Source: Cryobacterium glaciale (GTDB taxonomy: Bacteria > Actinomycetota > Actinomycetes > Actinomycetales > Microbacteriaceae). Taken from it: a stretch of DNA of 64,000 nucleotides. Positions within the stretch are counted from its first letter, which is position 1. Each line of letters begins with the position of its first letter. Under the pieces are notes generated by a model. The model did not search any database, was not told the DNA's origin, and worked only from the letters and a program-made list of their open reading frames with translations. The DNA lies in the NCBI RefSeq assembly GCF_004402535.1, contig NZ_SOEY01000019.1:204447-268446 (forward strand), given 5' to 3'. Shown here one piece after another: positions 1-64,000 of the stretch. A program made the position numbers and the translations under genes.

Positions 1-93
1 GTACGCGACTAGGGTGGTGGCGAGGAGCGGCACTGAACGCTTCGACGGAAGAGCCTGCTTCGGGTGCGGGGCGCGCTTCGAGAGAGGAGCACC

Positions 94-1209
94 ATGCGAA
101 TCGCCATTCCCACCGAGATCAAGAACAATGAGTTTCGGGTCGCGATCACCCCGGCGGGGGTGCATGACCTCGTTCTGCACGGCCACGACGTTCTCGTGCA
201 GGCCGGCGCCGGCGTGGGTTCCTCGATCAGTGATCAGCAGTATGCCTCGGCCGGTGCGACGATTCTGCCGGACGCCGTGAGCATCTGGGCGACCGCCGAC
301 CTGCTGCTCAAGGTCAAGGAACCCGTGGCGAGCGAGTACGGCTATTTTCGTGCCGATCTGGTGTTATTCACCTACCTGCATCTGGCCGCCGAACCCGAGC
401 TGACCCGGGCCCTGCTCGATAGCGGTGTCACCGCCATCGCCTACGAAACAGTGCAGTTGCCCTCGCGGTCCCTGCCACTGCTGGCGCCGATGAGTGAGGT
501 CGCCGGCCGCCTCGCGCCGATCGTCGGCGCCAATGCCATGCTCAAGCCGAACGGCGGCCCCGGTCTATTGGTGCCCGGCGTGCCCGGCACCCATCCGGCG
601 AAGATCGTTGTGCTCGGCGGGGGTGTGGCCGGCACCGCCGCGATGCAGGTCTCCCTCGGCCTCGGTGCCGAGGTGACCGTGCTCGACACGAACCTGTTTC
701 GGCTGCGCGAGATCGACGCGCTGCACTTCGGCCGGGTCAAGACCATCGCCTCGAACAGCTTCGAGATCGACAAGGCAGTGTCGGAGGCCGACATGGTCAT
801 CGGCTCGGTCCTTATTCCGGGCGCGAAGGCACCCAAGCTGGTCAGTAACGAGCTCGTGTCGCGAATGAAGCCGGGCAGCGTATTGGTGGATATCGCTGTC
901 GACCAGGGCGGGTGCTTCGCCGACAGCCACGCGACCACGCATGCCGACCCCACGTTCACCGTGCACCGGTCGTTGTTCTACTGCGTCGCGAACATGCCCG
1001 GTGCCGTGCCGCACACTTCGACCTATGCCCTGACGAATGCGACGCTGCCCTACGTGCGGGCTCTCGCCACGCTCGGATGGGTCAACGCGCTGCGCGCGGA
1101 CGCCGCGCTCGCCCAGGGGCTCAATACCTTCGATGGGCGGCTGACCAGCGCTCCCGTGGCGCTCGCCCACGGATTGCCGCACCAGCCCGTAGCCGAAGTT
1201 CTGCTCTAG
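94..1209 (+). CDS. ald: Alanine dehydrogenase (NAD+)
   Basis: This enzyme converts L-alanine to pyruvate and ammonia with NAD+ in the cytoplasm, allowing alanine to be used as a carbon and nitrogen source. The product is 371 residues, the usual family length. It opens with the typical MRIAIPTEIKNNEFRVA stretch, has a catalytic-type histidine near residue 96 (YLHLAAEP), a Rossmann motif GGGVAGTAA near residue 176 and the late family motif NMPGAVPHTST. The ATG at 94 is preceded by AGAGAGGAG (81-89); an in-frame GTG at 64 would add ten residues that do not belong to the family. It converges on the ATPase gene that ends at 1212. No regulator gene lies beside it in this window. Confidence 0.95.
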   Translation: MRIAIPTEIKNNEFRVAITPAGVHDLVLHGHDVLVQAGAGVGSSISDQQYASAGATILPDAVSIWATADLLLKVKEPVASEYGYFRADLVLFTYLHLAAEPELTRALLDSGVTAIAYETVQLPSRSLPLLAPMSEVAGRLAPIVGANAMLKPNGGPGLLVPGVPGTHPAKIVVLGGGVAGTAAMQVSLGLGAEVTVLDTNLFRLREIDALHFGRVKTIASNSFEIDKAVSEADMVIGSVLIPGAKAPKLVSNELVSRMKPGSVLVDIAVDQGGCFADSHATTHADPTFTVHRSLFYCVANMPGAVPHTSTYALTNATLPYVRALATLGWVNALRADAALAQGLNTFDGRLTSAPVALAHGLPHQPVAEVLL

Positions 1210-1211
1210 CG

Positions 1212-4169
1212 TCACCGGTCAGGTTGCGTCAGCATCGCCCGAGTCACCTCGCCGTTGGGGTGCAGCACCCAGACGCGCCCGCGCCCGGGAGCCAGCGGCG
1301 GTGGGAGCTCCCGACGGTGGCTGAGCAGCCGAAAATCCGACAGGCTGCACCGATCGAAGACCAGACTCACCGCCTCACCGCTCGAGGTCTGGCCGCGCAG
1401 TTTCGCCAGCAGCGTCCAGTGCGCCTGCCACGTTTCGGGGTCACCGACGACGATCACCCGGCCAGCAGCATCCGGTTGGCTGCCTTCCCCCGAGACCTGC
1501 AAGGCGGAAGCTGCCGGCCCGCTCGTTCCCGCCAACTCGGTCACCGCCACGCCCAGGGCACCGCGCAGCCGGGTTGCTGTACTCCGGGGAGACGAGGACA
1601 CGATCAGGAGCGGGCCGGAGCGCGGGAGGGCCGGGATGGACGACTCGGGTGGCGCCGGCACGTGAGACAGTGCGGGAGCCAGAAGTTGCACGCGCAGGGA
1701 GTGCCAGACTCCCCCGCCCGCCGGCAGAGAGGCGTTGTAGCTGGCCGATTGTCCCCCGGCAGCGAGATGGTCCTGCACCGTGGGCAGTTTCAGCAGCAGC
1801 GTGCTCTGACAAAGGGCGGCGAGCCCGGGAACCACGCTCGTGTGCCGTTGCACGGCGACGACAACGTGCACACCGGCGGCCGGACCGTCCCGTAGCAGCC
1901 CGGTAAGCAGGTCCACGGCAGCCAGCCGATGGTCGGGCTGCCAGCGAGCACACACGGAGTCGAAGTCGTCGAACAGTACCAAGCGAGGTGACGCCGGCGT
2001 CTGCCGACCGGTTTCGACCCGGGCGCTGATACTGGCGAGGGCATCCCAGGCTGATTCGACGTCCGCGGCGACCAGCTGGGCCACGGTCTCCCCTTCGGCC
2101 GCGCGGGTCAGCGTGTGCAGCAGAGTGGACTTGCCCGAACCGGCCCCACCGACGACGAGCAGATGCCCGTCGATCTGCGGAGAATAGACGAACACGCGGT
2201 AACGCTGGCGCTCGGGTTCGTCGAGCAATCCGAGCGGATAGCCGGGTGTCGGGGCGTCGGCGACCTCCAAATCATTCACGGTGACCACCGGCGGGAGCGC
2301 ATCGAGCCACGGACGTCGCAGGGGGCTCAGGAACGGCACGAACAACGTTGCCGCAGCGATGCTCGCGATGTCGCGATCCCCGGTCGTCGCGACCTGGCAG
2401 AACGCCGGTTCGCCCGCTTCGGTGGCGACCAGGCACCGGCCGGGCTGATTCGGTGCCAGCGCGGCCGCGGCATCCGTTCCGATCACGGCCTGGCTGTCGG
2501 CACGATTATTGACCCGCAGGGACAGGCGCAGGCTGCAGTTCGCCAGCAGTGCGTCCCGCACGACTCCCGCGGGCCGTTGGGTGCACAGAATCAGGTGCAC
2601 GCCGAGCGATCGGCCCCTGGCTGCTATGTCAACGAAGAGGGCGTGCAGTTCGGGAAACACCCCGAGCATCGTGGCGAATTCATCGACGACGATGACCAGG
2701 CGGGGTAGCGGATGCTCCAGGCGAACGTCGGTCAGGTCTCGCGCCCCGGCGTCGCTCAGCATCCGCTCACGGTAGCGAAGTTCAGCACCCAGACTGGCCA
2801 GGGCCCGTGCAGCCGTGTTCGAGTCGAGGTCGGTGATGAGGCCGACGCAGTGCGGCAGTCGCCCAAGCGGCTGAAAGGCAGCGCCGCCCTTGAAATCGAC
2901 GAGCAGAAAATTCACCTGGCTGGGCGAATAGGTCCCGGCCAACGCTGCGACCCAGGTGGTGAGGAGCTCACTCTTGCCGCTGCCGGTGGTTCCCCCGACT
3001 ACGGCGTGCGGTCCGGATTGAACGAGATCTATTCGCACCGGCCCGTCTCGGCCGATACCGATCAGGCAGTCAAGGCTCACCGGGGCAGACGCCCCGTCGA
3101 TCGCCGAACGGGTCGCCGAGGTACCGGTGCCGTGTTCGAGCAGTTCCGTCAGGGTGACTGAGGCCGGGAGCGCGTCGGACGTCGTGACGAGCCCGGCGGC
3201 CCGAGCCTGCTCCGCGAGCGTCACGGCGAAGGCGGACGCTTCAGCCCTGGCCAGCAATTCCGGACAGAAATCGACGGGCGACGCCCGATTCGGCGATCGG
3301 ATGATCTGTGCTCGAGCCGGCCCGTTCACCCGCACGACCGTTCCGCAGCCGGGGGGAAGGTCTTCGAGCCGCGACGCCACGACCAGGAGGAGCAGCCGAC
3401 GATCGGGCTCGAGCCTGCGTCGTTGTGGGGCGGTGCCTGGTCGTGAGGCGGTCTCGGTTCGAAGCATGATCGTGAGCCGGCCCGGCGTAGGGGCGGCATG
3501 CGGCAGCTGGGCCACCCAGCTCCAGTCGGTCGGCTGCGGACCGGTGTCGCTGGAGATGCCAAGTTCGGTCGGCGGCACGGCGAAGCAGAGTTGCACCAGA
3601 ACGGCGCGGGCAAGGGCATCGGCGAGCGGAATCGGGCCGACGATCCCGAGCCCGTGCGTCACGTCGACGACGATCGGGGCACCGGTCACGGTCGCGGCCC
3701 ATTCCCGCAGTTCGCGGTGCTCGTTCGGGGCGCTCGCGCCGCCGAGGCGGATTCCGCTCGGGGCCGGGCCCGTTCCCAGCGCGACGTGCGCGGCATCCGT
3801 CTGGCGCCAGCGCGCGGCCGCAGCACTGCCGCGCACGATAGTTCGGGCTGATGGTGTCTGTTGCCAGGCTTCGTCGCGCCAGCGGGATTGACGCTCGGCG
3901 ATGACTGTGCGCAGCAGCGTCACCGCCTCGGTCTGGGAGGCCGTCTCCGCCCGGCGGCGTTTGCGGCCCGAGCGTCGTGAATCGAACATGCTGGCCACCG
4001 CGATGATCGGGCTGAGGACCGCGAAGATCAGCGCAAAAGCCGAGCCGGTGATCATCCAGATCAGCCCGGCGGCGGCCAGCGGTGCCACTGTGGCGAGTAG
4101 CGGAAACCCGGCCGGCGGCAGCGCGGCTGGAGCGGGCGGCAGGGAGAGGGTCTCATCGACGGTGGACAC
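1212..4169 (-). CDS. EccC/EssC-like FtsK/SpoIIIE ATPase with two ATPase domains
   Basis: Membrane-anchored FtsK/SpoIIIE-family protein of 985 residues with a GTG start. A hydrophobic stretch at about residues 22-62 makes two adjacent membrane helices, followed by a basic RRSGRKRRR segment. The first ATPase domain has Walker A GGTTGSGKS near residue 395 and Walker B LVIVVDEF near 493. The second has Walker A GGAGSGKST near 678 and a Walker B-like LVLFDDFD near 736. Two transmembrane helices followed by serial ATPase modules is the plan of type VII secretion EccC/EssC rather than of chromosome-partitioning FtsK, which has four helices and a gamma DNA-reading domain. EccC usually has three ATPase modules and about 1300 residues, so this is a shorter variant. 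It lies 101 bp downstream of the FHA gene. No WXG100 substrate gene or other ESX core gene is visible, so a secretion role is inference. Confidence 0.8.
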   Translation of the reverse strand: MSTVDETLSLPPAPAALPPAGFPLLATVAPLAAAGLIWMITGSAFALIFAVLSPIIAVASMFDSRRSGRKRRRAETASQTEAVTLLRTVIAERQSRWRDEAWQQTPSARTIVRGSAAAARWRQTDAAHVALGTGPAPSGIRLGGASAPNEHRELREWAATVTGAPIVVDVTHGLGIVGPIPLADALARAVLVQLCFAVPPTELGISSDTGPQPTDWSWVAQLPHAAPTPGRLTIMLRTETASRPGTAPQRRRLEPDRRLLLLVVASRLEDLPPGCGTVVRVNGPARAQIIRSPNRASPVDFCPELLARAEASAFAVTLAEQARAAGLVTTSDALPASVTLTELLEHGTGTSATRSAIDGASAPVSLDCLIGIGRDGPVRIDLVQSGPHAVVGGTTGSGKSELLTTWVAALAGTYSPSQVNFLLVDFKGGAAFQPLGRLPHCVGLITDLDSNTAARALASLGAELRYRERMLSDAGARDLTDVRLEHPLPRLVIVVDEFATMLGVFPELHALFVDIAARGRSLGVHLILCTQRPAGVVRDALLANCSLRLSLRVNNRADSQAVIGTDAAAALAPNQPGRCLVATEAGEPAFCQVATTGDRDIASIAAATLFVPFLSPLRRPWLDALPPVVTVNDLEVADAPTPGYPLGLLDEPERQRYRVFVYSPQIDGHLLVVGGAGSGKSTLLHTLTRAAEGETVAQLVAADVESAWDALASISARVETGRQTPASPRLVLFDDFDSVCARWQPDHRLAAVDLLTGLLRDGPAAGVHVVVAVQRHTSVVPGLAALCQSTLLLKLPTVQDHLAAGGQSASYNASLPAGGGVWHSLRVQLLAPALSHVPAPPESSIPALPRSGPLLIVSSSPRSTATRLRGALGVAVTELAGTSGPAASALQVSGEGSQPDAAGRVIVVGDPETWQAHWTLLAKLRGQTSSGEAVSLVFDRCSLSDFRLLSHRRELPPPLAPGRGRVWVLHPNGEVTRAMLTQPDR

Positions 4170-4270
4170 CCGTCCAGCAGATCAGATTGCAGATCGAGAA
4201 GCTGGGTCGAGGGGCCTATCGGTGCGCGATCGGCCTTCCCACCGCCGGTGGAGGAGCCGCCGGCGCCCGG

Positions 4271-4843
4271 TCAGGCGACGCTGAAGGAGTGGTCGGCGAT
4301 TTCGACCCGGGTTCCGCGCGGCAGAACGTACCGTCGCCCCGGTTCGAGCTGCTCGGCCGTTTCGCCGGGACGGCGGATGACGGTACCATTGCCCGACACC
4401 CGGTCGCTGGCCCAGAATTCACCGTCGTGCTGGCCGAATTCGAGGTGGGTTTTCGAAACGGAGCGATCGGCATCCGCTACCCGGATGAGATCGTCGAAGA
4501 TTTCGTCGGGTTGGGGTAGGGGCCTGCGTCCGATCAGGCCGGAACCATGTACCGACACTCGCTGTCCAGTGCTGAAGGTCAGCACGAAGGTCGCGCGCGT
4601 CGGCAGGGCCGCGATCGGTGCTGCGGTCACGACCGCGACGGCACGCACCGGCACCGGCACGACGCCGGGAATCGGTACGGAGATGACGACGGTAGGGCGT
4701 GGCAGGCGCGCAATGATCGTCGTGTCGTTCGGGCGGGGGTCCGGGCGTTTTCGCGACTGAACAGTGGCGGTGCGGGAGCTACCGCATTCGCCACAGAACA
4801 TTGCCCCGACCGGCAACCAGGCACCGCAAATCTGACACGTCAC
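4271..4843 (-). CDS. Zinc-ribbon FHA domain protein
   Basis: A 190-residue protein with an N-terminal zinc ribbon (CQIC at 3-6 and CGEC at 17-20) and a C-terminal forkhead-associated domain at about residues 95-190. The FHA fold is supported by the GR, SKTH and SGNGT elements that normally contact a phosphothreonine peptide. A proline- and valine-rich linker joins the two parts. It has a GTG start. FHA proteins read phosphothreonine marks laid down by Ser/Thr kinases; here the gene sits between the EccC-like ATPase and the PhnA-like and PP2C genes, suggesting one phosphorylation-controlled module. No kinase gene is visible nearby. Its partner and target are unknown. Confidence 0.85.
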   Translation of the reverse strand: MTCQICGAWLPVGAMFCGECGSSRTATVQSRKRPDPRPNDTTIIARLPRPTVVISVPIPGVVPVPVRAVAVVTAAPIAALPTRATFVLTFSTGQRVSVHGSGLIGRRPLPQPDEIFDDLIRVADADRSVSKTHLEFGQHDGEFWASDRVSGNGTVIRRPGETAEQLEPGRRYVLPRGTRVEIADHSFSVA

Positions 4844-4855
4844 GATCGGCGGGAC

Positions 4856-5200
4856 CTAGACCTTCTTGACCACGCTGGACTTGAGCTGCATGAACCCGAA
4901 ACCATCGACCTTGCAGTCGATATCGTGGCCGTCAACCGGATCGACGAGGCGAATGTTGCGAACCTTGGTGCCGACCTTGATCGACAACGACTGGCCCTTG
5001 ACCTTGAGGTCCTTGATGATCGAGACGGTGTCACCGTCGGTCAGCACGGTCCCAAAGGCATCCTTGACAACAGCCTCCTGCTCTTCTTCGGCCGGTTCGT
5101 TCGACCATTCGTGGGCGCAAAGCGGGCAAACCAGCAGCGAGCCCATCTCGTAGGTCAGGTCGCTGGAGCATTCAGGGCACGGAGGCAGGGTGTCATTCAC
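4856..5200 (-). CDS. PhnA/YjdM-type zinc ribbon protein
   Basis: A 114-residue protein matching the small PhnA (YjdM) family. The N-terminal zinc ribbon has CPEC and CPLC pairs within the first 35 residues. The C-terminal half is the compact beta-rich PhnA domain, with [13 protein letters not shown] and the [16 protein letters not shown] ending. Despite the historic name, a role in phosphonate breakdown is not established for this family, and the cellular function is uncertain. It lies 12 bp upstream of the FHA gene on the same strand, so co-transcription is likely, although it is a widespread stand-alone gene and may have no link to the FHA/PP2C module. Confidence 0.9.
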
Positions 5201-5239
5201 TCGTTCTATGATACGCGCCCCCTCCGGCGGGCGGCGCGA

Positions 5240-6073
5240 TCAGGCTGCGGGTGCCTCATAGGTTTCGACCGCCAGCACATCGACAACGATCGCCGTGACG
5301 TTGTCTCGACCACCGTTTTCCAGGGCCGCCTCGACCATCGCCGCGACGGCATCCGCTGCGAGCTTCTTCTCGAGCAGAAAGTGACGGATTCCGTAGGAGG
5401 TGAGCTCCTTGGTGAGTCCGTCCGAGCAGACCAGGATGCGCATGCCGGCCTGGACCGGCAGGATGCGGTAGTCGGGAATCGGTGGTTCGTGAAAGCCGAC
5501 GGCGCGGGTGATGATGTTGCCGTGCGGGTGCACGTCGGCCTCTTCGCGGGTGATGCGACCGGCGTCGACGAGTTCCTGCACGACCGAGTGATCGTTGGTG
5601 ACCTGCTCGAGGACCCCGCCGGTCAGCTGGTAGACCCGGGAATCGCCGATGTTGTACACAATCCAGCTGACGGCATCGGAGACGAGCGCCAGTGCGACGC
5701 CGGTCACGGTGGTTCCGGTCCCCTGGTCGGTGACCCCGACCCCCTGCGCCATATCTTCCACCGCAAGAGCGAGCGCCCGATCGATCGAACCGGCCTCCGC
5801 CACGAGCGATCCGGAGAGCTCGGCGAGCCTGGTCACGACGGCGGCACTGGCGACATCGCCGGCCGAGTGGCCGCCCATACCGTCGGCGACAGCGAACAGC
5901 GGCGGCACGGCGAGGAGGCTGTCTTCGTTCACCTCGCGGCGATGGCCGACATCGGTCAGGGCCGCCCATGCCAGAGTCAACGTCGTTGCAACGCTGGGCA
6001 GTTCGACACGAAATTCGGTCGAACCTTGACCAATCTGGGTCACGGTGGTGCCTTCCGAGTGTGGGGCAAGCAT
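5240..6073 (-). CDS. PP2C-type Ser/Thr protein phosphatase
   Basis: Metal-dependent protein phosphatase of the PP2C/PstP family, about 277 residues and soluble. The conserved motifs appear in order: REVNEDS, VADGMGGHSAG (metal-binding Asp and Gly), GTGTTV, NIGDSRVYQL, LVCSDGLT and GGRDNVTAI. The length covers a single catalytic domain without the membrane anchor and extracellular part that PstP has. The start is taken at the ATG at 6073; a TTG at 6091 and a GTG about ten codons further in are alternatives. It is oriented with the PhnA, FHA and EccC-like genes and would reverse the phosphothreonine marks the FHA protein reads. The matching kinase is not in this window. Confidence 0.92.
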   Translation of the reverse strand: MLAPHSEGTTVTQIGQGSTEFRVELPSVATTLTLAWAALTDVGHRREVNEDSLLAVPPLFAVADGMGGHSAGDVASAAVVTRLAELSGSLVAEAGSIDRALALAVEDMAQGVGVTDQGTGTTVTGVALALVSDAVSWIVYNIGDSRVYQLTGGVLEQVTNDHSVVQELVDAGRITREEADVHPHGNIITRAVGFHEPPIPDYRILPVQAGMRILVCSDGLTKELTSYGIRHFLLEKKLAADAVAAMVEAALENGGRDNVTAIVVDVLAVETYEAPAA

Positions 6074-6147
6074 TCGGCCCCGCCGTTCCAACGTTCACCG
6101 AAGGACTTGGACCATAGTAACGTCACCACTCGCGGCCACCGCACCGG

Positions 6148-7584
6148 TCAGTGTCCGATGTAGCTCATCACGTGCTTGATACGGGTGTAATCCTCGAACC
6201 CGTACATCGAGAGGTCTTTGCCGTAGCCGGAGTGTTTGAAACCGCCATGGGGCATCTCGGCAACGATGGGAATGTGCGTGTTGATCCACACACAGCCGAA
6301 GTCGAGGTGCTTAGCGAAGCGCATCGCGCGCCCGTGATCGCGGGTCCACACCGACGACGCCAGGCCGTACTGCACGTCGTTCGCCCAGCGCAGCGCCTCG
6401 GCCTCGTCGGTGAAGCGCTGCACGGTCATCATAGGGCCGAAGATCTCCTGCTGCACCGCCTCGTCGGTCTGCTTCAGGCCGCTGACAATGGTCGCTTCAT
6501 GAAAATATCCTGCGGTGCCAACGCGATGGCCGCCGAGTTCGAGCACGGCGTGGTCGGGCAGCCGGTCGACAAAGCCCGACACCTGGGCGAGCTGGTTAAC
6601 GTTGTTGACCGGTCCGAACAGCATTCCCAGCTCGTTGGGGGCTCCGGTACGGGCGTTGTCCCTGGCATAGGCGGCGAGCGCGGCGACGAATTCGTCGTGG
6701 ATACCGGCCTGCACGAGCAGTCGGGTGGCGGCGGTGCAGTCCTGGCCGGCGTTGAAGAAGCCGGCGGCGACGATCCCGGCGACGGCGAGCTCGATGTCAG
6801 CATCATCGAACACGATCACCGGGGCTTTGCCGCCGAGTTCGAGGTGCACCCGTTTCAGGTCGTGGGACGCGGCCTCGGCGACGGCCATCCCGGCCCGCAC
6901 CGAACCGGTGATCGACACGAGCTGCGGGGTCTTGTGGTCGATCATGGCCGCACCGGTCGTGCGGTCGCCGGTGATCACGTTGAGCACGCCGTTTGGCAGG
7001 AACTCTGCGGCGATCTCGGCGAGCAGCAGGGTCGCGCTCGGGGTCGTGTCAGACGGTTTGAGCACCGTGGTGTTGCCGGCAGCGAGCGCTGGAGCGAACT
7101 TCCAGACCGCCATATTCAGCGGATAGTTCCAGGGGGTGACCTGGCCGACGACACCGATCGGTTCACGCCGAATGAAGGAGGTGTGGTCGGTCAGATACTC
7201 GCCGGCCGCTCGGCCTTCGAGGTTGCGGGCGGCGCCGGCAAAGAAACGAATCTGGTCGACCGACAGTAGAATCTCGTCGTCGACGAGGGTGGAACGCGGT
7301 TTGCCGGTGTCGAGTGACTCGGCGTCGGCGAATTCGTCGGCTCGCGCCTCCATCGCATCCGCTATGCGAAACAACGCGAGTTGCCGCACCGCCGGGGTCG
7401 TCTCACCCCAAATTTCGAAAGCGGATGCGGCAGCACGGTAGGCCGCATCCACGTCGGCCGCATTCGACACCGGACTGCTGCCGTAGACCGTTTCGGTCGC
7501 AGGGTCGATGAGGTCGAAGCGTTCCAACGATGTGGACTCGGCGTAGTGGCCGTTGATGAAGTTACGTAGTTCGGGGGCGCTCAT
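6148..7584 (-). CDS. Aldehyde dehydrogenase, gamma-aminobutyraldehyde dehydrogenase type
   Basis: NAD-dependent aldehyde dehydrogenase of 478 residues. The catalytic cysteine is in [12 protein letters not shown], the general-base glutamate in LELGGKAP and the cofactor site in TPWNYPLN; the C-terminal [20 protein letters not shown] resembles the aminobutyraldehyde/betaine aldehyde group. In polyamine catabolism such enzymes oxidise 4-aminobutanal, formed from putrescine by an aminotransferase, to GABA. The open frame runs to 7731, but the ATG at 7584 gives the normal N-terminus ([14 protein letters not shown]) and keeps the AT-rich divergent promoter free. The divergent Lrp regulator and class III aminotransferase support an omega-amine degradation locus. 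The exact substrate is inferred. Confidence 0.85.
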
Positions 7585-7606
7585 GCGGCCCAGTGTACCT
7601 ATTTCA

Positions 7607-7638
7607 ATTTCATATGCCCCCAAATTCACAAATGAAAT
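7607..7638. promoter_or_regulatory. AT-rich divergent control region with inverted repeat
   Basis: The arms ATTTCAT (7607-7613) and ATGAAAT (7632-7638) form an inverted repeat with an 18-bp spacer inside a strikingly AT-rich 120-bp gap between the divergent aldehyde dehydrogenase and Lrp genes. Placement and composition suit an Lrp/AsnC binding site controlling both directions. This is inference; no experimentally known consensus was matched. Confidence 0.4.
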
Positions 7639-7707
7639 GCGCAGTGATTTGCATAATGTGCGACGGATTCGCTTGCCGAAGTGCATTTGGACTGACAGAA
7701 TCGATGC

Positions 7708-8190
7708 ATGAATGGACAAAGGCGCGGTCACCCGCCCAAGCCGACCCCGCTCGACGATGTATCAAAAAAGATCATCGAACAGCTGCAAGCCGACGGCCGT
7801 CGGTCGTACGCCGAGATCGGCAAAGCCGTCGGTCTGAGCGAGGCGGCCGTGCGCCAGCGGGTGCAGAAGCTCACCGACTCCGGCGTCATGCAGGTCGTCG
7901 CTGTGACGGACCCGATGCAGCTGGGCTTCTTTCGGCAGGCCATGATCGGCATTCGCGCTTCGGCCGACACTCGCGTGCTGGCGGAGCAACTGGCCGCAAT
8001 CGACGCCGTGGATTACGTCGTGCTCACGGCCGGCACTTTTGACATTCTCGCCGAGGTCGTCTGCGAAGACGACGACGAACTGCTCGAACTGCTCAACTCC
8101 AAGATCCGCAATCTCGATGGGGTCCTCTCCACCGAGACGTTCGTTTATCTCAAACTCCACAAACAGTTCTATAACTGGGGAACACGGTAG
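7708..8190 (+). CDS. Lrp/AsnC family transcriptional regulator
   Basis: A 160-residue feast/famine regulator. An N-terminal winged helix-turn-helix (about residues 15-65, with [17 protein letters not shown] and the recognition helix [11 protein letters not shown]) is followed by an RAM/AsnC_trans_reg ligand-binding domain with [14 protein letters not shown]. It is transcribed divergently from the aldehyde dehydrogenase and lies only 4 bp upstream of the class III aminotransferase, so it is very probably the local regulator, sensing an amine or amino acid made or used by these enzymes, and co-transcribed with the aminotransferase. The ligand is not predictable from sequence. Confidence 0.93.
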
Positions 8191-8194
8191 AAAA

Positions 8195-9625
8195 ATGAGT
8201 CTCACCACACCCACCGAAACGCCCATTGCCTACAGCGACGCCCACAACGCCGAACTACAGCAGAAGGCCAAGGATCACCTCTGGATGCACTTCTCCCGTC
8301 AGTCGGTGATGGAATCCGGCGCTGGAGTGCCCATCATCGTCAAGGGCCAAGGCCACCACATCTGGGATTCCAAAGGCAAGCAGTACATCGACGGCCTGAG
8401 CGGCCTGTTCACGGTCAACGCCGGCCACGGACGCAAGCGTCTCGCCGAGGTCGCCGCGAAGCAGGCCGAGGAACTCGCGTTCTTCCCGATCTGGTCGTAT
8501 GCCCACCCCAACGCGATCGAACTCGCCGACCGGCTCGCATCCTATGCTCCCGGTGACCTCAACCGGGTGTTTTATTCCACCGGTGGCGGTGAAGCCGTCG
8601 AGACGGCGTTCAAACTCGCCAAGTACTACTGGAAGCTGATGGGTCGCCCCACCAAGCACAAGGTCATCTCCCGCAACGTCGCCTACCACGGCACCCCGCA
8701 GGGCGCGCTCGCCATCACCGGCATCCCGGCGATGAAGGAGATGTTCGAGCCGGTCACCCCCGGTGGTTTCCGTGTTCCCAATACGAACTTCTATCGTGCC
8801 GACGAGATGAGCCCGGGCCTCGGCCTCGGCGACAACCTCGAAATGTTCGGCCAGTGGGCCGCGAATCGCATCGAAGAGATGATCGAGTTCGAGGGCCCCG
8901 AAACCGTCGCCGCCGTGTTCCTCGAGCCGGTGCAGAACTCCGGCGGCTGCTTCCCGCCGCCCCCCGGCTATTTCAAGCGCGTGCGTGAGATCTGCGACAA
9001 ATACGACGTGCTCCTGGTCGCGGACGAGGTCATCACGGCATTCGGTCGCATCGGAAACATGTTCGCGTCGACAACCTACGACATCCAGCCCGACATGATC
9101 ACCTGCGCCAAGGGCATGACGAGCGGATACTCTCCGATCGGCGCGACCATCGTCAGCGACCGCATCTATGAACCGTTCAAGCACGGCGACACGACGTTCT
9201 ACCACGGCTACACCTTCGGCGGACACCCCGTCTCCTCCGCGGTGGCCCTGGCCAACCTCGACATCTTCGAAGAGGAAACACTCAACGAGAACGTGCGCGA
9301 GAATTCGCCGCTGTTCCGCCAAGAGCTGGAGAAACTCCTCGACCTGCCGATCGTCGGCGACGTGCGCGGCGCCGGGTACTTCTTCGGCATCGAGCTGGTC
9401 AAGGACAAAGGCACCAAGGAAACGTTCAACGACGAGGAGTCGGAGCGGCTGCTGCGCGGCTACCTGTCGAAGGCTCTCTACGAGGCCGGCCTGTACTGCC
9501 GCGCCGACGACCGTGGCGACCCGGTCATTCAGCTCGCTCCCCCCCTGACCATCGGACCGAAGGAGTTCGCCGAGATCGGCGAGATTCTGCACGGCGTGCT
9601 GTCGGAGGCGCCGAAGTACATGTAG
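8195..9625 (+). CDS. Class III PLP-dependent aminotransferase (putrescine/omega-amine type)
   Basis: A 476-residue fold-type I aminotransferase of subgroup III. The PLP lysine is in ITCAKGMTSGYSP and the PLP-phosphate and ring contacts are STGGGEAVETA and VADEVITAFGR. The closest named relatives are the SpuC/putrescine-pyruvate and beta-alanine-pyruvate transaminases, which move an omega-amino group to pyruvate and leave an aldehyde. That aldehyde would be the substrate of the divergent aminobutyraldehyde dehydrogenase. The ATG at 8195 follows the regulator stop by 4 bp, so the two are probably one transcript; the frame is open further upstream, but that part lies inside the regulator gene. 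Substrate assignment is inference from the neighbourhood. Confidence 0.9.
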   Translation: MSLTTPTETPIAYSDAHNAELQQKAKDHLWMHFSRQSVMESGAGVPIIVKGQGHHIWDSKGKQYIDGLSGLFTVNAGHGRKRLAEVAAKQAEELAFFPIWSYAHPNAIELADRLASYAPGDLNRVFYSTGGGEAVETAFKLAKYYWKLMGRPTKHKVISRNVAYHGTPQGALAITGIPAMKEMFEPVTPGGFRVPNTNFYRADEMSPGLGLGDNLEMFGQWAANRIEEMIEFEGPETVAAVFLEPVQNSGGCFPPPPGYFKRVREICDKYDVLLVADEVITAFGRIGNMFASTTYDIQPDMITCAKGMTSGYSPIGATIVSDRIYEPFKHGDTTFYHGYTFGGHPVSSAVALANLDIFEEETLNENVRENSPLFRQELEKLLDLPIVGDVRGAGYFFGIELVKDKGTKETFNDEESERLLRGYLSKALYEAGLYCRADDRGDPVIQLAPPLTIGPKEFAEIGEILHGVLSEAPKYM

Positions 9626-9629
9626 GGCG

Positions 9630-10898
9630 CTATTTGTCGGCTGCGAACTCGTCGAAATCATCACCCCAGTCTTCATCGAGTTCGTAGCCGTCGCCCTCCT
9701 CATCGTCCCGGTCGTCGTCGCGCGGGACCGCGAACGCCCACTCCGGCAGGTGCCCGGACTTGAGCAGCAAATCCAGCAGGATCGCCATGCTGTACTGCGA
9801 GTCGATGGCGAGGGCCTGGTCCACGAAGAATCCGGCCACGGATCCACTGCCGAGAGCCCACGACAGCCAGGCCAGCATGCAGAGCGGCGCCGGTCTGGCC
9901 GATCGAGGCGCCATTGCAACGACGGTGCGCAGCAGGGTGATCGCCACCCGGATGCGGTCAACGTCGGGTCGTTCACTCTGCAAGCCCAACATGACGTCGC
10001 TGGCATGGATGGCGGTCGGCTCGCCGACGTTGAGCTCTTCGGTCACCAGATCGTCGAGCCTCCGGCCGGTATCGTCCTGAAGCCGAGCGTAACGATGATT
10101 CATCTCGTGGGCGCGTACGCCCTCGTCACGCCCGAACGCGAATTGCACCATGATCTGGTCGCGGTTGGGTGGGCCCTGCACGAGTACGAGCAGTGCCGCA
10201 GCGTCTTCTTCGGTGGGCGGATTCGGCCAGGTCAGCGCCGCCTCAGCGATCGCGACCGGGTCGAACACGAAACCGAGGGTGGGAAACAGTTCCGGAGCGT
10301 TTTCAGCCCGGGCGATCAGGTGGCGGTACCGCCGGTAGATCCGAGCCACACGTTCCCGGGCCGCCAGACTGACCTCGATCGGGTCCGGGCCATTCTGGAG
10401 CGTGCCCAGCGGACGCGGCGTTTCGGCCGCTGATCCCTGGCTCACCGCCTCGAAAATCGGTGACTCCGCAATATCGCTGAGTGGATGCCCCGGAGCGGGG
10501 CAGTCCGGGTCGAGGTAGCTTCCCCAGGCATCCGCTGCCACGCACAGGGAATCGCGCAGCAGAAAGCCGCTGAGTTCGAGTCGCCGGTTTAGAATCTCGG
10601 CAAACCGTTCGCGCGGCACGCCGGTGGCATCCCGAAAGGAATCATCGGTGTAGATGACCGGAACGACTGCGTCGACTCCGGGAATCTTGCACAGCATCCC
10701 GGCGAGGGTCGTCGCGATGCGTTTGTATACCTTGTGTGGTGCGCCGTCGTCCGGCAGGTTGAAACGGAGCGCACCGCAGGTGCGGTTGCCGCGAAACGCG
10801 ACGAGCACGGCGCTGGCCTCGGGAGCAAAACCGAGCAGCTGGGGAACGAGTGCCAGAAAGTCCTGGGCCTTCTGGGCTTTGACAATGGTGGGATGCAT
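9630..10898 (-). CDS. DUF4192 domain protein
   Basis: A 422-residue protein of the actinobacterial DUF4192 family, whose function is unknown. The N-terminal part has the family features FLALVPQLLGFAPEASAVLV, a following basic-aromatic strand (RTCGALRFNLP) and VVPVIYTDD. The C-terminus is strongly acidic (DDDRDDEEGDG and similar). There is no signal peptide, membrane segment or catalytic motif I can recognise. It converges on the aminotransferase with only 4 bp between the stop codons and is followed upstream by an ABC exporter pseudogene, so context gives no functional clue. DUF4192 proteins usually occur as single genes in this group. Confidence 0.88.
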   Translation of the reverse strand: MHPTIVKAQKAQDFLALVPQLLGFAPEASAVLVAFRGNRTCGALRFNLPDDGAPHKVYKRIATTLAGMLCKIPGVDAVVPVIYTDDSFRDATGVPRERFAEILNRRLELSGFLLRDSLCVAADAWGSYLDPDCPAPGHPLSDIAESPIFEAVSQGSAAETPRPLGTLQNGPDPIEVSLAARERVARIYRRYRHLIARAENAPELFPTLGFVFDPVAIAEAALTWPNPPTEEDAAALLVLVQGPPNRDQIMVQFAFGRDEGVRAHEMNHRYARLQDDTGRRLDDLVTEELNVGEPTAIHASDVMLGLQSERPDVDRIRVAITLLRTVVAMAPRSARPAPLCMLAWLSWALGSGSVAGFFVDQALAIDSQYSMAILLDLLLKSGHLPEWAFAVPRDDDRDDEEGDGYELDEDWGDDFDEFAADK

Positions 10899-10991
10899 GC
10901 CGCCACTGTGCCAGCACCGTCGCGCGCCGGATCTGAGCCGGACTGAATCTGGGGTTGATCCGGTCCGGCGGCCGGTTGGGGAGGAGGCACC

Positions 10992-11874
10992 CTACACCTC
11001 GTCAGCGACAGGGGCGGCGAACTGTGCGGCGTACAGCGCCTGGTAAGCCCCGTTCGCGGCCAGGAGCTGCACGTGGTTGCCCTGCTCCACAATGCGCCCC
11101 GATTCCATCACCAGTATCAGGTTGGCGTCACGAATCGTCGACAGGCGGTGGGCGATGACGAAGCTCGTGCGGTCGGCCCGTAGGCGATGTTGTCGCGAAT
11201 CGTGCCGCCGAATAGCCAGGTGTCCTGCAACCGATCTGCATGAGATAGCTGAGGAAGGCGATGAGAGTTCCCACCTGCATCGAACCGTCTTCGATGCGGA
11301 ACGCTCCGAACCAGATCACGGCCACGCTCGAGACGTTGAGGACGAGCATGACGATGGGGAACATGAGCGCCATCAGACGACCAGAACTCAGGGCTACCTC
11401 GGTGACGTCCTGGTTGGCCCTCGCAAACCGGGCAACCTCGACGTCTTCACGCACGCACGAACGCGCGCACCACCCGAATACCGGTGAGTTGTTCCCGCAG
11501 CACCTGGTTGACGGTGTCGATGCGGGTCTGCATCTTGCGAAACAGCGGAACCATCTTCACGACGATGAGTCCCACGGCAAGGAGCAGGATCGGCACGCTC
11601 ACTGCGATGAGCCAGGACAGCTGCACGTCCTGGCGGATTGCCATGATCACGCCGCCGATGCTGAGGATCGGCGCCGAGACCAGCAGGGTGCAGGTGGTCA
11701 GCACGAGCATCTGAACCTGCTGCACATCATTGGTGGAGCGGGTGATGAGGGAAGGAGCTCCGAACCGGGTGACTTCCTGCTCAGAGAATTCGCCGACCCG
11801 GCTGAAGACGGCGCCGCGCAGGTCAGCAACTGCCAGTATGGGCGCAGGTATCGCACGAGCAGGGACCACAGCAC
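10992..11874 (-). pseudogene. Multiply deleted ABC multidrug-type exporter pseudogene
   Basis: Reading leftward, five pieces of one ABC exporter (membrane domain plus ATPase) occur in the right order but in different frames. A GTG at 11874 after an AGGAG gives VLWSLLVRYLRPYWQLL. Then come membrane-domain residues FSRVGEFSEQEVTRFGAP through LTGIRVVRAF (about 11816-11447), a second membrane piece from about 11454 to 11228, then a Q-loop-like [16 protein letters not shown] (about 11225-11178), and finally the H-loop [14 protein letters not shown] to a normal C-terminus and stop at 10992. Transmembrane helix 1, the Walker A region, the signature motif and Walker B are missing. At least four separate lesions are needed, so the protein cannot be functional and this is not a sequencing error. 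Confidence 0.9.
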
Positions 11875-11895
11875 AAAATTCTCCTGGGTGAGAGG

Positions 11896-12858
11896 TCAGG
11901 CGAACAGGTTCGAAATGTACGCGACCTCGTCGGCGGCGGGCTGCCAGGACGTTGCCGCGGCCGCATTCTGCACGATCTGTTCCGGCTTGGTAGCACCCGC
12001 AATGACGCTGGTCAGCCCCGGCTGGGCCAGAAGCCAGGCGAACGTCGCCGCCAACATGGTGATCCCGCGTGCGTCGCACCATTCCTGGTACTGCTCGATC
12101 CGGTCCCACGGGGCGTCGTCAACGAGATGGCGCCGGATCATCATGATCCGGCTGTCGGCCGGCCCGCCCGCACGGGAGAACTTGCCGGTGAACAGACCGT
12201 TATAGAGCGGAAAGAACGGCAGAAAGCCCAGGCCGTAGGCGTTGACAGCCGGCAATACCTTGTCTTCGACGTCTCGCACGAGCAGACTGTATTCGTTCTG
12301 GCTGGAGATGAACGCGGGGTGTCCGTTCATGCGGGCCGTGAACTCGGCCTCGGCGATCTGCCAGCCGGCCAGATTCGAATGACCGATATAACGAATCTTG
12401 CCCTCCGTGATGAGGTCATCAAGCGTGGCCAGGGTCTCCTCAATCGGCGTCGACGGATCGGGAACATGCAACTGGTACAGGTCGATCCAATCGGTCTGCA
12501 GCCGTCGGAGGGACGCCTCGACGGCCAGACGGATGTATCGGCGCGAGCCACGCGCGCCCCAGTCCGGACCGTTCAACCCGCCCATGTCCATGCCGAACTT
12601 GGAGGCGAGCACAATCTGATGGCGCTTGCCGCGCAGGGAGTGGCCCATGAGCGTTTCGCTCAATCCACGCTCGGCACCGTAGATATCGGCGGTGTCGTAC
12701 AGCGTTACTCCCGCTTCGAAGGCTGCGTCGATGACAGCAGTCGTGCCGTCCTGGCTCTCTGACGCCGTCCCGGTGCGACCGAAATTATTACACCCGAGCC
12801 CAATCGTCGACACGGTCAGTCCGGAAGAGCCAAGTCTGCGATATTCAATCTGAGCCAT
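11896..12858 (-). CDS. Aldo/keto reductase
   Basis: A 320-residue NADPH-dependent aldo/keto reductase (TIM barrel). The catalytic set is visible: Asp and Tyr in YDTADIYGAE, Lys in LASKFGMD, His in LYQLHVPDP; the late SVIAGATKPEQI matches the cofactor-binding end. It belongs to the YajO/IolS-like group by length and motifs, and its physiological carbonyl substrate is unknown. The stop is 22 bp from the 5' end of the ABC exporter pseudogene, so it may once have led an operon with it. It is divergent from the ogt gene across 113 bp. Confidence 0.92.
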   Translation of the reverse strand: MAQIEYRRLGSSGLTVSTIGLGCNNFGRTGTASESQDGTTAVIDAAFEAGVTLYDTADIYGAERGLSETLMGHSLRGKRHQIVLASKFGMDMGGLNGPDWGARGSRRYIRLAVEASLRRLQTDWIDLYQLHVPDPSTPIEETLATLDDLITEGKIRYIGHSNLAGWQIAEAEFTARMNGHPAFISSQNEYSLLVRDVEDKVLPAVNAYGLGFLPFFPLYNGLFTGKFSRAGGPADSRIMMIRRHLVDDAPWDRIEQYQEWCDARGITMLAATFAWLLAQPGLTSVIAGATKPEQIVQNAAAATSWQPAADEVAYISNLFA

Positions 12859-12971
12859 CCCTACAGAATACGGCTGCTGCCGTCTCCTGCACAGGCGCAG
12901 GTCTGCGCTGCTTGGGCACCGATGTCCGAAACCCGCGAGGCCCCGGTGGAGGCGGCGGCTACAGTCGAATC

Positions 12972-13496
12972 ATGGACAGCATCCACACGCAACCCTCGCG
13001 TTCAACGACACCAAACGCGCTCCTTCGTCTTCCCAGCCCCATCGGCCGGCTCGAGCTGACCGCCGACGACGAGGGCGTCCTCTCCCTCTCCATCGAAACC
13101 GACGGCAGGTTGCCGCTCGAGGCGACCCCCGAGACGCCCTCCCCCGTATTGCGGCGGGCGGCCGAACAACTCGACGAGTACTTCGCCGGAACGAGGCAAT
13201 CCTTCGACCTTCCCGTGCATCTGACTCGCGGGACCGAGTTTCAACGCAGCGTCTGGGCGCGGCTGGCGACCCTCAACTTCGGTGATGTCATCTCCTACGG
13301 GGCACTCGGCAGCGCGATCGGTCGCACCGGTTCGGGCCGTGCAATCGGCGGGGCGGTCGGCGCGAACCCGGTGCCGATCATCATCGGCTGCCACCGGGTG
13401 CTCGCCTCGAGCGGCCAGATCACCGGCTACAGCGCCGGCCAGGGCATCCCGACCAAAGCGTGGCTGCTGGATCATGAAGGAATCCTGCACCGGTAG
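12972..13496 (+). CDS. ogt: Methylated-DNA-[protein]-cysteine S-methyltransferase, variant motif
   Basis: Suicide DNA repair enzyme that takes the alkyl group from O6-alkylguanine onto its own cysteine. The product is 174 residues with the Ogt N-terminal domain and the C-terminal DNA-binding and active-site domain ([36 protein letters not shown]). The active-site motif reads GCHRV where the family normally has PCHRV; the acceptor Cys, His and Arg are kept. The start is the ATG at 12972, since upstream in-frame residues are low-complexity glycine. Its last 77 bp overlap the malate dehydrogenase reading frame on the other strand, an overlap produced by the abnormal tail of that gene. Confidence 0.9.
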
Positions 13497-14595
13497 CGGT
13501 GCTGCCGATCCCTGGCGTCGTCTGGCGCGGTGAGGCGAGGCGACGCGGCGGCAGCAGGCCGAGCGCCCGCACCGCATCTCGTTCCTCGACCAGCTCGGCA
13601 ACGGAAGCCGCGATTCTGCTGCGTGAGAACTCGTTGCGTTCCAGCCCGGTCACGATGCGCCACTGACCATCAACGGAGCGCACCGGGAACGAGCACACCA
13701 AACCGGGCGGAACATCGTAGGAACCGTCCGAGACCACCCCGGCACTGGTCCAGTCCGTACCGCGCCCGTTGACCCAGTCAGCGACGTGGTCGATGGCTGC
13801 GTTGGCGGCGGAGGCCACCGACGATCCTCCGCGCACGGCGATGATCTCCGACCCTCGCTGGGCGACTCGCGGAATGAAAGTTTGCGCCAGCCACTGCTCA
13901 TCGACAAGGTCGCGAACGGCCCGGCCTTCCGCCGTGGCGTGAAAGACATCCGGATACTGGCTGGCAGAGTGGTTACCCCACACGGTCAGGCCTTGGATCA
14001 TTCCGACGGCAACGTCGAGATGGTTAGCGAGTTGCCCGACAGCCCTGTTGTGGTCGAGCCGGGTCATGGCTGTGAAACGCTCCGGTGGCACGTCGGGTGC
14101 GTGTGCGGCAGCGATGAGGGCGTTGGTGTTGGCGGGGTTGCCCACCACGAGCACGCGCACATCATCCGCGGCCCCCGAGTTGATGGCGGCGCCCTGCGGG
14201 CCGAAAATACGACCGTTGGCTTCGAGCAGATCCGCACGTTCCATGCCCGGCCCGCGGGGGCGGGATCCGACCAGCAGCGCAATATTCACCCCGACGAACG
14301 CGACGGCGGGGTCATCGGTCACCGTCACCCCGCGCAGCAGATCGAAGGCACAGTCTTCAAGTTCGAGAGCGGTACCCTCGGCGGCTTTCAAGCCCTGAGG
14401 TATCTCCAGCAGCGTCAGTCGGATCGGCGTCGTCGGCCCGAGCAGCGCGCCGGCCGCGATGCGAAACAGCAGCGCGTAGCCGATCTGTCCGCCAGCCCCG
14501 GTGACGGTCACGTTGACCGGTTGCCGAAGGATCGGAACGTTGACGGATGCCGCTTGGGCTGCCGATGCGGGGAAGGTGCTGGCGTCTGTACTCAC
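13420..14595 (-). CDS. mdh: Malate dehydrogenase with aberrant C-terminal extension
   Basis: TCA-cycle NAD-dependent malate dehydrogenase of the actinobacterial/cytosolic-like type. The product is 391 residues: NAD site [11 protein letters not shown] (33-43), substrate-binding [10 protein letters not shown] (111-120), catalytic Asp/Arg in LDHNRA (180-185) and catalytic His in [11 protein letters not shown] (about 209). Homologues of this type end just after the equivalent of AVRALGLL (about residue 348). Here about 43 further residues of Pro/Arg/Thr-rich unrelated sequence follow, extending antisense into ogt, so the usual stop has been lost by mutation or rearrangement. About 20 extra N-terminal residues are also predicted. 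The core is complete, so activity is likely. It lies 25 bp downstream of yaaA. Confidence 0.92.
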
Positions 14596-14620
14596 GCGCC
14601 CAGCCTAACCCCGGTGTAGA

Positions 14621-15451
14621 TCAACTCCGTTGTAGATCCGCCCCGGTATAGATCGTCGACGCCGCGGCACGGCCCGCCGAGGCGAGGTGCTGCTCGACAG
14701 TGAGCTCGACTTCGCCGGCCGCACCCGGCGCAAGGCGGATTCCGACCGATCCTGCCCAGTCGATGAGTTCCGACATGCTGCTGAAATCGTGCTGCTGGTC
14801 AAGCAGGGCTCGGGTGAATTCACCCTTGGACTTCTTGTTGAAGTGATTCAGGGCACGCTTCTGACCGTCTCCAGCGTCGGCGACGACTCGCAGATAGAGC
14901 GAGTCCGGGCGCAGGGGGCGGGCGCCGAGGGCGACATACGCCTCTGACCGGAGGTCGAGCAACAGCCCCTCAGCCTGACCGAGCACCTTCGCGACAGCCG
15001 CGCTCCAATGCTGCTTGAGCGTGAGGCTGGCCAGTGTGAGGTTCGGCACGCGCGAATCGTGCGACAGCCGATAGGCCGGAATCGGGTCGAGCGCGGCGAG
15101 CGGTCCGAGCAGTGCAGAGTGCACGGCCAGGTGGACGCGCGCAAACTCGCGCTGGCCGATCGAGAGGGTGGCAGCATCCAACCCGTCGAACAACACCCCG
15201 GTATACCGATCGATGACCGGGAGTGTCGGAGACGACAAGAGTTCGCGATTGCGGTCGATCTCGAACAGCTGAGTGCGGCCCAGTTTAAGGGCGCTGCGGG
15301 CTTCTTCCGGATGCCGCGCGAGGGCGACGAGCGCCCGCGCGAGTACCCGACGTTTCACGTTCAGGCTCGGGTGCGCCAGGAGCGTGAGGTCCAGGGATAC
15401 AGCTTCGCCGCCGGAGCGTTTCGTCTCCGACGGCGGAAGCAGTATCAGCAC
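14621..15451 (-). CDS. yaaA: YaaA family peroxide stress protein
   Basis: A 276-residue DUF328/YaaA protein. The N-terminal LLPPSETKRSGG is the family hallmark, and a later YTGVLFDGLDA, AYRLSHDSR and NFNKKSKGEFTRAL-type segment completes the fold. In E. coli YaaA lowers free intracellular iron under hydrogen peroxide stress, limiting Fenton damage; DNA binding has also been reported for the family. The gene starts 20 bp after the atpC stop on the same strand, so it may be transcribed as the tail of the ATP synthase operon. Regulation by peroxide cannot be judged from the sequence. Confidence 0.9.
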   Translation of the reverse strand: MLILLPPSETKRSGGEAVSLDLTLLAHPSLNVKRRVLARALVALARHPEEARSALKLGRTQLFEIDRNRELLSSPTLPVIDRYTGVLFDGLDAATLSIGQREFARVHLAVHSALLGPLAALDPIPAYRLSHDSRVPNLTLASLTLKQHWSAAVAKVLGQAEGLLLDLRSEAYVALGARPLRPDSLYLRVVADAGDGQKRALNHFNKKSKGEFTRALLDQQHDFSSMSELIDWAGSVGIRLAPGAAGEVELTVEQHLASAGRAAASTIYTGADLQRS

Positions 15452-15471
15452 TGGTCTTGCAGAACCGCGGG

Positions 15472-15741
15472 TTATGAACCGACGAGTTCAGCCTTGCGGG
15501 CCACGATGGTGACCATGTCGTTGTCGACCGACAGGAAACCGTCTTCAGCCTTGGCGACGACCTTGGAGCCATCGGCCAGGGTGAGACGAACGTCGCCCAG
15601 CGCCAGAATCGCCAACATCGGTTCGTGACCGGCAAGGATGCCGATCTCGCCCTCGACGGTCTTGGCTACAACCATCGTCGCTTCGCCGGTCCAGACCTGG
15701 TGGTCGGCCGACACAACGCTGACGGACAGCGACTTCGCCAT
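15472..15741 (-). CDS. atpC: F1Fo ATP synthase epsilon subunit (short form)
   Basis: Central-stalk epsilon subunit of F1 at the end of the atp operon. The product is 89 residues starting at the ATG at 15741; the upstream in-frame residues lie in atpD and are not part of it. Only the N-terminal beta-sandwich domain is present (WTGEATMV, GEIGILAGHEPML, VDNDMVTIVA). The C-terminal two-helix domain that inhibits ATP hydrolysis in E. coli and Bacillus (about 130-residue proteins) is absent, as is common in actinobacteria of this group. The ATG is 2 bp from the atpD stop. Confidence 0.95.
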   Translation of the reverse strand: MAKSLSVSVVSADHQVWTGEATMVVAKTVEGEIGILAGHEPMLAILALGDVRLTLADGSKVVAKAEDGFLSVDNDMVTIVARKAELVGS

Positions 15742-15743
15742 GC

Positions 15744-18129
<2,386 letters not shown>

Positions 18130-18195
18130 GTGTCTGCTTCCTTGTCTTTCAGTGTGGTTTCGTCAGTGGTTCTGCATCGCGCGAATCGGCGAGGA

Positions 18196-19833
18196 CTAGC
18201 GGCGGTGCTTGACGATCTTTTCCTGGTTGACGTCTTCGACGGCAATCGCCTCAAACTTTTCCTTGCCGACCGAGGCGAGCGGCTTGCCCTCACCGGTTTG
18301 GAACTCGAGCTTGAACTTGTCGACGCCGGCGGTAAGGGCGGCAACGGTCTCGTCGGAGAGAACGTTGGTCTCGCGCAGGGTCTTCAGGATCTCGGTGTTG
18401 CGACCGAGGAAGTCGAGCAGTTCACGCTCGAAACGCAGCACGTCGGGAACCGGAACCTCATCGAGCTTGCCGTTGATGCCGGCCCAGATCGAGACGACCT
18501 GGTCCTCGACGGGGTACGGCGAGTACTGCGGCTGACGCAGCAGTTCGGTCAGGCGGGCGCCACGGGCGAGCTGACGACGGCTGGCCGCGTCGAGGTCCGA
18601 GGCGAACATGGCGAAGGCTTCGAGCGAACGGTACTGGGCCAGCTCGAGCTTGAGCGTGCCGGAGACCTTCTTGATCGACTTGACCTGCGCGTCGCCACCG
18701 ACACGCGAGACCGAGATGCCGACGTCTACCGCGGGGCGCTGGTTGGCGTTGAACAGGTCGGACTGCAGAAAGATCTGGCCGTCGGTGATCGAGATCACGT
18801 TGGTCGGGATGTAGGCGGCAACGTCGTTGGCCTTGGTCTCGATGATCGGAAGTCCGGTCATCGATCCGGCGCCGAGCTCGTCGGAGAGCTTGGCACAACG
18901 CTCCAGCAGACGGGAGTGCAGGTAGAACACGTCGCCGGGGTATGCTTCGCGTCCCGGCGGGCGACGCAGCAACAGGGAGACCGCACGGTAGGCCTCGGCC
19001 TGCTTGGAGAGGTCATCGAAGACGATGAGAACGTGCTTGCCAGCGTACATCCAGTGCTGGCCGATGGCCGAGCCGGTGTACGGGGCGAGGTATTTGAAGC
19101 CGGCCGGGTCAGAGGCTGGGGCGGCGACGATGGTGGTGTACTCCATCGCTCCGGCATCCTCGAGCGCACCCTTCACCGAAGCGATGGTGGAGCCCTTCTG
19201 GCCGATGGCGACGTAGATGCAACGAACCTGCTTGTTGCTGTCGCCCGACTCCCAGTTGGCCTTCTGGTTAATGATGGTGTCGATCGCGATCGCGGTCTTA
19301 CCGGTCTGGCGGTCACCGATGATCAGCTGGCGCTGGCCACGGCCGATCGGGATCATGGCGTCGATGGCCTTGATACCGGTCTGCATCGGCTCGTGAACCG
19401 ACTTGCGGCTCATGACGCCGGGGGCCTGCAGCTCGAGGGCGCGACGGCCTTCGGTTGCGATGTCGCCGAGTCCGTCAATGGGGGCACCGAGCGGGTCGAC
19501 GACGCGGCCGAGGTAGCCGTCGCCGACGGGAACGGAGAGAACCTCGCCGGTGCGGTGCACCTCCATGCCCTCAACGATGCCGCCGAACTCGCCGAGCACG
19601 ACGACGCCGATCTCGTCTTCGTCGAGGTTCTGGGCGAGGCCCAGGGTGCCGTCGGCGAATTTGATGAGCTCGTTGGCCATCACGCCGGGCAGGCCCTCAA
19701 CGTGGGCGATACCGTCGCCGGCCGTGGTGACGTAGCCAACCTCGGTCGTTGACGTCTTGTTCGGCTCGTAGGACTTCACGAAGTCCTGGAGAGCGCCACG
19801 GATCTCATCGGGGCTGATCGTTAGTTCTGCCAT
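18196..19833 (-). CDS. atpA: F1Fo ATP synthase alpha subunit
   Basis: Non-catalytic nucleotide-binding alpha subunit of F1, 545 residues. P-loop GDRQTGKT, the arginine-finger region ([21 protein letters not shown]) and the N-terminal beta-barrel with [15 protein letters not shown] are present. Two ATG codons lie in tandem at 19836 and 19833; the second is better spaced from AAAGGGA and gives the usual MAELTI start. The Lys-rich C-terminus is the usual actinobacterial ending. It follows atpH by 117 bp, the longest gap within the operon. Confidence 0.98.
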
Positions 19834-19950
19834 CATCTTCCCTTTTCTGTACGGCTGTACAGGTTCTGTCTGTTCGAGGACGCTGCCGCCCTGAGTCATC
19901 TGGTACTGCTGGGTTTGTGGTGCTGCTGGTTCTGCTGGACTGCGCCAGAA

Positions 19951-20766
19951 TCAGCGAGCGAGCTGGAGTCTCAAATCGGCCAGGCGGGTCGCGATGCTGC
20001 CGTCGATGACCAAGTCGCCGATCTGTACGCGCACTCCGCCGACCAGTGCCGGGTCGACGACCCGGTTGATGGTGAGTGCACGTCCGTGGCGTTCCTGGAG
20101 ATTCTTCTGCAAGCGGGCGAGCTGGGCGGGCGTGAGAACGCTCGCCGAAGTGATGGTCGCGATCGAAGTTCCCGACTGATCGGCGACGACGGCTGCTGCG
20201 TGTCGCAGCAGTTCGCCGATGCGGCGGCCGCGAGGCTGCTGCACCAGGTGCCGAACAATGGCGAGCGTCTGACCGGATACCTTGCCGGCCAGTAGCTTTT
20301 CGACGAGTGCGGCCTTGGCTTCAACCTTGCCGAGCTTGCTGGCCAGGGCCAGTTCCAACTCGGCATCTGAGGAAACCGTGTTACCGAAGGCGAAGAGCTC
20401 GCCCTCGATGGATGTGTCGACCGAACCAGCCAAATCCGCCGAAACAGAAAGGGCGGATGCCCGCAGGCCCAGTTCCTCGATCCCGGCAAGCAGGTCGTCG
20501 TGGCTGGACCAGCGTTCGGACACGGCGGCTGCGAGCAGGTCGAGCGCCCGAGGTGTCACTTGGCGTCCAAAGACGGCACGTACGAGAGCGACCTTGGCTG
20601 CGGCATCCGCTGACGCGTCGCCGAGTGCCGACAAAAGCTGAGACGACGACCCGATCACTCGACCGGCGCCGAAGAGGCTTTCGCCCGTCGCCAGATCAGT
20701 CGTGCCGCCGGGGACGGACAATGCCGCCCTCGATGTGGCGAGTGCTTCTCTGGTGGCGCTTCCCAT
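19951..20766 (-). CDS. atpH: F1Fo ATP synthase delta subunit
   Basis: Peripheral-stalk delta (OSCP) subunit joining the b subunits to the top of F1. The product is 271 residues, about 90 longer than the E. coli protein, which is the normal actinobacterial length. The C-terminal half carries the recognisable core, with VRHLVQQPRGRRIGELL, ITSASVLTPAQL and the late GGVRVQIGDLVIDGSI motif. The N-terminus (MGSATREALATSRAAL) matches actinobacterial orthologues. The ATG is 3 bp from the atpF stop, indicating translational coupling. Confidence 0.95.
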   Translation of the reverse strand: MGSATREALATSRAALSVPGGTTDLATGESLFGAGRVIGSSSQLLSALGDASADAAAKVALVRAVFGRQVTPRALDLLAAAVSERWSSHDDLLAGIEELGLRASALSVSADLAGSVDTSIEGELFAFGNTVSSDAELELALASKLGKVEAKAALVEKLLAGKVSGQTLAIVRHLVQQPRGRRIGELLRHAAAVVADQSGTSIATITSASVLTPAQLARLQKNLQERHGRALTINRVVDPALVGGVRVQIGDLVIDGSIATRLADLRLQLAR

Positions 20767-20769
20767 GTG

Positions 20770-21339
20770 CTAAATCTTTCCGGCTGTAGGGGCTGCCGCT
20801 TCGCTGGCTTCCAGTTCTGCCAGGAAACGATCGACAATGGCGCTGGCCTTGGCGTCGTCGGACAGGCTCTCGCCGATGACACCCGAGGCGAGGTCAATGG
20901 CAAGGGTGCCGACCTCGCTGCGGAGCGAGACGACGGCAGCCTGACGTTCGGCTTCGATCTGCGTCTTGGCACTGGCCGCGATGCGACCGGCTTCGGCCGC
21001 AGCCTGCTCCTTGTGCTCAGCGACGATGCGCTGGCCGTCGGTGCGGGCCTGGTCCCGAATAGCACCTGCTTCGGCGCGAGCATCAGCGAGCTGGGCCGTG
21101 TACTGCACGAGTGCAGCTTCGGCCTTGCGCTGGGCGTCGTCGGCCTTGGCGATGTTGCCCTCGATGGCTTCTGCACGGTCGTCAAGAAGCTTCTGCATCT
21201 TCGGGAGCACGAGCTTCCAGAAGAAGAACAAAATCACGACAAAGCAGACCGCCGACCAGATGATGTCGTAGATCTCCGGGATGAGCGGGTTTGGCGCCGC
21301 TTCTTCCGTCGCGGCTGCAATTACTGCGTGAAGCATCAT
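20770..21339 (-). CDS. atpF: F1Fo ATP synthase b subunit
   Basis: Stator b subunit, 189 residues. One N-terminal membrane helix (about residues 25-46, IIWSAVCFVVILFFFWKLV) is followed by a long charged Ala/Glu/Arg/Lys-rich helix that forms the peripheral stalk, with KMQKLLDDRAEAIEGNIAKA as the conserved start of the dimer region. The last part (about 145-189) includes the segment that meets the delta subunit. It lies between atpE (26 bp) and atpH (3 bp). Confidence 0.97.
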   Translation of the reverse strand: MMLHAVIAAATEEAAPNPLIPEIYDIIWSAVCFVVILFFFWKLVLPKMQKLLDDRAEAIEGNIAKADDAQRKAEAALVQYTAQLADARAEAGAIRDQARTDGQRIVAEHKEQAAAEAGRIAASAKTQIEAERQAAVVSLRSEVGTLAIDLASGVIGESLSDDAKASAIVDRFLAELEASEAAAPTAGKI

Positions 21340-21365
21340 GCCTCCTAATTAAGTAGTGAAGAGGT

Positions 21366-22555
<1,190 letters not shown>

Positions 22556-22642
22556 ACCGGGGTGGGATCGGTGTTTACTCTAGCAAAGATCAGGCGTTGC
22601 ACCGAATCGAGAGCGGTATCCGTGGGTGGATGGGCCGTAGGG

Positions 22643-23134
22643 TTACTCGTCCACCGGGGCGGGGGGCAATGTGACGTCGCTGACGTAGGGCATCCGGCTC
22701 TTCATAACGACGACGGCATCGACCACGAGGGATCCGACGACCCCCGCAATAATGCAGAGGAACAGCACCATCGGCTGGATCCACTCGCGGTCCTGCAACA
22801 CGACGAGCAGGACCAGGAACACGACGAATTTGAGCAGCCATCCGCCCATGATGATGCCGAAGAAGCCACCGATCGCGGATTCGTTGCCGGCGACGCGGTT
22901 GGCCAGCAGAATACTGCCGGCCGTGATGCCCATGAAGGCGACGGACATGGCCGTTCCGATCAGGGCGCTGAGCACGCCGGTTCCACCGGCGACGAGATAG
23001 CCGATGACGGACCCGACCACGGCGATGGCGAGTGCGACCCAGCCCCCGTAGACCAGGATGCGACGCAGGACAGGGATGGACGTGGCCTGGGTAGACGCTG
23101 ATGGTGTTGAAGCTGATGGGGTGACGCTGGTCAT
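22643..23134 (-). CDS. AtpI-like membrane protein preceding the ATP synthase operon
   Basis: A 163-residue integral membrane protein with about four hydrophobic helices (for example ILVYGGWVALAIAVVGSVIGYLV and WLLKFVVFLVLLVVL) and a short acidic tail. Its position directly before atpB identifies it as the AtpI/uncI-type accessory protein of actinobacteria, thought to assist c-ring assembly or magnesium supply. Sequence conservation in this family is weak, so the assignment rests mostly on position. The ATG at 23134, after a GAGGAGAACG site, overlaps the wecA stop codon by 4 bp; in-frame codons upstream lie inside wecA and are rejected. Confidence 0.75.
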   Translation of the reverse strand: MTSVTPSASTPSASTQATSIPVLRRILVYGGWVALAIAVVGSVIGYLVAGGTGVLSALIGTAMSVAFMGITAGSILLANRVAGNESAIGGFFGIIMGGWLLKFVVFLVLLVVLQDREWIQPMVLFLCIIAGVVGSLVVDAVVVMKSRMPYVSDVTLPPAPVDE

Positions 23135-24399
23135 ACGTTCTCCTCGGCAGGTGCCGCCGCGGGGGCGGTCGCTCGTGTCGGTATTGGGTCTGTTGTGGCT
23201 GGCGCGGCCGCCTCGTCGAGCGGGTCGAACTGGTCGAGGACAGCGATCTGGGCCGGTGCCGACTGGCTGGCCCATTCACCCGTCTTGCGGCGGCCGAGCG
23301 GGGCGAGCGTGACGATCGTGCAAATGAGCAGCGAGGTCACTAGGAAGATGGTGGCGTACCAGGTCGGCAGGGCGAAGTAGACCGGCAGGATGTAGTAGAG
23401 CAGGCACCCGACGGATGCTGCCGCCGTCCACCCGTAGAAGATCAGTACGGCATGCAGGTGGGAATGTCCCATATCGAGCAGCCGGTGGTGCAGGTGTTTA
23501 CGGTCGGCGCTGAATGGCGATTTACCGGCCCGCACCCGCCGGAACACGGCCAGCCCGAAGTCGAGCAACGGAATGATCATGATCGCCACCGGCAGCAGGA
23601 TGGGAATGAAGGCCGGGAACAGCTGTGACCGGTTGATGGCCGTCGGGTCGATCTGGCCGGTGATGGCGATCGCGCTCGTGGCCATGAGCAGACCGACGAG
23701 CAGGGCACCGGCATCGCCCATGAACATTTTGGCCGGGTGCCAGTTCAATGGCAGGAACCCCACACAGGCGCCGACCAGAATAGCGGCGATGAGCGAGGCG
23801 AGGTTGAAGTAGTTCGTCGGCGAGGTGTCGCGCACGAGAAGGTAACTGTAGAGAAAGAACACGCCGTTGGCGATCAGGGCCACCCCGGTGACGAGGCCGT
23901 CGAGGCCGTCGATAAAGTTGATCATGTTCATGACCACCACGATGGCGACGACCGTGAACACGATCGACATCCAACCGCTGCCGACGGTGAGCCCTCCAAT
24001 CGGCAGGGAGTAAATTTGCACGCCCTGCCAGGCGACCAGCCCGGCGGCGATGAACTGACCGGCGAGTTTGGTCATCCAGTCGAGGTCCCAGATGTCGTCG
24101 GCAACACCGACGAGCACGATGAGCAGGGCCGCGCCCAGAATCGCGAGAATCTGCTGCGGATCGGCGAACACCAGTCGGAGCGGCGCGAAGGCCCCCGCGA
24201 TGAGATAAGCGATCCCGAAGGCGACCAGAATGCCGAGGAACATGGCGATGCCACCGAGGCGCGGGGTGGGGCGGGTGTGCACGTCGCGTTCGCGAATTTT
24301 CGGGTACAGGCGGTACTTGTGGCTGAGTTTGTAGACCACGATCGACAGCACGAACGTGACGATTGCAGTGACGAGCGCGAGCAGGAAGAAAAGGGTCAT
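23131..24399 (-). CDS. wecA: WecA/TagO-like undecaprenyl-phosphate sugar-1-phosphate transferase
   Basis: Polytopic membrane enzyme of the MraY/WecA family, 422 residues with about eleven hydrophobic segments. It moves a GlcNAc-1-phosphate-type unit from UDP-sugar to undecaprenyl phosphate, the first step of wall-polysaccharide or linkage-unit synthesis. The catalytic aspartates are in GVADDIWDLDW, the substrate loop is NFIDGLDGLVTG, and the cytoplasmic HHRLLDMGHSH loop is present. The gene is the usual neighbour of prmC/sua5 and the atp operon in actinobacteria, and overlaps the AtpI-like gene by 4 bp. The C-terminal 60 residues are a Pro/Ala/Thr-rich cytoplasmic tail of unknown role. Confidence 0.92.
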   Translation of the reverse strand: MTLFFLLALVTAIVTFVLSIVVYKLSHKYRLYPKIRERDVHTRPTPRLGGIAMFLGILVAFGIAYLIAGAFAPLRLVFADPQQILAILGAALLIVLVGVADDIWDLDWMTKLAGQFIAAGLVAWQGVQIYSLPIGGLTVGSGWMSIVFTVVAIVVVMNMINFIDGLDGLVTGVALIANGVFFLYSYLLVRDTSPTNYFNLASLIAAILVGACVGFLPLNWHPAKMFMGDAGALLVGLLMATSAIAITGQIDPTAINRSQLFPAFIPILLPVAIMIIPLLDFGLAVFRRVRAGKSPFSADRKHLHHRLLDMGHSHLHAVLIFYGWTAAASVGCLLYYILPVYFALPTWYATIFLVTSLLICTIVTLAPLGRRKTGEWASQSAPAQIAVLDQFDPLDEAAAPATTDPIPTRATAPAAAPAEENV

Positions 24400-24402
24400 G
24401 GG

Positions 24403-25257
24403 CTACCGACCGGCATCCGTTTCGTTCCGGGTGTCTTCCTCGGCTTTGTCTTCCTCGGCGGCGTCTTCCTCGGCGGCGTCGTGGGACGGGGCGGCGATCG
24501 TGGGAGTCGCATCCGCTTCACTTGGTTCTGCCGGTACTCCGGGGATGGCCGGTGCGGCCGCGAGAACGTCACCGACGACCGCAGCGATCGCCTCTCGGGA
24601 GATGACGCCGCTGCGCACGATGTGCAGAAAACCGCCATTGGTGTCGAAGCCGGTGGCGTCGACGATCGTCGAGGAACCGTCGCCGGACTGGCCGAACACG
24701 CTCTCATAGGTACTGCCGGCGGTGCCGCCGTCGAGGTAGACCTCGACGCTCTCGCCGAGCGCCGCTTCGGCGGCCTGGGCGTCGCGGGTGGCGGGCATCC
24801 CGCTGAGGTTGGCGCTCGACACGGCGAGGGGGCCGGTTGCCGCAAGCAGGTCGAGCGCGATCTGATTGCTCGGCATGCGCAGCGCGACGGTGCCGCGGGT
24901 TTCACCGAGATCCCAGACCAGTGACGGCTGGGCATTGACGATGACGGTCAGTCCGCCCGGCCAGAACGCCGCGACGAGGTCGCGTACCGGCTGGGGGACG
25001 TCGACCGCGAGGGCGTCGAGGGTGGGGATTCCGGGAATGAGCACGGGCGGCGGGGACTGGCGACTGCGGCCTTTGGCGTCGAGGAGCAGCTGCACGGCCT
25101 CGGCGTTGAAGGCGTCAGCCGCGACGCCGTAGACCGTGTCGGTGGGGATGACGACGAGCGCCCCGCGGCCGATGGCCGTGCGCGCCAGTGATATGTGCGC
25201 TTGGTAGTCGGAGTGGCTCGTGTCCGACTCGCTCGTGCAATCGTAGATACGTGTCAT
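24403..25257 (-). CDS. L-threonylcarbamoyladenylate synthase (Sua5/YrdC/TsaC)
   Basis: Enzyme that makes threonylcarbamoyl-AMP from threonine, bicarbonate and ATP for the t6A modification of ANN-decoding tRNAs. The YrdC core covers about residues 20-210, with VVIPTDTVYGVAADA, ALRMPSNQIALDLL and GPLAVSSANLSG. The predicted 284 residues include an acidic Glu/Asp/Ala-rich tail of about 60 residues in place of a full Sua5 domain. Part of the tail is encoded by a 15-bp tandem repeat. The start is the ATG at 25257 (MTRIYDCTSES). It is 3 bp upstream of wecA and 68 bp downstream of prmC. Confidence 0.92.
   Translation of the reverse strand: MTRIYDCTSESDTSHSDYQAHISLARTAIGRGALVVIPTDTVYGVAADAFNAEAVQLLLDAKGRSRQSPPPVLIPGIPTLDALAVDVPQPVRDLVAAFWPGGLTVIVNAQPSLVWDLGETRGTVALRMPSNQIALDLLAATGPLAVSSANLSGMPATRDAQAAEAALGESVEVYLDGGTAGSTYESVFGQSGDGSSTIVDATGFDTNGGFLHIVRSGVISREAIAAVVGDVLAAAPAIPGVPAEPSEADATPTIAAPSHDAAEEDAAEEDKAEEDTRNETDAGR
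24434..24478. repeat. 15-bp tandem repeat encoding the acidic tail of Sua5
   Basis: Three head-to-tail units of 15 bp, the last two identical and the first differing at three bases. On the coding strand each encodes five residues of the type A/K-AEED. In-frame unit length means gain or loss of copies would keep the reading frame, so copy number could vary between strains. Confidence 0.85.
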
Positions 25258-25325
25258 TTCCGGTAATTCTAACCCAGCGCGGTTGTGAAGAACGGATGCG
25301 CGCGCGGGCGCCCGCAAAGGCACGT

Positions 25326-26210
25326 TCAGGGGTGCAGCGCTGTGGTGGCCCGATCACGGCTGGTGTAGTCGCGGTGCGTGGCCGCAGCCCGCCAGCCGTC
25401 AGTCGTCAGCAGCGCACGAATGTCGCCACCCTGCAACTCGCCGTGTTCGATCACGAGCACACCGCCCGGGCGCAGCAGGCGCAGGCCGGTGGCCGACACG
25501 CTGCGCACCACGTCGAGGCCGTCCGGGCCCCCGAAGAGTGCGTGGGCGGGGTCGAACAGGCGCACCTCGGGATCGCGCGGGATCGCATCCGCTGGAATGT
25601 ACGGGGGGTTCGAGATGACGACGGCGACCGTGCCGTCGAGTTCCACGAAGGCGTCGACGAGGTCGCCGAAGGCGAGGGTGGCGTTGCCGGCGGCGACCTC
25701 TGCGAAGTTGCGGGTGGTCCAGGGGAAGGCTTCGGGCGAGTTCTCAATCGCGAAGATGCGCGCGTGCGGCACCTCGGTAGCCAGAGCGAGGGCGATTGCG
25801 CCGCTTCCGGTGCCGAGGTCGACGCCGATCGGCTCGGGATCGGGCATGGACCGGAGTGCGTCGATGGCGAACTGGGCGACCTGCTCGGTTTCCGGCCGGG
25901 GCACGAAGACGCCGGGCCCCACGTTCAGGGACAGGGAGCGGAACGGCGCACGTCCGGTGATGTGCTGGAGGGGTTCCCGTGTGCTCCGCCGTGCCAGCAG
26001 GGTGTCGATGGCGGCAGCATCCGCTTCGCTGATCGGTCGATTCAGGATGCTGCCCGCCTGCACTTCGCCGCGACTCTGGGCCAGCACGTGGCCGATCAGC
26101 AGGTCGGCGTCGACTTCGGGATCGGTTACGCCGGCGGCTGTGAGCAGGCTGATCGCGCGGTTTCGCAGGACGGTCACGGTGGAGGGCAGGGCAGCATCTG
26201 AAGAAGGCAC
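25326..26210 (-). CDS. prmC: Peptide chain release factor N5-glutamine methyltransferase
   Basis: HemK-type SAM-dependent methyltransferase that methylates the glutamine of the GGQ motif in release factors RF1 and RF2. The product is 294 residues. The N-terminal helical domain has REPLQHITGRAPFRSL, the SAM site is GVDLGTGSGAIALALA and the catalytic substrate motif is NPPY. In most actinobacteria it is placed directly behind prfA; here cysK and cysE intervene. It is followed by sua5 on the same strand. Confidence 0.95.
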   Translation of the reverse strand: MPSSDAALPSTVTVLRNRAISLLTAAGVTDPEVDADLLIGHVLAQSRGEVQAGSILNRPISEADAAAIDTLLARRSTREPLQHITGRAPFRSLSLNVGPGVFVPRPETEQVAQFAIDALRSMPDPEPIGVDLGTGSGAIALALATEVPHARIFAIENSPEAFPWTTRNFAEVAAGNATLAFGDLVDAFVELDGTVAVVISNPPYIPADAIPRDPEVRLFDPAHALFGGPDGLDVVRSVSATGLRLLRPGGVLVIEHGELQGGDIRALLTTDGWRAAATHRDYTSRDRATTALHP

Positions 26211-26304
26211 GTAGTGAAATGTAACGCACCAACCCGTTATCGGCCGGGAGACCTAGGCTGGAGACGGCCCTGATATCGAAAATCACCGAACGAAAGTTGC
26301 TCAC

Positions 26305-27240
26305 GTGCCTAAGATCTATTCCGACATCACCGAAGCCGTCGGTGGGACCCCCCTCGTCAAGCTGAACCGTTTGACCGAGGGCCTCGGCGCCACCGTGCTC
26401 GCGAAGCTCGAGTTCTACAACCCTTCCAGCAGCGTGAAGGACCGCATCGGCGTTGCCATCATCAATGCCGCCGAGAAGGACGGTTCGCTGAAGCCGGGTG
26501 GAACCATCGTCGAAGCCACCAGCGGCAACACGGGCATCGCCCTGGCCATGGTCGGCGCAGCCCGCGGCTACACGGTCATCCTGGCCATGCCGGAGACCAT
26601 GAGCAAGGAACGTCGCGTCATGATGCGCGCCTACGGCGCCGAAATCGTGCTGACCGCCGGTGCCGACGGCATGCGCGGCGCCGTCGAGAAGGCCGCCGAG
26701 ATCGTCGCGAACACGCCAGGTGCCGTATTGGCCAGCCAGTTCACCAACCCGGCCAACCCGGCCATCCACCGCGCCACGACCGGCGTGGAGATCTGGAACG
26801 ACACCGACGGATCCGTCGACATCCTCGTCGCTGGCATCGGCACCGGCGGCACCATTTCCGGCGCCGGCGGATACCTCAAGGAACAGAAGCCGGGCCTCAA
26901 GGTCGTCGGCGTCGAGCCGATCGACTCCCCCATCCTCACCGGCGGCAAGCCCGGCCCGCACAAGATCCAGGGCCTCGGTGCGAACTTCGTGCCCGAGACG
27001 CTGGACCGCCAGGTCTACGACTCCATCACCGATGTGACCCTGGCCGACTCGCTCGCCACGGCCCGCTCACTCGGCACCGACGAGGGAATTCTCGGCGGCA
27101 TCTCCGGCGGCGCCGCCGTCTGGGCGGCGCTCGAGCAGGCGAAACTGCCCGAGAACGCCGGCAAGACCATCGTCGTCATCGTTCCCGGCTTCGGTGAACG
27201 ATACATTTCGACCGTGCTGTACGAAGACCTGCTGGACTAA
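26305..27240 (+). CDS. cysK: Cysteine synthase A (O-acetylserine sulfhydrylase)
   Basis: PLP enzyme that makes cysteine from O-acetylserine and sulfide, 311 residues. The PLP lysine is in PSSSVKDRIG, the substrate loop is TSGNTGIALA, and the PLP phosphate loop is GIGTGGTISGAG. Start GTG at 26305. It is followed 21 bp later by cysE, which makes O-acetylserine, so the two form a complete two-step module and may assemble as the cysteine synthase complex. It is divergent from prmC across 94 bp. This cassette separates prmC from prfA, an arrangement that breaks a normally continuous actinobacterial order. Confidence 0.97.
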   Translation: MPKIYSDITEAVGGTPLVKLNRLTEGLGATVLAKLEFYNPSSSVKDRIGVAIINAAEKDGSLKPGGTIVEATSGNTGIALAMVGAARGYTVILAMPETMSKERRVMMRAYGAEIVLTAGADGMRGAVEKAAEIVANTPGAVLASQFTNPANPAIHRATTGVEIWNDTDGSVDILVAGIGTGGTISGAGGYLKEQKPGLKVVGVEPIDSPILTGGKPGPHKIQGLGANFVPETLDRQVYDSITDVTLADSLATARSLGTDEGILGGISGGAAVWAALEQAKLPENAGKTIVVIVPGFGERYISTVLYEDLLD

Positions 27241-27261
27241 GAGAACGTAGTCTGCCCCTAC

Positions 27262-27849
27262 ATGAATCCCTTCCTGCGCCTTCGCGAAGACATCGCGGCT
27301 GCGCGCATCCACGACCCGGCCGCACGCAGCAACACCGAGGTCTTCCTGGCCTACAGCGGGTTACATGCGGTCTGGTCGTACCGGGTTGCCAATCGCCTGT
27401 GGCGTGCCGGGCTGCACCTGCCTGCCCGCCTGCTGTCGCAGGTGACCCGGTTTCTCACCGGGATTGAGATCCACCCGGGGGCGACGATCGGGCGCCGGCT
27501 GTTCATCGATCACGGCATGGGCGTCGTGATCGGTGAGACGGCCGTGCTCGGCGACGATGTGATGCTATACCACGCGGTGACGCTGGGTGGCAAGAGCCGT
27601 CACGGGCATGCGCGGGGGGTGCGGCGGCATCCGTTTCTTGATGACGGAGTGACGGTAGGGGCCGGCGCCAAGGTGCTCGGCCCGATCACTATCGGGGCCT
27701 GGAGCACGATCGGCTCGAATGCCGTCGTGACCAAGGACGCCCCGCCGCGGTCGTTGCTCGTGGGTGTGCCGGCGACGGTTCGCCCGCAAACTCCGGAGAC
27801 GGTGGAGTCCGCGCGCGGCGGCACTCTCGACCCCGAGTACTACCTCTAG
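27262..27849 (+). CDS. cysE: Serine O-acetyltransferase
   Basis: Acetylates L-serine with acetyl-CoA to give O-acetylserine, the first step of cysteine synthesis. The product is 195 residues, the short (EpsC/actinobacterial) form lacking much of the N-terminal helical domain of the 270-residue E. coli enzyme. The left-handed beta helix is clear: [42 protein letters not shown] and [14 protein letters not shown]. The C-terminus (DPEYYL) ends in hydrophobic residues of the kind used to bind CysK. It follows cysK by 21 bp and converges on prfA. Confidence 0.96.
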
Positions 27850-27856
27850 AAATACG

Positions 27857-27874
27857 ACCGGGCCCGGGCCCGGT
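27857..27874. terminator. GC-rich palindrome between convergent cysE and prfA
   Basis: An 18-bp perfect palindrome (ACCGGGCCC followed by its reverse complement) sits 7 bp past the cysE stop and 16 bp before the prfA stop. It could act as a bidirectional transcription terminator, though there is no long T run on either side and no unpaired loop without opening the central bases. Confidence 0.5.
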
Positions 27875-27890
27875 TCAGTTAATGCGGGTG

Positions 27891-28970
27891 CTACTCGGGG
27901 TCACCGAGCTCGGCCAGACGGGTTTCCTCGTCGGCGTGGATGCAGGAGTCGATGACGGGGCCGAGGGCTCCGTTCATGACGGCGTCGAGGTTGTAGGCCT
28001 TGTAACCGGTGCGGTGATCGGCGATGCGGTTCTCCGGGAAGTTGTACGTGCGGATGCGCTCCGAACGATCCATGGTGCGAATCTGACCCTTGCGCACCAG
28101 CGAAGCGGCCGCATCGATCTCTTCCTGCTGGCGGGCCAGGACCCGGGCACGCAGCACGCGCATACCGGCTTCCTTGTTCTGCAGCTGGGACTTCTCGTTC
28201 TGCATCGCGACCACGATTCCGGTGGGAAGGTGGGTGATGCGCACGGCGGAGTCGGTCGTGTTCACCGACTGGCCACCGGGACCGCTCGAGCGGTAGACGT
28301 CGATCTTGAGATCGTTCGGGTGCAGCTCAACCTCTTCGGGCTCGTCGACCTCGGGGAAGACGAGCACGCCGGCCGCGGACGTGTGGATGCGTCCCTGCGA
28401 TTCGGTCGCCGGCACTCGCTGCACGCGGTGCACGCCACCCTCATACTTCAGATGCGCCCACACGCCCTCGGCCGGGTCGCTCGAATTGCCCTTGATCGCG
28501 AGCTGGATGTCCTTGATGCCGCCGAGGTCGCTCGAGGTCTGCTCGATGATCTCGGTCTTCCAGCGATTCGACTCGGCGTAGTGCAGGTACATGCGCAGCA
28601 GATCGGCGGCGAACAGTGCCGACTCGGCACCGCCCTCCCCCATCTTGATCTCCATGATCACGTCGCGGGCGTCGAGTTCGTCACGAGGAATCAGCAGGCG
28701 TCGCAGCTTCTCGGCTGTGACATCGAGCTGTTCCACGAGATCCGGGATCTCTTCGGCGAAGGCGGCATCTTCGTCGGCGAGTTCACGAGCGGCCTCGAGG
28801 TTGTCGTCAACCTCTTTCCACTCGTGGTACGCCGCGATGATGCGACTCAGCTCGGCATAGCGCCGGTTGACCTTCTTCGAACGGGCCGGATTCGCGTGCA
28901 GCTCCGGATCCGCCAACTGCGACTGCAGGTCGTCGTGCTCGGCCAGCAGCGTGAGGACGGATTCGAACAT
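27891..28970 (-). CDS. prfA: Peptide chain release factor 1
   Basis: Class I release factor recognising UAA and UAG, 359 residues. The peptidyl-hydrolase motif GGQ is in [17 protein letters not shown] and the stop-codon tripeptide PAT in [12 protein letters not shown], which marks RF1 rather than RF2 (SPF). The glutamine of GGQ is the target of PrmC encoded at 25.3 kb. The ATG shares one base with the rho stop codon (TAATG), so translation is probably coupled to rho. Confidence 0.98.
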
Positions 28971-31378
28971 TACTTGTCCTTGTCTGACCCGTTCAGGGTC
29001 GGCATCGACTTCTGAACCTGCATGAGGAATTCAACGTTCGACGACGTCTCCTTGAGACGGCCGAGGATGAGTTCGAGGGCCTGCTGCTGCTCGAGCCCGG
29101 CGAGGGCGCGGCGCAGCTTCCAGGTGACCTTGACCTCATCGGCGCTCATCAGCATTTCTTCGCGGCGGGTGCCCGATGCGTTCACGTCAACGGCGGGGAA
29201 GATGCGCTTGTCGGCCAGCTGGCGCGACAGGCGCAGTTCCATGTTGCCTGTTCCCTTGAACTCCTCGAAGATGACCTCGTCCATTTTGGAGCCGGTCTCC
29301 ACGAGCGCGGAGGCGAGGATGGTGAGTGAACCACCGTTCTCGATGTTGCGTGCCGCTCCGAAGAAACGCTTCGGCGGATACAGAGCGGATGCGTCGACGC
29401 CGCCCGAGAGGATACGGCCGGAGGCCGGGGCAACGAGGTTGTAGGCCCGACCGAGGCGAGTGATCGAGTCGAGCAGCACGACGACGTCGTGGCCCAGTTC
29501 GACCAGACGCTTCGCGCGCTCGATGGCGAGCTCGGCGACAACGGTGTGGTCTTCGGCCGGACGGTCGAAGGTGGAGGCGATGACCTCACCCTTAACCGTG
29601 CGCTGCATGTCGGTGACTTCCTCGGGTCGCTCATCGACCAAAACGACCATGAGGTGGACCTCGGGGTTGTTGGTAGCGATAGCGTTCGCGATCTGCTGCA
29701 TGACGATGGTCTTGCCGGCCTTGGGCGGTGCCACGATCAGTCCGCGCTGGCCCTTGCCGATCGGGGCGACGAGGTCGATGATGCGCTGCGTGAGCTTGCC
29801 CGGCTCGGTTTCGAGGCGCAGGCGTTCCGTCGGGTACAGCGGGGTCAGCTTGTGGAAGTCAACACGGGTCGCGGCTTCCTCAACGGTCTGGCCGTTGATC
29901 GAGTCGACCTTGACGATGGCGTTGTACTTCTGACGCCCGGACTGGTCACCCTCGTGCGGCTGGCGGATGGAGCCGACAACGGCGTCACCCTTGCGCAGGT
30001 TGTACTTCTTGACCTGACCGAGCGAGACGTAAACGTCGCTCGCACCGGGCAGGTAGCCGGAAGTGCGCACGAACGCGTAGTTGTCGAGCACGTCGAGGAT
30101 ACCGGCGACGGGAATGAGAACGTCGTCGTCGTTGACCTCGGGTTCGAAGTCATCGCCCTGGTTCGGGCCGCGGCGCTTGCGGTCACGGTACCGGTTGCGG
30201 TTGCCGCGGCCGTTCAGGTCATCGTCGAGCCGATCGGGACCCTGGTTGCGGTCCTGGTTACGGTCTGGTCCGCGGTCGTTCTGACCCTGGCCACGGTCCT
30301 GGCCGCGATCGTTCTGGCCCTGGTTGCGGTCGGCCTGAGCCTGAGCACGCTCCTGGTTGCGTTCCTGGTTGCGTTCGTTGCGAGCCTGGCGCTGGCTTTG
30401 CGCCCGCGTCATACCCTCATCGTTGCGGTCGTTCTGGCCGCGCTCATTCTGGCCGCGGTCATTCTGATTGGCCTGGCGTTCGACGGCCGGGGCGTTCTCG
30501 CTCTGGTTGCGATCGGCGCCCTGCGCACGGTCACCACCGCGGCTGCGGCTGCGGCTGCGTCCCTGACGGGGTGCACCAGAGTCGTTCGCGTCGTCGGTTG
30601 CGGCGTCGGCACTGTCGGCCACTGCTTCTGGTGCATCGGCAACTGCGACCTCGACGGCCACGCCGTCAGGCGCCGAAGATTCTGCGGGCGCGGCGGCGGT
30701 GCGCTGCGACGAAGCACGACGGGACGGACGGCGGGCAGGAGGTGCGTCCTCAGTGGCCAGGTCGACCGGCGCAACGACCGGCGCGTCAGCAGACTCGGCG
30801 ACCACGGCGGCCGCTTCGTCGAGCTGCACCGGTGCAACCTGCACGCGCTTGCGCGCCTGGCGAACCGGCTTGTCGGCATCCGTCGTCGCAGCGTCGGGTG
30901 CGGTGTCGGTCGTGGTGCTTTCGATAGCGGATGCCGCGCCGCGGGCGTTGCGCGCGATTCGGGAACCGGCGGCCGGAGCGTCGGGCAGAATGATGCCGAA
31001 TCCGGTGCTGGCGTCGGCATTGACGTGGGACTTGGCGGGAGCGGCGGTGCTGGTGCTGGCACGACGCGGTGCACGCTTACGGGGAGCGGTGTCGATCGCC
31101 TCAGCGAGGCTCTCGATGGGTGCGGCCTCGACCGGCGCAGTCTCAGCTACCGGACCAGACTCAGCAACCGGAGCAGACTCAGCAACGGGCGCCTCAACCG
31201 GAGCAGCGGTGCTGGTGCCGGCCTGAGCCGTTTCAATTGCGTCCACGAGTTCTCCTTTACGAAGTTTGGAAGCGCCGGGGATTTTCAGTTCGAGGGCCAG
31301 AGCCTGCAGCTCGGACACGCGAAGGGTACTCAGGCGGGGAAGATCCGAGCCAGTGGCGCGGAGTTTGACATCAGTCAC
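28970..31378 (-). CDS. rho: Transcription termination factor Rho with long disordered insertion
   Basis: Hexameric RNA-dependent ATPase that ends transcription, 802 residues against about 420 in E. coli. The Rho N-terminal domain ([16 protein letters not shown]) is at 13-50. An approximately 350-residue insertion follows: first Ala/Pro/Glu-rich with PVAES repeats (60-220), then Arg/Asn/Gln/Asp/Gly-rich with NDRGQ, NQERN and RSRSRG repeats (255-400). The cold-shock RNA-binding domain ([20 protein letters not shown]) and the ATPase core (Walker A APPKAGKT) complete the protein. Such insertions are typical of actinobacterial Rho and are thought to bind structured RNA and to support condensate formation. 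Co-transcribed with prfA. Confidence 0.97.
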
Positions 31379-31593
31379 GAAGGGGGTTCCTTTCCCCTGC
31401 CGAACAGAAATTCAGGCCAGGAGAGATGTATGCAGCGACGAACGCGCTGCGGGTGATCCAATCCGAGAAATGGAGGGGATTGGTGTAAACACACACAGCC
31501 ACGCACGAATCGCAATAGCAGTGAGGTACAGGGAATGCACCGGAGAAGATGTTGCCGTGGGCGGTCTCTATCGGGTGCACATCAACCATAGCA

Positions 31594-31647
31594 CCCCACA
31601 AACAGTGGGGCCGCCAGTCCGGCCGACCCGCGCGCGGCAGGTCGGCC
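31594..31647 (-). terminator. Two stem-loops behind thrB
   Basis: Two inverted repeats lie within 70 bp after the thrB stop: CCCCAC/GTGGGG (31594-31610, 5-nt loop) and GGCCGACC/GGTCGGCC (31621-31647, 11-nt loop). They probably end the leftward lysA-hom-thrC-thrB transcript. No U tract follows, so termination may depend on Rho. The rest of the 284-bp rho/thrB gap shows no gene; it must hold the rho promoter, which I could not place. Confidence 0.45.
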
Positions 31648-31662
31648 CGATCGGGGCGCTCG

Positions 31663-32622
31663 TTAGGCGGCGCTCTCCCCAACAGTGTCCGCGGTGAGCG
31701 GATGCACGGTGGCACCCTGCATGTCAACGGCAAGCATCAGGGCCCGCCACGGGGTGTCGGATTGGCTCGCGACCAGTTCGGCAGCGACCAGGCGCTGGCC
31801 CGGGTCGCTCGCCAACACGAGAATGGACGGCCCGGCACCGGACACGACGGCCGCAAATCCGGCGGCGCGCAGCAGGGTGATGAGCTTGTTCGTCTCCGGC
31901 ATCGCGGCGGCACGGTAGCTCTGGTGCAGCTTGTCTTCGGTCGCGGCGAGCAGCAGCTCCGGGCTCTGGATGAGCGCGGCGATCAGCAACGCAGACCGGG
32001 ACACGTTGAAGACGGCGTCTTCGTGCGGCACCGAGGCCGGCTGCAGGCTGCGCGCGAGCGCGGTGGACATCTCCTGCTCGGGTACGAATACGAGCGGCTT
32101 GACGCCACGGTGCACCATGAGCTTTTTGTGACGCGGACCCTCCGGAGTGGTCCAGGCAATGGTCAGGCCGCCGAACAGGGCGGGGGCGACGTTGTCGGGG
32201 TGGCCTTCCATCTCGGTGGCGAGAACGAGGAGCATCTCAGCGTCGATGTCGACGACGCCCTCGAGCAGCCCCTTGGCCGCCATGATGCCCGACACGATGG
32301 CCGCGCCGGACGACCCAAGACCACGCCCATGCGGAATCACGTTGTGCGCAATAATGTCGAGCCCGGGCATGGGCTGGCCCACGGCCTTGAAGGTGTGGAT
32401 GATGGCCCGCACGACCAGGTTGCTCTCGTCGGTGGGCACCAGGCCGGCACCGACGCCGTGCACCTCGACGAACACGCCGGGAGCGCTCCGCACGGTCACG
32501 TCGAGCTGGTCGTACTTGGCCAGCGCGAGACCGAGGGTGTCAAAGCCGGGGCCAAGGTTGGCCGTCGTGGCCGGCACCTGCACCGACACTGCTCGGCCGA
32601 TCAGCGATACGGAACTGGTCAT
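31663..32622 (-). CDS. thrB: Homoserine kinase
   Basis: GHMP-family kinase that phosphorylates homoserine for threonine synthesis, 319 residues. The ATP-binding motif of GHMP kinases appears as PHGRGLGSSGAAIVSG, with an N-terminal VQVPATTANLGPGFD and a C-terminal SGAGPSILVLA motif. It overlaps thrC by 4 bp (ATGA) and is the last gene of the aspartate-family operon argS-lmeA-lysA-hom-thrC-thrB. Confidence 0.97.
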   Translation of the reverse strand: MTSSVSLIGRAVSVQVPATTANLGPGFDTLGLALAKYDQLDVTVRSAPGVFVEVHGVGAGLVPTDESNLVVRAIIHTFKAVGQPMPGLDIIAHNVIPHGRGLGSSGAAIVSGIMAAKGLLEGVVDIDAEMLLVLATEMEGHPDNVAPALFGGLTIAWTTPEGPRHKKLMVHRGVKPLVFVPEQEMSTALARSLQPASVPHEDAVFNVSRSALLIAALIQSPELLLAATEDKLHQSYRAAAMPETNKLITLLRAAGFAAVVSGAGPSILVLASDPGQRLVAAELVASQSDTPWRALMLAVDMQGATVHPLTADTVGESAA

Positions 32623-33746
32623 GCCTTGGCCAGGCCGAGCACGCTGGCGATTTCAGCGGTGTCCACCGGAACGATGGTGGGCACGACGTCCGAGCCGTCG
32701 GCGGTGCGCAACGCCCACTGCGGATCTTTCAAACCGTGCCCGGTGACCGTGATGACCACGGTCGAGCCCTTCGGAATGAACCCGGCTTCGGCCCGCTCGA
32801 GCAGGCCGGCGACGCCGATGGCGGATGCCGGTTCCACGAAAATGCCGACCTCGGCCGAGAGGATGCGGTGCGCTTCGAGAATCTTCGCGTCGGTGATGGC
32901 ACCGAAGTAGCCGTCGCTCTGCTCGCGCGCATTCAATGCAAGGTCCCACGACGCCGGGTTCCCGATGCGGATGGCGCTCGCGATGGTGTCCGGGTGGTCC
33001 ACCCGATGGCCGAGCACGATCGGGGCGCTGCCGGAGGCCTGGAAGCCGAACATGCGCGGCAGCTTCGTGGTGGCGCCGCGAGCGACCTCTTCGCTGTAAC
33101 CGCGAAAGTAGGCGGTGTAGTTGCCTGCATTGCCGACCGGGACGAACTGAAAGTCGGGGGCGTCGCCGAGTACTTCGACGACCTCGAAAGCGGCGGTCTT
33201 CTGGCCCTCGATGCGGTCAGGGTTGACCGAGTTGACCAGGTGCACCGGGTAGTTGGTGGCGAGGTCGCGAGCGATGTCGAGGCAGTCGTCGAAGTTGCCC
33301 TGCACCTGCAGCAGGTGTGCGTTGTGTGCGACGGCCTGGCTGAGCTTGCCCATGGCGATCTTGCCCTCGGGCACGAGCACCGCGGCGGTGATGCCGGCGT
33401 GGGTGGCGTAGGCGGCAGCGGACGCACTGGTGTTGCCGGTCGAGGCGCAGATGACGGCTTTCGCGCCGTCTTCCATCGCTTTGGAGATGGCCATGGTCAT
33501 GCCGCGGTCCTTGAACGAACCGGTCGGGTTCATGCCCTCGAATTTGATCCAGACTTTGGCCCCGGTGCGTGCGGAGAGCGCGGCGGCCGGAATGAGCGGT
33601 GTTCCGCCTTCACCCAGGGTGATGATCGGGGTCGCGGCCGAGATGTTGAGTCGGTCGGAGTATTCGTTCAGCACCCCGCGCCACTGGCGGCTGACAATCG
33701 CGCCGGGTGTGGTCAGGTTGGTACTGGTCTCGCTTGGGCTAAACAT
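32619..33746 (-). CDS. thrC: Threonine synthase
   Basis: PLP enzyme converting O-phosphohomoserine to threonine, 375 residues. The PLP lysine is in PTGSFKDRGM, the phosphate loop in VGNAGNYTAY, and the CASTGNTSASAAAYA substrate loop is complete. This is the short form without the zinc-ribbon N-terminus. It overlaps thrB by 4 bp and hom by 1 bp, indicating translational coupling. A second, more distant ThrC-like enzyme is encoded at 44.2-45.3 kb. Confidence 0.97.
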   Translation of the reverse strand: MFSPSETSTNLTTPGAIVSRQWRGVLNEYSDRLNISAATPIITLGEGGTPLIPAAALSARTGAKVWIKFEGMNPTGSFKDRGMTMAISKAMEDGAKAVICASTGNTSASAAAYATHAGITAAVLVPEGKIAMGKLSQAVAHNAHLLQVQGNFDDCLDIARDLATNYPVHLVNSVNPDRIEGQKTAAFEVVEVLGDAPDFQFVPVGNAGNYTAYFRGYSEEVARGATTKLPRMFGFQASGSAPIVLGHRVDHPDTIASAIRIGNPASWDLALNAREQSDGYFGAITDAKILEAHRILSAEVGIFVEPASAIGVAGLLERAEAGFIPKGSTVVITVTGHGLKDPQWALRTADGSDVVPTIVPVDTAEIASVLGLAKA

Positions 33747-35083
33747 CAGGCTCCTTCAACTCTCAAAACGGATGCGACTTCGCTGACGACACTGTTGGTG
33801 GCCAGGTCCTGCACGGTGGCGGCGAGTGCGGCCTCCGTTGCGTCATGGGTCCCGATTACTAGGGTAGCCGTGGCCGAGCGGGCTGCGCGACTCTTCGTGG
33901 CCATCACGGCCGGCGTCATGGACTGTTCAACGAGCGCCAGCGAGACCTTGCGCTTGCTGAACACGCTCGCGATGGTCGCGAGCACGCCGGGTTCGTCGGT
34001 GACCTCGAGGGTCACCGCGTAGCGGGTGGTGACCCGGCCGATGTCGAAGACCGGCAGCGCGGCGTAGCTGGACGCGGCCACCCCCGGGCCGCCAGCGACG
34101 TGGCGCCTCGCTATCGAGACCACGTCGCCGAGCACGGCCGAAGCGGTCTCCACTCCCCCGGCGCCGGCGCCGTAGAACATGAGGCTGCCGGCGGATTCCG
34201 CCTCGACGAAAACAGCATTGTTGGCCCCGTGCACCGCGGCGAGCGGATGGCTGCGCGGCACCATCGCCGGGTAGACCCGCGCCGACACTCCGAGGACGCC
34301 GTTCTCGTCGCTGACCCGTTCGCAAATGGCGAGCAGCTTCACGACGTAACCGGCCTTGCGGGCCGATTCAATCTGAGCCGGCGTGATCGACTCGATGCCC
34401 TCGCGATAAACGGATGCCAGCGGCACCGTCGTGTGAAACGCCAGACTCGCCAGAATGGCCGCCTTCTGCGCGGCGTCGTAACCCCCGATGTCGGCGGTCG
34501 GATCGGCCTCCGCGTAGCCGAGCGCGGTGGCCTCGGCCAGCGCGTCCTCAAGACTGGACCCTTCGGTATCCATCCGGTCGAGGATGAAGTTCGTGGTGCC
34601 GTTGACGATGCCGAGGATGCGCTTGACCTGGTCCCCGGCGAGGCTCTCCCGCAGCGGACGCACGATGGGAATGGCCCCGGCGACCGCGGCCTCGTAGTTG
34701 ATCTGGGCGCCGACCTGGTTCGCGGCCGCGAACAGCTCGGGTCCGTGGAGGGCGAGCAGCGCCTTGTTGGCGGTGACGACATCCGCTCCACTGTTGATCG
34801 CCAGCAGAATGTGGCTGCGGGCCGGCTCGATGCCGCCCATCAGTTCGATGACGATGTCAGCGCCGAGAATGAGTTCCTCCGCGTTGGTCGTGAACAGTTT
34901 ACGCGGCAGGTCGACGGTGCGTTCGGCGTTCACGTCGCGCACGGCGATGCCGACCAGTTCGAGGGTGGCTCCGACCCGGTTGGCGAGTTCCGGGCCCTGT
35001 TCGAGCAGCAGCCGGGCCACCTGGGCACCGACTGATCCACCGCCGAGGAGGGCGACGCGCAGATTGCGGTATTCGATCTTCAA
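33746..35083 (-). CDS. hom: Homoserine dehydrogenase
   Basis: Reduces aspartate semialdehyde to homoserine with NAD(P)H, 445 residues. The N-terminal cofactor motif is LLGGGSVGAQVARLL, the family signature NGTTNFILDRM is near residue 170, and the catalytic-domain GYAEADPTADIGGYDAAQK is intact. The C-terminal ACT domain (about 365-445, VTDEPGVLATIASVF) suggests feedback inhibition by threonine, as in Corynebacterium. It shares 1 bp with thrC and 4 bp with lysA. Confidence 0.97.
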   Translation of the reverse strand: MKIEYRNLRVALLGGGSVGAQVARLLLEQGPELANRVGATLELVGIAVRDVNAERTVDLPRKLFTTNAEELILGADIVIELMGGIEPARSHILLAINSGADVVTANKALLALHGPELFAAANQVGAQINYEAAVAGAIPIVRPLRESLAGDQVKRILGIVNGTTNFILDRMDTEGSSLEDALAEATALGYAEADPTADIGGYDAAQKAAILASLAFHTTVPLASVYREGIESITPAQIESARKAGYVVKLLAICERVSDENGVLGVSARVYPAMVPRSHPLAAVHGANNAVFVEAESAGSLMFYGAGAGGVETASAVLGDVVSIARRHVAGGPGVAASSYAALPVFDIGRVTTRYAVTLEVTDEPGVLATIASVFSKRKVSLALVEQSMTPAVMATKSRAARSATATLVIGTHDATEAALAATVQDLATNSVVSEVASVLRVEGA

Positions 35084-36489
35084 GATTCTCCTTCAGTGGG
35101 CGACTGCGCCCCGGTGTCCCGCGCGAGCAGGTCGGCAATCGTTTCGCCGCGCACGAGCACGCGTGCCAAGCCGTCGACGACAGCGACGACGGGTGCGCGG
35201 CCCTGGTAGTTGTAGTTGTTGGAGAGCGCCCAGCAGTAGGCGCCGGTGGCGGGCACGGCGAGGAGGTCGCCGGGGGTCACGTCGCCGGGCAGGTAGTCGG
35301 AGTCGACGACGATGTCGCCGCTCTCACAGTGCTTGCCGGCAATACGCACGAGCACGGGCGCTGCGGTCGACGCGCGATCGGCGAGACGCACGGCATAGTC
35401 GGCGCCATACAGGGCCGGACGCACATTGTCGCTCATGCCGCCATCGACGCTGACGTAGAGCCGCGGGGTGCCGGAGACGTCGACGGCCTTGGTGGTGCCG
35501 ACGCGGTACAGGCTCACGCCGGCGCGACCGATGATGACGCGGCCGGGTTCGAACGCGACGACCGGAAGCGGAATATTCAGTCGCGTGCACTCGGCGGCGA
35601 CGATGTCGGCCAGGGCCACGGCGAGCTCGCGAATCGGGGTGGGTTCGTCGGCACTCGTATAGGCGATACCGAATCCGCCGCCGAGATTGAGTTCGGGTAC
35701 CGGCCCATTCACAAGCAGGGCCGCGTGCACATCGAGCAGCCGGGCGGCCGACTCGGCGAATCCGTCGGCACCGAAGATCTGCGAGCCGATGTGGCAGTGC
35801 AACCCGACGAAGTTCAGCGCGGGCTCGGCACGAATGAGCCCGACCAGCCTCGGCGCATCGGTAAGCACGATGCCGAATTTCTGGTCCTCGTGGGAGGTGG
35901 CCAGAAATTCGTGGGTGTGGGCGTGCACGCCGCTGTTCACGCGCAGGCGCACGTTCTGCACCCGGTTATTGCGGGCGGCGGCTGCGGCGACGCGGCCGAT
36001 CTCGACTTCGCTGTCGATCACGATCGTGCCGACACCGACCCGGGTGGCTTCATCGAGTTCGGCCAGGGACTTGTTGTTGCCGTGAAAACCGAGCCGCTCC
36101 GGGTCGGCTCCACCGGCCAGCGCGACGGCGAGTTCGCCGCCGCTGCACACGTCGATGTTCAGTCCGGCGGCGATCATCCAGCGCACGACCTCGGTGGAGA
36201 GAAAGGCCTTGCCGGCGTAGTACACCTTGGCTCTCGTGCCGATGCGGGCGAACTCGGCCTGGAACACGGCGAGCAGGTCGGCGGCGCTGGCGCGGGCATC
36301 CGCTTCGTCGATGACGTAGAGGGGCGTGCCGAATTCGGCAGCGAGGTCGGCGGCGTTCACTCCGCCGATCACGAGGGCGCCGGTGCTGGTGCGGGAGGCC
36401 GAGGTGGGCCAGAGTCCCGGCGCGAGCGCGTTGGCGTCGGCGGGCAGGCGCAGCCAGTCGGGCGCGAGCGGGTTTGGTGCAGCTGTCAC
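35080..36489 (-). CDS. lysA: Diaminopimelate decarboxylase
   Basis: Last step of lysine synthesis, meso-diaminopimelate to lysine, 469 residues. Fold-type III PLP enzyme: PLP lysine in VYYAGKAFLS, HGNNKS, HCHIGSQI, and the C-terminal active-site ESGDI and GAYC motifs. Length matches actinobacterial orthologues. It overlaps hom by 4 bp, joining lysine and threonine synthesis in one transcript. I see no lysine riboswitch in the 136 bp in front of it. Confidence 0.97.
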   Translation of the reverse strand: MTAAPNPLAPDWLRLPADANALAPGLWPTSASRTSTGALVIGGVNAADLAAEFGTPLYVIDEADARASAADLLAVFQAEFARIGTRAKVYYAGKAFLSTEVVRWMIAAGLNIDVCSGGELAVALAGGADPERLGFHGNNKSLAELDEATRVGVGTIVIDSEVEIGRVAAAAARNNRVQNVRLRVNSGVHAHTHEFLATSHEDQKFGIVLTDAPRLVGLIRAEPALNFVGLHCHIGSQIFGADGFAESAARLLDVHAALLVNGPVPELNLGGGFGIAYTSADEPTPIRELAVALADIVAAECTRLNIPLPVVAFEPGRVIIGRAGVSLYRVGTTKAVDVSGTPRLYVSVDGGMSDNVRPALYGADYAVRLADRASTAAPVLVRIAGKHCESGDIVVDSDYLPGDVTPGDLLAVPATGAYCWALSNNYNYQGRAPVVAVVDGLARVLVRGETIADLLARDTGAQSPTEGES

Positions 36490-36625
36490 GGGAAGTACCT
36501 CACGAGAGTCGAAGGGGAATCTCAGCGAGCGAACCCGGATTGGTCCCTGAAGCCGGAAAGTGGGCAGCCCGAGCGAATGGGCCTGCCTACGGCGTATTCT
36601 ACCGTCGCGAGTGGCGAGGTTCGAA

Positions 36626-37399
36626 TCAGCCGGAGCAGCTGCCGAGGGTGGTCAGCGACTGCGCGGTGAGCCGTAAACTGCTCGACTCCAGCGTAACGCG
36701 TGCTCGCTCAGGCGAAATGTCAACGCCGCTCAGCTCGACGCCTTCGGGCAGGTAGCCGGCCACGCAAACCCCGATCGGGGCCTGCTGCAGGATGAGGTTG
36801 ACGAGGGGTGTCGCGTCGATGTCACCGACCCCGCTCGTCACGGCGGCCTCGGTCGGGGTGAAGTTCAGCGTGTTCCCGGCGGCGCTGGCCGTGGCCGTGG
36901 CGCTGTAGCCGACATTGAACTCGAACAGTTTGACCGTGCCGGTATAGGTGACGACGCCGTCGCCGAGGGCCATCACGGCATCGGCGGGCGCGGTGCCGGA
37001 GGCCAGCACGAGCTGGGTGAGCGCGGCTTGATCGAGGTCGAGGGTGGCGGTGAGCGAGCCGATGGCCTTGGCGCTGTTGGTCGACACGTCGCGGGCAATG
37101 ACGTGAACGGATGCCGGCACACCGTCGACCGTCAGGTTCGGCGCGGTCAGCTCAACCTGGTCGAAGTTTCCGGCGATGAACTGGGCGATGACGGAGGTGC
37201 CGCCGATGGTGACGTCGATGTCGCCGGTCACGGAAGCAGGCATCCGGTTGCTGATTTCGGATTCAGCCCGATCCTCGGCGAACGCGCGCAGACCGCTGTC
37301 GACCAGAAAATAGGCGACGACGAGCAGAATGGCGAGCACGCCCACGATGATGAGTGGAACGAGGCCGCGCCGTTTGGTTCTGGCCACTGTTTCATTCAC
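36626..37399 (-). CDS. LmeA family (DUF2993) phospholipid-binding protein
   Basis: A 257-residue protein with one N-terminal membrane segment (VPLIIVGVLAILLVVAYFLV, about residues 12-32) followed by a DUF2993 domain. The first named member, mycobacterial LmeA, binds phospholipid and affects mannan elongation of lipomannan; the role here is unknown but likely at the cell envelope. The GTG at 37399 lies 5 bp after the argS stop; a second GTG four codons on is also possible. Its position between argS and lysA is probably within the same operon. Confidence 0.85.
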   Translation of the reverse strand: MNETVARTKRRGLVPLIIVGVLAILLVVAYFLVDSGLRAFAEDRAESEISNRMPASVTGDIDVTIGGTSVIAQFIAGNFDQVELTAPNLTVDGVPASVHVIARDVSTNSAKAIGSLTATLDLDQAALTQLVLASGTAPADAVMALGDGVVTYTGTVKLFEFNVGYSATATASAAGNTLNFTPTEAAVTSGVGDIDATPLVNLILQQAPIGVCVAGYLPEGVELSGVDISPERARVTLESSSLRLTAQSLTTLGSCSG

Positions 37400-37404
37400 G
37401 GCGG

Positions 37405-39081
37405 CTACATGCGCTCCGGGGCGGTGACGCCGAGCAGGCCGAGGCCGTTGCGGATCACCTGGCTGGTGGCGTCGTTGAGCCACAGGCGGGTGCGGTGCAG
37501 GTCGGTGACCGGTTCTTCGCCGAGCGGAATGACCCGGCAGTTGTCGTACCAGCGGTGGTAGTAGCCGGCGACCTCTTCGATGTAGCGGGCCACGCGGTGC
37601 GGCTCCCGCAGTTCGGCGGCTTGGGCGACAACGCGAGGAAATTCCTGCAGCACGCCGAGCAGCGCGGATTCGCTGTCGTGCACGAGCAGTTCGGGGGCGA
37701 ACACCGTGCGTTCGACGCCGCTCGCTGCCGCATTGCGGGCGACCGAGCAGGTGCGGGCGTGGGCGTACTGCACGTAGAAGACGGGGTTGTCGTTGGTGCG
37801 TTTGCCGAGCAGGTCGAGGTCGATATCAAGCTGCGAGTCGCTGTTCGAGCGCACCAGGGCGTAGCGACCGGCGTCGACACCGACCGCGTCGACGAGGTCG
37901 TCGAGGGTGACGATGGTGCCGGCGCGCTTCGACATGCGCACCGGTTCGCCGTCTTTGAGCAGGTTGACCATCTGGCCGATCAGAATCTGCAGGTTCACGC
38001 CGGGTTCGTCGCCGAAGGCAGACACCATCGCCATCATGCGGCCGACATAGCCGTGGTGGTCGGCGCCGAGCATGATCAGGCACTGGTCGAATCCGCGCTC
38101 GCGCTTGTCGAGGTAGTAGCCGAGGTCACCCGAGATGTACGCCGGTTCCCCGTTCGAGCGAATGATCACCCGGTCACGATCGTCGCCGAAGGTGGTGGTG
38201 CGCAGCCAGATGGCGCCATCCGCTTCGAAGATGTGGCCCTGTTCGCGCAGGCGCGCGATGGCGCGGTTGACTGCGCCGGATTCGTGCAGCGAATCTTCGT
38301 GAAAATACACGTCGAAGTCAACGCCGAAGCCGTGCAGTTTGTCTTTGATCTCGGTGAACATGAGGTCGACGCCGATGGAGCGGAACACCTCCTGCTGCTC
38401 GTCCCTGGGCAGGGCGGCGACGTCACCGTCGTACTTCGCGAGCACGTTCGCGGCGATGTCGCCGATGTACGCTCCGCCGTAGCCGTCTTCGGGGGTGGGC
38501 TCGCCGAGGTAGCTGGCGAGCACGCTGCGGGCGAAGCGGTCGATCTGTGAGCCGTGGTCGTTGAAGTAGTACTCGCGGGTGACGTCGGCGCCCTCGGCCT
38601 GCAGCACGCGGGCCAGGCTGTCGCCGACTGCGGCCCAGCGCACGCCGCCCATGTGGATCGGGCCGGTGGGGTTGGCCGAGACGAATTCGAGGTTGATCTT
38701 GAGGCCGTCATAGAGGTGGCCGGTGCCGTACACGGCCCCCTGGTCGACGATGGTCCTGGCGAGCGCGCCTGCAGCCGCCGCTTCGAGGCGGATGTTGATG
38801 AAGCCAGGGCCGGCGATTTCAACGGATGCGACCTCCGCCAGCTGTTCGAGACCAGCGGCCAGTTCCGCCGCGATTTCACGGGGGTTGGCGCCGAGCGGTT
38901 TGGCGATCTTCAGCGCTATGCTCGAGGCCCAGTCGCCGTGGTCGCGGTTGCGCGGGCGTTCGACGGCGACGTCGGCGAGGGTGAGTCCGAGGTCTACCCT
39001 TGCCGTGTCCGCCTCGCGTCGGCGTTCACTGACGTCCTGAATGAGGTTGAAAAGGGACTGGGAGAGTTCGGCAGGAGTCAC
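37405..39081 (-). CDS. argS: Arginyl-tRNA synthetase
   Basis: Class I synthetase that charges tRNA-Arg, 558 residues. The HIGH-like signature is [12 protein letters not shown] and the KMSKS-like loop is RMSKRAGT, with the N-terminal ArgRS additional domain and C-terminal DALR domain ([11 protein letters not shown]). It heads the leftward operon that continues into lmeA, lysA, hom, thrC and thrB. A tRNA-Arg gene lies about 780 bp away on the other strand. Confidence 0.98.
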
Positions 39082-39123
39082 TGGTCAATCGTACCGGCCC
39101 CCTCCTGTTGGTAAGGTCAACGC

Positions 39124-39795
39124 GTGACTGATACACGCGTCTACCCCTCTTCTACTCGTACCACGGTTCGTTCTGCCGCTCAGTCTGCGCGGCGACGAGC
39201 CGGCCTGGTGCTCGCCGGCGGCGCACTGTTCGCCCTCGTTCTGACCGGCTGCAGCACCGGCGACGAGCCGACGCCGACGGATTCCGCGGCCGCGACGAGC
39301 GGGGCATCCGCTGACCCGACCGAGAGCGCGCAGCCGACGTCATCGCCGACGCCGGAAGCGACCGGTTCACCGATCGCGCAGACCTGCGGTGACCTTCTCA
39401 CCCTGCAGGACGTCTATGACTTCAACTCGAACTACGGCACCGCGCCCGACTATTCGCCCAGTGCTGACAGCCTGGCCGAGACCGCAGCGACCTACAACGG
39501 CCTGACCTGCGGCTATTCGAATCAGTCCAGCGGCGAGCTCATCGAACTCTCACTCGTGGCCCCCAACGCCGTGCTGATGACCACGCTCAAGCAGCAAGCG
39601 GATGCCGACAGCCAGGCCGTGCCGACCTACGGCACTCCGCCGACCGTCGACGGATTCTTCACCTACGCCGGCGGCAGCGGCCAGGCCCAGGTCTTCACCG
39701 GAACCTATTGGGTGACCCTGAGCTCGCCCGCGTTCTACAACGAGCCCGGCGCTGCCGAAGGCCTCATGTCGGCGGTACTCGGGCATTTGGGCTAG
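39124..39795 (+). CDS. Putative secreted lipoprotein
   Basis: A 223-residue predicted lipoprotein of unknown function. Residues 24-43 form a signal peptide with Arg-rich start (ARRRAGLVLAGGALFALV) and lipobox LTGC (cleavage before Cys43). A Ser/Thr/Pro/Glu-rich spacer to about residue 88 precedes a compact domain with two conserved-looking cysteines (QTCGDLL and LTCGYSN), likely a disulfide outside the membrane. Start GTG at 39124, divergent from argS over 42 bp. It would be anchored to the outer face of the cytoplasmic membrane. Confidence 0.85.
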   Translation: MTDTRVYPSSTRTTVRSAAQSARRRAGLVLAGGALFALVLTGCSTGDEPTPTDSAAATSGASADPTESAQPTSSPTPEATGSPIAQTCGDLLTLQDVYDFNSNYGTAPDYSPSADSLAETAATYNGLTCGYSNQSSGELIELSLVAPNAVLMTTLKQQADADSQAVPTYGTPPTVDGFFTYAGGSGQAQVFTGTYWVTLSSPAFYNEPGAAEGLMSAVLGHLG

Positions 39796-39815
39796 CCGGC
39801 ACCTCGGCTGGCAGG

Positions 39816-39845
39816 TTCTTGGTGAGTGAGTCATGATGCTAACCT
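39816..39845 (+). promoter_or_regulatory. Candidate promoter of tRNA-Arg
   Basis: TTCTTG (39816-39821) and TAACCT (39840-39845) are separated by 18 bp, with a TG one base before the -10-like hexamer (extended -10). The mature tRNA starts 12 bp further on. Pattern match only. Confidence 0.4.
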
Positions 39846-39857
39846 TGAACTACCCTG

Positions 39858-39929
39858 GCCCCCATAGCTCAGGGGATAGAGCACTGCCCTCCGGAGGCAG
39901 GGGCGGCAGTTCGAATCTGCCTGGGGGCA
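39858..39929 (+). tRNA. tRNA-Arg (anticodon CCG)
   Basis: Full cloverleaf of 72 nt: acceptor GCCCCCA pairs with TGGGGGC, D stem GCTC/GAGC, anticodon stem CTGCC/GGCAG with loop CTCCGGA (anticodon CCG), T stem GGCAG/CTGCC with loop TTCGAAT, discriminator A. CCA is not encoded. It reads CGG arginine codons. The 3' half from the anticodon stem onward is duplicated 2345 bp downstream. Confidence 0.97.
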
Positions 39930-39930
39930 C
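39886..39930 (+). repeat. attL-like 45-bp direct repeat (tRNA 3' half)
   Basis: This is the left copy of a perfect 45-bp direct repeat that runs from the anticodon stem through the tRNA 3' end and one base beyond. The neighbouring bases differ from the second copy on both sides, which fixes the boundaries. Keeping the tRNA intact at one end is usual for integrases that target tRNA genes. Confidence 0.9.
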
Positions 39931-40012
39931 ACCATTCACACCGCAGAAATTTCTGATCAGAGGAATTTCCAGGGCCATACTGGGGCGGACATCTCGGTCT
40001 CGCGAGCGTCTT

Positions 40013-40033
40013 GTGCCCACGCGTGCCCACAAT
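40013..40033. repeat. Paired GTGCCCAC repeats near the left att end
   Basis: GTGCCCAC occurs at 40013-40020 and again at 40023-40030, 10 bp apart, and the second continues as TGCCCACAAT. The same TGCCCACAAT recurs at 42119-42128 near the right end, as might be expected of integrase arm-type sites. Function is inferred only from position. Confidence 0.4.
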
Positions 40034-40108
40034 TGATTCGTGTCCGTCCACTCATTATGGGTAAAACTTCCAGCCCAGACGCCCTGATATTTGAAAAATC
40101 GAATTGAG

Positions 40109-40399
40109 CTACTTTCGGAGGGTCCACTCGGCGATCAACGCAACGGCCTTCGAGAATGCGTCGTTGTCGGGTCTGTTCAGAAATGCGTGCCGAGTGCCCT
40201 GAAGGACGTGGCGCTGGACGTCCACGCCGTAGCTGGAGAGTTCTGATACGAATGCGTCACCGGACGCTCGCATGTTGTCCCTCTCTGCGTTGATTGAGAG
40301 GGTTCTCGGAAACTTTTGAAGGTCGTGGCCACCAGGGAAGGCGAGCCTGTTGGCAAGTTTGGCTTGTGAACCGGCATAGTTACGGTTCATCGCGTTCAA
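40109..40399 (-). pseudogene. Alpha/beta hydrolase (esterase/lipase) C-terminal fragment
   Basis: About 96 residues resemble the last third of an HSL-type alpha/beta-hydrolase-3 esterase: the TLSINAERDNMRASG stretch holds the usual catalytic Asp region and GTRHAFLNR the catalytic His, with AFSKAVALIAEW at the end. The oxyanion HGGG region and nucleophile GDSAGG part are absent, and upstream sequence belongs to the overlapping membrane-protein remnant. It is therefore a truncated gene rather than a functional enzyme. Confidence 0.75.
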
Positions 40400-41229
40400 C
40401 GCCCAGACAGAGTGAGAGCATCGACACTCGTCTTGGTGTCATCCACGTCTGACTACGTCGGGCCGCGAAAACAAAAACAGTCACCGCTAAACCACCCCAG
40501 AATGCCGCCCACAACGTCACGCCGACTATTGCCGCCGATGGAGTGAACTGATCGACCTCTATCATCCGCGAGCAGATAGCGTCGAAACTCAGCGCCGGCA
40601 CTTTCGCCTGCGGGTTCCACACAAGGAGATCGACCGCACCAATCACGATCACCACGCCAACCGCAGCAACACCGAACAAAGCGGTTGGGATCCTCTTCGA
40701 ACGGCTGGCTACACGCCGTTCGAGTGAGAACGGGGACGGCAAGGGCGATTGTTATGGGGCCCGTCACTGCAGCCGCCGTGGCAATTCTGGCAAGGGTTGA
40801 TCTGGCCATGATCGCAGCGCGGCCGAAGTACAGCACGCCGACCAAGACCGCCAGCATCGCAAGGCGAAGGCTGATCCACGCAACTGCGCTGAGCGTGTCG
40901 AGCGCCCGTGGGGAGGTGTTGGGCCTTTCGGGCACGATTCCACCGTTAGTGAGCCACGCCCCGGCAAGAACAACCGCCGCAGCAGCGAAGAGACCGAGCC
41001 CGCGGCGCGCGAGTCGGCGCGGCACTGCGCCGCGAGGCTCATTAGTGTTCGCTGGCAGATCGCGGTCAATCGTCAAGGTAAGCGCTGCGGCTCCGCGAGC
41101 GATGTCGCGCCGCCGGAGGCCGGCTTCTGCCGCGGCCAATGAGTCTGCGCGCCATTCCTCCAGATAGCGGGCGCGGACTGCGCAGGGCAGCATCTGCGCA
41201 AGGACATGAAGGAACACATCGCTGTTCAT
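40380..41229 (-). pseudogene. Frameshifted integral membrane protein
   Basis: The ATG at 41229 overlaps the PadR-fragment stop by 4 bp and opens with LAQMLPCAVRARYLEEWRAD, a start often seen in uncharacterised actinobacterial membrane proteins placed behind PadR regulators. Helices (LGLFAAAAVVLAGAWL, LAMLAVLVGVLYFG, ITIALAVPVLT) continue until about 40735, where coding switches by one frame into VASRSKRIPTALFGVAAVGVVIVIGAVDLLV and further helices ending at 40380. A single indel near 40690-40740 explains both halves. The C-terminus runs into the esterase fragment. Confidence 0.7.
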
Positions 41230-41404
41230 GCGACGGTTCCAGTCGCGATCGCATTCGGGGCAACGACGACCCGAGCCATCCTGGCCTGACTCCGCGTTGC
41301 GACCGCGGCCACCACTTCCCTCGCGGCTGATGTTCCGTCCGAAGTCAGCTCATATAGGCGTCGCCGCGGGCCAGTCCGTTCGGAATCGTCCTCCCACTCG
41401 CGTA
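41226..41404 (-). pseudogene. PadR-family regulator C-terminal fragment
   Basis: The last 55-60 residues read REWEDDSERTGPRRRLYELTSDG and then a helix, which is the wing and C-terminal helix region of PadR regulators (EWEDxxxxRPRRxYxLT pattern). The helix-turn-helix N-terminus is missing; at about 41402 the sequence changes abruptly into a toxin-gene start in another frame. The stop codon overlaps the start of the membrane-protein gene, the typical PadR/membrane-protein pair. Confidence 0.7.
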
Positions 41405-41449
41405 CTCGGTCTTCTTCGTGGGCCTGGCGACCAGGTCGTCTTTCGCCAC
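41345..41449 (-). pseudogene. Truncated toxin N-terminus behind the antitoxin
   Basis: A GTG at 41449, 2 bp after the antitoxin stop, starts a 34-residue frame beginning AKDDLVARPTKKTEYA. I recall this kind of start from the toxin genes that follow Phd-like antitoxins in actinobacteria. After about 16 residues the sequence runs out of register into the PadR fragment and soon stops. The partner toxin therefore appears to have been deleted through a junction near 41402. The family assignment is from memory of the arrangement and needs a search. Confidence 0.5.
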
Positions 41450-41451
41450 CG

Positions 41452-41919
41452 TCAGGGACGCTCAACCAGTTCAGCGTCCTCGAGCCACTCGAGACTCTCG
41501 ACCGGGTAGCTCGCCAGCCCAGCAGCGAGCGCGGTCGCGGTCTCGCGCCAAGAGGTGAGCTCGGCGATGGCGAGGTGCGCCTGGCCTGTAGCGAAAGACG
41601 CTCGAGCAGCGTTGACGAGATCTTTCGCGCACTGTGCCTGATCCCCCGGCGACAGCGCCAGCATCCACGGGAACCGGTCAGCCATTCTCGATGAGAGCGT
41701 GCCCTCGTCATCGAGCGTGACCGTGATGAGGTCTGCTGCGAATTGCAGAAGTAGAGCCCGAGCGTCGGCCTCGCGCTGCGACATCAGCACCAGCGGCTCA
41801 CCGTCGCGGCGCGTGATCTGGACAGTGTGATCCTCAGCCTCGGCGAACACGTCGGCCGAGTGCTTGCTCAGGTCTGATGATCGCCGAGTCGTGGCACGAA
41901 GGTCGTTGATCAGAGTCAT
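41452..41919 (-). CDS. Phd/YefM-like antitoxin (prevent-host-death family), orphan
   Basis: A 155-residue antitoxin-like protein. The N-terminal half (LSKHSADVFAEAEDHTVQITRRDGEPLVLMSQREAD) is the Phd/YefM DNA-binding fold. The C-terminal half (RMADRFPWMLALSPGDQ, FATGQAHLAIAELTSW) is the extension found in a group of long actinobacterial prevent-host-death proteins. In that group a toxin gene normally follows at once; here only its first residues remain. The start is the ATG at 41919; an ATG at 41943 would place the palindrome inside the gene. The coding frame is intact, which suggests selection or recent loss of the toxin. Confidence 0.75.
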   Translation of the reverse strand: MTLINDLRATTRRSSDLSKHSADVFAEAEDHTVQITRRDGEPLVLMSQREADARALLLQFAADLITVTLDDEGTLSSRMADRFPWMLALSPGDQAQCAKDLVNAARASFATGQAHLAIAELTSWRETATALAAGLASYPVESLEWLEDAELVERP

Positions 41920-41935
41920 GTGATCATCGTATTCG

Positions 41936-41945
41936 GAATGCATTC
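41936..41945. promoter_or_regulatory. Palindrome in front of the antitoxin gene
   Basis: GAATGCATTC is a perfect 10-bp palindrome 16 bp upstream of the antitoxin ATG, flanked by further imperfect symmetry (TTCGGAATGCATTCGGAA). Phd/YefM antitoxins bind such palindromes to repress their own operon, so this is a candidate autoregulatory operator. Confidence 0.45.
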
Positions 41946-42124
41946 GGAAGTCCAGACACTACCGGCGCTGCGTATCCGTCATGATCGCTCTGGACCAGCC
42001 ACAGTCATCCAGCGACAGTGACCGCTGATAGGACATTGATACCCATGACGAAGTCATGAGCGGAATCTCTGATCGAGGAAGGATCGACTGTCGTCACCTG
42101 CGGCACGGGCCCATTTCTTGCCCA

Positions 42125-42153
42125 CAATCATAGCGCAATCATTGCTCAATCAT
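42125..42153. repeat. Three CAATCAT repeats with 11-bp phasing
   Basis: CAATCAT occurs at 42125-42131, 42136-42142 and 42147-42153, exactly 11 bp apart, that is once per helical turn. A short inverted repeat TCAC-tatc-GTGA follows at 42155-42166. The cluster sits about 80-105 bp inside the right att copy and suits binding of an excisionase or integrase arm domain. The rest of 41944-42230 shows no coding sequence. Confidence 0.6.
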
Positions 42154-42230
42154 GATCACTATCGTGAGCAAAAACGACTCTTGATCGGCTATTTACCGTC
42201 AGGAGGACGACTGGAAAAGGTGTCTGGTTC

Positions 42231-42275
42231 GCCCTCCGGAGGCAGGGGCGGCAGTTCGAATCTGCCTGGGGGCAC
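42231..42275 (+). repeat. attR-like 45-bp direct repeat (tRNA-Arg 3' half copy)
   Basis: This is an exact second copy of the 3' 44 bases of tRNA-Arg(CCG) plus one base. The preceding sequence does not complete a cloverleaf, so it is not a second tRNA. It marks the right junction of the element remnant. Confidence 0.9.
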
Positions 42276-42350
42276 CGTCAGAGAGAGCATGGTGCCATGA
42301 TGGGCCTGAATTCGGGCTTGATCGAGGGCTGTCGTAATCCTTCAGCACGC

Positions 42351-42384
42351 GAAGAAGCCCCGGTCATGTGACCGGGGCTTCTTC
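42351..42384 (-). terminator. Strong hairpin terminator behind aceA
   Basis: A perfect inverted repeat of two 16-bp arms (GAAGAAGCCCCGGTCA and its complement) with only TG between them, effectively a 14-bp stem with a 6-nt loop. It lies 17 bp after the aceA stop. The A/T-containing outer part of the stem can supply the weak U-rich 3' side on either strand, so it may be bidirectional. Confidence 0.8.
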
Positions 42385-42400
42385 GTTACTGCCGTTGGAG

Positions 42401-44023
42401 TCAGTGGCTGCTCAGAACCGGCTCGTCAAACTGGTTGCTCGTGTTGTTCACGCCGCCAGCCTTGAGGGCTGCGGCACCGGCGAAGTACTCCTTGTGGTTG
42501 TCACCGAGGTCAGATCCAGACATGTTCTGGTGCTTGACCGTGGCGATTCCCTCACGGATTTCGCGACGCTGCACACCCTTGACGTAGGCGAGCATGCCTT
42601 GGTCGGCGAAGTAGCCCTTGGCCAGGTCATCCGTTGACAGCGCGGCCGTGTGGTACGTCGGCAGGGTGATGAGGTGGTGGAAGATGCCAGCCTCTTTCGA
42701 GCTGTCGCGCTGGAAGGTACGAATGTTCTCGTCGGCGTTCTGAGCCAGTTCGGTCTCGTCGTAGTCGACGCTCATGAGCTTGGCGCGGTCGTAAGCGGAG
42801 ACGTCCTTGCCCTCGGCGAGGAGTGCGTCGTAGGCCTGCTGACGGAAGTTCAAGGTCCAGTTGAACGACGGGCTGTTGTTGTAGACCAGCTTGGCGTTCG
42901 GGATGGCCTTGCGAACCTCGTTCATCATGCCGGCGATCTGGCCGATGTGCGGCTTCTCGGTTTCGATCCAGAGCAGGTCGGCACCGTTCTGCAGCGACGT
43001 GATGCTGTCGAGCACGCAGCGCGCCTCACCTGTTCCGGCGCGGAACTGGAACAGGTTGCTGGCCAGGCGCTTCGGGCGAAGCAGCTTGCCGTCGCGCTTG
43101 ATGACGACATCGCCGTTGCCGAGGTCGGCCTCGGTGATCTCGTCGACGTCGAGGAAGGAGTTGTACTGGTCGCCCAGGTCGCCGGGCGTGTAGGTCACGG
43201 CGAGCTTCTGGGTGAGGCCGGCACCGAGGGAGTCGGTGCGCGAGACGATGATGCCGTTTTCAATGCCGAGTTCGAGGAACGCATAGCGAACGGCGTTCAG
43301 CTTGGCGATGAAGTCTTCGTGAGGAACGGTGACCTTGCCGTCCTGGTGGCCACACTGCTTCTCGTCCGACACCTGGTTCTCGATCTGGATGGCGCAGGCG
43401 CCGGCCTCGATCATCTTCTTGGCCAGGAGGTAGGTGGCTTCGGGGTTACCGAAGCCGGCGTCGATGTCGGCGATGATCGGCACAACGTGGGTCTCAAAGT
43501 TGTCGATCTGCGTCTGGATTGCAGCGGCCTTGGCGTCGTCGCCAACGATGCGGGCGTTGTCGAGACCGGTGAAGAGCAGGTCGAGCTCGCGGGCGTCGGC
43601 CTGACGGAGGAAGGTGTAGATCTCCTCGACGAGAGCGGGAACGGTCGTCTTCTCGTGCATGGACTGGTCGGGGAGCGGACCGAACTCGCTGCGCAGCGCG
43701 GCAACCATCCAGCCGGACAGGTAGAGGTAGCGCTTGTTGGTCGTCTTGAGGTGCTTCTTGATCGAGATCATCTTCTGCTGGCCGATGAATCCGTGCCAGA
43801 CGCCCAGCGACTGGGTGTAGATGGAGGAGTCAGCGTCGTACTCCCCCATGTCCTTGCGCATGATGTCGGCGGTGTACTGCGCGATCTCGAGGCCGGTCTT
43901 GAACCGGTTCTGGGCCCGCATGCGGGCGACGGACTCGGGGTTGATGGCGTCCCAGCTGCTTCCAACCTGCTGTTTGAGGGCTTCGATGTCCTCGATGTCT
44001 TTCTGGTACGCAGTCATGTTCAT
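42401..44023 (-). CDS. aceA: Isocitrate lyase
   Basis: Glyoxylate-shunt enzyme that cleaves isocitrate to glyoxylate and succinate, allowing growth on acetate or fatty acids. The product is 540 residues, the longer form similar to the Pseudomonas enzyme rather than the roughly 430-residue mycobacterial ICL1. The active-site motif is EKQCGHQDGK, with ADIDAGFGN for the metal site and YNNSPSFNW near residue 380. Malate synthase is not in the window. A 7-bp inverted repeat lies about 112-131 bp upstream and a strong hairpin follows the stop, so it is a single-gene transcript. Confidence 0.96.
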   Translation of the reverse strand: MNMTAYQKDIEDIEALKQQVGSSWDAINPESVARMRAQNRFKTGLEIAQYTADIMRKDMGEYDADSSIYTQSLGVWHGFIGQQKMISIKKHLKTTNKRYLYLSGWMVAALRSEFGPLPDQSMHEKTTVPALVEEIYTFLRQADARELDLLFTGLDNARIVGDDAKAAAIQTQIDNFETHVVPIIADIDAGFGNPEATYLLAKKMIEAGACAIQIENQVSDEKQCGHQDGKVTVPHEDFIAKLNAVRYAFLELGIENGIIVSRTDSLGAGLTQKLAVTYTPGDLGDQYNSFLDVDEITEADLGNGDVVIKRDGKLLRPKRLASNLFQFRAGTGEARCVLDSITSLQNGADLLWIETEKPHIGQIAGMMNEVRKAIPNAKLVYNNSPSFNWTLNFRQQAYDALLAEGKDVSAYDRAKLMSVDYDETELAQNADENIRTFQRDSSKEAGIFHHLITLPTYHTAALSTDDLAKGYFADQGMLAYVKGVQRREIREGIATVKHQNMSGSDLGDNHKEYFAGAAALKAGGVNNTSNQFDEPVLSSH

Positions 44024-44134
44024 TCCTTCGACGTATGAGTTGGGCTGAGCCGGGACTACTGACTCAACGGGCCGCTATCGGCTGTTGAATCAAGATTGGC
44101 GCAAGAACAACCGCTCTTCTCAAGAATGTTGGCC

Positions 44135-44154
44135 AGAAGAAGTGCGATTCTTCT
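44135..44154. promoter_or_regulatory. Inverted repeat upstream of aceA
   Basis: AGAAGAA (44135-44141) and TTCTTCT (44148-44154) form a perfect 7-bp inverted repeat around GTGCGA. It lies in the 153-bp gap between the ThrC-like gene and aceA. It may be an operator for carbon-source control of aceA, or a weak terminator for the gene upstream. It does not match the RamA/RamB sites I know from Corynebacterium closely enough to name it. Confidence 0.4.
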
Positions 44155-44176
44155 GCAATTGAAAAGTTATTCGACG

Positions 44177-45319
44177 TTATGCGGGCGACTTCAGGCCGGC
44201 TCCGCACAGGGGCACCACGACAGACTCGGCCGTGAGCAGGCTCGCAGCCCTCATCCAGGTGGGGTTGGCGGAGTCGAACGTCTGGTCGACGGCGGCGCGC
44301 ACCGCGGCGAAACAGACGGCAGAGGTCGGCTCGACAAAGAGACCTTCGTCGGCAAGCTCCTGGCGTGCGGCCGCCGTCTGCTGGTCGGTGACGGAGACGA
44401 TGGTGCCGCCGGTGGCGCGCACGGCCGCCAGGATCTGCTTCCCCCGGGGCGGCGCAGCAATGGCGATGCCCTCCGCGATCGTGGCGCCGTTCTCTACGGC
44501 CACGGGTGCGTCGAGTCCCTGCGCCATGGCCTGCTCAAGCGGCGAACACGCGGATGCCTGCACCGCGCAGAGCCGCGGCATCCGCTCGGCGAGCCCAGCG
44601 GCCACCAGTTCGCTGAAAGCGAGGTAGCAGCCGAGCAACATCGTGCCGTTGCCGACCGGAACCACGACGGTCTCGGGAAGCGAGCGCCCGCGCTGTTCCC
44701 AGATCTCGTAGCCGTAGGTCTTGACGCCGTGCAGAAAGTAAGGGTGGTAGACGTGGCTCGCGTACATGACTCCGGGCTGTCCCGCGGCCTGCAGGGCCGC
44801 GGCGGAGGTGTCAGCTCGCGAACCGGACACCAGTTCAACCGTCGCGCCGTGCGCGCGCATCTGGGCGAGTTTGCCGGGCGAGGTGGCTTCGGGGACGTAC
44901 ACCGTGCAGCGGATGCCGGCCCGACCGAAATAGGCGGCCATCGCCGTGCCGGCGTTCCCGCTGCTGTCAACCATGGCGTCTGTGACGCCCAGCCGCCTGG
45001 CGAGGGTCGCGAGCACTGCCGCGCCGCGGTCCTTGAACGAGAGCGTCGGCAGCAGAAAATCGAGTTTGAGTTGCACGGGCGCGAACGCCCGGGAGGGGAT
45101 GAGTGGTGAGAATCCCTCGCCCAGGGTGATGGCGGGGTCGACCTCGATCGGCAACGCTTCAAAATAGCGCCAGAGGGAGGGGGCGCGGCCGGGCAGCGCC
45201 GCGGCATCCACTGTCCGGGCGAACTCGGCGACGTCGAGCAGGCCACCGCACGTGCACCGCCAGGCCAGGCTTTCGACCGGATAGCTGGTGCCACATTCGG
45301 AGCAGACAAGGTCGGGCAT
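44177..45319 (-). CDS. Threonine-synthase-like PLP enzyme with zinc ribbon
   Basis: A 380-residue fold-type II PLP enzyme. A zinc ribbon at 6-25 (CSEC and CTCGG) is followed by the catalytic domain with the PLP lysine in PTLSFKDRG, a VDSSGNAGTAMAAY substrate loop, and VPVGNGTMLL as the phosphate loop. These are ThrC-family features, and the zinc ribbon is seen in many archaeal and actinobacterial ThrC-like proteins. Since a canonical thrC sits in the hom operon, this paralogue may act on another phosphorylated or acylated amino acid. It stands alone between the protease pseudogene and aceA; the true substrate is unknown. Confidence 0.85.
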   Translation of the reverse strand: MPDLVCSECGTSYPVESLAWRCTCGGLLDVAEFARTVDAAALPGRAPSLWRYFEALPIEVDPAITLGEGFSPLIPSRAFAPVQLKLDFLLPTLSFKDRGAAVLATLARRLGVTDAMVDSSGNAGTAMAAYFGRAGIRCTVYVPEATSPGKLAQMRAHGATVELVSGSRADTSAAALQAAGQPGVMYASHVYHPYFLHGVKTYGYEIWEQRGRSLPETVVVPVGNGTMLLGCYLAFSELVAAGLAERMPRLCAVQASACSPLEQAMAQGLDAPVAVENGATIAEGIAIAAPPRGKQILAAVRATGGTIVSVTDQQTAAARQELADEGLFVEPTSAVCFAAVRAAVDQTFDSANPTWMRAASLLTAESVVVPLCGAGLKSPA

Positions 45320-45343
45320 CGCTTCAGACTAGCTGGCGCACCA

Positions 45344-46443
45344 TCAACTGCCCGTGGAAAACTTCCAGACGCTCGTCGAGACGGGGTTGCCAGCCAGGTC
45401 GCGCACGGCCGATGCGCCGCCGGTAACCGTGACGGTGAAGTTGGTGTTGGCGGCAAGCGTGCCGCTCGGGTTCAGAATCCACTGGTTGGTGCTGCCGCTA
45501 CGCGAGACGACGGCGCTGATCGCCGCGCCCGTCGTCGTGTTCTTCAGCTTGAAAGTGGATGCCGTCACCCCGGCCATCCCCTCACTGAAGGTAACCGAAA
45601 CACTCGCGGTGCGGCTGGCGCCCGTTGCCCCGCTCGCCGGGGTGCGAACGCTGATCGTGGGCGCCGGCCCGGTCGTGAAGCTCCACCCCGTCGCCGCGAG
45701 AACCGTGCCGACGGGGTTTTTCAACCGCATCGTGGTCGACGAGAGGCCCTGCACGGCTGTGCTGAACGTGGCCGTCACATTGGCCGTCTGCGCAACCCGA
45801 GTGGCCAGGGTCAGCGGTGATTTCGCGGTGACGGTCGGTGGGACCGCCGACGACGCGACCGGCGTCAGGAACCCGCTGTTGGAGGTGTTCCAGTGGGTGG
45901 CGAGATAGTTCGAGGCGGGCGGCGTGCCCGGGTAGTAGTAGTCCTCGTCATGGCAGTCGATGGCCGAGTCGAGCCCCGCACAGGTGAAGGTGAGCGTGCC
46001 GCCGGCGGCGAAATACAGCCCGCCGTCGTCGTAACACATGAGGTCGGCCTCGTCGTAGCAGTGGCCGCCCCTGGTCGAGTGCGGAGCCGAATCCTGCACG
46101 GCCCCGATGTTGTGGCCGACCTCGTGCGCGATGACGGGCAGGTCCAGGTAGGCCGACATGGAATAGCGCGGTCGCGAATCATTGTTGGCGTTCGCCGCGG
46201 CACTCGGCTGGTCATCGATCGATAGCTCACCCTGCCCACCAAAAGGATAGACATCCGGCGCAAATCTTGGCGAGGTCGGGTGCGGTCTGCACGACGGCCC
46301 GGGCGGATGGTGGCAACGCAAAGGCGTCAGCGTCATTCGTCGGCAGCAGCGCAGACGAGGTGGCGACAATCGCGCCCCACGGCGAGCGCGGCGAGGGTAC
46401 GACGAAGGATGCGGAACGGCTTCAAGGCACGAACAAATATCAT
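45344..46443 (-). pseudogene. Broken secreted zinc metalloprotease with Ig-like domains
   Basis: An ATG at 46443 starts a signal-peptide-like stretch (FVRALKPFRILRRTLAALAVG). A G-run indel near 46377 shifts it into VATSSALLPTNDADAFALPPSARA, and near 46260 the reading changes again, with an apparent internal deletion, into DVYPFGGQGELS. From there an intact frame covers the zinc site HEVGHNIGAVQDSAPH, two Cys pairs (HCYDEADLMCYDD) and two repeated Ig-like (Big_5) domains with TVTGGASAVRDLAGN. The zinc ligands are kept, but the pro-region, part of the catalytic domain and a continuous export signal are lost, so it is probably not functional. Confidence 0.8.
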
Positions 46444-46568
46444 TTTCGTGTCCTTCCGGTGCTGGCCACGACGTGATCGCTACAGTACTACGGCGCGCAC
46501 CGGACGGATCTGGTCATCGACCCGGTCACCGACTGAACGGATGCCGACCGCCCCATAGGGTGGGAGCC

Positions 46569-46727
46569 ATGATGATCCACCGATACTGGCGCATCGCACT
46601 TCTGGCCCCGGTCCTCGGCTTTCTGCTCGGGGCCGTCGTGTTCGGGCTGGTGAACCTGGCCGGAGCGGGTGGAGCATCCGCTGCCCAGCGCCTGGGTGGA
46701 GTTCTAGAACGTAGGGTTGGCACATGA
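46569..46727 (+). CDS. Small membrane protein, truncated tandem paralogue
   Basis: A 52-residue protein with one predicted helix (RIALLAPVLGFLLGAVVFGLVNLAG). Its first 20 residues match the start of the next gene (HRYWRIALLAPVLGFL against RRYWRIAVFAPFMGFL), so the two are tandem duplicates and this one has lost everything after helix 1. Its stop overlaps the next ATG (ATGA), keeping translational coupling. The start is the first of two ATG codons at 46569 and 46572. Confidence 0.55.
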   Translation: MMIHRYWRIALLAPVLGFLLGAVVFGLVNLAGAGGASAAQRLGGVLERRVGT

Positions 46728-47191
46728 TTATTCGGCGCTACTGGCGCATCGCCGTGTTTGCGCCGTTCATGGGGTTCTTGATCGCGGCAGCCGTGGCGGT
46801 CGTGATGACCGACGCCGGAAGCGGTGAAACCGAGTATCGGTTCTGGTTTGTGGTGCGATCCATGGCCAACTATGGCGTGATCGGCCTCGTCATAGCGGTG
46901 GCGGGCATGCTCGGCGGTGTCGCCGCGATGGTCCTGTTCGATCGGCACCTCACGAAATCGACGCGTGCGCGCACCACGCTCGCCGCCGTCGGGGCGATAG
47001 CCGGGGTGGTGCTGCTGTCGGGTGTCGTGGCCATCGTGCTGACCATGCTGGACGACGGACTCTACGCCGGCATCACCCTGGCATTCGGCCTGATTTTCGG
47101 TTTGGCGGCCGGCGTCATGGCGGCCATCATGGTGCTCTATGCGGAACGGCAGAGCCAACGCCCGCGATCTGCGGCTACGGGCAGGCACTAG
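46724..47191 (+). CDS. Four-helix integral membrane protein of unknown function
   Basis: A 155-residue protein with four hydrophobic helices, at about residues 9-28, 49-71, 86-111 and 116-140, joined by short charged loops, and a basic C-terminus. I recognise no family motif. It is the full-length member of a tandem pair with the 52-residue gene before it. No transport or enzyme partner is next to it; the neighbouring protease gene is broken. Confidence 0.75.
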   Translation: MIIRRYWRIAVFAPFMGFLIAAAVAVVMTDAGSGETEYRFWFVVRSMANYGVIGLVIAVAGMLGGVAAMVLFDRHLTKSTRARTTLAAVGAIAGVVLLSGVVAIVLTMLDDGLYAGITLAFGLIFGLAAGVMAAIMVLYAERQSQRPRSAATGRH

Positions 47192-47272
47192 AAATCACCT
47201 GGCCGGGACACCGCACGTTGATTTTGCACCGGAGTCGGCGAGACCTCCGCGGTTGTGAACGGGCAGGTCGCG

Positions 47273-47545
47273 TCAGGCAGCAGCGAATCTCTTCTGCGAG
47301 CGCGCCTTGGCCTTGTCGGCCTCGACCTCCCGATTCTTAGGCGGCGCTGTGCTCACAAGGTCTTCGAGCAGGTGCCGCGAGATGTGGGCGATCTCCTGCA
47401 CCGCACGCTCGAACGCCTCCTCGTTCGCCTTCGACGGACGCGTCGCCCCGCTGATCTTGCGCACGTATTGCAGCGCTGCCGCGTGCACCTCATCGTCGGT
47501 GGCAGCGGGCTCGAAGTTATGCAGGACATGAATGTTTCGGCACAT
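47273..47545 (-). CDS. DUF2277 family protein
   Basis: A 90-residue protein of the small DUF2277 family. It opens with the family hallmark MCRNIHVLHNFEPAAT, then DEVHAAALQYVRKISG and a basic, Lys/Arg/Ala-rich end. Function is unknown; the conserved Cys2, His and Asn suggest a metal or nucleic-acid role, but this is speculation. The frame is open far upstream, antisense to the HemK-like gene, and is not used; the ATG at 47545 matches the family start. A MerR-type or methyltransferase partner seen near some homologues is represented here only by the divergent HemK-like gene. Confidence 0.88.
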   Translation of the reverse strand: MCRNIHVLHNFEPAATDDEVHAAALQYVRKISGATRPSKANEEAFERAVQEIAHISRHLLEDLVSTAPPKNREVEADKAKARSQKRFAAA

Positions 47546-47627
47546 GCTTTCAGGGTAATCACGCGTCGCGCAGCCTTCAAGACCCGGGCGTAGGATGCCC
47601 CTGCTCGGCTTCGACAGGAGACGTCCC

Positions 47628-48401
47628 ATGCTCGCACCCGACCTCGTCAGCATCGCTTCACGGTTGCGCGCGGCCGGCTGTGTCTTCGCCGACGAGGAGG
47701 CCCGCCTGCTGCTGTCGGTTGAACAGTCGCCCGCCGAGCTCACCGCCATGGTCGACCGCCGGGTCGCGGGGGTGCCGCTTGAGCAGATCATTGGCTGGGC
47801 CGAATTCTGCGGCCTGCGCATTCTGGTGGCTCCGGGGGTGTTCGTGCCGCGGCGGCGCACGGAGTTTCTGGTTCGGCAGGCCCTGGGGCTCTGCCCGAGC
47901 GATGCCGTCATTGTCGATCTCTGCTGCGGATCCGGCGCGGTGGCGACCACGCTGGCCGCCGTCCGGCCGGATGCCACGGTGTTCGCGGTCGACATCGATC
48001 CGATCGCGGTGGCCTGCGCCCGCCGCAATCTGGCCGACCGTGGGCTGGTGTTCGAGGGCGACCTGTTCGCGCCTCTCCCGGCGTCGCTCACGGGTCGGGT
48101 CGACATCATTGTCGCCAACGCACCCTATGTGCCGACCGACGAGGTCGCTTTCATGCCGGTCGAAGCCCGGCTCTTCGAGCCGCGCGCGTCCGCCGATGGC
48201 GGCGACGACGGCCTCGACGTGCAGCGGCGTATTGCCGCTACGTCATCCCAATGGCTCTCGCCGAGCGGATGCCTGCTCGTCGAAACCGGGCAACGCCAGG
48301 CCGCGCAGACGGCCGAGATCTTTTCCCTGAACGGGCTGCTTCCCCGCATCGTGCGCCGTGAGGAGCTGGACGCGACCGTGGTCGTCGGCATTGCCATCTA
48401 A
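47628..48401 (+). CDS. HemK/PrmC-like N5-glutamine methyltransferase paralogue
   Basis: A 257-residue SAM-dependent methyltransferase related to PrmC. VAGVPLEQIIGWAEFCGLRI corresponds to the PrmC-type linker, VDLCCGSGAVATTLA is the SAM site and the catalytic motif reads NAPY where PrmC has NPPY. The canonical prmC is at 25.3 kb, so this is a paralogue with possibly a different protein or small-molecule target. Start ATG at 47628 after ACAGGAGACG. The stop precedes the IclR gene by 43 bp, but a functional link to histidine degradation is not evident. Confidence 0.88.
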   Translation: MLAPDLVSIASRLRAAGCVFADEEARLLLSVEQSPAELTAMVDRRVAGVPLEQIIGWAEFCGLRILVAPGVFVPRRRTEFLVRQALGLCPSDAVIVDLCCGSGAVATTLAAVRPDATVFAVDIDPIAVACARRNLADRGLVFEGDLFAPLPASLTGRVDIIVANAPYVPTDEVAFMPVEARLFEPRASADGGDDGLDVQRRIAATSSQWLSPSGCLLVETGQRQAAQTAEIFSLNGLLPRIVRREELDATVVVGIAI

Positions 48402-48444
48402 TGAAATTGGTGTTTTACTGGGTGCGCAGGAAAGGCGGTGCTCT

Positions 48445-49119
48445 ATGAATCAGGTCGATGTGCCCAGCAAGACCGACAGCACGACCCGCACCGCCGAGCG
48501 TGCCCTCACCCTGCTGAGCGTGGTCTGCGAGCGCGGTTCGGTCACCCTCGGGGACGCGGCGAAAGCGGCCGACCTGTCGCCGAGCACCGCTCTGCGCCTG
48601 TTGCGCACGCTCGAATCCGCCTCGTTTGTGCGTCGCGAAGACGACGGCACCTATCGCCCCGGCGTCGCCATCGTGCAACTCGGAGTTCTCGCGCTCAGCC
48701 AGGAATCACTCGTGGCCACTTGCCGGGCGCCCATGAACCGGGTGGTGGAAGAGACCGGGGAATCGGCTTACCTCAGCGTTCCGGCCCCCGGTCGGCAGGG
48801 GCTCTACATCGCAATCGTCGAGGGAACCCATTCCGTGCGCCACGCAAACTGGGTCGGCCGCCGGTTTCCGGTGGAGTCGAGCGCATCGGGCCGGGTGCTT
48901 GAGGGCGCCGTCGACGCGAGTGGATACTGCGTCGTCAGCGACGGGGTCGAGCAAGACGTGACCGCCATCGCCGTGCCGATCCGGGTGGGCGACCGCGTGG
49001 TGGGAGCCCTCAGCGTGGTTGTTCCGAGCTACCGAGTCACACCGACCAGTATCGAGCAGCTGGCCCACGTTCTGCTCGCTGAAAGCCGCGCGCTGTATCG
49101 CGCCGAAGCATCCGCTTAG
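48445..49119 (+). CDS. IclR family regulator, probable hut repressor
   Basis: A 224-residue IclR-type regulator with an N-terminal winged helix ([41 protein letters not shown], about 15-60) and a C-terminal effector-binding domain ([34 protein letters not shown]). It starts at the ATG at 48445 behind AGGAAAGGCGG and lies 23 bp upstream of hutU on the same strand. By position it should control the histidine-degradation genes, with urocanate or a later intermediate as the likely effector. This is inferred; other actinobacteria use different regulator families for hut. Confidence 0.9.
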
Positions 49120-49142
49120 ATCTGTTATCGAGGGAGATACCA

Positions 49143-50837
49143 ATGAGCACCCCCCACACCGTACGCCCCGTTCGCGCCGCCCGCGGCACCGAACTGACCG
49201 CGAAGAGCTGGCAGACCGAAGGCCCGCTGCGCATGCTCATGAACAACCTCGACCCCGAAGTCGCCGAACGCCCCGACGACCTCGTCGTCTACGGCGGCAC
49301 CGGCAAGGCCGCCCGCAATTGGGAATGCTACGACGCGATCGTGCGCACCCTCGAAACCCTGGAGAAAGACGAAACTCTGCTCGTGCAGTCGGGCAAACCG
49401 GTCGGCGTCTTCCGCACCCACGAATGGGCCCCGCGCGTGCTCATCGCCAACTCCAACCTCGTCGGCGACTGGGCCACCTGGCCCGAGTTCCGCCGCCTCG
49501 AGCACCTCGGACTCACCATGTACGGGCAGATGACCGCCGGATCGTGGATTTACATCGGCACCCAGGGCATTCTGCAGGGCACCTATGAGACCTTCGGCGC
49601 CGTCGCAACGAAAATCGCCGCCCGCAAGGGCGGGCACGATAGGCCCAGTGAGGGAACCCTGGCCGGCACGCTCACGCTGACCGGCGGTGCCGGCGGCATG
49701 GGCGGCGCGCAGCCGCTCGCCGTCACGATGAATGACGGCGTCGTGCTCATCGTCGACGTCGACCCGGCCCGGCTGCAACGCCGGGTCGACCACGGCTACC
49801 TTGACGAGATGACCGACGACATCGACGATGCCATCGCACGAGTGCTCGCGGCCAAGGCTGAACGTCGTGCCTTGTCGGTCGGCCTGGTCGGCAACGCCGC
49901 GACCGTGTTCGCCGAGTTGCTGGCGCGCAAGGTGCCGATCGACATCGTCACCGACCAGACCAGCGCGCACGATCCGCTGTCCTACCTGCCTGAGGGCGTC
50001 ACCGTGGAAGAATGGCACAGCTACGCGGCCGCGAACCCCGAAGAATTCACCGTGCGCGCCCGCGCCGCGATGGCCAAACAGGTGCAGGCCATGGTCGAAT
50101 TTCAGGACGCCGGCGCCGAAGTCTTCGACTACGGCAACTCCATTCGCGCCGAGGCACAACTCGGCGGCTACGAGCGGGCCTTCGAGTTTCCCGGGTTTGT
50201 GCCCGCTTACATTCGACCGCTCTTCGCCGAGGGCAAGGGCCCGTTCCGCTGGGTCGCGCTGTCCGGCAACCCAGCAGACATCCTGGCCACCGACAAAGCC
50301 ATTCTCGAATTGTTTCCGAACGATGCCGGGCTGCACCGCTGGATCACCAAGGCCGAAGAGAAGGTGCAGTTCGAAGGACTGCCGGCACGCATCTGCTGGC
50401 TCGGCTACAAGGAACGTCACCTCGCCGGGCTGAGGTTCAACGAGATGGTCGCCTCCGGCGAGCTCAGCGCGCCGATCGTGATCGGCCGCGACCACCTCGA
50501 CTCCGGCTCGGTCGCCTCGCCCTATCGCGAGACCGAGGATATGAAAGACGGCTCAGATGCGATCGCCGACTGGCCACTGCTGAACGCCCTGCTGAACACC
50601 GCCTCGGGCGCGACCTGGGTGTCGATTCACCACGGTGGCGGTGTCGGTATCGGCCGCAGCATCCATGCCGGGCAGGTCATCGTCGCCGACGGTACCCCAC
50701 TGGCCGCCGAGAAAATCGAGCGTGTACTGACCAACGACCCCGGTACCGGCGTCATGCGTCACGTGGATGCGGGCTATGAACGGGCCGACGAAGTAGCCCG
50801 CGAACGCGGACTGCGCGTACCCATGTGGGAAGTGTGA
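49143..50837 (+). CDS. hutU: Urocanate hydratase
   Basis: Second step of histidine degradation, urocanate to imidazolone propionate, with tightly bound NAD+. The product is 564 residues. Conserved parts are [41 protein letters not shown] (NAD site), the C-terminal [19 protein letters not shown] and [21 protein letters not shown] ribosome-binding site precedes the ATG. It is the first enzyme gene of the hut operon here; no histidine ammonia-lyase gene (hutH) precedes it. Confidence 0.98.
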
Positions 50838-50838
50838 G

Positions 50839-52161
50839 GTGTCGGCCGGGTTCTGGTGCGAATCCCTGCTGATCGACGGGATCGCCGTCGCTGGGGTGCG
50901 GCTCGAGGTCGACCCGGCCGGTCGCATCACGCGCGTTCAGCCTGAAGCGGCGAAGGCTGCGGACATCCGTTTGGGAACGGTTATGCCCGGGTTCGGCAAT
51001 GCCCATTCACATGCTTTTCATCGGGCCTTGCGCGGCCAGACCCACGGTGACGGCGGCGATTTCTGGCTATGGCGCGAGCGGATGTACCGGGTCGCCGCCC
51101 AGCTCGACCCCGGCAAGTATCAGGCGCTGGCTACGGCGGTGTTCGCCGAGATGCTCGTGAGCGGGTATACGGCCGTCGGCGAGTTCCACTACGTGCATCA
51201 CCGCCGTGACGGCGCACCCTATGAACCCGGGCACGCCATGGAATTGGCGATCGCGGCGGCGGCGCGCGCCGTCGGCATCCGTTTGGTGCTGCTCGACACG
51301 GTGTATTTGCAGGGCGGAATCGGTCGGGAGCTGGCGCCGGAGCAGCTCGCGTTCGGCGACGGCAGCGCCGCTGCCTGGCTGGCCCGGTGGATGTCGCTGC
51401 GCGCGCGGCTTGACGGCGACGGTCTCGTGACTCTCGGGGCGGCACTGCACTCGGTGCGGGCCGTCACACCCGACGCGATGCGGGAGGTGCAGGGCGGGCT
51501 GCCGCCGGAGGTTCCCCTGCACATTCACCTCTCCGAGCAGTCGCAGGAGAACGCCGATTGCCTCGCGGCCTACGGCCTGACCCCGACCGGCCTGCTCGAT
51601 TCGCTCGGGGCGCTCGCGCCGCGACTGAGCGTCGTGCACGCGACGCATCTCAGCGACGCCGACCGGGCCCGGCTCGGTGACGCCGCGGTGACCGTGGTGA
51701 TGTGTCCCACCACCGAGGCCGACCTCGGCGACGGCATCGGCCCGGCGCTCGCCCTCGCTGCGGCGGGGTCGCCGATTGCGCTCGGTTCCGATCAGAACGC
51801 GGTCATCGACCCATTCCTGGAGATGCGCGGCCTCGAAATGGGTGAACGGCTCGCCTCACAGAAGCGCGGATGTTTCGCCCCGGCCGCGCTCCTGGCCGCC
51901 GCGTCGACCGCCGGCTATGCCTCCCTCGGGCTCGGCCGTCATCGGCTGCAACCGGGCGACCCGTGCGACCTCGTCGAGATCAGCACGACCGGGGTGCGCA
52001 CGGTCGGCTCCCTCGCTGGGCAGCTTCCGCTGACCGCGACGGCCTCCGATGTGCTGCGCGTTTTCGTGGGCGGGCGGCTGGTGGCCGAGGGTGGCCAGCT
52101 GGTCGGCGGCGAGCGGCCGGCAGCGCTGATGACCGAGGCGCTCGCTAGGCTCAGCAGATGA
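50839..52161 (+). CDS. hutF: Formimidoylglutamate deiminase
   Basis: Zinc amidohydrolase that removes ammonia from N-formimidoyl-L-glutamate to give N-formylglutamate, the route used instead of HutG formiminoglutamase. The product is 440 residues. Metal-site motifs are FGNAHSHAFHR, PLHIHLSEQ and VVHATHLSD, with a late GSDQNAVIDPF. The GTG start is 1 bp after the hutU stop. This pathway then needs N-formylglutamate deformylase (HutG), which is not encoded in the window. Confidence 0.95.
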   Translation: MSAGFWCESLLIDGIAVAGVRLEVDPAGRITRVQPEAAKAADIRLGTVMPGFGNAHSHAFHRALRGQTHGDGGDFWLWRERMYRVAAQLDPGKYQALATAVFAEMLVSGYTAVGEFHYVHHRRDGAPYEPGHAMELAIAAAARAVGIRLVLLDTVYLQGGIGRELAPEQLAFGDGSAAAWLARWMSLRARLDGDGLVTLGAALHSVRAVTPDAMREVQGGLPPEVPLHIHLSEQSQENADCLAAYGLTPTGLLDSLGALAPRLSVVHATHLSDADRARLGDAAVTVVMCPTTEADLGDGIGPALALAAAGSPIALGSDQNAVIDPFLEMRGLEMGERLASQKRGCFAPAALLAAASTAGYASLGLGRHRLQPGDPCDLVEISTTGVRTVGSLAGQLPLTATASDVLRVFVGGRLVAEGGQLVGGERPAALMTEALARLSR

Positions 52162-53339
52162 CGACGACCGAACTGACCGGTACTGAGCTGGTGACGGGCA
52201 TCGGTGAGCTCACCACCCACGATGAATCGGGCGAACGGCGCCGCGACGCCGCCCTCGTGATCGGCGCTGGTCGCATCCTTTGGATCGGCTCCGCCGCGAA
52301 GGCTCCCGCAGCCGATCGTCAAACGGATGTCGACGGTCGCGCCGTTCTGCCCGGCTGGGTCGACACGCACACCCACCTCGTGTTCGGCGGGGATCGTTCC
52401 GCGGAGTTTGAAGCCCGCATGAATGGTCAGGCCTATGCCGCGGGCGGCATCACCACGACGGTCGACGCCACGCGGGCCGCGACCGAGGAACAGCTCGTCG
52501 CTACGGCACGGCGTCTGCGCCACGAGGCCGAAGCGCAGGGCACCACCTTTCTCGAAACGAAGACCGGATACGGGCTCGATGTCGCGAGCGAAACACGCTC
52601 GGCGCGCGCTGCCGCCCAGGTGGCCGATGTGGTGACCTTTCTCGGCGCCCACATCGTGCCGGCCGGGATGGATCGTCGCGACTACCTCGACCTAGTGACC
52701 GGGCCGATGCTCACTGCCGTGCGACCCTACGTGCAGTTCATCGACGCGTTCTGCGAACTGGGCGCGTTTGACGTGGAGGAAACCCGGGAGGTGCTGTTGG
52801 CCGGCCGCGCCGCCGGCCTGGGACTGCGCGTGCACGGCAATCAGCTCGGATTCAGCGGCGGCGTGCAACTCGCGGCCGAGCTGGGCGCCGCGAGCGTCGA
52901 CCACTGCAACTTCCTCGAGCCCGCCGACATCGACGCGCTGGCCGCCGGAACGACGGTTGCCACCCTACTGCCGGCCTGCGACCTGTCGACCCGGCAGCCG
53001 TTTGCGCCGGCCCGGCAGTTGCTCGATGCCGGAGTGACCATCGCCCTGGCGACCAACTGCAACCCGGGAACCTCGTACACCACGTCGATGCCGTTTTGCG
53101 TGGCGACCGCCGTACTGCAGATGGGCCTGACCGTCGGCGAAGCCGTCTGGGCGGCCACGCGCGGTGCGGCCCGGTCGCTCGGCCGCGACCAGGGAGCGGA
53201 TGCCGTCGGCTCCCTGCAGGTCGGCGGCCGCGCCAACCTGCAGGTTCTGAACGCTCCGTCGATTTCACACTTGGCCTACCGCCCCGGGGTACCCCTGACC
53301 GATGCCGTCTGGCGAGAGGGTGTGCGCGTTGGGCACTGA
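52158..53339 (+). CDS. hutI: Imidazolonepropionase
   Basis: Zinc/iron amidohydrolase that opens imidazolone propionate to N-formimidoylglutamate, 393 residues. Metal motif DTHTHLVFGGDR, substrate loop YAAGGITTTVDATR, KTGYGLD, and later VHGNQLGFSGG and NCNPGTSYT. The ATG overlaps the hutF stop by 4 bp, so hutU, hutF and hutI are translationally linked. The order of enzymes is U, F, I rather than pathway order. Confidence 0.97.
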   Translation: MTTTELTGTELVTGIGELTTHDESGERRRDAALVIGAGRILWIGSAAKAPAADRQTDVDGRAVLPGWVDTHTHLVFGGDRSAEFEARMNGQAYAAGGITTTVDATRAATEEQLVATARRLRHEAEAQGTTFLETKTGYGLDVASETRSARAAAQVADVVTFLGAHIVPAGMDRRDYLDLVTGPMLTAVRPYVQFIDAFCELGAFDVEETREVLLAGRAAGLGLRVHGNQLGFSGGVQLAAELGAASVDHCNFLEPADIDALAAGTTVATLLPACDLSTRQPFAPARQLLDAGVTIALATNCNPGTSYTTSMPFCVATAVLQMGLTVGEAVWAATRGAARSLGRDQGADAVGSLQVGGRANLQVLNAPSISHLAYRPGVPLTDAVWREGVRVGH

Positions 53340-53886
53340 CATATTGTGGGCGGCCCATCGGGTCGACGTGCCCTGGCGCAACGGCGCCGGCGTGACGAGC
53401 GAGATTCTGGTGTCGCCGGCGGTCGGCGATTTCGACTGGCGGCTCAGCATCGCGACCGTTGATTCCACGGCACCGTTCTCGACCTTTGCCGGCGTCGACC
53501 GGTGCCTGCTCGCGCTTTCGGAGCAGGGGCTCGACCTAATCGACCAGGGCCGACTGGTGCGCCTCGGCGAATTCGAGTCCCACAGTTTTGCCGGCGAGAA
53601 CGAGGTCGCATCGGCAAACGTCGCCCGGCCGACCCTCGACCTGAACCTGATGACCCGACGCGGTCGGTGCAGCGGCACAATCGAATCACACCGGGTGGCC
53701 GACACCTGGTCGATCACCGCCAGGGCCGGGGAGATCGTCGTCGTGGTGATCGCGCGCGGCCTGTTCTCGCTCGGCGCCCAGCCCCTGGCGGTGCTCGACG
53801 CGGTTCGGCTCGACGCGAACCTCGACGCCCTGACCCTGACCGGTATCGGCGAACTCGCTGTCGCCCACATATCCCCGGCAGTCTGA
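53329..53886 (+). CDS. hutD: HutD family cupin-like protein
   Basis: About 185 residues of the HutD/Ves family, a beta-barrel (cupin) fold. Recognised by VPWRNGAGVTSEI near the N-terminus and the FDWRLSIATVD strand. In Pseudomonas HutD is thought to bind formylglutamate or urocanate and limit hut expression; the biochemical role is not settled. Its start lies inside hutI: TTG at 53329 has a GAGAGGG site 8 bp upstream, while a GTG at 53320 would add three residues with no ribosome-binding site. Last gene of the hut operon, 35 bp before ptrB. Confidence 0.88.
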   Translation: MGTDILWAAHRVDVPWRNGAGVTSEILVSPAVGDFDWRLSIATVDSTAPFSTFAGVDRCLLALSEQGLDLIDQGRLVRLGEFESHSFAGENEVASANVARPTLDLNLMTRRGRCSGTIESHRVADTWSITARAGEIVVVVIARGLFSLGAQPLAVLDAVRLDANLDALTLTGIGELAVAHISPAV

Positions 53887-53921
53887 GCACGGTACGAACG
53901 CGCACAAACTACGCTGGGGGG

Positions 53922-56039
53922 ATGACCTCTGGCCCGATCACCCCTCCCCTGGCAGCGAAGAAGCCGCAGCATCGTGAGCACCACAACGACATCTACATCG
54001 ATGATTATGAGTGGCTGCGCGACAAGGATAACCCCGAGGTCATCGCCCACCTTGAAGCGGAGAACAGTTACACGGAGGCCCGCACCGCCAACCAGGAGAA
54101 CCTGCGGCAGCAGATCTTCACCGAGATCAAGAACCGCACCCAGGAAACCGACCTGAGCGTTCCGGTGCGTCGCGGCGCGTTCTGGTATTACACCCGCACC
54201 GTCGAGGGCCGGCAATACGGTATCCACTGTCGGGCACCCATCAGCGGCCCCGATGACTGGGCCGCGCCTATTCTCGACAACGTCAGCCAGGGTGTGCCCG
54301 GCGAGCAGGTTCTGCTCGACGACAACGTTGAAGCCGAGGGCCACGAGTTCTTCTCGCTCGGCAGCTTCGACCTGAGCGAAGACGGAACCCAGCTGCTGTA
54401 CGCCGTCGACGTCGAGGGCGACGAACGCTACACGATCCGCGTGCGCACGATTGCGACCGGCGAAAACCTGCCCGACTCCATCCCGAACACGAGCGCCGGC
54501 GCCCTGTTCGACCCGAGCGGACGCTACCTTTTCTACACCACCGTCGATGACGCCTGGCGTCCAGACACCGTGTGGCGGCACGAGATCGGTTCGGCCAGAG
54601 AGGCCGACGCCAGCATTTTTCACGAGCCCGACGAGCGGTTCTGGGTCGGCGTCGGCATCACGCGCAGCCGCAGATTTCTCATGATCGAAGCCGGCTCCAG
54701 CGTCACGACCGAATCCTGGGTGCTCGATGCGAGCGACCCCACCGGCGAGTTCACCGTGGTCTGGCCGCGGCAGGACAACGTGGAATACGACGTCGAGCAC
54801 GCCGTCATCGCTGCGGAAGACCGCCTGCTGATCGTGCACAACGGCGGCACCGCGGTCAATTTCGAGCTGGTCAGCGTCAGGGCAGAAGACCCGCAGGGCG
54901 AGAAGCGGATGCTGCTGCCGCACGACCCGCAGATCCGCCTCGAAAGTGTTGACGCTTTCGCCGACTTTCTCGTCGTGGAGTATCGGCGGGACGGCCTGAC
55001 CCGCCTGGCCATCGACCGGCACGACGCGAGCGGCCTGACCGAGCTCGACTTCGACGAGCCGTTATTCGCCGTCGGCTCGGCCGGCAACCCAGAGTGGGCA
55101 CAACCGACCCTACGGTTTGGTTTCACGAGCTTCGTCACCCCGTCAACCGTCTACGACCTCGTCGTGAAAACCGGCGAGCGACGCCTGCTCAAGCAGCAGC
55201 CCGTTCTCGGCGGCTACGACCCCAAGCTCTACGAGCAGCGCCGCGAATGGGCGACTGCCGCCGACGGTACCCGCGTACCGATCTCGCTGGTCTACCGCCG
55301 CGACCTGGTCACGCCAGGCACGCCGGCACCGACCCTGCTCTACGGCTACGGATCCTACGAGCACAGCATCGACCCCGGCTTCGGCATCGCCCGGCTGAGC
55401 CTGCTTGACCGCGGCATGATCTTCGCCATCGCGCACGTGCGCGGCGGCGGTGAACTCGGCCGCACCTGGTACTCAATGGGCAAGACCACTACCAAACGCA
55501 ACACCTTCACCGACTTCGTGAGCTGCGCCAGGCACCTCATCGACACCGGTTTCACCACCCCCGACCAGTTGGTCGCCGAGGGCGGCAGCGCTGGCGGACT
55601 GCTCATGGGCGCCGTCGCGAACCTCGCGCCCGAACTATTCGCCGGCATCCTCGCCGAGGTTCCGTTCGTCGATGCCCTCACCTCGATTCTCGACCCCTCC
55701 CTGCCGCTGACCGTGATCGAGTGGGACGAATGGGGCGACCCCCTGCACGACGCCGACGTGTACGCCTACATGAAGTCGTATTCCCCCGTCGAGAACGTGC
55801 ACGCTGTCGACTACCCGTCGATTCTGGCCGTGACCAGCCTGAACGACACCCGCGTGCTCTATGTCGAGCCGGCCAAATGGGTGGCCAGGCTGCGCGAAGT
55901 GCACGCGGATGCCCTGCTCAAGACCGAAATGTCGGCCGGCCACGGCGGAGTTTCCGGGCGGTACAGTGCCTGGCACGAGCGCGCGTTCAACTACGCCTGG
56001 GTACTCGACGCCGCCGGCTTGAACGCGCCGGTCGAGTGA
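53922..56039 (+). CDS. ptrB: Oligopeptidase B (S9 prolyl oligopeptidase family)
   Basis: Serine peptidase of the S9A family that cleaves short peptides after basic residues, 705 residues, cytoplasmic (no signal peptide). The N-terminal beta-propeller covers about 70-410. The catalytic domain has the nucleophile in GGSAGGLLMGA, Asp in TSLNDTRV and His in GHGGVSGRY. The DYEWLRDKDNPEV start is typical. The ATG at 53922 is taken because the frame upstream overlaps hutD. It may be read through from the hut operon but is also found alone in relatives. Confidence 0.95.
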   Translation: MTSGPITPPLAAKKPQHREHHNDIYIDDYEWLRDKDNPEVIAHLEAENSYTEARTANQENLRQQIFTEIKNRTQETDLSVPVRRGAFWYYTRTVEGRQYGIHCRAPISGPDDWAAPILDNVSQGVPGEQVLLDDNVEAEGHEFFSLGSFDLSEDGTQLLYAVDVEGDERYTIRVRTIATGENLPDSIPNTSAGALFDPSGRYLFYTTVDDAWRPDTVWRHEIGSAREADASIFHEPDERFWVGVGITRSRRFLMIEAGSSVTTESWVLDASDPTGEFTVVWPRQDNVEYDVEHAVIAAEDRLLIVHNGGTAVNFELVSVRAEDPQGEKRMLLPHDPQIRLESVDAFADFLVVEYRRDGLTRLAIDRHDASGLTELDFDEPLFAVGSAGNPEWAQPTLRFGFTSFVTPSTVYDLVVKTGERRLLKQQPVLGGYDPKLYEQRREWATAADGTRVPISLVYRRDLVTPGTPAPTLLYGYGSYEHSIDPGFGIARLSLLDRGMIFAIAHVRGGGELGRTWYSMGKTTTKRNTFTDFVSCARHLIDTGFTTPDQLVAEGGSAGGLLMGAVANLAPELFAGILAEVPFVDALTSILDPSLPLTVIEWDEWGDPLHDADVYAYMKSYSPVENVHAVDYPSILAVTSLNDTRVLYVEPAKWVARLREVHADALLKTEMSAGHGGVSGRYSAWHERAFNYAWVLDAAGLNAPVE

Positions 56040-56050
56040 ACTAGATCGGC

Positions 56051-57268
56051 TTAGCCGTCCCACCGCCACAACGCCGCGACCCCCAGTCCGCCGGCGATGC
56101 TCACGGCGGCGAGGGAGAGCTCCCCCGCCGAGCCGGATGCCCGGCCCTGCTTCAGAAGCCGCAGCACGAGCAGGGCGCCGCTCGCGCCGAAGGGGTGCCC
56201 GAGCGCCAGCGCCCCGCCCTGGAGATTGGCGCGCTCCTCCGGGATGCCGAGGATGTCCATCGAGGCGAGCACCTGGGCCGCGAAGGCCTCGTTGAACTCG
56301 ATCCGCGCCAGGTCAGCCGCCGCGAAGCCCTGCCGGTCGAGCACCAGCCGGGCGGCCTCGGCGCCGGCGACGCCGAGGTGGTTCGGGTCCGTGCCCATCA
56401 CGGCCGAATCGACGAAGCGCAGATAGCCGGTGAGGCCGAGGCTCTCGGCGACCCGTCGACTGGTGACCAGCACGACGACGGCGCCGTCCGCATCGGCGCA
56501 GGAGTTGCCCGCGGTGACGGTACCGCCGGGCCGGAAGACGGGCGGAAAGCGGCGCAGCAGGCCGTCGGTGAGCGAGCGCCGGGGACCCTCGTCAGTCGCG
56601 ACCCGGCCGGTCTCCGTGTGCAGCGGCACGATCTCGCCGGCCAGGGCGCCGGTGTCCTGGGCGACGACGGCCAGCCGGTGGCTGCGCAGCGCGAACGCGT
56701 CCTGGCGCTCCCGGGTGATGCCGAACCGCTCGGCCACGTTCTCGGCCGCGACGCCCATGTCGGGGTCGCCGACCGCGTCGGGCGAGAAGCGCACCCGGTC
56801 GAAGAAGTCCGGATGCCCCGGAGTCGAGGTCAGCCGGTGCGCGCGGAGCGGCGCGGTGCTGCAGCTCTCCACTCCCCCGGCCAGGTAGGCACTGCCGGCC
56901 CCGGCGGCGACGAGCCGGCAGGCCAGCACGATGGCCTCGAGTCCGGAGCCGCACTGCCGGTCGATCGTCAGGCCGGGCACGCGGTTGGGCAGCCCCGCCC
57001 CGAGGGCGGCCAGTCGGGCCACGTTTCCGCCGCCGCCCACCGCGTTGCCGATGATCACGTCGTCGATGTGGTCCACGGGAACTCCGCTGTCGGCCACCAC
57101 GGCGGAGAGCACGGGTGCGAGCAGCTCGTCGGCGAGCAGCCGTCCGAAAACGCCGTTCCGGCGTCCGAACGCGGTGCGGCGGCCGAGCACGATCACCGGC
57201 TCCCGGTCGGCGCTGTCGTGGACGCCGGCGGAGAGGCCGGCGGGGGCGCTATCCCAGGTGTCGGACAC
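56051..57268 (-). CDS. Thiolase family protein with Ser in place of the second catalytic Cys
   Basis: A 405-residue thiolase. The nucleophilic Cys106 is in DRQCGSGLE, Asn/Glu in NEAF (326-329) and His358 in ALGHPFGASG. The acid/base cysteine normally found in a C-I-G-G-G motif near the C-terminus is replaced: the corresponding stretch is VSIAGGLG with Ser390. Without that Cys the enzyme may not run the normal reversible thiolase reaction and may be a condensing or transfer enzyme instead. It starts with GTG and overlaps the adenylate-forming ligase gene by 20 bp, so ligase and thiolase are co-translated and probably share an acyl substrate. Converges on ptrB. Confidence 0.85.
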   Translation of the reverse strand: MSDTWDSAPAGLSAGVHDSADREPVIVLGRRTAFGRRNGVFGRLLADELLAPVLSAVVADSGVPVDHIDDVIIGNAVGGGGNVARLAALGAGLPNRVPGLTIDRQCGSGLEAIVLACRLVAAGAGSAYLAGGVESCSTAPLRAHRLTSTPGHPDFFDRVRFSPDAVGDPDMGVAAENVAERFGITRERQDAFALRSHRLAVVAQDTGALAGEIVPLHTETGRVATDEGPRRSLTDGLLRRFPPVFRPGGTVTAGNSCADADGAVVVLVTSRRVAESLGLTGYLRFVDSAVMGTDPNHLGVAGAEAARLVLDRQGFAAADLARIEFNEAFAAQVLASMDILGIPEERANLQGGALALGHPFGASGALLVLRLLKQGRASGSAGELSLAAVSIAGGLGVAALWRWDG

Positions 57269-58688
57269 GGTCGTCCCCTGCCAGGATCCACTGGCTGAGC
57301 AGTCGGCGGCTGATCTTGCCGGTCGCGGTCACGGGCGCTTCGGCCAGGGCGAACCACGCGCGGGGGCGTTTGGGCCCGGCGAGCAGGGTCGCGCTGGCCG
57401 ACCGGAGGCTGGCGGCATCCGCTTCGCCGCTGCCGATCACGGCGGCCACGAGCCGGGTTCCCCGGTGCGGGTCCGGCAGGCCGGTGACGATGATGGTGCG
57501 CACGCCGGGGACGTCCTGCATCGCCACCTCCACCTCGTGCGGGTACACGTTGTGGCCGGAGGTGATGATCATGTCGGCGCGGCGGCCCTGGTGGTGCAGC
57601 ACGGCATCCGCGTCGAGGAAACCCTCGTCGCCGACGGTGCACCAGTCACCGTCGCGGCGGAAGGCCTCCCCGTCGTCTCCCCAGGCATACCCGTCGCTGA
57701 CCAGCGGGCTGCGCACGAAGATGGCGCCGGGGACCCCCGCGGGCTGCTCGTGGCCGTCCGGATCGAGGATACGGATGTCGACGCCGGGCAGGGCGCGGCC
57801 GACGGCGGTCGCCGAGCGCCCCGGCGCCTCCGACGTGTCTCCGGGGCGGAGGGCCGCGGCCGTGACGTAGCTGAGCTCGGCGGCACCGTAGTACTCGTAC
57901 ACGGTCGCGTTGGGCGCCCAGCGACGCACCAGCGCCAGTGTGACGGCGTCGAGTTTGGCGCCGGCGCTGACGATCCCGGACAGCGCTGTTCCGTCGGCGC
58001 CGGAGGCCAGGCCGCGCTCGCTGATCAGGCGCAGGGCGGCCGGAGCCGACACGATCCGCGTGATCCTTCTCTCGGTGACGCAGGCGATGGCCGCGCCGAC
58101 GTCGAAGCTCGGCAGCGCGAAGAAGGCGGCGCCGGCGTGCAAGGATTCGGCGAGGGCGAAGAGGGAGAGGCTGGCCGAGAGCGGGCCGGGGACCAGCGTG
58201 CGATCGGCTCGGGTCAGGCCGAAGAACCCGGTGCTGTGGTCGAAGGAGTACTGCCAAGACCGCCTGACCCTGGTGAACGCCTTGGGCAGCGAGGTGGTGC
58301 CGGAGGTGAAGCCGAGCAGGAAGACGGAGTCGGCCGGACCGTCGACGAACTCGGCGCCGGTCTCACCGCGCGAACCGCGGGTCGACCCTGCGATCACCCC
58401 GCCCGGGACGTATCCACGCAGGCGTTCCTCAACGGCCGAGCGCTGCGCATCCGGCCACCCGGGGTCCAGCACGGCGCACACGCCGCTGCCGGCCACGGCG
58501 GCCGCGAAGGCGACGGCGAACTCGATCCCGTTGGGCAGGCAGAGCGCGGTGAGCGCAGGCTCGACACCGACCTGGGAGGCCGCCCGGTCCCGCAGCTCGG
58601 CGAAACTGAGGCGATCCGCGCCCACCTCGACCGCCGTCGCTTGAGGCTGCACCTGGGCCCAGTGCTGAAGCCGATTCACAAATGGCAT
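57249..58688 (-). CDS. Class I adenylate-forming enzyme (acyl-CoA ligase type)
   Basis: ATP-dependent acid activation enzyme of the ANL superfamily, 479 residues. Core motifs in order: P-loop LGFTSGTTSLPK (near 150), YYGAAEL (near 270), TVGDEGFLD, GRRADMIITSGHNVYPHEVE hinge region and the C-terminal lysine in TATGKISRR. The start is the ATG at 58688 (MPFVNRLQHWAQ); a GTG at 58757 would add 23 residues without family likeness. Together with the overlapping thiolase it could activate and then condense or shorten a carboxylic acid. No acyl-CoA dehydrogenase, hydratase or carrier protein is beside them, so the pathway is unknown. Confidence 0.87.
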   Translation of the reverse strand: MPFVNRLQHWAQVQPQATAVEVGADRLSFAELRDRAASQVGVEPALTALCLPNGIEFAVAFAAAVAGSGVCAVLDPGWPDAQRSAVEERLRGYVPGGVIAGSTRGSRGETGAEFVDGPADSVFLLGFTSGTTSLPKAFTRVRRSWQYSFDHSTGFFGLTRADRTLVPGPLSASLSLFALAESLHAGAAFFALPSFDVGAAIACVTERRITRIVSAPAALRLISERGLASGADGTALSGIVSAGAKLDAVTLALVRRWAPNATVYEYYGAAELSYVTAAALRPGDTSEAPGRSATAVGRALPGVDIRILDPDGHEQPAGVPGAIFVRSPLVSDGYAWGDDGEAFRRDGDWCTVGDEGFLDADAVLHHQGRRADMIITSGHNVYPHEVEVAMQDVPGVRTIIVTGLPDPHRGTRLVAAVIGSGEADAASLRSASATLLAGPKRPRAWFALAEAPVTATGKISRRLLSQWILAGDDRVRHLG

Positions 58689-58870
58689 GGGACCGCTACC
58701 AGCGCGCGATGATTTCGCGGCGCGGTTTCCGGGCGTGGGGGCGAGTCGGTCATGCACCGAGCCTACGTCCCGAAGCCTGCGCAGGGGGCACGGAACTATG
58801 GCCTGGAGAATCATGGGGCAGTTCGAACCTTCAGTCTCTTCGCGGTGCACCAGCGTGAGAATATAGGGGA

Positions 58871-61570
58871 ATGTCGGATTCTGCGGGTGCCCCGGCGCAG
58901 GGGGCCGATTCGACCCCCGCATGGAAGCAGCTGGTGCTGCCGCCGGAGCAGCCGGCATCCGCTCTGCCGCGAATCGGCAATTTCGGGCAGCCGCGTGCCC
59001 TGCCCACCGGGCCGAAGGTGCCGATGGGGCTGCAATTCGAGCTGCGCGAGCAGACTCCGCGCACGAATGACCGCTGGCGCGGGCCGACCGCCAAACCGGT
59101 GAAGGCTCTCACGGCCGGGCACGGCGAGTACCGGCTCGGCGTGCGACCGGTCATTCAGAATGCGAACGGCAACTGGGTGCGCAGCAACGTCACCTGGAGC
59201 CACCTCACCTTTCAGCTGAACCGGTTCAACCTCGACCCGGAACATCACCGCTGGATCTCGCAGTTCGCGGCCCTGTACAAGGCCGTGCGCGAGGTCTACA
59301 CGAGCCAGGAAACCGACTGGATCTACCTCGACAACTTCACCAGTCCGCTGCTCTGGCCGCTGCTGCGGGAAGCCGAGCAGCTCGGCATCGGCTTCGTCGG
59401 CAACAAGAAGGACGTCTCTGTGCGGGTCGGGTCGCTCGCCGAAGTGAGTCTCGACGCCTCCCAAACGGATGCCGGCCCGCTGCTGCTGCAGGCCCGCCTG
59501 CACATCGACGGTGCCCCGCACCCGCTCGAGGCCGCCGGAACCATCGCCGGCCACGGCGTGTACAGCGTGCGCTTCGGCGCTCCGACGGTGTTCACGCTCG
59601 CGCCGAGCGCCGGCCCCCTGAGCGGGGAGCAGCGCCATCTGCTCGGGCAGATCGAGGCCGCGACGGTTCCCGCCGCCGACACGGCCGAGTTCCTCGGCAC
59701 GGTCTACCCGGCCTTGCAGCGCAGCGTCTCCGTCACCAGCACCGATTCATCGGTGCACTTTCCCGAGGTGCTGCCCGACGACTTCGAGCGCACCGACACT
59801 CCCCACCTCGTGATCACGACCGTGGAAACCGACCAGCGCGACTGGTTCGACCTCGGCGTGATCGTCACGGTCGGCGCGATCACGGTACCGTTCGGCCCGC
59901 TGTTCAAGGCCCTCGCGAAGGGCCAGACCCGGCTGAAGCTGGTCGACAACAGCTATCTCTCGCTGCAGAGCCCCGAATTCGAGCAGCTGCACGACCTCAT
60001 CAACGAGGCCCGCGCGTTACAGGAATGGGAGACCGGCCTGCGCATCAGCCGCTACCAGGCCAGCCTGTGGAGCGATTTTGAGGATCTCGCCGACGAGACC
60101 GTGCCGGCCGTGTCGTGGCGGGCAGCCGCCGCTGGCCTCAAGGACCTGGCCGGAATCGCCCCGGTCGCGCTGCCTGACACCGTGCACGCAACCCTCCGCC
60201 CGTACCAGCAGGAGGGGTTCGCCTGGCTCGCGTTCCTATGGAAACACCAGCTCGGCGGGGTGCTCGCCGACGACATGGGGCTGGGCAAGACGCTGCAGAC
60301 CCTCGCACTGCTGGTGCACGCGCGCACCTCGAGGCCGTTTCTGGTCGTCGCGCCGACCTCCGTGGTGGCGAACTGGTTGAACGAAGCGACTCGATTCACG
60401 CCCGGGCTGCGGGTGCGCACGCTCACGGCGACCGAGGCGAAAAGTCGCACCCTGATAGCGGACGCCGCCGCCACCGGAGACGTGCTCGTCACCTCCTACG
60501 CACTGTTCCGTCTCGACTTCGACGCCTACCAGGCCGTCACCTGGGCCGGCCTCATCCTCGACGAGGCGCAGTTCGTGAAGAACCGCACCAGTCGGGCCTA
60601 TGCCTGCGCGAAAGAGCTCGACACGCCGTTCAAGCTGGCGATCACGGGCACTCCGCTCGAGAACAACCTGATGGACCTGTGGTCGTTGTTCAGCATCGTC
60701 GCGCCGGGCCTGTTCGCGTCGTCCCGCAAGTTCCTGGAGGATTACGTGCGGCCGGTGACCCTTGCGTCGAGCCCGGAGCGGCTGGCGAAGCTGCGCCGGC
60801 GCATCCGCCCGCTGATTTTGCGGCGTACCAAGGAGGTCGTCGCTCGAGACCTTCCGCCGAAACAGGAGCAGGAATTGCAGATCGCGCTGAACCCGGCGCA
60901 CCAGAAGCTCTACGACACGTTCCTGCAGCGCGAACGGCAGAAACTCTACGGACTGATCGAGGAGCTCGACAAGAACCGGTTCATCATCTTTCGCTCGCTC
61001 ACCCTGCTGCGGCTGCTGAGTCTCGATGCCTCCCTCGTCGACCCGAAGTATGCCGCCGTGCGCTCGAGCAAGCTCGACGCCCTGTTCGAGCAGCTCGACG
61101 ATGTGATCGCCGAAGGGCACAAGGCGCTCATTTTCAGCCAGTTCACCTCGTTTCTGAAGCTCGTCGCTGCCCGGCTCGATGCGCAGGGCGTTCCGTATTG
61201 CTACCTCGACGGGTCGACTTTGCGGCGCAGCGACGTGATCGACCGGTTCAAGAGCGGAGCAGCCCCGGTTTTTCTGATCAGCCTCAAGGCCGGCGGCTTC
61301 GGCCTCAACCTCACCGAAGCCGACTATGTCTTTCTGCTGGACCCATGGTGGAACCCGCAGACCGAGGCGCAGGCCATCGACCGCACCCACCGCATCGGGC
61401 AGACCCGCAACGTGATGGTCTACCGGCTGGTTGCCACGGGCACCATCGAGGAGAAGGTCGTGGCGCTGCAGAAGCAGAAGGCGCAACTGTTCACCGCGGT
61501 GCTCGACGACGACGCCATGTTCAGCACCGCGCTCACCGCCGACGACATTCGCGGCCTTCTCGAGCCCTGA
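58871..61570 (+). CDS. SNF2-family DEAD/DEAH helicase, lacking a SWIM zinc finger
   Basis: An 899-residue SWI2/SNF2 translocase. Motif I is LADDMGLGKT near residue 468, motif II DEAQ near 564, motif III AITGTPLENN and motif VI in QAIDRTHRIGQTR near 838. The N-terminal 430 residues contain the bacterial SNF2-associated domain. Relatives in actinobacteria often have about 1050-1100 residues with a SWIM zinc finger in front; here the protein begins at PAWKQLVLPP, close to where that part would end, and no SWIM cysteines are found upstream. These proteins remodel or move on DNA, and a link to RNA polymerase or repair is proposed for some. It is divergent from the ligase and converges with the reductase. 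Confidence 0.92.
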   Translation: MSDSAGAPAQGADSTPAWKQLVLPPEQPASALPRIGNFGQPRALPTGPKVPMGLQFELREQTPRTNDRWRGPTAKPVKALTAGHGEYRLGVRPVIQNANGNWVRSNVTWSHLTFQLNRFNLDPEHHRWISQFAALYKAVREVYTSQETDWIYLDNFTSPLLWPLLREAEQLGIGFVGNKKDVSVRVGSLAEVSLDASQTDAGPLLLQARLHIDGAPHPLEAAGTIAGHGVYSVRFGAPTVFTLAPSAGPLSGEQRHLLGQIEAATVPAADTAEFLGTVYPALQRSVSVTSTDSSVHFPEVLPDDFERTDTPHLVITTVETDQRDWFDLGVIVTVGAITVPFGPLFKALAKGQTRLKLVDNSYLSLQSPEFEQLHDLINEARALQEWETGLRISRYQASLWSDFEDLADETVPAVSWRAAAAGLKDLAGIAPVALPDTVHATLRPYQQEGFAWLAFLWKHQLGGVLADDMGLGKTLQTLALLVHARTSRPFLVVAPTSVVANWLNEATRFTPGLRVRTLTATEAKSRTLIADAAATGDVLVTSYALFRLDFDAYQAVTWAGLILDEAQFVKNRTSRAYACAKELDTPFKLAITGTPLENNLMDLWSLFSIVAPGLFASSRKFLEDYVRPVTLASSPERLAKLRRRIRPLILRRTKEVVARDLPPKQEQELQIALNPAHQKLYDTFLQRERQKLYGLIEELDKNRFIIFRSLTLLRLLSLDASLVDPKYAAVRSSKLDALFEQLDDVIAEGHKALIFSQFTSFLKLVAARLDAQGVPYCYLDGSTLRRSDVIDRFKSGAAPVFLISLKAGGFGLNLTEADYVFLLDPWWNPQTEAQAIDRTHRIGQTRNVMVYRLVATGTIEEKVVALQKQKAQLFTAVLDDDAMFSTALTADDIRGLLEP

Positions 61571-62596
61571 TCAGACCGCGCTCGAAGCCGCCCACAGGTT
61601 GATGCCGTTGTCGACGGCGTGCTCATCGATCGCGGTCAGCTCCTCGGGGGTGAACTCGAGGTTCTGCAGCGCTCCCACGTTCGCTTCGAGCTGTTGCACC
61701 GACGACGCCCCGATCAGGGCGCTGGTCACCTCAAAATTGCGCAGGATCCAGGCCAGGGCCAGCTGGGCGAGGGATTGACCGCGCTCGGAGGCGATCGCGG
61801 TCAAGGCCCGGATGTGGGTCAGCGCCTCCGGGCTCACCATGGACTTGTTCGCCGATCCGTCGCGGGCGACCCGGGAGTCTGCCGGGATACCGCCGAGGTA
61901 ACGGTCAGTCAGTAGTCCCTGGGCCAGCGGGGAGAACGCGATGCAGCCGGCTCCGATGTCTTCGAGGGTGTCGAGCAGGTCGTCTTCGACCCAGCGGTTG
62001 AACATCGAGTATGAGGGCTGGTGAATCAGCAGCGGGGTGCCGAGGTCGGCCAGGATCGCCGCGGCTTCACGGGTGCGTTCGGGCGAGTACGAGGAGATGC
62101 CGGCGTAGAGGGCCCGGCCGCTCGTGACGGCCGTGTGCAGTGCGCCCATGGTCTCTTCGAGCGGGGTATCGGGGTCAGCGCGGTGGGAGTAGAAGATGTC
62201 GACGTAGTCCACGCCCATGCGGCCGAGCGACTGGTCGAGGCTCGACAGAAGATACTTGCGGCTGCCGAAATTGCCGTAGGGGCCCGGCCACATGTCGTAG
62301 CCGGCCTTGGTCGACAGCACGACCTCGTCGCGGTGCGCCGAGAAGTCTTCGCGGAACAGCTGGCCGAAGTTCGTCTCAGCGGAGCCATAGGGAGGCCCGT
62401 AATTGTTGGCCAGATCGAAGTGGGTGATGCCCAGGTCGAAGGCCCGGCGCAGAATGGCCCGCTGCGTTGCGAGCGGCTTGTCATCGCCGAAGTTCTGCCA
62501 GAGGCCGAGCGAGATGGCGGGGAGTTTGAGGCCGCTGCGCCCGGCGCGACGGTAGGGCATGGACTCGTAGCGAGATTCATTCGGGAGATACGTCAT
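61571..62596 (-). CDS. YghZ/GPR-type aldo/keto reductase
   Basis: A 341-residue aldo/keto reductase similar to E. coli YghZ (Gpr), which reduces L-glyceraldehyde 3-phosphate and methylglyoxal with NADPH. The MPYRRAGRSGLKLPAISLGL start and FDLANNYGPPYGSAE, STKAGYDMWPGPYG and SHRADPDTPLEETM segments are characteristic of that subfamily. The catalytic Asp, Tyr, Lys and His are present. Its stop abuts the helicase stop with no gap, and its ATG overlaps the glycosyltransferase stop by 4 bp, but a metabolic link to those genes is not obvious. Confidence 0.93.
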   Translation of the reverse strand: MTYLPNESRYESMPYRRAGRSGLKLPAISLGLWQNFGDDKPLATQRAILRRAFDLGITHFDLANNYGPPYGSAETNFGQLFREDFSAHRDEVVLSTKAGYDMWPGPYGNFGSRKYLLSSLDQSLGRMGVDYVDIFYSHRADPDTPLEETMGALHTAVTSGRALYAGISSYSPERTREAAAILADLGTPLLIHQPSYSMFNRWVEDDLLDTLEDIGAGCIAFSPLAQGLLTDRYLGGIPADSRVARDGSANKSMVSPEALTHIRALTAIASERGQSLAQLALAWILRNFEVTSALIGASSVQQLEANVGALQNLEFTPEELTAIDEHAVDNGINLWAASSAV

Positions 62597-63357
62597 CTGT
62601 TCATGATCCCATTCTTCTGGTCGACGTCGACATGATCGCGCAGGTAACCGGCGAACCCGGCTGGGGATCGCCCGACCCGTCGCCCCGACGTCAGCACCGG
62701 AATCAGCGCTGTGCGCGCCTCGGTGACCGCGAGACGGCGCAACGCGGCCACGAGTAGTACGTCTTCATCGCGGTCCACCGGCGCGAACTCGCCGGCGTTG
62801 AGGTAGCGGTCGGCTCGCACCCCGAGGTTGGCGCCGTGAACGTGCGGATGTCCCTCACCAATGGTGTGCAGCGTTTCCCAGCACAGCAGTTCGTGGGCGG
62901 CCAGATCGTCGTCCGGCTGCACCGTTCCGAGCACGAGCTCGGCGCCGTTGCGCGCCAGGGCCAGCTGGGTGACGAGCCAGTTCGGCGGCACGGCCGAGTC
63001 CGCGTCGGTGGTGGCGATCCAGATCTGCGAAGCGGATGCCGCTGCATCCGTTCGCGAGCGCAGCGACCGTCCCAGCGCGTGCCGGATACCGTCGCGGCGG
63101 GCCACACCTACCGCTCCAGCGTCGATCTCACAGCGACTGAAGTTGGTCCAGTGTGCGGCGACTCGCGCTGACAGGTCGGTGCATCGATCGAGAACCAGGA
63201 GCACGGTAACTCGCGGGCGGTCCGGTTCGGGCACGGCGCTCAGCGCGTCAATCGCTGCGGTGAGCGCGCTCAGACAGCGGGGCAGCAGCACTTCCTCATC
63301 GCGCACAGGAACCACGATGGCCACGTGTTCGATCGGGATCTGCGCGGCGCCAGTCAC
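62593..63357 (-). CDS. Family 2 glycosyltransferase
   Basis: A 254-residue GT-A fold glycosyltransferase, cytoplasmic with no membrane helix. It has the N-terminal IVVPVRDEEVLLPRCL strand/turn, VLLVLDRCTDLS and a TTDADSAVPPNWL segment carrying the metal-binding DxD-like aspartates, then DRDEDVLL as a possible catalytic-base region. Acceptor and sugar are unknown. It overlaps the methyltransferase by 4 bp and the reductase by 4 bp, giving a tight three-gene run that continues beyond the window; in related genomes such a methyltransferase/glycosyltransferase pair stands with a PIG-L deacetylase and an acyl-CoA dehydrogenase. Confidence 0.85.
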   Translation of the reverse strand: MTGAAQIPIEHVAIVVPVRDEEVLLPRCLSALTAAIDALSAVPEPDRPRVTVLLVLDRCTDLSARVAAHWTNFSRCEIDAGAVGVARRDGIRHALGRSLRSRTDAAASASQIWIATTDADSAVPPNWLVTQLALARNGAELVLGTVQPDDDLAAHELLCWETLHTIGEGHPHVHGANLGVRADRYLNAGEFAPVDRDEDVLLVAALRRLAVTEARTALIPVLTSGRRVGRSPAGFAGYLRDHVDVDQKNGIMNR

Positions 63358-63977
63358 GGAACCAGTCCGTCGCGCTGCGCCACGGACTGGGCGGGCCGCG
63401 GCTCGTAGACCTCGAGCACGAAGTCACGTTCCAGATGGTGCACGGTGCGCTGCAGCCCCACGACGTGGGTGAGCTGGGCGTGCACGGCATCACCGGTGAT
63501 CGGATATTCGGCGACCGGATGCCGCCAGTGACAGGCCACGAGCGCTCCGCCCGGCGCGAGGCTGGCTCGGCACCGTTCCAGCAGGCGGCGCAGATCGACC
63601 GTCGAGCAGTAATACCCCACCTCGGACAGCACGATCAGGTCAAAGGATCCGTCCGGCCACTCCCCCGGTACCGTGCACCGTTCGAAGGTGACCCCCGGGC
63701 GACCCGCCAGCCGTTCGCGGGCCAGGATGAGCGGTTGTTCGACCAGGTCGATACACAGCAGGGTGTCGCAGCGGTCGGCCAGTTCGGCCGTCAGCACGCC
63801 GGTCGAGCAGCCCAGTTCGAGTGCCGCCGAGAACCGTTGCCGGGGCAGGGCTGCGATCAATGCGGAGCGTTTGCGTTTCTCGTACCAGCGGGATTCGAAC
63901 CCCCACGGGTCGGGCCCGGATGCGTAGACCTCATCGAAGTAGCCAGCGGTGAGGGTCTGGTTCGGGTCGGCCTGCAC
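63354..63977 (-). CDS. NodS-like SAM-dependent methyltransferase (5' end may lie outside)
   Basis: About 207 residues of a class I methyltransferase resembling NodS. YFDEVYASGPDPWGFESRWYE is the family start, ALELGCSTGVLTAELA the SAM-binding motif, and SEVGYYCS and ACHWRHP follow in the catalytic part. The GTG at 63977 is the first start seen, but the frame stays open to the window end, so the true start may be upstream. It is translationally coupled to the glycosyltransferase and probably acts in the same envelope- or glycolipid-related pathway. Substrate unknown. Confidence 0.85.
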   Translation of the reverse strand: MQADPNQTLTAGYFDEVYASGPDPWGFESRWYEKRKRSALIAALPRQRFSAALELGCSTGVLTAELADRCDTLLCIDLVEQPLILARERLAGRPGVTFERCTVPGEWPDGSFDLIVLSEVGYYCSTVDLRRLLERCRASLAPGGALVACHWRHPVAEYPITGDAVHAQLTHVVGLQRTVHHLERDFVLEVYEPRPAQSVAQRDGLVP

Positions 63978-64000
63978 GGGAGCGTCGCTCGTCGCGGGCC

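Follow-up and report, generated by a model that had tools for sequence, protein, structure and literature searches.

Two overlapping genes in the 64,000-nucleotide stretch of the Cryobacterium glaciale genome analysed here (the window) code for an adenylate-forming ligase and a thiolase-fold protein, and very probably represent a member, located apart from bioY, of a cross-phylum clade with a link to biotin supply. For the clade the biotin link is strong, and for the window pair it is indirect. The pair is distantly related to YhfT/YhfS, the acyl-CoA ligase and thiolase that belong to the BirA biotin regulon in Bacillus and Staphylococcus; an early description of this regulon is attributed to Rodionov 2002. 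Since relatives in several phyla adjoin the biotin importer, the pair probably serves biotin supply rather than fat breakdown.

Gene pair and catalytic residues

The features are as follows, the five single-residue codons having been read directly from the DNA.

57249-58688, minus strand: ligase gene (479 aa, ATG start), adenylate-forming acyl-CoA ligase, YhfT/PRK07638-like
56051-57268, minus strand: thiolase gene (405 aa, GTG start), thiolase-fold protein without the second catalytic Cys, YhfS/PRK06690-like
57249-57268, minus strand: shared by the 3' end of the ligase gene and the 5' end of the thiolase gene, 20 bp
56951-56953, minus strand: codon TGC of Cys106, the nucleophile
56498-56500, minus strand: codon TGC of Cys257
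56291-56293, minus strand: codon AAC of Asn326 (NEAF)
56195-56197, minus strand: codon CAC of His358
56099-56101, minus strand: codon AGC of Ser390, at the second-Cys position
58681-58753, minus strand: remnant of a SAM methyltransferase gene, from comparison with same-genus relatives

The initial annotation had reported Cys106, the NEAF Asn and Glu, His358 and a serine at the second-Cys site, and the sequence bears this out. The 20-bp overlap that it gave is exact and suggests translational coupling. Short overlaps can also be obtained from available start codons in distant loci (4 bases in L083, 20 in both L101 and L111, 8 in L137). The pair's immediate neighbours in the window, named by eye from their translations, encode a prolyl-oligopeptidase-like protein and a helicase of the SNF2 type; no beta-oxidation gene is among them, as had been said from the outset. 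In 11 of the 13 pair-bearing relatives of the same genus a SAM methyltransferase gene precedes the ligase, and the remnant in the window keeps its first 13 codons clearly (39 bases, 90% identity) and its end more weakly (46 bases, 78%).

All scores were above the cut-offs for Pfam Thiolase_N and Thiolase_C in the thiolase and for AMP-binding and AMP-binding_C in the ligase. The ligase motifs, including the P-loop, YGxxE and the C-terminal Lys, are intact; we take them to be A3 (TSGTT..PK), A5 (YGAAE), A7 (GD), A8 (GR) and A10 (Lys). The predicted structure of the thiolase had a mean pLDDT of 93.9, and all 50 PDB matches listed of 1170 in the fold search were thiolases (best 1ulq, TM 0.89), with no functional lead among those 50. 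As to Claisen competence, the nucleophile Cys, the GHP His and the thiolase fold are present and the second Cys (Cys378 of the Zoogloea enzyme) is Ser390.

The profile search proposed in the initial annotation placed the pair nearest to the NCBIfam equivalogs PRK06690 (thiolase) and PRK07638 (ligase), both proteins scoring below the curated cut-offs (364.5 vs 498 and 226.1 vs 518, respectively). These families presumably correspond to YhfS and YhfT of B. subtilis and S. aureus. The bioY-linked Bacillus thiolase L137 passes PRK06690 (550 vs 498), as the only one among six clade thiolases tested, and the bioY-linked Gracilibacillus ligase L146 passes PRK07638 (591 vs 518), a cut-off under which the L108 ligase falls. 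The L112 thiolase, outside the clade, reached 348 on PRK06690 but was better matched by other models.

A clade linked to biotin uptake

From the scan of named genomes the best 80 loci were used, 58 of them in one clade and 22 outside. Within the clade the second-Cys column holds Cys in 0 of 56 readable loci (16 Ser, 18 Ala and 22 Gly; L099 and L107 are gaps and the Ala of L132 comes from a frame-shifted stretch). Degradative thiolases with the same serine, which in the initial annotation would have counted against its proposal, were not seen in the loci sampled: outside the clade Cys is kept at 22 of 22 loci, as it is in the five other thiolases of the own genome examined for catalytic residues, out of 10 further Thiolase_N matches. 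Furthermore, Ser occupies the site in 14 of 14 readable close relatives (15 were taken from 59 other genomes, L040 being frame-shifted and unreadable in this column), so Ser390 is not a chance change. With Ser, Ala and Gly all occurring at the site in the wider family, what defines it is the absence of Cys and not the presence of Ser. The idea that Ser390 is a substitute base was rejected, Ala or Gly being found at the site in 40 of the 56 loci.

The nucleophile Cys is found in 80/80 named loci and the equivalent of His358 in 79/80, the exception being the frame-shifted L132, while in 18 of the 57 pair-labelled loci Val or Thr takes the place of the NEAF Asn. The alignment thus indicates that the condensation base was lost early in the clade, with the nucleophile Cys and the His retained. 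Cys257, at a position where the own genome's five other examined thiolases have Ser (four) or Ala (one), might be a relocated second Cys, although a search pattern that contained it inflates its count across the family and several members do not have it; four Streptosporangiaceae loci (L094, L095, L097 and L100) have no Cys at either site.

bioY is present at 51 of the 58 clade loci and any of bioYMN at 52, against 0 of the 22 outside, a count that is not independent by itself because the outside list was drawn by hand from the residue alignment before bioY was counted. The thiolase tree, grown without that list, likewise keeps each of the 22 out of the clade, and a second sample of 30 loci from a PRK06690 search of 396 genomes concurs. 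In the tree a single branch (support 100/99, 200/200 bootstrap trees) separates 63 of the 90 rows, the window thiolase and the bioY-linked thiolases among them, from the others; the fragmentary or frame-shifted L099, L107, L132 and L140 were left out, and the bio-linked label was set by hand for the window, 8 relatives and the named loci with no bioY in view L098, L114, L131, L148 and L154. The members holding bioY span Actinobacteria, Bacilli, Alphaproteobacteria, a cyanobacterium and Marinimicrobia. Six clade loci have no bioYMN at the locus; BioY is found elsewhere in the genome in 5/5 tested, and the remaining locus, L140, is a contig of 3 kb. Fusions of bioY, ligase and thiolase were considered as a guide and left unused, only L132 joining ligase and thiolase in one frame, with its thiolase frame-shifted.

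The gene neighbours were surveyed within 6 kb on either side of 57 bio-linked loci, naming unlabelled clusters by eye. The top 25 clusters comprised bioY/M/N-type genes, ligase and thiolase families, antisense open frames, an ABC ATPase family, an SDR family and SUF-like genes, the last confined to Arthrobacter-type loci. Biotin or lipid genes had been suggested beforehand as possible neighbours, and biotin-uptake genes indeed recur beside the pair. Consistent placement inside fatty-acid degradation loci, regarded in the initial annotation as contrary to its proposal, was not seen, with no beta-oxidation family among these 25 clusters. In 14 of the 57 loci the SDR family, FabG-like in appearance, has a member no more than 6 kb from the thiolase, so redox partners are conceivable.

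The own genome has BioY and BirA, with bioYMN on contig 14, away from the pair. Biotin synthase (BioB) was not recognised in it (best match 34.3 bits vs a cut-off of 225). The same holds for all 13 same-genus relatives that carry the pair and for 13 of the 38 further clade genomes tested. At none of these 13 same-genus pair loci were bioYMN seen within the 14-16 kb examined. Actually, BioY is present in 36/36 same-genus relatives and the pair in 13 of them, two with a thiolase that is damaged or misread, indicating that the pair is dispensable. A BioQ-box scan at 3 mismatches gave no match upstream of the window pair, and some relatives had matches with 2-3 mismatches; even the own bioY had only 3-mismatch matches upstream, so the absence at the pair carries little weight.

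Possible functions

We tentatively favour, at somewhat below an even chance, a module for biotin supply whose ligase activates an acid and whose thiolase-fold protein, rather than catalysing a condensation, carries out acyl transfer. Under biotin scarcity the ligase would adenylate a carboxylic acid tied to biotin supply, either biotin itself or an imported vitamer, and then form its CoA thioester. The thiolase-fold partner would load the acyl group onto Cys106, aided by His358, and pass it to a non-carbon acceptor by acyl transfer or hydrolysis; such an acceptor is proposed because the base for the condensation carbanion is gone. The outcome might be salvage, trapping or remodelling of the biotin compounds imported by BioY. 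The substrate and the acceptor are putative. Acyl transfer is suggested by the loss of residues, and it would fit better than condensation since the residues lost are those of the carbon-carbon step (the second Cys everywhere and the NEAF Asn in some). The initial proposal of a small pathway distinct from fatty-acid degradation is supported as to its separate role and its suggested tie to a cofactor, here biotin, and unsupported as to the condensation step.

An unlikely alternative is that the pair spares biotin by lipid rescue. A shortage of biotin stalls acetyl-CoA carboxylase and fatty-acid synthesis, and the ligase would activate free or exogenous fatty acids whose acyl groups the thiolase-fold protein would transfer, for example to a carrier, giving lipids without malonyl-CoA. 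Most of the ligase's closest models and solved structures belong to fatty-acyl or similar CoA ligases, and yhfS/yhfT are regulated together with biotin uptake. In S. aureus biotin limitation changed membrane fluidity and was proposed to interfere with fatty-acid synthesis, and a role in surfactin production has been ascribed to B. subtilis yhfT, which hints at ordinary fatty acids as substrate. However, the pair genes adjoin bioY itself across phyla, and no lipid gene is prominent among the top 25 neighbour clusters, the FabG-like SDR family notwithstanding.

Rather less probable is a salvage of the side chain, in which shortened biotin (bisnorbiotin, tetranorbiotin) would be activated and then extended by a two-carbon unit from acetyl-CoA while general enzymes do the other steps. 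The ligase and thiolase do adjoin the importer also in genomes with no recognised biotin synthase, Cys257 might stand in for the lost base in most members (a count biased by the search pattern), and the SDR family could contribute, but not one of the 56 readable clade loci has the condensation base, the NEAF Asn is replaced in 18 of 57 and the four Streptosporangiaceae loci have no Cys at either of the two sites.

We consider very improbable an ordinary or decaying thiolase and ligase of fatty-acid degradation. The predicted thiolase fold is intact, two relatives have damaged or misread copies and the methyltransferase is lost in the window; against this, Cys106 and His358 persist across phyla and the second Cys is missing throughout the clade, which argues for an old, stable change rather than decay, and no beta-oxidation neighbours were seen in the window or among the top clusters. 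Least credible is de novo supply of pimelate for biotin synthesis: the Bacillus genes belong to the biotin regulon and the origin of pimelic acid there is described as unknown, but biotin synthase was not recognised in the own genome, in 13/13 pair-bearing relatives and in 13/38 other clade genomes. In this genome such a role would call for a novel sulphur-inserting enzyme, which makes de novo biotin synthesis an unlikely role here, and with it the earlier idea of a cofactor side chain in the sense of a newly made biotin side chain.

More broadly, it is possible, if doubtful, that a thiolase subfamily in at least five phyla has abandoned carbon-carbon chemistry beside the biotin importer and become an acyl transferase, forming with the ligase an unrecognised route by which importing cells salvage, trap or remodel biotin or its vitamers. 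Although biotin metabolism passes for largely mapped, a pair of genes with putative names only accompanies the importer in several phyla. The residue pattern yields a testable claim, a thiolase fold operating without the condensation base; if true, there would be an extra step in vitamin acquisition, biotin auxotrophs included, and the name of the family model, acetyl-CoA C-acyltransferase, would be misleading. In the open-access literature searched we recognised no account of the pair's function or of the missing Cys, which does not prove absence.

Comparison with known systems

The closest parallel is YhfT-YhfS, whose genes are BirA biotin regulon members in B. subtilis (yhfS/yhfT) and S. 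aureus (yhfS-yhfT). The two enzyme types and the link to biotin uptake are common to both systems, and the window thiolase falls in one clade with bioY-linked members from Bacillaceae and Staphylococcaceae that themselves have no second catalytic Cys. In contrast, the window proteins score below the curated equivalog cut-offs, the pair is separate from bioY in a host with no recognised biotin synthase, and its relatives put a SAM methyltransferase ahead of the ligase.

With classical thiolases (the biosynthetic thiolase of Zoogloea ramigera, FadA, BktB) the window protein shares the fold, the nucleophile Cys, the GHP His and the NEAF Glu, but it has no second catalytic Cys and the NEAF Asn is variable in its clade. 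BioW and BioZ are families different from the ligase and thiolase of the pair. The pimelate-moiety routes in which they act resemble it in bringing acid activation (BioW) or a thiolase-superfamily enzyme (BioZ) to biotin metabolism, whereas the window genome, with no recognised biotin synthase, has no evident de novo route. TLP1 (thiolase-like protein type 1) of Mycobacterium smegmatis is likewise a thiolase-family protein with altered catalytic residues; there it is the nucleophile Cys itself that is lost, while the window thiolase keeps it.

The ligase–thiolase pair in the window

The initial annotation had placed an adenylate-forming ligase and a thiolase at 57249-58688 and 56051-57268 (both on the minus strand, overlapping by 20 bp), and this placement was borne out. 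The codons of the thiolase agree with the residues described there, namely Cys106, the Asn of the NEAF motif (Asn326) and His358, with Ser390 replacing the second Cys of the active site, and the reported lack of beta-oxidation partners also stands, none being in sight among the window neighbours as named by eye from their translations. By the same naming, the pair is flanked by hut-like and prolyl-oligopeptidase-like genes on one side and by an SNF2-type helicase on the other. Upstream of the pair there is a histidine-utilisation cluster (49143-53886) with HutU-, HutF-, HutI- and HutD-like proteins, also named by eye. Domain models agree with both assignments, and all five adenylation motifs examined are present in the ligase. 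The predicted structure of the thiolase is confident (mean pLDDT 93.9) and matched classical thiolases among solved structures (1ulq, TM 0.89), which makes CoA binding plausible for the modelled protein.

In 11 of the 13 pair-bearing relatives of the same genus, an intact SAM methyltransferase gene lies directly before the ligase (identified by Pfam in one relative, the other ten being 65-81% identical to that one). In the window we found only a remnant:

58753-58681, minus strand, SAM methyltransferase remnant: the first 13 codons (39 bases, 90% identity), then a weaker match to the end of the gene (46 bases, 78%; the E value of 0.002 comes from a very small search)

Since both the start and the end are represented, an internal deletion most likely joined the old operon start to the ligase. 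Two relatives have thiolases that are damaged or misread, one missing the NEAF segment (G027, L031 8613-9662) and one frame-shifted (G031, L040 5826-6982), from which we conclude that the pair is accessory.

Linkage to the biotin importer

A scan of named genomes with 13 aligned thiolases from actinobacteria as query gave at least 577 confirmed stretches, of which the best 80 were kept. The clade that contains the window thiolase comprises 58 of these loci. The importer gene bioY was found in 51 of the 58, and any of bioY, bioM or bioN in 52, against none of the 22 loci outside the clade (best 80 of at least 577; assignment by tblastn with proteins of the window's phylum). Pfam recognised BioY, ABC ATPase or CbiQ-type domains in ten proteins, drawn from the own genome and from three others of the phylum. 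As to the six clade loci without these genes, BioY was found elsewhere in the genome in all five tested, and the sixth (L140) is a 3-kb contig. Many Actinobacteria, such as Agromyces, Rhodococcus, Nocardia and Streptosporangium, have one row bioY, ligase, thiolase, bioM, bioN, while the order is bioM-bioN-bioY-ligase-thiolase in Shinella and bioY-ligase-thiolase in Bacilli. In Arthrobacter, ligase-thiolase lies opposite bioN-bioM-bioY, facing it; a Marinimicrobia bin has a similar set and Leptolyngbya part of it. In genomes G281, G324, G108, G334 and G044 bioY, thiolase and bioM are lined up in a row; the ligase follows bioN in G334 and lies between bioY and the thiolase in the other four. G059 has the facing arrangement. 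The pair is on its own, apart from bioYMN, in the window and in the 13 relatives of the same genus, and the own genome has its bioYMN row without the pair.

Some Rhodococcus and Nocardia loci (L085-L092, L143) have two PRK07638-like ligases per bioYMN row: the one ahead of the thiolase is short (about 370-380 aa), the one behind bioN longer. Both contain the motifs, except for the second ligase of L090, which ends before the C-terminal Lys. In [Actinomadura] parvosata (L132 6576-9005) a single open frame covers ligase and thiolase, the latter frame-shifted further on; this may be a sequencing error.

BioY is present in the own genome and in all 36 same-genus relatives, and the pair in 13 of these (E below 1e-140); G016 and G035 gave weaker matches for the ligase. 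No biotin synthase (BioB) was recognised in the own genome, where the best match scored 34.3 bits against a cut-off of 225, nor in the 13 relatives with the pair, which speaks against a role of the pair in de novo biotin synthesis here. As 34 of the 36 relatives lack BioB, this amounts to no correlation with the pair; the two with BioB are both without it. The two genomes outside the genus that carry the pair differ, BioB being present in G041 but not in G059, and 38 clade genomes tested from the 58 clade loci (completeness not stated) had BioB in 25 and none recognised in 13. BirA was found in the own genome.

Among NCBIfam models, the best equivalog for the thiolase was PRK06690 (364.5 bits, below its curated cut-off of 498), ahead of the broad subfamily TIGR01930 (355.6) and the next equivalog (267.5), and for the ligase PRK07638 (226.1, below 518). 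These models probably represent the YhfS and YhfT families, respectively. Among the clade members tested, two bioY-linked proteins passed the cut-offs, a thiolase from Bacillus badius (L137, 550) and a ligase from Gracilibacillus (L146, 591); the L108 pair (427, 474) and the thiolases of L148, L123, L105 and L094 fell below them, those of L108 and L123 being scored as partial stretches. Two thiolases that do not belong to the clade (L112, L136) reached 348 and 330 on PRK06690 and did better on several other models; the clade is thus not set apart by raw score alone.

Active site and history of the thiolase

The column of the second Cys, which the search patterns of the scan did not cover, reads Ser in 16, Ala in 18 (that of L132 unreliable), Gly in 22 and a gap in 2 of the 58 clade loci, and never Cys. 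It is kept in all 22 loci outside the clade and in the five other own-genome thiolases examined. The nucleophile Cys is found in all 80 named loci (best 80 of at least 577), and the GHP His in all but one of them. The NEAF Asn column in 57 pair-labelled loci, which include two from outside the clade with the second Cys kept (L157, L162), has Asn in 38, Thr in 12, Val in 6 and one gap. Counts for Cys257 are biased, because one search pattern covered it. Another sample, 30 loci from a PRK06690 search of 396 genomes of the phylum, lacked the second Cys in five (own, G041, G281, G108, G324), the last three bioY-linked; 20 had Cys, three were incomplete and two gapped (one of them, L051, reads Cys in another comparison). 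L073 of this sample, near which lies a ligase-like gene (23% identity), keeps the Cys.

In a maximum-likelihood tree of 90 thiolases, 63 bio-linked rows fell on one side of a branch (support 100/99, 200 of 200 bootstrap trees), some labels being hand-given with bioY not in view (window, 8 relatives, L098, L114, L131, L148, L154). Actinobacterial rows alone have Ser or Ala; Gly is found in Bacilli, Alphaproteobacteria, the cyanobacterium and Marinimicrobia and, among actinobacteria, in L098 and L142. The loss therefore appears to be old, and Ser would be one later state. The window thiolase clusters with Micrococcaceae and not with the Agromyces/Leifsonia form, probably that of its own family (judging from G324, of the same family, which is 79% identical to Agromyces soli), which suggests transfer between lineages.

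Possible function and the biotin regulon

Changing Cys378 to Ser, the second Cys of the Zoogloea thiolase, reportedly alters partitioning of the acetyl-enzyme, to go by the title of one study. According to PMC3406046, the second Cys of thiolases is the base that takes the proton in condensation, the enolate being held with help from Asn316 and His348. With nucleophile and His kept, the base lost everywhere and the Asn drifting, the clade thiolases most likely retained acyl-enzyme formation and abandoned condensation, as judged from these residues. The ligase would activate an acid, favoured to be a biotin compound because the importer is the constant neighbour, and its thiolase-fold partner would then carry out acyl transfer or hydrolysis. 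The main rival to this biotin-compound reading is lipid rescue during biotin shortage. Side-chain extension is a further possibility, since a short-chain dehydrogenase/reductase, FabG-like in appearance and of a common family, lies within 6 kb of the thiolase in 14 of 57 bio-linked loci (for example L152 15068-15931).

In the open-access literature consulted we have seen no account of the cross-phylum bioY linkage of the pair, of its presence in genomes where no biotin synthase is recognised, or of the lack of the second Cys throughout the thiolase clade. Its membership of the biotin regulon is already known in Firmicutes: yhfS-yhfT is placed in the BirA biotin regulon of S. aureus (PMC7235819), and yhfT and yhfS are included in that of B. 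subtilis (PMC6323116; review PMC11089781).
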